Below, piece after piece: positions 1-20,468 of a stretch of DNA of 20,468 bases. Under the pieces are notes generated by a model, which was not told where the DNA came from, made no database searches, and was given only the letters and a program-made list of their open reading frames with translations. The stretch covers positions 1-20,468 of IMG/VR virus record IMGVR_UViG_3300047446_000117; one strand, given 5' to 3'. A program made the translations under genes and the position numbers. The stretch comes from a virus. The first letter of the stretch is position 1. Every line of letters begins with the position of its first letter.

Positions 1-64
1 GCCCCGGCGTGATCGAGGATACGAAGGCAAACAGCACAAAAGCTGACAACAGGCTGGTAGACAT
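1..64 (-). CDS. LysE/RhtB-family amino-acid exporter, N-terminus only
   Basis: Only the first 21 codons lie in the window. The minus-strand reading MSTSLLSAFVLFAFVSSITPG is a hydrophobic first membrane segment ending in the start of the PGPNN motif typical of the LysE/RhtB inner-membrane efflux family, which exports amino acids or their analogues. A second in-frame ATG two codons upstream (at 70) is an alternative start, and neither has a strong ribosome binding site. The gene reads out of the window to the left, away from the prophage, and is taken as ordinary chromosome. The substrate cannot be told. Confidence 0.6.
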   Translation of the reverse strand, partial: MSTSLLSAFVLFAFVSSITPG

Positions 65-240
65 GAACATGACGCGGCATCCAAACAGAAGTGGTATGCC
101 TGTGACAGTAGAGGGTTAAGGGCCACCCTGCCCCGTACAGCCAGGGGCGGATTGAGGCATACACTTTTTTGCCGAGGCTTTCACAAACCTTTCACAGACG
201 ACCGCCTATGGTGATCCCAGCTCCTAATGAACATCCTTTT

Positions 241-267
241 AGCCCGCGCGCCCCACGCGGGCTTTTC
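241..267 (+). terminator. Rho-independent terminator, plus strand
   Basis: Stem AGCCCGCG/CGCGGGCT (241-248 and 255-262) is followed by TTTTCTTT. It points rightward although no plus-strand gene precedes it, which leaves a small RNA or an unannotated transcript as its possible user. Confidence 0.55.
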
Positions 268-290
268 TTTGCCCGCGATTTGCCACAGGC

Positions 291-330
291 AAAAAAAGAG
301 GCAAGCCCTCTGCGTGGCTTGCCTCTTTTT
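291..330 (-). terminator. Bidirectional terminator after the lipoprotein gene
   Basis: A 10-bp perfect stem (GAGGCAAGCC at 298-307, GGCTTGCCTC at 316-325) is flanked by A7 on the left and T5 on the right, so it can terminate in both directions. It sits 10 bases after the stop codon of the small lipoprotein gene read on the minus strand. Confidence 0.8.
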
Positions 331-339
331 GGCTGTCCG

Positions 340-501
340 TTAACGCGGGCCTGGACCACCGCCTGGGCCGCCACCCTGACCGTGTCCGCCACCATGACCC
401 CCACCACCGCCACCGCCCGGTGGCATGAATATCCAGCAGCCCGACAAGGTCGACAACAACGCGACCACCACAGCCGCCTTGGTTAGAACACTCAACTTCA
501 T
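340..501 (-). CDS. Small Gly/His-rich lipoprotein
   Basis: A 53-residue protein begins MKLSVLTKAAVVVALLSTL. It has a short basic N-region, a hydrophobic core and a lipobox L19-S20-G21-C22, so it should be cleaved by signal peptidase II and anchored by lipid at Cys22. The mature part is only about 32 residues: WIFMPP followed by a tail made almost wholly of Gly with two His (GGHGGGHG) and Pro-Gly repeats. The His-Gly tail could bind metal, but this is inference. The gene is followed directly by a strong terminator, which supports it being a real single-gene unit. The ribosome binding site is weak (AGAGTG). I do not recognise a named family. Confidence 0.6.
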   Translation of the reverse strand: MKLSVLTKAAVVVALLSTLSGCWIFMPPGGGGGGGHGGGHGQGGGPGGGPGPR

Positions 502-890
502 GGCAACACTCTCTTACTTGGCGAGATCAACTTCTCGCTAGGTATGACAGCGCAAACCGAAGTCCGTCACGGCGATCGTGTAACGCGTTGGTAGGCTTTG
601 TATGCCTGACGATACAACGTGTGGTCACGTTTTGCGGCCGTTGTGTGGTGGCGTCCAGTTCGGTTGTTGTTGGCGCTGATTTCGATGATCTGCGCAGACT
701 TGGCAAGGGCATCGGTACCGGTGCCTTTCAGGCCACCGTTGGCGGCACAGTCGAAGCTTCACAGCCCCGACAGGTATGGGCGCCGGCCACGTAGCGGATG
801 TCGACGGCGGTAAGTACATCGGGCCGGGCTGGTCGTTGTAATATCGACGACCGATATCATGGGCCTGGAACTGAATGGCAGGAGGACTGA
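502..890. other. 389-bp stretch without a convincing gene
   Basis: Several frames are open but none combines a start, a ribosome binding site and a family resemblance. On the minus strand around 575-745 one frame reads like real protein (it includes GLKGTGTDALAKSAQ and IIEISANNNRTG) but is closed upstream by a stop and has no start, so it may be the decayed end of a gene. The right end carries the ribosome binding site of the next gene. Confidence 0.4.
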
Positions 891-1145
891 ATGGACGAAT
901 TGATGCAAGGGCTGGACGGCCCCAGGACCGCTCAGCAGGAATTGTTTTTCGACCTGGAGGACGCGGCGGCAATTATCGGCTGGTCGGTGGTTGAGCTGAC
1001 GGCTATGGCAGCCAGCGGCAGAACGCCGAATGAGTCCGTGACGTTGATGAAAATATGCGCGTTGCTGGCGGCGCAGCAGGAAAAAATTAACGGATATGCC
1101 GATGAGGTGAAAGACCAGCGCATCGCCAGGTCTGAAATCATATAG
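891..1145 (+). CDS. Hypothetical 84-aa protein
   Basis: The start is well supported: AGGAGG at 880-885 sits five bases before the ATG. The protein is acidic in its first third and mostly helical by composition, with a central FFDLEDAAAIIGWSVVELTAMAASGRTP stretch that could be a small helix-turn-helix-like segment (DLEDAAAIIGWS then VVELTAMAASG). No signal peptide or membrane segment is present. It is followed 38 bases later by a helix-hairpin-helix gene on the same strand, and the two may be co-transcribed. I do not recognise the family and assign no function. Confidence 0.6.
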   Translation: MDELMQGLDGPRTAQQELFFDLEDAAAIIGWSVVELTAMAASGRTPNESVTLMKICALLAAQQEKINGYADEVKDQRIARSEII

Positions 1146-1183
1146 CTGTGCTCGTTTACAAACTCAAAAAATGGAATTTACAC

Positions 1184-1438
1184 ATGGCATTTTCATTGGA
1201 AGAAAGAACGGCTTTACTCGCGCTCAAGGGCGTAGGTCCCACCGTTATTAGCCGATTGGAGCAGATGGGGATCGAGTCAATGGACGCGCTTGCGCAATCG
1301 GATATCAATGACATCCTGGCGCAAGCGTCCGCCGCACTCGGGTCAACCTGCTGGAAGAACAGCCCTCAGGCGCGCGCAGCGATTACTGCGGCGGTGGAGC
1401 TTGCAAAGCGTCCAGGCAGGAGGAACGCGGGCCAGTAG
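1184..1438 (+). CDS. Helix-hairpin-helix protein, small
   Basis: An 84-residue protein. Residues about 9-30 (ALLALKGVGPTVISRLEQMGI) form a classic helix-hairpin-helix with the GVGP hairpin used for non-specific DNA backbone contacts in repair and recombination proteins. The later part (IESMDALAQSDINDILAQAS, then SPQARAAITAAVELA) resembles the stand-alone HhH proteins often annotated as pathogenicity-locus or Cdd1-like. The ATG at 1184 is preferred because the domain begins soon after it and GGA lies eight bases upstream; a GTG at 1148 would add twelve residues with no obvious role. The cellular role of such proteins is not established. Confidence 0.65.
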   Translation: MAFSLEERTALLALKGVGPTVISRLEQMGIESMDALAQSDINDILAQASAALGSTCWKNSPQARAAITAAVELAKRPGRRNAGQ

Positions 1439-1512
1439 TGGTGTTGATATGCTGGGGCAGACCATTGACGCTCGCCTGTCGTGGTCTGACCCGTTTTATC
1501 CCGGTTTACGAT

Positions 1513-1842
1513 TCAAGGAACGATGAAGGACGCTGCATCTTCAATCATATACGAAGCACTCATCACCATCATGCCCGTAATAACGATGATGACAGCGCCA
1601 GCGAAGCACCAATACACAAAACTGAGTGCTCCAAAACAGTACGTTCGCCCCACCCAAAGCGCCCCTTGAACAACCCCCACTACGCACCCCAATGTCACCA
1701 AGACGACAATCATGGTGATACTGGCGACCCACGCGATCTGCCGAAAACTCATCCCTTCGAACAGCAGGCTCGCGCTAAACAGTGACATACCGGTTATTGA
1801 CGCTACAGAACTCACCACACTTAACACTTCTGACCACTTCAT
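1513..1842 (-). CDS. Small inner-membrane protein, three membrane segments
   Basis: About 109 residues starting MKWSEVLSVVSS. I chose this Met because AAGGA (1849-1853) lies six bases upstream; the ATG two codons earlier would touch the ribosome binding site. The chain has hydrophobic segments at roughly residues 8-30, 36-60 and 74-97 separated by short charged or polar turns (GMSFRQ, WVGRTYC), so it is a helical membrane protein with nothing catalytic visible. It is transcribed on the same strand as the small acidic gene to its right, 66 bases downstream of that gene's stop. Small membrane proteins beside islands are sometimes immunity proteins, but nothing here proves that. Confidence 0.55.
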   Translation of the reverse strand: MKWSEVLSVVSSVASITGMSLFSASLLFEGMSFRQIAWVASITMIVVLVTLGCVVGVVQGALWVGRTYCFGALSFVYWCFAGAVIIVITGMMVMSASYMIEDAASFIVP

Positions 1843-1908
1843 ATCCATTCCTTAGAAAACACCTACCCAACGGGCTCAACTCACGCCGGGTTGACGGCAG
1901 TACGGTTA

Positions 1909-2202
1909 TCAATCGAACTGACTGAAAAACTCACCCGAAATCATACTGTCCAGAAACGCCTTCTGTTCCGCCGTAACGAGGTTCCGTTGAGTAAACTCCT
2001 GCGCGTCCGGTGGTGCCAACCAACGAGCCTGTCGATCCATGGCAACGGCGACGAGCGCGGCTTTTTCTTCCGCGGTCATCGCGTTCACGTAGACCCCCAG
2101 CGATGACAGCCACCGTACTGAGAAATCCAAGTCGAGGTACTCTTCCTCGGTAAATGCCAGGTGCCAGATAAACTCGAATGAGAGTTCTGCAAGGGCCTTC
2201 AT
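1909..2202 (-). CDS. Hypothetical acidic 97-aa protein
   Basis: The protein starts MKALAELSFEFIWHLAFTEEEYLDLDFS and is rich in Asp/Glu and aromatics, soluble, with no signal peptide. AAGGA lies nine bases before the ATG. The middle (YVNAMTAEEKAALVAVAMDRQARWL) and the end (LVTAEQKAFLDSMISGEFFSQFD) look helical. The length, charge and position next to a membrane protein near a tRNA insertion site would fit an orphan immunity-type protein, but I recognise no family and offer that only as a guess. Confidence 0.55.
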   Translation of the reverse strand: MKALAELSFEFIWHLAFTEEEYLDLDFSVRWLSSLGVYVNAMTAEEKAALVAVAMDRQARWLAPPDAQEFTQRNLVTAEQKAFLDSMISGEFFSQFD

Positions 2203-2320
2203 CCATCGATTTCCTTATTCCGTTCCATGCCTGGTTATACGCATTGGCCATGACCCTCCAGTAGAGGCTGGGAGCGAATGCCATAACGACCATTGTGCGT
2301 TGCTTTTTAAAAGCCAATAA

Positions 2321-2352
2321 AAAACCCCGTAGACGTTAATCTACGGGTTTTT
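2321..2352 (-). terminator. Terminator beside the first tRNA-Cys fragment
   Basis: Stem CCCGTAGA/TCTACGGG (2326-2333 and 2340-2347) flanked by A-runs on the left and T6 on the right, so it works in both directions. Read on the minus strand it follows directly after the tRNA-Cys 3' fragment, where the terminator of a tRNA gene would sit. Confidence 0.7.
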
Positions 2353-2396
2353 TAAGAGTGGAGGCCGAGGTCGGAATCGAACCGGCGTAGGCGGAT
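2350..2396 (-). repeat. Attachment-site repeat 1: tRNA-Cys 3' fragment
   Basis: These 47 bases are identical to 2515-2561. Read on the minus strand, 2396-2359 is the 3' part of tRNA-Cys: the 3' side of the anticodon stem, the T arm with GGTTCGATTCC, the acceptor strand CTCGGCC, discriminator U and CCA. The 5' half is absent, so this is not a working tRNA but a duplicated att-type end left by site-specific integration. Confidence 0.7.
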
Positions 2397-2433
2397 CATG
2401 CCGATCAGCCCTGAGACATGCAAAAAGTGTCGC

Positions 2434-2451
2434 TGTCCCAGAATTGTCCCA
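2434..2451. repeat. Paired TGTCCCA direct repeat between the att copies
   Basis: TGTCCCA occurs at 2434-2440 and again at 2445-2451, 11 bases apart, so both face the same side of the helix. Spacing and location beside an att core fit integrase arm-type binding sites; this is inference. Confidence 0.3.
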
Positions 2452-2486
2452 ATCCCCGCGCCGAACAAAATCCGCAGGCATAAAAA

Positions 2487-2519
2487 AGCCCCGCAAGCTC
2501 AATGGCTGCGGGGCTTTTA
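2487..2519 (-). terminator. Terminator beside the second tRNA-Cys fragment
   Basis: Stem AGCCCCGCA/TGCGGGGCT (2487-2495 and 2507-2515) with A6 on the left and TTTT on the right. Its sequence differs from the terminator beside the first att copy, so each tRNA fragment carries its own downstream DNA. Confidence 0.75.
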
Positions 2520-2570
2520 AGAGTGGAGGCCGAGGTCGGAATCGAACCGGCGTAGGCGGATTTGCAATCC
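2515..2570 (-). repeat. Attachment-site repeat 2: longer tRNA-Cys(GCA) 3' fragment
   Basis: The 47-bp repeat is extended to 2570. On the minus strand, 2570-2524 reads GGATTGCAAATCC (anticodon loop with anticodon GCA), the variable and T arms, acceptor strand and CCA. Agreement with a tRNA-Cys stops inside the 5' anticodon stem. The 3' end points left, so the chromosome downstream of the tRNA is to the left and the integrated element to the right. Confidence 0.7.
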
Positions 2571-3155
2571 ACAAATATCATCAATTATTTCAATTGGTTA
2601 CCGCTATATCAATTCCGCAACGCCAACATTTTTACCCTTCTGGAGCCCTCTGAAATCGGTAGGCTCTACTTCGGTTGCGGAATGGATTTTCTACGCTTCA
2701 TCGCCTACAGCTGGTAGCCCTCGGCTGGTCTATCAAGCCTTCCGCTCAACGGCTCGAAATACGATATCGTAGCGCTTCGCAAATGGCGCACCCCACCCAG
2801 GTAATGTGAGTGTCATTATATTCGCTCGTAAAGATCTGGTCCGGTGATGGTTTGAACATATGTGTCTCAGAATTCTTTACGACAAGCCCCTGACCTATTT
2901 CAACTTACCCTGCACCAATTTGGTACCACCAGCGTTTCTAGCACTACCTCACCACGCCGGCACGATATCCTCGCCAGATCTTCCTCTCGGACTTACGGTC
3001 CAGCCAGTAATCAACCTTTGGCAATCACTTACCTTATTTCATAATGCGCTTGAGCGTTAGCGGCTACGCCACCAATCGAACCTAATTTAGCCTAAGTGAG
3101 GCGTAGCCTTTGACGCTCTTGTTTCAGACGCAAACCAAAGAAACTATCCATTTTG
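2571..3155. other. 585-bp gene-poor stretch inside the left prophage end
   Basis: I find no convincing gene. Two overlapping plus-strand frames at 2860-3060 lack family resemblance and a good ribosome binding site. The only clear structure is a 19-bp imperfect inverted repeat at 3052-3070 and 3100-3118. The region reads as decayed or noncoding DNA. Confidence 0.45.
3052..3118. repeat. 19-bp imperfect inverted repeat
   Basis: GAGCGTTAGCGGCTACGCC (3052-3070) pairs with GGCGTAGCCTTTGACGCTC (3100-3118), 15 of 19 positions matching, around a 29-base centre. No T-run follows, so it is not a typical terminator; it could be a hairpin RNA or a small element end. Confidence 0.4.
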
Positions 3156-3476
3156 TTAAGTTCGTTTAGATTTTTTTTGCATAGGGCTGTATATATCTTC
3201 TGGTTCAAAAACGTCGATATTCGCGCCTATTAGAAGAGATTTGACGTCCTCTCTTAAGCGCGCTCTCGCGAGCGTCCACGCTTGATGAGCCTCCTCATAT
3301 TTCGCATCCGCGATACTCTTGGCTTCCTGAAAACGCTTGATCGTATCGGCCGAAGTGGGCCTGTCGTTTAGGAGGCCATAGGCAATTTCATTGAGACGAT
3401 CAGCTTCGGCAAACAGGTGGTTGCTAATAGCCGTTTCGTTCTCCCATTTTGCTTTGGTTATGTGTTTGCATTTCAT
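3156..3476 (-). CDS. Hypothetical 106-aa protein, charged and helical
   Basis: The protein begins MKCKHITKAKWENETAISNHLF. It is soluble, rich in Lys, Glu and Ala, and its centre (RLNEIAYGLLNDRPTSADTIKRFQEAKSIADAKYEEAHQAWTLARARLREDVKSLL) would form long amphipathic helices, possibly a coiled coil. An AGG about eight bases upstream is a modest ribosome binding site. The gene is lower in GC than the prophage late genes and sits alone in an AT-rich zone at the left end, where phages often carry accessory genes. I do not recognise the family. Confidence 0.5.
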   Translation of the reverse strand: MKCKHITKAKWENETAISNHLFAEADRLNEIAYGLLNDRPTSADTIKRFQEAKSIADAKYEEAHQAWTLARARLREDVKSLLIGANIDVFEPEDIYSPMQKKSKRT

Positions 3477-3790
3477 AATTTACCTATTTGGTAGCGTGAA
3501 TTTCAAAAATGCGACATCGATTCTTGACGACATCTACTCTTTATATTTGGCGGAGTTTTAACGATAAATCAAATGACGTGAAAGGAGCCGTATAGTGGCA
3601 AATTGGGTAGACTTTCGCGAAATTTCACAAATGAGACGGGATTTGGTCGTCAACTTTCCGCTTTGTCGTAAAAGTTTTTTTGAATTTTTTTCTATTTCTC
3701 AATTATGACTTTCTTAAGTTCTGTACAAAATTTAAGTCATTGTATAACTATATTGGCATTCAATTTTTTTAGGTTCTTTCGCTATAGGAT
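3477..3790. other. AT-rich intergenic stretch with short inverted repeats
   Basis: This stretch is clearly AT-richer than the structural genes to its right. It holds one short plus-strand frame at 3595-3708 (listed separately), a 7-bp inverted repeat ATGACTT/AAGTCAT (3705-3711 and 3734-3740) and, at its right edge, the palindrome GCTATAG-GAT-CTATAGC (3781-3797). No larger gene is visible. Confidence 0.45.
3595..3708 (+). pseudogene. Possible 5' stub of a gene (38 codons)
   Basis: AGGAG lies about six bases before a GTG that opens VANWVDFREISQMRRDLVVNFPL, and the frame closes after 37 residues. The first nine residues resemble the starts of mobile-element primase-like (CHC2 zinc-finger) proteins, which often begin with a WVDF motif, but the resemblance then fails. 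It may be a truncated gene start or a chance frame. Confidence 0.2.
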
Positions 3791-3985
3791 CTATAGCAAG
3801 CGTTTACGAGCAACACTGCTTATGTATACATTCACACTGATTCGCCGTGCGCTCTTCGTATGTGCCTCTACGACAAATAGCCCTACCCACTCTGGCAGAA
3901 TCAGGGTGCGAGAGGTATAGAGCTTGTCGCGAAACGTTGAGCCAGGCCCAGCGACGGCAACGGGTGTTTCAGAAGTCTTGGCCAT
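3791..3985 (-). pseudogene. Truncated phage tail gene following gpV
   Basis: The frame starts at ATG 3985 with GGGGGA six bases upstream and reads MAKTSETPVAVAGPGSTFRDK then LYTSRTLILPE. This resembles the N-terminus of the small protein that often follows the baseplate spike gene in Pseudomonas contractile-tail prophages; recalled relatives continue LPDGR or similar. After about residue 32 (near 3893) the sequence becomes AT-rich, loses phage character (WVGLFVVEAHTKSARR) and stops at 64 residues. It is therefore read as a 5' gene fragment joined to unrelated DNA. All later tail genes (gp25/W, J, I, fibre, sheath, tube, tape measure) are missing. Confidence 0.5.
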
Positions 3986-4001
3986 GGTTTCCCCCGGGCA
4001 C

Positions 4002-4024
4002 AAAAAAGCCCGCACGCGGCGGGC
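4002..4024 (-). terminator. Terminator-like hairpin after gpV
   Basis: On the minus strand the stem GCCCGC/GCGGGC (4008-4013 and 4019-4024) is followed by T6, 17 bases after the gpV stop and just before the next late gene. It lies inside the late operon, so it is either an attenuator or is read through by antiterminated polymerase. Confidence 0.6.
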
Positions 4025-4040
4025 CTGTGAAATTGAACGA

Positions 4041-4634
4041 CTAGTGTTTGTGGTTCGCGCTGTTGCCGCCGGCGTCGATGATCTTGCCGGCACTGGTGAT
4101 GTCCTTCACCGCATGCAAGGCGCCCTGGACCGCTACGTTTTTCGTGACGGACAAAGAACCTTCAATGGCAACGTCTGCAATCAGCTTGACGTTGGCCGTC
4201 GTGACCGTCACTGCGTTATCCGTAACAACCGCCTCGGTCGCACCTACTTTGATGGTCACCGTGCCCGTGGGCAAAGTGATGGTATAGCTCCTGACCTTCC
4301 AGTCGTAGACCAGTGAGCCGCCATCATCGAACCGCCACACCTCGACATGATCACGATTATCCGGTGGGGCACCGGCGCCGCCATACAGCCCAGGTACAAA
4401 CGTGCCCATTCCTGCCTGGCCGCTGGGGTTGAACAGGATCCCCTGCTCGCCAAGGCTCGGCGCGCGCCAGTGCCGGGCTTTGCCTGCCGCCTGGCTGTGC
4501 CAACGCACCCAGGCGCTGACCCAGTCACCCGACTTAACCCGCACCGCTGGGGCCATCAGATCCACCCCGACCACCACGCATGGCATCACCATCGCCGCGA
4601 TCATGCGGTCGTGTTCGCCTTGGGCCCAGCTCAT
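4041..4634 (-). CDS. Phage baseplate assembly protein V (central spike)
   Basis: A 197-residue protein, close to the P2 gpV length of about 211. The N-terminal half is the OB-fold region (MIAAMVMPCVVVGVDLMAPAVRVKSGDWVSAWVRW, then RHWRAPSLGEQGILFNPSGQ with the conserved GEQG turn). The second half is a run of short beta repeats (TITLPTGTVTIKVGATEAVVTDNAVTVTTANVKLIADVAIEGSLSV) expected to form the trimeric beta-helix needle. It ends NHKH, so an HxH pair sits at the tip, comparable to the metal-binding His motif of P2 spikes. It should puncture the outer membrane during infection. Its start overlaps the upstream gene stop by four bases. Confidence 0.85.
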   Translation of the reverse strand: MSWAQGEHDRMIAAMVMPCVVVGVDLMAPAVRVKSGDWVSAWVRWHSQAAGKARHWRAPSLGEQGILFNPSGQAGMGTFVPGLYGGAGAPPDNRDHVEVWRFDDGGSLVYDWKVRSYTITLPTGTVTIKVGATEAVVTDNAVTVTTANVKLIADVAIEGSLSVTKNVAVQGALHAVKDITSAGKIIDAGGNSANHKH

Positions 4635-5149
4635 GGCGCACCAACCGGGTGATCACCCGCACGGTAGGCCTCCAGGTTGAGTTTGAGCATGCTCGGCTTC
4701 TCTTCAGGGAAAGGCCAAACCTCCAACCCCAAATAGACCTGCTGGGTCCACTCGACCACCCACACGACATAGCCATCCAGCTCAGGCTTGGTCCAGTCCT
4801 GCGTGGCTCGCTCAAATTGCGCGACGTTGACGTCAAGGCCCCAGCTTTGCTGCCGGAGCAGCACTGCCAGTTGCGACACCAGGTGCACCGCCTGCTCGTG
4901 ATGATTGGGCTGGATCGGGTCAACGATGATGCGGGCCTCAAACTTACAGACCAGGCTGGACTCGCCCGTACCGATATCGATACCCGGTTCAAACTCAGCC
5001 ATTTCGAGAAAAACAGACGGCAGTGGAATGCCTTGGTTTTCCTGAATATCCGGCCAAAACACCACCGCTTGAATGCCCGACAGATGCTCCATCAGGTGTT
5101 GCTCTATAGCCTGGTACAACTGGCTCAGGCTGAACGGCTCATCGGACAT
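4631..5149 (-). CDS. Putative phage tail terminator/completion protein (gpU-like position)
   Basis: A 172-residue protein starting MSDEPFSLSQLYQAIEQHLMEHLSGI. The layout is an N-terminal helix, then beta segments (QAVVFWPDIQ, PLPSVFLEMAEF), a helix (HEQAVHLVSQLAVLLRQQSW) and a final sheet (YVVWVVEWTQQVYLGL), which fits the alpha/beta fold of tail terminator proteins that cap the tail tube. Position supports this: it follows the gpZ-like gene as gpU does in lambda and precedes the spike gene. Sequence similarity to lambda gpU (131 residues) is not obvious by eye, so the name rests mainly on order. Confidence 0.5.
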   Translation of the reverse strand: MSDEPFSLSQLYQAIEQHLMEHLSGIQAVVFWPDIQENQGIPLPSVFLEMAEFEPGIDIGTGESSLVCKFEARIIVDPIQPNHHEQAVHLVSQLAVLLRQQSWGLDVNVAQFERATQDWTKPELDGYVVWVVEWTQQVYLGLEVWPFPEEKPSMLKLNLEAYRAGDHPVGAP

Positions 5150-5798
5150 TAGCGCTCCCCTTCAGATACTTTTGCAGTTCGTAGTTGAGCTCTTGCTCGA
5201 GGACTACCAGCAACTGTTCATCGGCGCGTTTGATCCACGCCTCAAAGTGGGGCCGGGCCTGCTCCAGCGATACCTTGGCTTTCGCCAGAGGAAAGCGGTT
5301 GTCGTTTTCCTCAACGAAACCACTGCGCCGACGGCCCTGAGTCGCATCAGGGTAATCATCGCTGTTGAAGTGCTTGCTCGCAGTACGGATCCAGATATCG
5401 GCGCTGCCGCCGTAGACCTGCTTGTAAAATGCACCCTGATAGCGACGTCCCGCCACCGACACACCCCAGCCGGTCTGACGCACCCTACCGATGCGGCTGG
5501 CCTCGATCGTGTTGAGGCCGAACCACAACTTGCCGCGCATCGCACCGCCGCTGGTGGGGTAAGCCCGCAAACGTTGCCGGACGGCGCCAATGGCGATGCG
5601 CTCTTGCTTACCTACTGCCCTGGCGATGTGGGTACGCAGCCATCCGAGGGTTTTGTTGATCGCTCGCCGCTGTGCAGCAGCGGCTGCTTTTGGCACCAGC
5701 CGGCCGAAGTCCTGAAAGCGCTTCAGGTCTGCCAGCGACGGCTGAATGTTGATCAGCCCACCGTCGCGTTTTTGCTGTGCGTAGCTGCCGACACTCAT
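5139..5798 (-). CDS. Minor tail protein Z-like (tail completion)
   Basis: A 219-residue basic protein, near the 192 of lambda gpZ. It reads KAAAAAQRRAINKTLGWLRTHIARAVGKQERIAIGAVRQRL near the N-terminus, the typical alternating Ala/Arg helix region of the gpZ family, then GKLWFGLNTIEASRIG and QGAFYKQVYGG, and near the end GFVEENDNRFPLAKAKVSLEQ. The family acts at the head-proximal end of the tail during completion. It overlaps the attachment gene before it by four bases (ATGA) and the next gene by 11 bases, as expected for a tightly packed late operon. Confidence 0.75.
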   Translation of the reverse strand: MSVGSYAQQKRDGGLINIQPSLADLKRFQDFGRLVPKAAAAAQRRAINKTLGWLRTHIARAVGKQERIAIGAVRQRLRAYPTSGGAMRGKLWFGLNTIEASRIGRVRQTGWGVSVAGRRYQGAFYKQVYGGSADIWIRTASKHFNSDDYPDATQGRRRSGFVEENDNRFPLAKAKVSLEQARPHFEAWIKRADEQLLVVLEQELNYELQKYLKGSANVR

Positions 5799-6115
5799 GG
5801 ACGCTTCCTCAAGATCAGGGCAACCAGGCCGTCACCACCGGGCTCCAGCTGGAGCAGGTCGTATTCCCCGCCGCCGTCCAACACAGGCAGATCGACGGTG
5901 ACCCGCAAGCCCTTGATGAGACCGTCCGAATCACGAACGCGGATCTCAAACCGAGGCTCGCGGATGGCGGTTTGGGTTTTGCCAAACTGCGGCGCCTTCC
6001 ATGGCGCCATGAACATGCCCAGCACCGGCTCGGCGCGGCCTTCGATCTGGGCTGAATCACCCAGGGTTTCGAAGACCACGTCGTCGATGTCCTCGATCAG
6101 ATCGCGAAACGCCAC
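5795..6115 (-). CDS. Head-tail attachment protein, lambda FII-like
   Basis: A 106-residue protein when started at the GTG at 6115, two bases after the capsid gene stop; this start places VAFRDLIEDIDDVVFETLGDSAQI at the N-terminus, matching the short helix seen in the FII family. The rest is beta-rich (VLGMFMAPWKAPQ, REPRFEIRVRD, LRVTVDLPVLDGGGEYDLLQLEPGGDGLVALILRKR). Lambda FII has 117 residues and forms the ring that joins the filled head to the tail. Placement between capsid and gpZ genes is exactly the lambda order, with the FI gene missing. Confidence 0.65.
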   Translation of the reverse strand: MAFRDLIEDIDDVVFETLGDSAQIEGRAEPVLGMFMAPWKAPQFGKTQTAIREPRFEIRVRDSDGLIKGLRVTVDLPVLDGGGEYDLLQLEPGGDGLVALILRKRP

Positions 6116-6117
6116 GA

Positions 6118-7113
6118 TCAGAGTTCCAGCAGGATCTGCGCCAGGGGACGCGTGCACAGGTGCAGCGGGTTGGACTGGGCTTCACCTGCTACACCCTTGT
6201 TGAAGGGCAGCGGCTCGATCTTGCTGTAGTACGGAATGCCTTGGGTGTTGACCGTTTCCATGTAGTCAGCCGGTGCGAAGGACGAGATGTACAGATCAGG
6301 AACACCTTCGGGAATCAGCAGAGCCTTATCGTCATGGACGAACGAAATGCCGGCCACTTTGCCTCGATAGCGCTCCCAGACTATCCCGCCGAACTCGAAG
6401 CTTTCCCGGGCATCGCCACGCAGGGCGGCGGCCTGCATAGTATTGAGATAGGTGTCTTTGACCGACTTGTGGACGATCAGCTTGTTCCAGAAGTTCTTAC
6501 CGCAGAAGGCGCGAGAGCCAGTGCTGGTAATGCTGCCCAGCGCCTCTTCTTGCATGTCGAGCGCTTCGCCGGCGCGCACGCGCAGTTCAGTGTCCGGGTT
6601 GCCCAGGCCCATCGGCAATTTCTTGCGCTGGACGCCGAAAGTTTTATAGATGTCCAGCAGCACGGTCTTACCGTCAGCATCCAACACCTGGCCGTTCAAG
6701 GCCCCCATGCGCTGGAATTCGTGAGTGGCATCCAGCTGACGGCGAGCCTTTGCCAGACGCTTGTTGACCACATCCTGCACAGACTGCAACTCGGTACGCG
6801 AGCCAAAAGCGCGAATGCCCTGGATCTCATCAGCCTTGATGGTGAAGCGTTCCGGCAGGTGCACGGTGTTGAAAGGGATCAGTTGACGCCTGGTCGCGCC
6901 GACCACCAGGCCGGAGGCACCGCGCTCACCCGCTGGCACCAGTGCCAGAGTGTCGCCGTCCTTCTCGATCTGAACAGTGATCGTGCTGATGCCCTCTTCG
7001 CGAAACAGGCCCAGGCTGCTGATGCGGCCCGGCAAGTATTCCTGATCATTGATTGCAGCGGTCAGGGAGGAAACGCTGAACGCGTCATCTTCAAAAATGG
7101 CGATATCGGCCAT
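6118..7113 (-). CDS. Major capsid protein, lambda gpE family
   Basis: A 331-residue protein against 341 for lambda gpE. Recognisable segments are the N-arm FSVSSLTAAINDQEYLPGRISSLGLF, the E-loop region ISTITVQIEKDGDTLALVPAGERG, the long spine helix near KRLAKARRQLDATHEFQRMGALNG, and the C-terminal GIPYYSKIEPLPFNKGVAGEAQSNPLHLCTRP typical of the family. It forms the HK97-fold icosahedral shell. The gene follows the decoration gene after a 62-base gap with a terminator-like hairpin, the largest gap in the head block, which suggests its level is set separately. It is intact here. Confidence 0.9.
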   Translation of the reverse strand: MADIAIFEDDAFSVSSLTAAINDQEYLPGRISSLGLFREEGISTITVQIEKDGDTLALVPAGERGASGLVVGATRRQLIPFNTVHLPERFTIKADEIQGIRAFGSRTELQSVQDVVNKRLAKARRQLDATHEFQRMGALNGQVLDADGKTVLLDIYKTFGVQRKKLPMGLGNPDTELRVRAGEALDMQEEALGSITSTGSRAFCGKNFWNKLIVHKSVKDTYLNTMQAAALRGDARESFEFGGIVWERYRGKVAGISFVHDDKALLIPEGVPDLYISSFAPADYMETVNTQGIPYYSKIEPLPFNKGVAGEAQSNPLHLCTRPLAQILLEL

Positions 7114-7132
7114 GGGGTACTCTCCAGAAACG

Positions 7133-7154
7133 AAAAATCCCGCACTCGGCGGGA
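7133..7154 (-). terminator. Terminator-like hairpin between decoration and capsid genes
   Basis: On the minus strand TCCCGCCGAGTGCGGGA is followed by T5. The hairpin lies inside the head operon between the decoration gene stop (7176) and the capsid start (7113), so it may trim or protect the mRNA or act on polymerase that is not antiterminated. Confidence 0.55.
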
Positions 7155-7175
7155 TGAGTAAACAGGGTGATCGTC

Positions 7176-7514
7176 TTAACGGACGATGATGTGGTTGACG
7201 CCCAGGGCCTTCTCGGCGGCGGGATCGAGGCCGGTCAAATGCGCTTCGCTGACTTCGGCGAGCCGCACAATGGCACGACCGCGCCTTACCACATCAGATT
7301 CGCTCAATGGCCCGTAGAGGATCGCGATGGCGTTTTCAGTGCCATCCTCTGCGATAGGCTTATACGGCGCAAATTCGCTGGTTGCGGTGATCAGGCCCAG
7401 GATCTGGCCCGGTTCGAGCGCGGCGCCGGCGGCGACATTGATCGCTTCGCGGGAAATGTTGCCAGCACCCTCGGACAGCAGGAACTCGCCTGCGTGCATC
7501 GATTCAATTTTCAT
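7176..7514 (-). CDS. Head decoration protein D
   Basis: A 112-residue protein, close to lambda gpD (110). It reads HAGEFLLSEGAGNISREAINVAAGAALEPGQILGLIT at the N-terminus and ENAIAILYGPLSESD in the middle, the order of motifs seen in the HDPD family, in which trimers sit on the expanded capsid and stabilise it. It starts inside the stop codon of the protease gene (ATGA at 7511-7514) and lies immediately before the capsid gene, as in lambda. Confidence 0.85.
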   Translation of the reverse strand: MKIESMHAGEFLLSEGAGNISREAINVAAGAALEPGQILGLITATSEFAPYKPIAEDGTENAIAILYGPLSESDVVRRGRAIVRLAEVSEAHLTGLDPAAEKALGVNHIIVR

Positions 7515-8653
7515 GCTCTTGCTCCTTTCGAGTTTCCGTTCTGAGCCGCCTGACGGGAGCTCCAGATTGCGTGGGTGTCGACCTGCTTGGCCTTGACCGT
7601 GGGTTCAGGGTCATCGTCCAGCGGCAGGCTGTTGTTGATTTCAAAGCCGCCGCCGCTGCCCACCAGCTTGTCGAACAGTCGCGCCCTGACTGCGGCTTCG
7701 TCCAAGCCGGCGGTGATGAATTCACCGGTCAGCTCGGGCAGTCGTGCGGCAACGCACAAAGCGTGCAGGGCTTTGGCCTTGGTCAGCGCCGCCTGGATCA
7801 CAACTTCGCTTTCGAGATTGGTTGATGCCAGCATTGGTTCCACCAGGTTACTGATGCCTGCAGCAGCGCAACCTTGCGTGACCATCAGTGCCAGTTTTGC
7901 CGCGTCCACCACGGGAGCCGGCGCCGGTGGATCGTTCGGCGCTGGCAGTTCCACCTCTGGATCTTCATCGAGCTGGGCCAGCAACTCAGGCGGGGCATGC
8001 TGGAACCGCTGCAACACACTTCCCTGACCGAGACAGGCGCTAACCTTGAGGCCGTCACCCACCTCATCAGCGAGGCCCAAGGCCACCGCTTCATTGGCCG
8101 TGAGCCAGGTTTCAGCGTTAACCATGCGCCGGAGCTCGGCCTCGTCGATGTCCGGCGCCTTGGCCTTGTAGGCCGCGATGATCGCTTCCAGCGTTTGGTC
8201 CAGTACATCGGCAACGCGGCGAAAGTCTTCCGCATCGCCACCGGTGAAGGTGTAGGGGTTGTGAATCATCAACATCGCGTTGGCAGCGATCACCACCCGG
8301 TGAGCACCGCACACCGCGACACTGGCCGCGCTGGCCGCCAGGGCATCAATACGACCGGTGCAACGCTCGCCCAAGCGCGACAACGCGTTGTGCATCGCCA
8401 GACCGTCAAACAGGTCACCGCCGATACTGTTGAACGCAACAATCACCGGTGACACGCCGTCATCCATGGCGCGCAGATCCTGCACGAACTGATTGGCTGT
8501 AACGCCCCAAGCTCCGATCTCGCCATAGACGAAGATCTCGATGTTGCGCTGCTCGGCTTCGCCGCTGGCCTGGAGCGTGTACCAGCTCTTGTCCGCGACG
8601 GTTACCTGCTTACCAGCCTTGTCGTAAACGCGAGGTTTCGCTTTTTTGCTCAT
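7511..8653 (-). CDS. Head maturation protease, ClpP/S49-like, with scaffold-like C-terminus
   Basis: A 380-residue protein. The ClpP fold is clear: NSIGGDLFDGLAMHNAL (about 75-91), the nucleophile region ALAASAAS with Ser108 as the likely active serine, and LMIHNPYT with His131. The acid position reads NAETWLTANEAVALGLADEV, with Glu where ClpP has Asp, which is common in phage proteases. From about residue 215 an acidic, Pro-rich linker leads to a helical tail (AKLALMVTQGCAAAG to RLFDKLVG) that probably serves as scaffold, as in lambda gpC/Nu3. It cleaves portal and scaffold during procapsid maturation. Starts with a 4-base overlap to the portal gene. Confidence 0.88.
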   Translation of the reverse strand: MSKKAKPRVYDKAGKQVTVADKSWYTLQASGEAEQRNIEIFVYGEIGAWGVTANQFVQDLRAMDDGVSPVIVAFNSIGGDLFDGLAMHNALSRLGERCTGRIDALAASAASVAVCGAHRVVIAANAMLMIHNPYTFTGGDAEDFRRVADVLDQTLEAIIAAYKAKAPDIDEAELRRMVNAETWLTANEAVALGLADEVGDGLKVSACLGQGSVLQRFQHAPPELLAQLDEDPEVELPAPNDPPAPAPVVDAAKLALMVTQGCAAAGISNLVEPMLASTNLESEVVIQAALTKAKALHALCVAARLPELTGEFITAGLDEAAVRARLFDKLVGSGGGFEINNSLPLDDDPEPTVKAKQVDTHAIWSSRQAAQNGNSKGARA

Positions 8654-10131
8654 GGTTGTTCCTTGTCATCAATCGTCTCGATGGCTTCAAGAGTCGTGTA
8701 GTTGAGTCCGAGGTGTGTCGCCCTGGCGAGATCGGCGGCGTTTTCCGCGTCGACCGTTTCCGCGTCGTAGCCCGTGCGCAGCACCATCTCGCTGCGCGAC
8801 GCAAAGCCTGCCTTCACTTCCATGCTCCGCGCCTGTACGTCCTGAACCGGCTGGATGTAGGCCCAGCCTTGCGGTACCCAACGGGTGCGAAGGTATTCGC
8901 GACGGCGTTGTGCGTAGTCCTCAAGCACCAGGGCGCCGGACAACACCGCCATGTCCATCCAGGCCGCCCGCACCGGGCGACACAGCTGATGCACATAAAC
9001 GCCAAATTGCAGCTGCTCCAGGCGACGCCGGAACTCGTTGAGCACCACCCGGAGCGCCCGGTCGTTGACCTCGCGCATGTCGCCGGTGAGGATCTCGTAA
9101 GGCGTCCCCGAACCCGCCGCCGCAGCCATCAGCTGCTGCCGCATAAAATCCGGGTAGTTGTTGCCGGCATCTGGTGGCTTGGAGAACTCCACCTCTTCAC
9201 CTGGCCCCAGCTCCTGCATGGTGCCGGGCTCCAAGGCGACCATCGGCGTGAAGCCGTCGCGGTCGACATTCAATGGCATGCCAGTCACGGGATCGCGAGG
9301 CTGCTGCATTGCCTCCGGTGCCGGGCGCTTGATGAAGCCCGCGAACAGGTTCGCCACTTCCTGCCGGAACAGCACCGCGTCGTCGTAGTTATCCAAGCTG
9401 CGCAGGCGCTTCAGCACCGGGGCCAAACGTGGGACGCCGCGCAACTGCCCGGGCTCCATCGGTTCGAAGATATGCAGCACCTGTGTTGCCGGTACGCGCA
9501 CCAGCTGGTTGTAACCAGCGTTCAACGACGACGAGTCGCGGGGATGCGATAGGTACATGTAGTACGCCACACGCTTTCCCGCCGGATTGAACTCGATACC
9601 GGCGCGGATCACGTTGCCGTTTTTGGCCATCTCGAATTTGTCGTGAGGGACAAATTCAGGGGCCAGCGCCTGCAGCTGAAGCGGCACAGCCAAACCTTCG
9701 CTTGGGCTGCGCGGTCGCAACCTTACAAAGCATTCACCAGCCGTCTCCACGGTGCGTGCCACCAGGGCCTGCATGCCGTAGAAGTCGGTAAGCTCATCGG
9801 CATCCGCCTCATCCACCCAGTCGTCCCACAGCTGCTGCTTCAGCTTGCGCAGTGCCGCGTCGTCCGTCGTTGGCCTGGGTGTAATGCCGGTGCCGATCAG
9901 GTTGCTGACGCGCTTGTCGATGACATTGAACGCATACGGGTCATTGCGCACCGCCGCCCGCGAGCGAGCCCGCAGGTTGCGCAAGGCCGGGGTGTTGATG
10001 CTGTTGATGCCGTTGTCGGTGGCCTCCCAACTGGCCGAACGTCGGCCCTCCCCGGCGCCTTCGTAACTGGCCTTGATGTTCGACGGCAACAAGAATCCGT
10101 TACGGGTCAGCGTCGGATAATGTCGGGCCAT
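8650..10131 (-). CDS. Phage portal protein, lambda gpB family
   Basis: A 493-residue protein (lambda gpB has 533). Diagnostic segments are NSINTPALRNLRARSRAAVRNDPYAFNVIDKRVSNLIGTGITPRP near the N-terminus, LRSLDNYDDAVLFRQEVANLFAGFIKRP in the middle, and GSGTPYEILTGDMREVNDRALRVVLNEFRRRLEQLQFGVYVHQLCRPVRAAWMDMAV, the stem and crown-proximal helices of this family. Twelve copies form the ring through which DNA enters and leaves the head. It begins within the stop of the gpW-like gene (TAATG) and overlaps the protease gene by four bases. It appears full length although the terminase that should dock on it is broken. Confidence 0.92.
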   Translation of the reverse strand: MARHYPTLTRNGFLLPSNIKASYEGAGEGRRSASWEATDNGINSINTPALRNLRARSRAAVRNDPYAFNVIDKRVSNLIGTGITPRPTTDDAALRKLKQQLWDDWVDEADADELTDFYGMQALVARTVETAGECFVRLRPRSPSEGLAVPLQLQALAPEFVPHDKFEMAKNGNVIRAGIEFNPAGKRVAYYMYLSHPRDSSSLNAGYNQLVRVPATQVLHIFEPMEPGQLRGVPRLAPVLKRLRSLDNYDDAVLFRQEVANLFAGFIKRPAPEAMQQPRDPVTGMPLNVDRDGFTPMVALEPGTMQELGPGEEVEFSKPPDAGNNYPDFMRQQLMAAAAGSGTPYEILTGDMREVNDRALRVVLNEFRRRLEQLQFGVYVHQLCRPVRAAWMDMAVLSGALVLEDYAQRRREYLRTRWVPQGWAYIQPVQDVQARSMEVKAGFASRSEMVLRTGYDAETVDAENAADLARATHLGLNYTTLEAIETIDDKEQP

Positions 10132-10337
10132 TAGAGTCCCTTGCCTCCGTGAGTAAGCCGAACCACGCGAGAGCGCGGCCCGGCGGCGTTGGTCAGAGAG
10201 GTGCGGATCTCATCGCGTGCCTTGAGCAGTTCGTCGATGGAGCGGTACTCCACCGTGCGGTCGCTGTAGCGCACGGTCTTTTCACCGCGTGCAATGGCGC
10301 GCTCGATGGCTTCGAGGTGCTTCGGGGTAAACGACAT
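10131..10337 (-). CDS. Head-tail joining protein, gpW-like
   Basis: A 68-residue protein, the same length as lambda gpW. It has two helices (PKHLEAIERAIARGE and SIDELLKARDEIRTSLTNA) around a short beta hairpin (KTVRYSDRTVEYRS), the gpW layout, and a basic C-terminus. gpW sits on the portal after packaging and retains the DNA while providing the site for tail attachment. The start lies one base after the stop of the terminase remnant and the gene overlaps the portal start, so the terminase-W-portal order of lambda is preserved. Confidence 0.75.
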   Translation of the reverse strand: MSFTPKHLEAIERAIARGEKTVRYSDRTVEYRSIDELLKARDEIRTSLTNAAGPRSRVVRLTHGGKGL

Positions 10338-10338
10338 A

Positions 10339-10665
10339 TCAGCGTCTCTTCAGGTAACCGCTGGTGGAGCTGCGGCGTTGTGGTGGTGCAGCGGGTCGCG
10401 GTTGGGCCACAGGCGCTGCAGGTGGCGGCGCAGGTAGCGACTGACGCGCCGCAACCGGTGCAGGTGCTTCGTCAGCATCGACGCGCTCGCCTTGTACGGG
10501 CTTGACGCCCAACACATCGTCGAACAAACCGGACTGAGCCAGCGCTTGGCGTACCCGCTCCCAGTCGTGTTCCTGGTAGCGGTTGATGCCCAGGTAATGC
10601 GCCATCGCCAGGCAGTACACCATCAGGTCGAGTGCTTCGTTGCGCTCGGCCTTGCCCTTGGGGCA
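10339..10665 (-). pseudogene. Terminase large subunit, C-terminal remnant
   Basis: Read on the minus strand, the frame from about 10665 gives PKGKAERNEALDLMVYCLAMAHYLGI and then EHDWERVRQALAQSGLFD, the typical end of GpA-type terminase large subunits (RNEALD followed by the short W-containing helix), then a Pro/Ala-rich tail ending SSTSGYLKRR. The ATPase and most of the nuclease domain, roughly 500 or more residues in family members, are missing. Upstream of 10665 the sequence belongs to a winged-helix gene in another frame. Packaging by this prophage's own motor is therefore impossible. An internal ATG at 10623 could still express a 94-residue piece, but that is not expected to function. Confidence 0.8.
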
Positions 10666-10927
10666 TGGTTGTTTCCTTCTTGGATTTGAATGTGGCTACA
10701 GCCCGCTGAAACTTGCCGCCCATTGGCTCTCTGATTAGCCCGGCATCTTTGAGCTCACCAAGAGCGCGACGTATAGCATAAGCAGATGCGCCACTTACTT
10801 TGGCAGCGAGGACCGCGCCGTGAATATCACGAGCTGCCCAACATGATTGAATGGGAACAAAACTAAAGATTTTTTGAGCGATGGAAGATTGCCCTGCAAG
10901 CATTTGCTGCTGCCTGGATTCGTTCAT
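10472..10927 (-). CDS. Winged-helix protein fused by deletion to out-of-frame terminase DNA
   Basis: The first 86 or so residues (10927 to about 10670) form a small DNA-binding protein: MNESRQQQMLAGQSSIAQKIFSFVPI, then WAARDIHGAVLAAKVSGASAYAIRRALGELKDAGLIREPMGGKFQRAVATF, a winged helix with recognition helix about AYAIRRALGELKDAGL and a wing LIREPMGGKFQR. After KKETTM the frame runs through terminase DNA in the wrong frame and gives a low-complexity Arg/Gly/Pro tail of about 65 residues to 10472. The N-terminal domain may still fold and bind DNA. Its native C-terminus is lost at the same deletion that removed most of the terminase. Its target is unknown; similar proteins are phage transcription regulators. 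Confidence 0.6.
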   Translation of the reverse strand: MNESRQQQMLAGQSSIAQKIFSFVPIQSCWAARDIHGAVLAAKVSGASAYAIRRALGELKDAGLIREPMGGKFQRAVATFKSKKETTMPQGQGRAQRSTRPDGVLPGDGALPGHQPLPGTRLGAGTPSAGSVRFVRRCVGRQARTRRARRC

Positions 10928-10963
10928 TGCTGGGGACCTGGAAAGTTAGTGGCTACATGAAAG

Positions 10964-11308
10964 TTATTCGGAACGATTAGATTTGGCGGGCATTTCACTG
11001 ACGCCCAAACGCTTCGCGGCCCAGCGCTCATACAACCCAATGGCGACATCAGCACCGGCCATCGCGGTCAGACAACCCAAGCTGCCGGCCGTCCAGATCG
11101 TCATTCCAGCGCCGATCATCAGCATCATGGCTGAGACCCCGCAGACAATGCAGGCACCGGACCGAAGCGCCAGGCGCCTCAACAATGCCCAACCACGCGC
11201 CCCGTCTTTATCTGCTCGCCACATTTCACCGGATATGCCGCCGACCAAGGCCAGGACGATCACTAACCAGATCGGCATCTCTGCCAGCGCTTGCTGCTCA
11301 TTTGTCAT
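10964..11308 (-). CDS. Putative phage holin
   Basis: A 114-residue protein with AGGAC seven bases before the ATG. It has hydrophobic segments at about residues 11-28 (MPIWLVIVLALVGGISGE), 50-68 (SGACIVCGVSAMMLMIGAG) and 71-90 (IWTAGSLGCLTAMAGADVAIG), a charged loop between the first two (MWRADKDGARGWALLRRLALR), and a charged C-terminus (KRLGVSEMPAKSNRSE). Size, three segments, short polar N-terminus and charged tail fit a class I-like holin that opens the inner membrane for lysis. No endolysin or spanin gene is visible nearby, so the lysis cassette appears incomplete, perhaps removed by the same deletion that cut the terminase. Confidence 0.65.
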   Translation of the reverse strand: MTNEQQALAEMPIWLVIVLALVGGISGEMWRADKDGARGWALLRRLALRSGACIVCGVSAMMLMIGAGMTIWTAGSLGCLTAMAGADVAIGLYERWAAKRLGVSEMPAKSNRSE

Positions 11309-11343
11309 GTTTTGTCCTAGATGTGGCCCCGTAGCTCCAAAAG

Positions 11344-11367
11344 AAAACCCCGCCGAAGCGGGGTTTT
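11344..11367. terminator. Bidirectional terminator, left of the 163-aa gene
   Basis: Hairpin CCCCGCCGAAGCGGGG (11348-11363) is flanked by AAAA and TTTT. The same hairpin and flanking bases recur at 12052-12072, on the other side of the gene. Confidence 0.8.
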
Positions 11368-11412
11368 ATCACCGGTTTAAAGGCGCCGGTTAAATCAACA
11401 GAGAGGGGGAAG

Positions 11413-11904
11413 CTACTTATAAACTTCAGCAATGATTTTTAAAGCCTTAGTGTTGATCAGCTCTTCGGTCAATGCGTCGTAATCTACAGAACCATCTCCC
11501 CCTGCCGATCCTCCTCTGCCCGGAGAAAGAGTGCTGTACGAAAACTGTACTTTCCTGCCAGACTTATCGACCGACATTGTTAAGTGCGGGTACTCATTAC
11601 CAACTCGGTAATCCGCGGCTTTATCAAGCAAAAGGCGAAGGCCTATTGTTTCGCCACGAGTATTCCCCCCGACTTTCTCACCATCAGCAATTTCGAATAC
11701 TTTACTCTTATGACCCCGCTGACTCAGCTTTTGGGCCAAGGCCTCGAGAGTTGGACGGATCAGATCCTCTTTCAAGGCTAAGAACTCTCGGAGGCTGGTC
11801 TCTTGCTTTTGGGCGGCCTCATGCTGTTGACGTAAAATTTCTGCTTCTTTGATAGATCGTGCATTGAAAATCGCGTCCAGCTTTGCATCCATATCATCAG
11901 TCAT
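11413..11904 (-). CDS. Hypothetical 163-aa protein, moron-like single gene
   Basis: The ATG at 11904 is preferred over a TTG two codons upstream because GAGGAG lies six bases before it. The first half is a charged helix, likely coiled coil (DAKLDAIFNARSIKEAEILRQQHEAAQKQETSLREFLALKEDLIRPTLEALAQKLSQRG). The second half is beta-rich and globular (SKVFEIADGEKVGGN, YPHLTMSVDKSGRKVQFSYSTLSPG), then a Gly-rich loop and a final helix (DYDALTEELINTKALKIIAEVYK). No signal peptide. It stands alone between the Q-like gene and the holin, bracketed by identical terminators. I recognise similar proteins only as uncharacterised; no function is assigned. Confidence 0.65.
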   Translation of the reverse strand: MTDDMDAKLDAIFNARSIKEAEILRQQHEAAQKQETSLREFLALKEDLIRPTLEALAQKLSQRGHKSKVFEIADGEKVGGNTRGETIGLRLLLDKAADYRVGNEYPHLTMSVDKSGRKVQFSYSTLSPGRGGSAGGDGSVDYDALTEELINTKALKIIAEVYK

Positions 11905-12045
11905 TCCCAACTCCTCATTACTTCACGGTAGGCCTCAAAGAAGGCTGCTTAGAAGTGATTGGGATGGTTGAACGCCATTTCAAGCGAACGCTCACTCTAA
12001 GTGGGGGGCGGAAGATTAAATTTTTCATTTCGATCCAACAGGCCG

Positions 12046-12072
12046 AAAATAAAAACCCCGCCGAAGCGGGGT
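12046..12072 (-). terminator. Terminator, right of the 163-aa gene
   Basis: On the minus strand the hairpin CCCCGCTTCGGCGGGG (12056-12071) is followed by T5. It lies downstream of the Q-like gene and upstream of the 163-aa gene, and shares 21 bases with the terminator at 11344-11364. Confidence 0.75.
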
Positions 12073-12201
12073 GAGTTTCCCGGCTCAGGGAGGGCCGGGT
12101 GAAGCTGCACAGCACGTGCGAGGTCAGCGCCGAGGCGCAAATTCCATATCTTGGGGACTTTTTACCCTTTGAGTACGGAACCGAAAAGGGGGGAAATTCG
12201 G
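12073..12201. other. Gap downstream of the Q-like gene
   Basis: Together with 11905-12045 this forms nearly 300 noncoding bases around the terminator. A GC-rich inverted repeat (CCCGGC ... GCCGGG, about 12079-12097) is visible. A late promoter and antitermination site would be expected in this area, but I cannot point to a convincing pair of promoter boxes. Confidence 0.35.
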
Positions 12202-12684
12202 TTAGCTGGCTCGACGCAACTTTGACGCAGCTTTGAGGAGACTTTGAGGTAAAGCTCCCTGACCAGCGGTAAGCCACTTTCGCGCCCCAGACCGATCAGC
12301 CAGCACATGCAGTAGTCGGAGATGAAGGCTATGCACCCAGTCATAGTAGGTCTGCTTTGCGCGGGACCGGGACCCGACCAGGTGCAACTGCATCAGCCAC
12401 GTCGGCGCCGAGTCATCGGTATAACGCAGCACCGCCAGACGCTCCAGCATCTGCCCGCGCTCATCCTGGCGACCCACCTCAGCCAGAGCCGCCGCGACTT
12501 CTTGCGCAACAGCATCAATGCCAGCACCGCCGTCGAGAAGGCTACGCGGTCCAGGCGTGCCACGCGGCGCGCATCCACCCCACTCCATAATCGTGGCCAT
12601 CGGGCTGCCCAAACCACCGGCAGAGCCACAGCGGCGCGTTTGCTCGCCCCAATGCTTCAACAGAGTTTCCATTTCTTCGATCAT
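12202..12684 (-). CDS. Putative late antiterminator, phage Q-like
   Basis: A 160-residue protein starting MIEEMETLLKHWGEQTRRCG; the start is chosen because GGAG lies a few bases upstream and the frame to its left is made of the repeat array. The pattern LLKHWGEQTR followed by GLGSPMATIMEWGG, a variable linker and then a helical part with MLERLAVLRYTDDSAPTWLMQLHLVGSRSRAKQTYYDWVHSLHLRLLHVL resembles the architecture of lambdoid antitermination Q relatives: a WG-containing N-helix, then a sigma-like helix-turn-helix. Position after replication and before lysis is the usual Q position. It would let polymerase pass the terminators of the late block. The assignment is by pattern and place. Confidence 0.5.
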   Translation of the reverse strand: MIEEMETLLKHWGEQTRRCGSAGGLGSPMATIMEWGGCAPRGTPGPRSLLDGGAGIDAVAQEVAAALAEVGRQDERGQMLERLAVLRYTDDSAPTWLMQLHLVGSRSRAKQTYYDWVHSLHLRLLHVLADRSGARKWLTAGQGALPQSLLKAASKLRRAS

Positions 12685-13012
12685 CGCTCCGCTCCCCCGC
12701 TCAAAACCCAACCCGACACAAAAAACACCATACTCAACACAAACCCAACACACCTAAAACCCTTTAAATTCATTAGCTTTAAGCCAAACGTGTTGAGTGT
12801 GTTGGCTGTGTTGGGTTTAACGGTTCTCGCATAAGAAAAAAAACTTGCTTCCATGGATTCAAAGAACGTCGCGCATGCGCATGCGCGACGCCAAACCCAA
12901 CACACCCAACACACCAGGCGCAAAGCCTCGAAATAGAAGGTTTTAAATTGTGTGGGGTATCGAAAACCAACCCAACACACACCCGACACACCCAACACAC
13001 TTTTAGTCGGAT
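12685..13012. other. Candidate replication origin: 9-bp iteron array with central palindrome
   Basis: This 328-bp noncoding stretch holds eleven copies of the 9-mer CCCAACACA or one- to two-base variants: 12712, 12733, 12744 (direct), 12789, 12798, 12807 (inverted, exactly tandem), 12896, 12905 (direct, tandem), 12971, 12982 and 12991 (direct). Steps are mostly 9 or 11 bases. Between the inverted and second direct group is a 24-bp perfect palindrome (12867-12890). AT-rich tracts at 12755-12783 and an A8 run at 12836-12843 could open easily. It abuts the end of the PrimPol-helicase gene, so the helicase or its partner is the likely reader, as P4 alpha reads its ori iterons. The origin role is inferred from structure and place. 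Confidence 0.6.
12867..12890. repeat. 24-bp perfect palindrome inside the iteron array
   Basis: The half CGTCGCGCATGC (12867-12878) is followed immediately by its reverse complement GCATGCGCGACG. It has no spacer and contains two GCATGC boxes. No T-run follows, so it is not a simple terminator; a cruciform or a binding site for a dimeric protein is more likely. Confidence 0.9.
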
Positions 13013-15703
13013 TCATGCTGCAGCCGCCTTGATGTGGTCCCAGTTGTCGACGTTCCAACCCGCCAGGCGCGCCGCAGCCCGCCAAGCAACCACCGTCTTG
13101 CCCAGGTCGGCCGACCCGAGTGATGGGGGCTGGGAAGCCTGCTCATCGCGTGGAAAAAAGAACGCCGCGAACTTGCGATTGCTGCCATCGGTCCAGGGGA
13201 TGGCTCGGGTCTTATCCACCTCCGAGCTGATGAACAACGAGAACTTCGTCTGACTCATCACATGCTCTTTATTGCGGTGGCACCACTCCAGGAACATCGC
13301 GTAGAGGTCGGACGTCAAACAGGCACCCCACAACTCACGCCCAAGCTCGCCGTACTGCCACAGGAACAAGAAAGTCTGCCAGCTGGCTCGACTCAATCCC
13401 ACCAACCGCTCACGGGCATCAGTGCTTGGCGGCCTGGTGCGCTGGTCGAAGTCGCCCAGGTCAATGGACAACAACCACGCATAAAGCGCCGCCACACCAC
13501 CGTTCTCCAGCTCCCGACCAACGGCCTTCTGACGCTCCACCGGCAAAGTCTCCATCGGCCACAACACCAGCATTCGCCGATCACTCGGCGCGATCGGCCA
13601 CGGCATAATCTCGTTACTGAGAAAAGCGGCGTTCATGTGGTTGGCTTCCTCCCAACCGTTGATGAACTTCGATTCCATGCGCACCGTTTTGCCGGTCACC
13701 AGGTGCTTGATCTTGCCCACCTGGTTGTAACGCTGGTCACGGCTTACTACCTCTTCGAACACCGCCCACAACTTGCGGCTTTGCCAGGCGTTGAAGTTGC
13801 TTTCGAGCTGAGTCTGCCCGACCGTGGCCGCGTACTGCCCATAGAGCAAACCGAAGGCATCGGCGAACAACAGACTTTTTCCCGAGCCCTCCATGGTCGA
13901 GTGAGCCAGCACCGCCGTATCCATCTTGGCGCCCAGATGCTGCAACGGGTACGCCAACCACTTCACCAGCCAACCGTGTGACGACTGGTCGTGGTTGCAC
14001 AGGAATGAAATCAACCACCGAAGGTTCTCGCACGCGGCATCATCACGCGCCGGCTCCATGGGCAGTCCGTCGAACGTGTTGATGTAAATGTTGGGATCTT
14101 TGGTCATCGTCGGGTCGAACACGATGTTCTCCACGTCGACCACGCGCCGCTCCGGGCTGTTCAACCACATACCGTACATATCACCGAGGGCCATCTTGAC
14201 GGCGCCTTCGGCAACACGCCGCTTCTTTTCCCGGTCCCAAACGTCCTTGGTACCGTCGATATACACGTAACGTTCAATCGGCTCCAGGTTTAGCGCGCCA
14301 CCCTTCTTGCCGGCCATCTTGCGGGCTTGCTCGATCTCTCTGACCTTGTCATCCGAGATCAGCTTTTTGCTGGTGTCGTCGACCCACTGTTTCGCCAATG
14401 GCTTGCCGACACGAGCCTCAAACGCGGTTTTCTTCATCACCCGCGCCTTGTCGAGATCCCACACTTGCGTGGTTCCTTCGACCAGCACGTAACGCCGCAG
14501 CACCTGCTCATAGGTCAGCACCTCCCCCGCTCCCCCGTCAGCAGCAGGAGCGGCCTCACTTGGCGCAGCGCTGGAGTCCTGCTCGCTGGCATCCGACGAT
14601 GGGGCCGGGGGAAGATCTTGTGGGGCTGGGCGCGATGCGTGCTGCATACCCAACATCCGAGCGGCGTCCTTCACTGCCTTCGACTGGTCGCCATCGTGGT
14701 CTAGCAGGCAAAACACCTCAAACGCGTCATTCTGGTGGCCGTTGGCCAACGGATCCGCACCATGGTGCGAATAGACCTTGCGGTCGGTGACCGTCACACC
14801 GGGCAGTCCGGTGCTGCTGTGTGGATACAGCCATTTGTTACCACGCTTAATGTAATCGTGAGCGCGCAACAGCTCCTCCACGTCGTGGCACCGATTGAAC
14901 TCATCAATCACCGACGGTTTGCCGTCAGCGGGTGGAGTACGCTTGATAGGTTTCGCAGCGGGCTTCTTCGGTTTTGGCGCCCAAGGGCACGCGGCCTCGG
15001 CGTTGCGCTTGAACACATCCCAATTCTGCCAAATGTTCAGCAGCTCGTTGGTAAGCACCGGCAGACCATCAGCAGCATTCGGCGGAGTGCGCCAGGTGTA
15101 CGGCTTGCCAGTACCCGGATGGATCGATGGTGGGAACACGTCCTGCACCAAGCCGGCGCGCAGTTCAAACACCGTGAAGCGCTTGTATTCGTCGGCCTCG
15201 GCCTTGGCTGCCTCTTCACCGACAGTATCGCCCTGCTCTTTCGCGGCCTTGGCCCGCGCCATCAACCCTTTGTGAATCGACCCGTCAGGGTCTTTCTCAT
15301 TGGGCCAGGAAAGCGAGTGTCGCGTCAGCTCGATATCGTCCGGCATTTTGAACAGCACGCGGAACCGCATCGGATTACCCACGATGGTCGGATAGACCAC
15401 GGCCATTGCATCCAGATCGAGGCCCATTTGGTCGAACAACACAAACCGCGTCCACTGTACATCGTCCACGTCCAACGAGCAGACACGACTGGGCCCGAGC
15501 ACTACGCCCAAGTTGTGATTTGGATTGCGTTGCCAGAATGCTTCGGCGTCAACCGGGTCGGTGATGTAACCGCCCGGCTTGTTCCAGCCCATGCCCTTCG
15601 GCGCCTTTTCGCCCGGATCAATCGGGACCAGGGCTAGGTTAAAGGTTTCAATGTAGCGGCGAGCCCAGGACGATATCGCTGTGCTGGTGGATTGCTCACT
15701 CAT
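13013..15703 (-). CDS. Phage replication protein: PrimPol primase-polymerase plus SF3 helicase
   Basis: An 896-residue protein. Residues about 12-210 are an archaeo-eukaryotic primase-polymerase domain: NLALVPIDPGEKAPKGMGW, the metal motif SLDVDD (D78, D80, D81) and the SIHPGTGKPYTW motif with His195. The C-terminal part is a D5-like superfamily 3 helicase: Walker A EGSGKS (605-610), Walker B AVFEE (647-651), sensor FLSNE (694-698) and arginine finger SDRR (707-710). Between them lies a duplicated module (see findings). It should prime and unwind phage DNA at the adjacent origin. The start at 15703 sits in an ATGA overlap with the zinc-finger gene, with GGGAG upstream; a longer frame to 15793 only repeats that gene in another frame. 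Confidence 0.9.
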   Translation of the reverse strand: MSEQSTSTAISSWARRYIETFNLALVPIDPGEKAPKGMGWNKPGGYITDPVDAEAFWQRNPNHNLGVVLGPSRVCSLDVDDVQWTRFVLFDQMGLDLDAMAVVYPTIVGNPMRFRVLFKMPDDIELTRHSLSWPNEKDPDGSIHKGLMARAKAAKEQGDTVGEEAAKAEADEYKRFTVFELRAGLVQDVFPPSIHPGTGKPYTWRTPPNAADGLPVLTNELLNIWQNWDVFKRNAEAACPWAPKPKKPAAKPIKRTPPADGKPSVIDEFNRCHDVEELLRAHDYIKRGNKWLYPHSSTGLPGVTVTDRKVYSHHGADPLANGHQNDAFEVFCLLDHDGDQSKAVKDAARMLGMQHASRPAPQDLPPAPSSDASEQDSSAAPSEAAPAADGGAGEVLTYEQVLRRYVLVEGTTQVWDLDKARVMKKTAFEARVGKPLAKQWVDDTSKKLISDDKVREIEQARKMAGKKGGALNLEPIERYVYIDGTKDVWDREKKRRVAEGAVKMALGDMYGMWLNSPERRVVDVENIVFDPTMTKDPNIYINTFDGLPMEPARDDAACENLRWLISFLCNHDQSSHGWLVKWLAYPLQHLGAKMDTAVLAHSTMEGSGKSLLFADAFGLLYGQYAATVGQTQLESNFNAWQSRKLWAVFEEVVSRDQRYNQVGKIKHLVTGKTVRMESKFINGWEEANHMNAAFLSNEIMPWPIAPSDRRMLVLWPMETLPVERQKAVGRELENGGVAALYAWLLSIDLGDFDQRTRPPSTDARERLVGLSRASWQTFLFLWQYGELGRELWGACLTSDLYAMFLEWCHRNKEHVMSQTKFSLFISSEVDKTRAIPWTDGSNRKFAAFFFPRDEQASQPPSLGSADLGKTVVAWRAAARLAGWNVDNWDHIKAAAA

Positions 15704-15903
15704 CGCCGCCGCTCCCGCAACCCCTGGCAACTGACGCAGGTAGCACAACCCTGGATCGTCTGCTGACGAAGTAACGGGATAGGCTCGTCGCAATCCTCAC
15801 AGAATTGCGCGCTGACGGAGCACGTTGGGCGCGGACGGCTCGCCAGTGCAAGCTGTCGGAAATGTTCAGCAGCATCGTTGGCGATATCGATATCATCAGA
15901 CAT
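15700..15903 (-). CDS. TraR/DksA-type C4 zinc-finger protein
   Basis: A 67-residue protein starting MSDDIDIANDAAEHF. A short helix is followed by C35-x2-C38 ... C56-x2-C59, the exact spacing of the DksA/TraR zinc finger, with two extra Cys (28 and 53) nearby. TraR-type phage proteins bind the RNA polymerase secondary channel and mimic DksA with ppGpp, shifting host transcription; this one has the length and N-terminal acidic residues (DDIDIAND) for that role. It overlaps the CII gene by eight bases and the primase gene by four, so it is translated with early replication genes. Confidence 0.8.
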   Translation of the reverse strand: MSDDIDIANDAAEHFRQLALASRPRPTCSVSAQFCEDCDEPIPLLRQQTIQGCATCVSCQGLRERRR

Positions 15904-16384
15904 TGTCAGCGCCCTCCATAGCCTTGCGCGCACCAGCCATGATGCCCAGCACCTCGCGGATAACATCCATACCACGCTGCTCCAGCTGGAGGACTTCGTG
16001 GGGCTCCCAGATGTTGTCGGCGGCGCCGTCGTGCATGCAGGCCACGAACTGGCCTGACTCCTCGAGCATCTTGCCGACGGCCTTCAATGCATCAGCAGTT
16101 GCCGGCACCGGTATTGGCTTGTACCAAACGGCACCCGCCGGCCTGACCAGCGCATCCAACAGGCAAGGATCGGCGGTCAGCCTGATCACCTCTTCCATTT
16201 CGTCAGGATCCAGCCACCGCCGCTCTTCATCGTGCTTAACCTTCTTCTGCAGGCTGTCGTAATCGAGCACCATGTCGAGCGCCAAAGCGGTCACGCCGCC
16301 CCGGTAATCATGGGCCGCGCGATAGATAGCTTTGCGCAGAGAAAGAACCGGCCCAGCGGCCGGTGATTGATCTGTTCGACTCAT
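15896..16384 (-). CDS. Phage regulator CII, CP76 family
   Basis: A 162-residue protein. The N-terminal part reads LSLRKAIYRAAHDYRGGVTALALDMVLDYDSLQKKVKHDEERRWLDPDEMEEVIRLTAD, the signature of the CII/CP76 proteins of P2-like and 186-like phages: a helix-turn-helix in which GGVTALALDM-DYDSLQKKV is the recognition unit, followed by LDPDEMEEVIRLT. The rest is helical and less conserved. In 186 the CII protein activates lysogeny transcription at an early promoter. Here it lies directly downstream of cro in the early leftward operon. Its start codon follows a small hairpin that may gate translation. Confidence 0.75.
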   Translation of the reverse strand: MSRTDQSPAAGPVLSLRKAIYRAAHDYRGGVTALALDMVLDYDSLQKKVKHDEERRWLDPDEMEEVIRLTADPCLLDALVRPAGAVWYKPIPVPATADALKAVGKMLEESGQFVACMHDGAADNIWEPHEVLQLEQRGMDVIREVLGIMAGARKAMEGADNV

Positions 16385-16385
16385 A

Positions 16386-16408
16386 ACCGTAAATACCCCT
16401 TTTACGGT
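16386..16408 (-). promoter_or_regulatory. Inverted repeat in the cII leader enclosing the ribosome binding site
   Basis: On the minus strand ACCGTAAA-AGGGGTA-TTTACGGT forms an 8-bp perfect stem whose loop carries the Shine-Dalgarno-like AGGGG; the ATG follows one base after the stem. As RNA it could control cII translation; as DNA it could be an operator. Confidence 0.5.
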
Positions 16409-16523
16409 CTAGCCATAGAAACGGGCACGCCCTATCCTACGACCACGACCGATGTGCATGTGCTGTGTATCGTCGTAGCCGGGCTGGGGGATCTTTGGTG
16501 AGAGGCCCCGGCCCGGCACCCTT
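16409..16523. other. Short gap between cro and cII
   Basis: No gene is supported here. A GC-rich inverted repeat (GGCCCCGGCCC region, 16504-16514) follows the cro stop, without a T-run. Confidence 0.4.
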
Positions 16524-16733
16524 TTATGCCGCCGCTGGCTTGCGGCGAGATCCGATCGGACGGATCTCAAATGCCGAACAGGTACCGTCCGCGTTCGTCT
16601 TAACCCAAATGTCTCTATCAGAGCTGAGCATTTGCGATACCGCGCTTTGAGAAACCTTGAGCAACAGAGCCAGCTCAGGTTGCGTTTTGCCCTTTGCGAA
16701 CAATCGCAAAGGAGCACCAATATTGTTTTCCAT
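16524..16733 (-). CDS. cro: Cro-type repressor
   Basis: A 69-residue protein starting MENNIGAPLRLFAKGKTQPELALLL. KTQPELALLLKVSQSAVSQML is a helix-turn-helix with recognition helix SQSAVSQML, and the C-terminal IWVKTNADGTCSAFEIRPIG is the beta strand pair used by Cro for dimerisation. Start chosen for AAGGAAGG just upstream. It is divergent from the cI-type gene, separated by 118 bases that contain both promoters, and is the first gene of the leftward early operon (cro, cII, zinc finger, primase). It should repress cI expression and commit to lytic growth. Confidence 0.85.
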   Translation of the reverse strand: MENNIGAPLRLFAKGKTQPELALLLKVSQSAVSQMLSSDRDIWVKTNADGTCSAFEIRPIGSRRKPAAA

Positions 16734-16764
16734 CCTTCCTTCCCCGAATGGGATTCGCACAAGG

Positions 16765-16793
16765 ATATTAGTGTGACTTCTAAAATTGCGCAA
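16765..16793 (-). promoter_or_regulatory. Early leftward promoter for cro (PR-like)
   Basis: On the minus strand TTGCGC (16793-16788), 17 bases, then TAATAT (16770-16765). The spacing is ideal and the -10 is close to consensus. Transcription would start near 16758, giving a short leader before the cro ATG at 16733. Confidence 0.65.
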
Positions 16794-16814
16794 CAAGAAA
16801 TAGACGTCCAGCTG

Positions 16815-16842
16815 TTTAGAATAAATCAGCGCTGCTTATACA
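16815..16842 (+). promoter_or_regulatory. Promoter for the cI-type gene (PRM-like) with operator palindrome
   Basis: TTTAGA (16815-16820), 16 bases, then TATACA (16837-16842). The start site would lie within a few bases of the ATG at 16852. The palindrome CAGCGCTG (16827-16834) falls between the boxes and is a candidate operator. Confidence 0.5.
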
Positions 16843-16851
16843 GTATCCTCT

Positions 16852-17733
16852 ATGCATACTGATAAGCCCTCAAAGCCCGATATTGGCCAACTGCTAGCCC
16901 AAAAGCGTCTCGCACGGCAAAACGTGCCAGATGCAGTTCGGGAGAAAGAAGCACGCCTCTTGAAAGCAAAATACCTTGCCGCGAAAAAGGTCGACCCATC
17001 CTTAAATCAAGAGAAGATTGCGGACATCTGCGGCTGGGCAGGCCAAAGCGTAGTGAGCCAATACCTCAACGCGAAAATCCCACTGAATCTCTCTGCCCTC
17101 GTTAAGTTCGCCGGCGTCCTCAATTTTGACCCAAGCGAAGTCAGCCCTAGGCTGATCGAATCACATCCAGGAATGGAGGTTGAACACATCTACCCTAAGT
17201 CGCCTTCCGGCCCACGCTGGGACAATCTGGTCATCTCAAGTCGCGTAGAAAACAATGCGCTTCGGATGGCTCCGTTTGATCTGCGGGGCGACAACGCAGT
17301 GCCGGGGGAAGGCGAAGTGGCCCTGCCCTTCTTCCGCGAGGCCGAGCTTTCCGCAGGACAAGGAACTGTGGTCATGCTTGATTCGAATGGTCGGAAGCAA
17401 ATTTTTGCAAAAAGCGTTCTCAGCCTTAAGAACATAGATCCGGAGGCTGCGGGTTGCGCTACCGTTAGTGGCAATAGCATGGACCCAGTGCTACCAGATG
17501 GCAGCATCGTAGGCGTCGATACGGCTTCCAGGAGTGTCCAAGACGGAAAAATGTATGCCCTGGACCACGACGGCCTACTTCATGTGAAGCTGCTATACAG
17601 GCTCCCAGGTGGGGGGCTGCGTTTGAAGAGCTACAATGACGCTGAACACCCCGACGAGCGATATGACGGCGCCTATGTGAACCAGCATATTCGCGTTCTC
17701 GGGAAGGTGTTCTGGTACTCCGTACTGCTCTAA
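16852..17733 (+). CDS. cI: CI-type prophage repressor with S24 self-cleavage domain
   Basis: A 293-residue protein. Residues about 51-97 (LNQEKIADICGWAGQSVVSQYLNAKIPLNLSALVKFAGVLNFDPSEVSP) form an unusually placed helix-turn-helix after a basic, helical N-terminal extension of about 45 residues. The C-terminal half is a LexA/CI S24 peptidase: SGNSMDPVLPDGSIVGVD with Ser209 and LLHVKLLYRL with Lys246 as the catalytic pair. A168-G169 (ELSAGQ), about 40 residues before Ser209, is a candidate RecA-stimulated cleavage site. The protein should hold the lysogenic state and be lost after DNA damage. It is followed by a terminator, so it is mostly a single-gene transcript. Confidence 0.9.
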   Translation: MHTDKPSKPDIGQLLAQKRLARQNVPDAVREKEARLLKAKYLAAKKVDPSLNQEKIADICGWAGQSVVSQYLNAKIPLNLSALVKFAGVLNFDPSEVSPRLIESHPGMEVEHIYPKSPSGPRWDNLVISSRVENNALRMAPFDLRGDNAVPGEGEVALPFFREAELSAGQGTVVMLDSNGRKQIFAKSVLSLKNIDPEAAGCATVSGNSMDPVLPDGSIVGVDTASRSVQDGKMYALDHDGLLHVKLLYRLPGGGLRLKSYNDAEHPDERYDGAYVNQHIRVLGKVFWYSVLL

Positions 17734-17749
17734 ATTCCAATCACTAATC

Positions 17750-17776
17750 AAGGCCGCTTAATGCGGTCTTTTTTGT
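17750..17776 (+). terminator. Terminator after the cI-type gene
   Basis: Stem AGGCCGC/GCGGTCT around TTAAT, followed by T-rich sequence (CTTTTTTG), 17 bases after the stop codon. Confidence 0.75.
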
Positions 17777-17803
17777 GCCCGGTAAAAACAGGGCAAAGAT
17801 ATA

Positions 17804-17832
17804 TTGACAGCTTATATCAGCTGGACTAATTT
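17804..17832 (+). promoter_or_regulatory. Strong promoter for the right-arm operon
   Basis: TTGACA (17804-17809, full consensus), 17 bases, then TAATTT (17827-17832). Inside the spacer CAGCT and AGCTG (17808-17812 and 17819-17823) form an inverted repeat around TATATC, well placed for a repressor. It drives the plus-strand genes starting at 17871. Confidence 0.75.
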
Positions 17833-17870
17833 TATGAGCGACAAAGCCTCTCACCAAGGGTTACTCACTC

Positions 17871-18071
17871 ATGAATATTACACAGCACAGCAACACCCGC
17901 TGCCCGGTCTACCTTCACCCGGCGGCGGCAACCAGCCCCGCCGCCGTAGAACGCATTCAACGCAGCACCGGCCTTCTGGTCATCGTAAATCTGGGTCGCG
18001 CCGCTATTGCACGCGCCCCAGCAGCGGTTGCCAGCGATGACCAAGGCCCATGGGGCGGTGACGCAGCATGA
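17871..18071 (+). CDS. Hypothetical 66-aa protein
   Basis: The first gene after the strong promoter. It reads MNITQHSNTRCPVYLHPAAATSPAAVERIQRSTGLLVIVNLGRAAIARAPAAVASDDQGPWGGDAA. The RIQRSTGLLVIVNLGRA core followed by an acidic, Gly/Trp-containing tail (DDQGPWGGDAA) is a pattern I associate with small uncharacterised proteins of Pseudomonas prophages. The ribosome binding site is weak. The stop overlaps the next start (ATGA), so the two are translationally coupled, which supports it being real. Function unknown. Confidence 0.6.
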   Translation: MNITQHSNTRCPVYLHPAAATSPAAVERIQRSTGLLVIVNLGRAAIARAPAAVASDDQGPWGGDAA

Positions 18072-18334
18072 ACAGTTACCTAATCCCATTGGCTCGCCAA
18101 GAGTTGCTGCACCACGTGTTGCAGGTCGGTGGCAGCGCTGTGTGCGGGCTGACCCGCCCCGAGCAAACCATCCACGCAACGTTTGAGGTTGAGCTGACTA
18201 CCGAGCACGCAATCGTCACGGTTGATGTTGCAGGCAAAACCCAGCAGCTCAAGTTGAAGCGCAAGGATTCAGCTAACCACCTGCACCTGCGCGACTTCAT
18301 CCATCAAGCAGCCAACGCGCCGGCAGCGGCCTGA
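18068..18334 (+). CDS. Hypothetical 88-aa protein
   Basis: Starts inside the stop codon of the previous gene. The chain has an N-terminal helix (LIPLARQELLHHVLQVGG), a short beta sheet (HATFEVELTTEHAIVTVDVAGKTQQLKLKRK) and a His/Ala-rich C-terminus (NHLHLRDFIHQAANAPAAA). It is soluble with no signal peptide. It belongs to a run of small genes between cI and the PrtN-like gene. I do not recognise a family. Confidence 0.6.
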   Translation: MNSYLIPLARQELLHHVLQVGGSAVCGLTRPEQTIHATFEVELTTEHAIVTVDVAGKTQQLKLKRKDSANHLHLRDFIHQAANAPAAA

Positions 18335-18344
18335 GGACAGCGCC

Positions 18345-18620
18345 ATGAACCGCACCCTGGATCAAACAGCCGCTTTGCTCGGGCTCAAGCCCCGCGCCTT
18401 CCGCACCAGGTTGCGGGAATTCGGCGTGATCAATTCATCCGGCGACCTGGCCGCAGCGCACCGCGAGCGCGGCTACCTGTTCTCCGACCCACGCAGCCGC
18501 TGGAATCCAACACTCCGCAACTACACCCACTACTCCGTGGTGCTGGTCAAGGAAGCGGGTGTTGAGTGGATCGCCAAGAAACTGGGCATCACCATCACCA
18601 ACAAGGACGCAGCAGCATGA
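18345..18620 (+). CDS. Small KilA-C (antirepressor C-terminal domain) protein
   Basis: A 91-residue protein that begins MNRTLDQTAALLGLKPRAFRTRLREFGVINSSGDLAA and continues RGYLFSDPRSRWNPTLRNYTHYSVVLVKEAGVEWIAKKLGI. The TAALLGLKPRAFRTRLREFGVI unit followed by an aromatic-rich turn and a VT-type strand/helix ending in WIAKKL is the KilAC pattern found at the C-terminus of phage antirepressors. Usual antirepressors carry an N-terminal Bro or Rha domain; here the KilAC part stands alone. It may bind DNA directly. It is coupled to the next gene by an ATGA overlap. Confidence 0.65.
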   Translation: MNRTLDQTAALLGLKPRAFRTRLREFGVINSSGDLAAAHRERGYLFSDPRSRWNPTLRNYTHYSVVLVKEAGVEWIAKKLGITITNKDAAA

Positions 18621-18994
18621 AGACGCCGAACGCCATCAACTCCGCCGTAGGCGCCCTGAAACTGGTGCCGATGTACCTAAACCACCCAACGGTGATCAGT
18701 CGCGCCACGCTGATTGGTGCCTCGGCCGAAGCTGTCGCGCTGCTGGAGTCATTGCCTTGCGTGTCGGTCGAGTTGGCCGAAGTGTTCCGCTGCGTTGACG
18801 CAGTGATCGCGGAAGGTCAGATCGCCTACGTGACGCCGGTGAAGTGCCCGGAATACCCATACGGCGCAGTCGTCGCAGACGCCGAGGGCAACGTCCTGGC
18901 AGCGGCCAAGGGCAAGAGCAAAGAAGGTCTCGCCGAACTGATTCGCCTCAAGCTGGTGCCCCGAAAGGAGGGGTATGGGGAGGAATCCGCGTGA
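18617..18994 (+). CDS. Hypothetical 125-aa protein upstream of the PrtN-like gene
   Basis: The start at 18617 is chosen because it overlaps the previous stop (ATGA), whereas a longer frame back to 18566 lies inside that gene. The protein reads MKTPNAINSAVGALKLVPMYLNHPTVI, then VALLESLPCVSVELAEVFRCVDAVIAEGQIAY, then YGAVVADAEGNVLAAAKGKSKEGLAELIRLKL. The final part looks like a small alpha/beta domain. The stop overlaps the GTG start of the PrtN-like gene (GTGA), so the two are coupled. I do not recognise the family. Confidence 0.6.
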   Translation: MKTPNAINSAVGALKLVPMYLNHPTVISRATLIGASAEAVALLESLPCVSVELAEVFRCVDAVIAEGQIAYVTPVKCPEYPYGAVVADAEGNVLAAAKGKSKEGLAELIRLKLVPRKEGYGEESA

Positions 18995-19233
18995 CCACAA
19001 CCCTGGAACAACTCCGGCGCCAGTTTGCCACGCCGTGCCCAACCTTGACCGCCGTGCGTGAACAGTACTTCACGCACATTCGCACCGACCGCTACCTACT
19101 GAGCGAAATCAAGGCAGGTCGTATCGCGCTGGTGGTCAAGCGGCTGCACTGCTCGGCCCGTGCCAAGCCCGTCGTTTACCTCCACGACCTGGCCGACTAC
19201 CTCGACGCCCAAGCGACGAAGCAAGCGGCCTGA
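18991..19233 (+). CDS. prtN: PrtN-family pyocin/prophage activator
   Basis: An 80-residue protein with a GTG start, AGGA about eight bases upstream. PTLTAVREQYFTHIRTDRYLLSEIKAGRIALVVKRLHCSARAKPVVYLHDLADYLD matches the PrtN layout of P. aeruginosa (a Y/FF-THL helix, LxxKIxAGxIxLP, then SAKxVxLxDLAxYID). PrtN activates pyocin genes by binding P-boxes after RecA-dependent loss of PrtR. Here the gene lies in a prophage arm under a promoter that looks repressor controlled, so it could activate this phage's genes or a resident pyocin locus after induction. The overlap with the upstream gene indicates coupled translation. Confidence 0.75.
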   Translation: MTTTLEQLRRQFATPCPTLTAVREQYFTHIRTDRYLLSEIKAGRIALVVKRLHCSARAKPVVYLHDLADYLDAQATKQAA

Positions 19234-19244
19234 TTCAAACGGTA

Positions 19245-19263
19245 GCCCCTGCCGACCAGGGGC
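19245..19263 (+). promoter_or_regulatory. Intercistronic hairpin
   Basis: GCCCCTG-CCGAC-CAGGGGC forms a perfect 7-bp stem in the 54-base gap after the PrtN-like gene. There is no T-run, so it is more likely an mRNA stabiliser or processing site than a terminator. Confidence 0.4.
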
Positions 19264-19287
19264 GACACAGCCAATGAGGCACAGCAC

Positions 19288-19635
19288 ATGAACACCAAAG
19301 CGCGTCCCTTTATGGACACCCTGCGCGACATCGAGGCCGGTGGCCTGCTGGACGAACTCACCGAGGCCCAGCATAGCCTGATCGACGCCATCCGCATGAC
19401 CGGCAAGGGCGGAGATCTGACCATCAAGCTGACCTACAAGCCTGATGGTGGTGGCCAGATGACCGTGAAGGCTGACGTTAAAGCCAAAGAGCCTGTTCTG
19501 GCTCGCGGTACGTCCCTGTTCTTCCTCACGCCCGAAGGCAACATCACCCGCCGCGACCCACGCCAGCAGGAAATCCCGCTACGCAGTGTCGAGGACGAAC
19601 CCGGGCCTGGAGCTTTGCGCCAGGTCAGTCAGTAA
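19288..19635 (+). CDS. Hypothetical 115-aa phage protein
   Basis: The protein reads MNTKARPFMDTLRDIEAGGLLDELTEAQHSLIDAIRMTGKGGDLTIKLTYKP, then a beta part (GGQMTVKADVKAKEPVLARGTSLFFLTPEGNITRRDPRQQ). The helix-then-sheet pattern with LTEALNELVxAVxxTGKxGxLTLKLxIKP is one I associate with small prophage proteins that precede DUF2303 genes, and the next gene here is of that type. Soluble, acidic, no signal peptide. Function unknown. Confidence 0.65.
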   Translation: MNTKARPFMDTLRDIEAGGLLDELTEAQHSLIDAIRMTGKGGDLTIKLTYKPDGGGQMTVKADVKAKEPVLARGTSLFFLTPEGNITRRDPRQQEIPLRSVEDEPGPGALRQVSQ

Positions 19636-19686
19636 CACCCGCCACACCAACCTCTCACCAAATTTTCACCCACTGGAGCACATCCA

Positions 19687-20468
19687 ATGCAACAAGCCCT
19701 ACAGCACCTGGTCACCCTGGCTCAGTCCCTCGGCAAACCAATCGAATTCCCAGGCATCCCTGCGCCGCTGGCACTCGTACCGACCGGGGTCAGCATCGAA
19801 AGCCTGGAGCACCTGCTGCCCGCGCCTTCGCGCATCAAGCAGAAGCTCACCGTGCTCGACGCCGAGTCGTTCATCAGCTACGTGAATCGCTTTTCTACCC
19901 AGGCCACGGCAGTGTTTTGCAATGGCCCAGAGGGCCGCACTTTCATCGCCGTCATCGACTACCACGATCCAGCAGCCCCAGCCTGGCGCGACCACGTTGC
20001 GACGTACCGCTGCCCGACCACCGTTGAATGGGGCAACTGGAAGGAAAAGGACCGCAAGCGCATGGACCAGGCCACCTTCGCCGAATTCATCGAAGACAAC
20101 GTGAAGGACATCACCCACCACCCCGAGCACGAGAACACCCCAAGCGCTGCCGACATGCTCGAAATCAGCCGCACCCTGGAAGCCAAGAAGAACATCACGT
20201 TCCGCCAAGGCACTCGCCTCGACAACGGCCAGGTTCAACTGACATACAACGAAGAGATTGACGGGCGCGCCGGCGAAGCTGGCCAGCTGCGCATCCCAGA
20301 AGAGTTCTTCATTGCGCTCAAGCCGTTCCTCGGCGGCGACACCTTCTGCGTACCCGCCCGCTTCCGCTACCGCATTCAGGAAGGTCGCCTGGTCATGTGG
20401 TACGAACTGGTGCGCGCCGACAAGGTGCTCGAAGAAGCCTACAACGCCGTGCGCGCCAAGATCGAAGG
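19687..20468 (+). CDS. DUF2303 / YfdQ-family phage protein, 3' end outside window
   Basis: At least 260 codons, open at the window end. It starts MQQALQHLVTLAQSLGKPIEFPGIPAPLALVPTGVSIESLEHLLPAPSRIKQKLTVLDAESFISYVNRF, then has TAVFCNGPEGRTFIAVIDYHDP-APAWRDHVATYRCPTTVEWGNWKEKDRKRMDQATFAEFIEDNVKDI, and FRYRIQEGRLVMWYELVRADKVLEEAYNAV near the cut end. The SFISYVNRF, AVIDYH and WRDH.A.Y.C..T.EW..W motifs are those of the DUF2303/YfdQ family, common in prophage right arms and of unknown function. About 10 to 20 residues are probably missing. Confidence 0.85.
   Translation, partial: MQQALQHLVTLAQSLGKPIEFPGIPAPLALVPTGVSIESLEHLLPAPSRIKQKLTVLDAESFISYVNRFSTQATAVFCNGPEGRTFIAVIDYHDPAAPAWRDHVATYRCPTTVEWGNWKEKDRKRMDQATFAEFIEDNVKDITHHPEHENTPSAADMLEISRTLEAKKNITFRQGTRLDNGQVQLTYNEEIDGRAGEAGQLRIPEEFFIALKPFLGGDTFCVPARFRYRIQEGRLVMWYELVRADKVLEEAYNAVRAKIE

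Follow-up and report, generated by a model that had tools for sequence, protein, structure and literature searches.

A short noncoding stretch filled with repeats follows a primase-helicase gene in a viral genome fragment, and the question is what these repeats are for and which protein reads them. The window, i.e. the whole stretch of DNA analysed, corresponds to an entire IMG/VR record (20,468 bases). Pfam searches identified a lambda-type portal, a Clp-like protease, an S24 repressor, and Cro-like (16524-16796) and CII-like (15896-16384) early regulators among its products, which implies that the window is a fragment of a temperate tailed phage. The repeats are situated between the stop codon (13013) of a PrimPol-SF3 helicase gene, encoding about 896 amino acids on the minus strand (13013..15703), and the probable ATG (12684) of the next gene, also on the minus strand (12202..12684). 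The latter belongs to PHROG 4300, a group with no assigned function. It is found directly after the array in most of the Pseudomonas relatives, and its product is very divergent compared with the helicase, down to about 30% identity. The array is located downstream of the helicase gene, not upstream, and begins about 14 bases past the stop codon. The stretch is very probably the replication origin of this Pseudomonas phage, and its iterons would be bound by the adjacent PrimPol-helicase through its C-terminal winged helix, with helicase rings formed on two arms.

The initial annotation described a dense array of 9-mers at this site, and the array is real. Eleven copies of CCCAACACA with no more than one mismatch, six of them exact, were found within 288 bases (12712-12999), whereas 200 dinucleotide shuffles of this region gave a mean of 0.41 and a maximum of 3. 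The rest of the 20,468-base window holds one more exact copy. On the coding strand of the helicase gene the repeat reads TGTGTTGGG. From the helicase side the order is three outer copies, an inverted near-copy, the arm 1 pair, an 80-bp spacer, the inverted arm 2 pair, and three more outer copies. The outer helicase-proximal iterons are CCCGACACA and CCCAACACA, exactly tandem on the plus strand at 12982..12999 (the minus strand reads TGTGTTGGG, and the offset is kept in nearly all of the 76 homologues described below), and an exact copy on the plus strand at 12971..12979. The single inverted near-iteron (12949..12957, minus strand) keeps its position in most homologues. The core of the array is formed by two tandem pairs that face each other with about 80 bp between them. 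Inner arm 1, at 12896..12913 on the plus strand, consists of two exact tandem iterons, (CCCAACACA)2, and defines the two-armed pattern used in the searches. Inner arm 2 consists of two tandem inverted iterons at 12798..12815 on the minus strand, one exact (12807-12815) and one with a single mismatch (12798-12806). Three inverted tandem copies had been claimed for 12789-12815, and this is true for two of them; the third, at 12789-12797, is degenerate, with two mismatches in the window and a better copy in some homologues. The outer distal iterons, all on the plus strand, are found at 12744..12752 (exact), 12733..12741 and 12712..12720 (one mismatch each).

Homologues of the helicase were picked from IMG/VR by protein alone, which gave 80 viral loci, 76 of them with enough sequence. 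The presence of the array beside homologous helicase genes had been put forward as a check of the idea that this is a candidate phage origin with two iteron arms around an AT-rich region, and the idea is upheld: the array was found in the same place in 76 of 76 loci, at nearly identical distances from the stop codon that mostly agree to the base. The iterons are the best conserved stretches of the locus alignment and the DNA between them is variable. When the doubled 9-mer was used as the query, 118 further loci were obtained, 112 of them with the helicase adjoining, and for the remaining six the retrieved sequence ends at the array.

In several phages the array is accompanied by a helicase with a highly identical C-terminal half and a different N-terminal half. 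In PG1 and pAN the helicase is conserved only in the C-terminal half, with 78% identity over residues 396-896, and the array is 72% identical, which implies that the array moves together with the C-terminal half of the protein, not the primase half. This speaks against the possibility that the iteron words are start sites for primers made by the PrimPol, instead of binding sites for the helicase. Such a role has precedents, as the PrimPol of NrS-1 requires an 8-nt template sequence (PMC7102993), and the SCCmec primase prefers starts that resemble the origin repeats (PMC7581432). However, the array is kept where the primase half differs, facing tandem arms at a fixed spacing fit the assembly of a protein better, and we regard primer start sites as a most improbable explanation.

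The close relatives L030 and L078 carry TGTGCAGGG in place of the CCCAACACA-type word, and a search with TGTGCAGGG returned arrays of the same plan behind helicases of only 32-43% identity. In L078 the first 75 bases after the helicase gene contain seven outer copies of TGTGCAGGG, nearly all with 9-bp spacing, as compared to the usual three. A general pattern was formulated as two copies of TGTGNNGGG, 68-98 bp, and two copies of CCCNNCACA, that is TGTG-NN-GGG with a locus-specific NN, and it matches the window at 12807-12913. The pattern has at least 120 viral matches and is present in 34 genome contigs, and at least 193 fetched loci show the two-armed geometry. The same pattern read backwards gave 0 matches in 2.9 million viral contigs. 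The genome contigs are mostly from Pseudomonas, and the others include Marinobacter, Methylobacter, Comamonadaceae, Noviherbaspirillum, Thermomonas, Methylocystis, Actinomadura, Ruminococcus, a Clostridia MAG and a Chloroflexi MAG, so that the pattern also reaches Actinomycetota, Bacillota and Chloroflexota.

A profile search found the helicase in 171 of the 193 pattern loci, and in 169 of these the gene is oriented towards the pattern, its end being 50-150 bp away. Among the eight genome loci without a profile match, four have a D5_N-type SF3 helicase and one a VapE-like helicase beside the array, two have the array close to the end of the stretch, and the last one, L409, has the two-armed pattern and no recognisable helicase, the only such exception among the loci inspected. 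The link of the arrays to D5-like SF3 helicases is near-exclusive. The facing TGTGCAGGG pairs of L409, which is from an Oscillospiraceae MAG, are found at L409:4488-4596 and precede a gene for a protein with a Mu-transposase C-terminal domain.

DUF5906 helicases were also sampled from 349 genomes of two phyla with the repeats disregarded. Whole genomes were used for this sampling, since an alignment of the C-terminal part returned only close relatives. No word was assumed in the repeat test, which looked for a 7-mer repeated on both strands beyond what is seen in shuffles, in the 450 bases after the gene. An array of this kind was found right after the gene for 12 of the 36 sampled helicases. 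The neighbouring control stretches gave 1/36 (final 450 bases of the gene), 0/35 (gene interior) and 0/29 (the 450 bases that come next). The words vary from case to case (GTGGTCA, AGGTAAC, TGGCACA, ATCAGAG and others), and most of the arrays have the plan of facing groups. About two thirds of the sampled helicases had no array by this word-free 7-mer test. TGTGNNGGG is one large family within a wider plan of facing repeat groups.

The protein has an N-terminal AEP Prim-Pol domain (PF09250, E 1.3e-17), a DUF5906/D5-like SF3 helicase domain (PF19263, E 7e-17) and a C-terminal winged helix, and belongs to PHROG 1156, 'DNA primase' (E 3e-122). The C-terminal 505 residues were modelled with AF2 (pLDDT 88). 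Among solved folds, the one nearest to this helicase half is the C-terminal region of the NrS-1 PrimPol-helicase (Z 28.5), and there are further matches to the SaPI5 primase-helicase (Z 17.3), poxvirus D5 and ASFV PrimPol. The winged-helix domain, residues 796-851 (13151..13318, minus strand; AF2 pLDDT 89.6), is the proposed reader of the iterons. A fold search with this domain alone gave generic winged helices, among them those of origin-bound Cdc6/Orc1, at weak scores (Z about 5), and no P4 domain was listed among these weak matches.

The recognition helix of this domain comprises residues 815-827 (13223..13261, minus strand), and residues 818, 822 and 823 tend to change with the core of the iteron. 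A comparison of the TT group (150 proteins) with the CA pair gave 16 discriminating positions; the recognition helix, with its 13 residues, contains three of them (Fisher p 0.006) and the wing another two. In a set of 171 related C-termini, the combination xSL at residues 818/822/823 goes with the core TTG in 159 of 163 cases, HAE with CAG or TAG in 7/7, and HSG with TCA in 1/1. The independent lineages behind these counts are few, HAE being present in two separate long branches and HSG in one. A near-pair is also available, L318 (core CA) and the CC group, which are about 83-93% identical and have nine consistent differences, including Gln/Met at the equivalent of position 818 in the recognition helix and four in the wing or close to it. 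The exceptions L092 and L177, which have TAAGG inner arms and the usual QSL helix, led to the rejection of a strict one-residue recognition code. Taken as a tendency, the correlated change of iteron core and recognition helix suggests that the helicase itself reads the repeats, in agreement with the earlier proposal of the PrimPol-helicase as the likely reader.

The iterons of a locus also tend to agree with each other, since the middle dinucleotide NN is the same in 0.70 of the pairs within a locus, as compared to 0.35 expected. In the first 245 bases after the gene of L092 and L177, the inner arms are TGTGTAAGG on both sides and the outer helicase-side repeats are still TGTGTTGGG; judging from this concerted change, the inner arms evolve as a unit. 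The distal outer iterons of L030, L078 and L393 retain the TT core though the helix and the inner iterons have changed, which suggests that the part matched to the protein is the inner arms and the helicase-side repeats.

Another early protein could of course be the reader. The iterons would then still belong to an origin, and the helicase would be brought in as a second step, in the manner of lambda O/P or plasmid Rep/DnaB. CII-like and Cro-like regulators are encoded nearby, and among known arrangements the most common is a dedicated initiator that binds the iterons. This is quite improbable in view of the co-variation of helix and iteron and the adjacency of the array to the helicase across phyla, and the helicase has the fold of self-loading initiators. 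It is also conceivable that the repeats are a control region for the PHROG 4300 gene, or a terminator region, bound by a phage regulator and not by the helicase. The array is directly upstream of this gene, which may encode an antiterminator (Halomonas phage H4907 has a relative of 30% identity with the annotation 'antitermination protein'). In P4 a terminator is situated between alpha and crr, and in L030 and L078 the TT core is retained by the three distal outer iterons despite the changed helicase-side iterons. Contrary to what a control region would lead one to expect, the core of the iteron co-varies with the recognition helix of the helicase, and the array is also found in other phyla and behind helicases without a detectable PHROG 4300 relative. 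Furthermore, no sigma-70 promoter-like site was found in the stretch, and a terminator scan of it gave one terminator-like site, as compared to 1.0 expected. A control region is in our view improbable.

If the stretch is an origin read by the helicase, the process can be pictured as follows. The helicase made from the adjacent gene would bind the 9-bp iterons through its C-terminal winged helix, and several subunits would line up on each of the two facing arms. Two helicase rings could then form head to head, one per arm, so that the helicase loads itself. The DNA between the arms, which consists of the alternating purine-pyrimidine tract and the AT-rich stretch next to it, would open, and the fused PrimPol domain would then lay the first primers.

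The proposed site of strand opening is the 80-bp spacer between the inner arms (12816..12895), which has a GC-rich alternating tract by arm 1 and is AT-rich towards arm 2. Across the loci the spacers are 63-105 bp long, mostly 80-95, with AT fractions by quarter of 0.33, 0.53, 0.61 and 0.56. A perfect 24-bp palindrome reported at 12867-12890, inside the spacer and beside arm 1, was confirmed, and its length is far above that of any other palindrome of the window, the second longest having 14 bp. It contains an 18-bp run of alternating purines and pyrimidines (12870-12887). The perfect palindrome is absent from all homologues examined. In 78 divergent spacers the longest alternating run has a mean length of 17.9 bp, whereas dinucleotide shuffles reach 8.9 and 80-base pieces cut from the window 6.3. 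Its usual starting point is close to arm 1, within the first fifth of the spacer. As far as can be read from these spacers, the conserved feature is the alternating purine-pyrimidine tract and the palindrome is its local form, which can be explained by the fact that alternating runs easily become self-complementary. The more distant helicases of the repeat-blind sample lack long alternating runs, which implies that the tract belongs to the DUF5906-PrimPol branch. The tract may play a role in strand opening.

The palindrome had also been proposed as a cruciform or dimer site, which is not borne out, since it is perfect only in the window and the spacers of this class fold no better than shuffles (mean z -0.37 for the TT class). 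The spacers of the CA class fold slightly better (-1.7), and no consistent hairpin was found in them. A conserved cruciform or terminator was rejected as well, the perfect copy being unique to the window among the homologues. By arm 2 there is a conserved CTCGCAT element (ATGCGAG on the minus strand) together with an A/T run, at 12826..12843; the sequence at 12826-12835, CTCGCATAAG, is not an iteron. ATGCGA is present in 136/165 spacers of this class and the element is conserved in most homologues.

The layout can be compared with that of several known systems. The SaPI and PICI islands also have an SF3-type initiator helicase and an origin immediately 3' of its gene (PMC6092414, PMC7581432), and the C-terminal domains of SaPI Rep and of Cch2 bind iterons directly downstream of their genes (PMC7581432). 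The likeness described here is one of organisation. The window has the SF3-type initiator helicase gene (PF19263, and the structural match to SaPI5), the putative origin immediately 3' of it, as in the 76 homologues, and the two facing arms and the AT-rich half of the spacer. The differences are that the primase is an AEP PrimPol, that there is an alternating purine-pyrimidine tract on the inner side of one arm, and that the carrier is a phage; a satellite misses a full set of virion genes of its own, whereas the window encodes the lambda-type portal and the Clp-like protease. The SCCmec Cch2 protein is similarly a D5-family helicase, with a C-terminal domain that binds direct repeats just behind its gene (PMC7581432), but SCCmec has three AAGTG repeats at the putative origin instead of two facing arms, and its primase is a separate protein.

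P4 has a primase-helicase, alpha, and iterons on both strands, and its crr follows directly after the alpha gene with tandem repeats spaced 9 bp, an arrangement also seen in the window. The initial annotation stated that the 9-mer differs from the P4 iteron, and rightly so, as the P4 repeats read TGTTCACC and those of the window are of the TGTGNNGGG type, TGTGTTGGG; membership of the P4 family by iteron sequence was rejected on this ground. The primase of alpha is of the Toprim type (PMC4234260) as compared to the PF09250 AEP Prim-Pol of the window, the origin (ori1) and crr are split in P4, and the inner gaps of P4 are shorter. A sequence comparison of the winged helix with the C-terminus of P4 alpha gave no meaningful match. 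ORF904 of pRN1 has the same order of PrimPol, SF3 helicase and winged helix in one protein, and an origin downstream of the gene (PMC4234260), but this origin is a 100-nt stem-loop without iterons, whereas the class of the window has conserved iterons and no conserved stem-loop (spacer folding z about -0.4). The NrS-1 genome has two copies of the 8-nt priming site (PMC7102993), and no such iteron array is mentioned in the part of that account used here. By analogy, the origin proposed here would work as in the SaPI/PICI islands, and distantly like P4.

The description of the origin as a new type is accordingly true only in part. It stands apart by new iterons, the PrimPol fusion and the occurrence in a full-size phage, and the organisation is shared with SaPI/PICI (PMC6092414, PMC7581432). 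The working principle is already known, and the layout had so far been described chiefly for small parasitic DNA islands. The search covered the open (non-subscription) literature and gave no earlier description of the iteron sequence. Nor did it show an account of the iteron family, of its presence in full-size phages from several phyla, of the fused PrimPol, of the alternating tract or of the correlation of helix and iteron. These phages appear to be a counter-example to an origin layout found only in PICI, and a layout reported as unique to the PICI islands would be extended to full-size phages in several phyla. For hundreds of phages and prophages with a gene annotated as 'DNA primase' next to noncoding DNA, a candidate origin, exact candidate binding sites and a candidate reader can now be named. 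The conserved alternating purine-pyrimidine tract is a new candidate for the place where the DNA opens, and origin recognition by an SF3 initiator could become addressable by the exchange of two or three residues and a dinucleotide.

More tentatively, with the chances somewhat below even, a large share of the phage D5-like SF3 helicases could carry their own origin directly behind the gene in a conserved two-armed geometry. The iteron word would vary freely and be read by a few recognition-helix residues, and in the DUF5906-PrimPol branch the alternating tract would be a Z-DNA-prone opening element. If so, origins would be predictable from sequence, and a set of orthogonal replicons would be at hand.

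The TGTGNNGGG motif was not found in the relatives L320, L321 and L323. One of these, Halomonas phage H4907 (L321), has a different array at the same place, behind the helicase (L321:4742-4983), made up of TCAGACA repeats with a spacing of about 12 bp, and between the groups of TCAGACA repeats there is an alternating CG tract, CGCGCGCGTGCGC.
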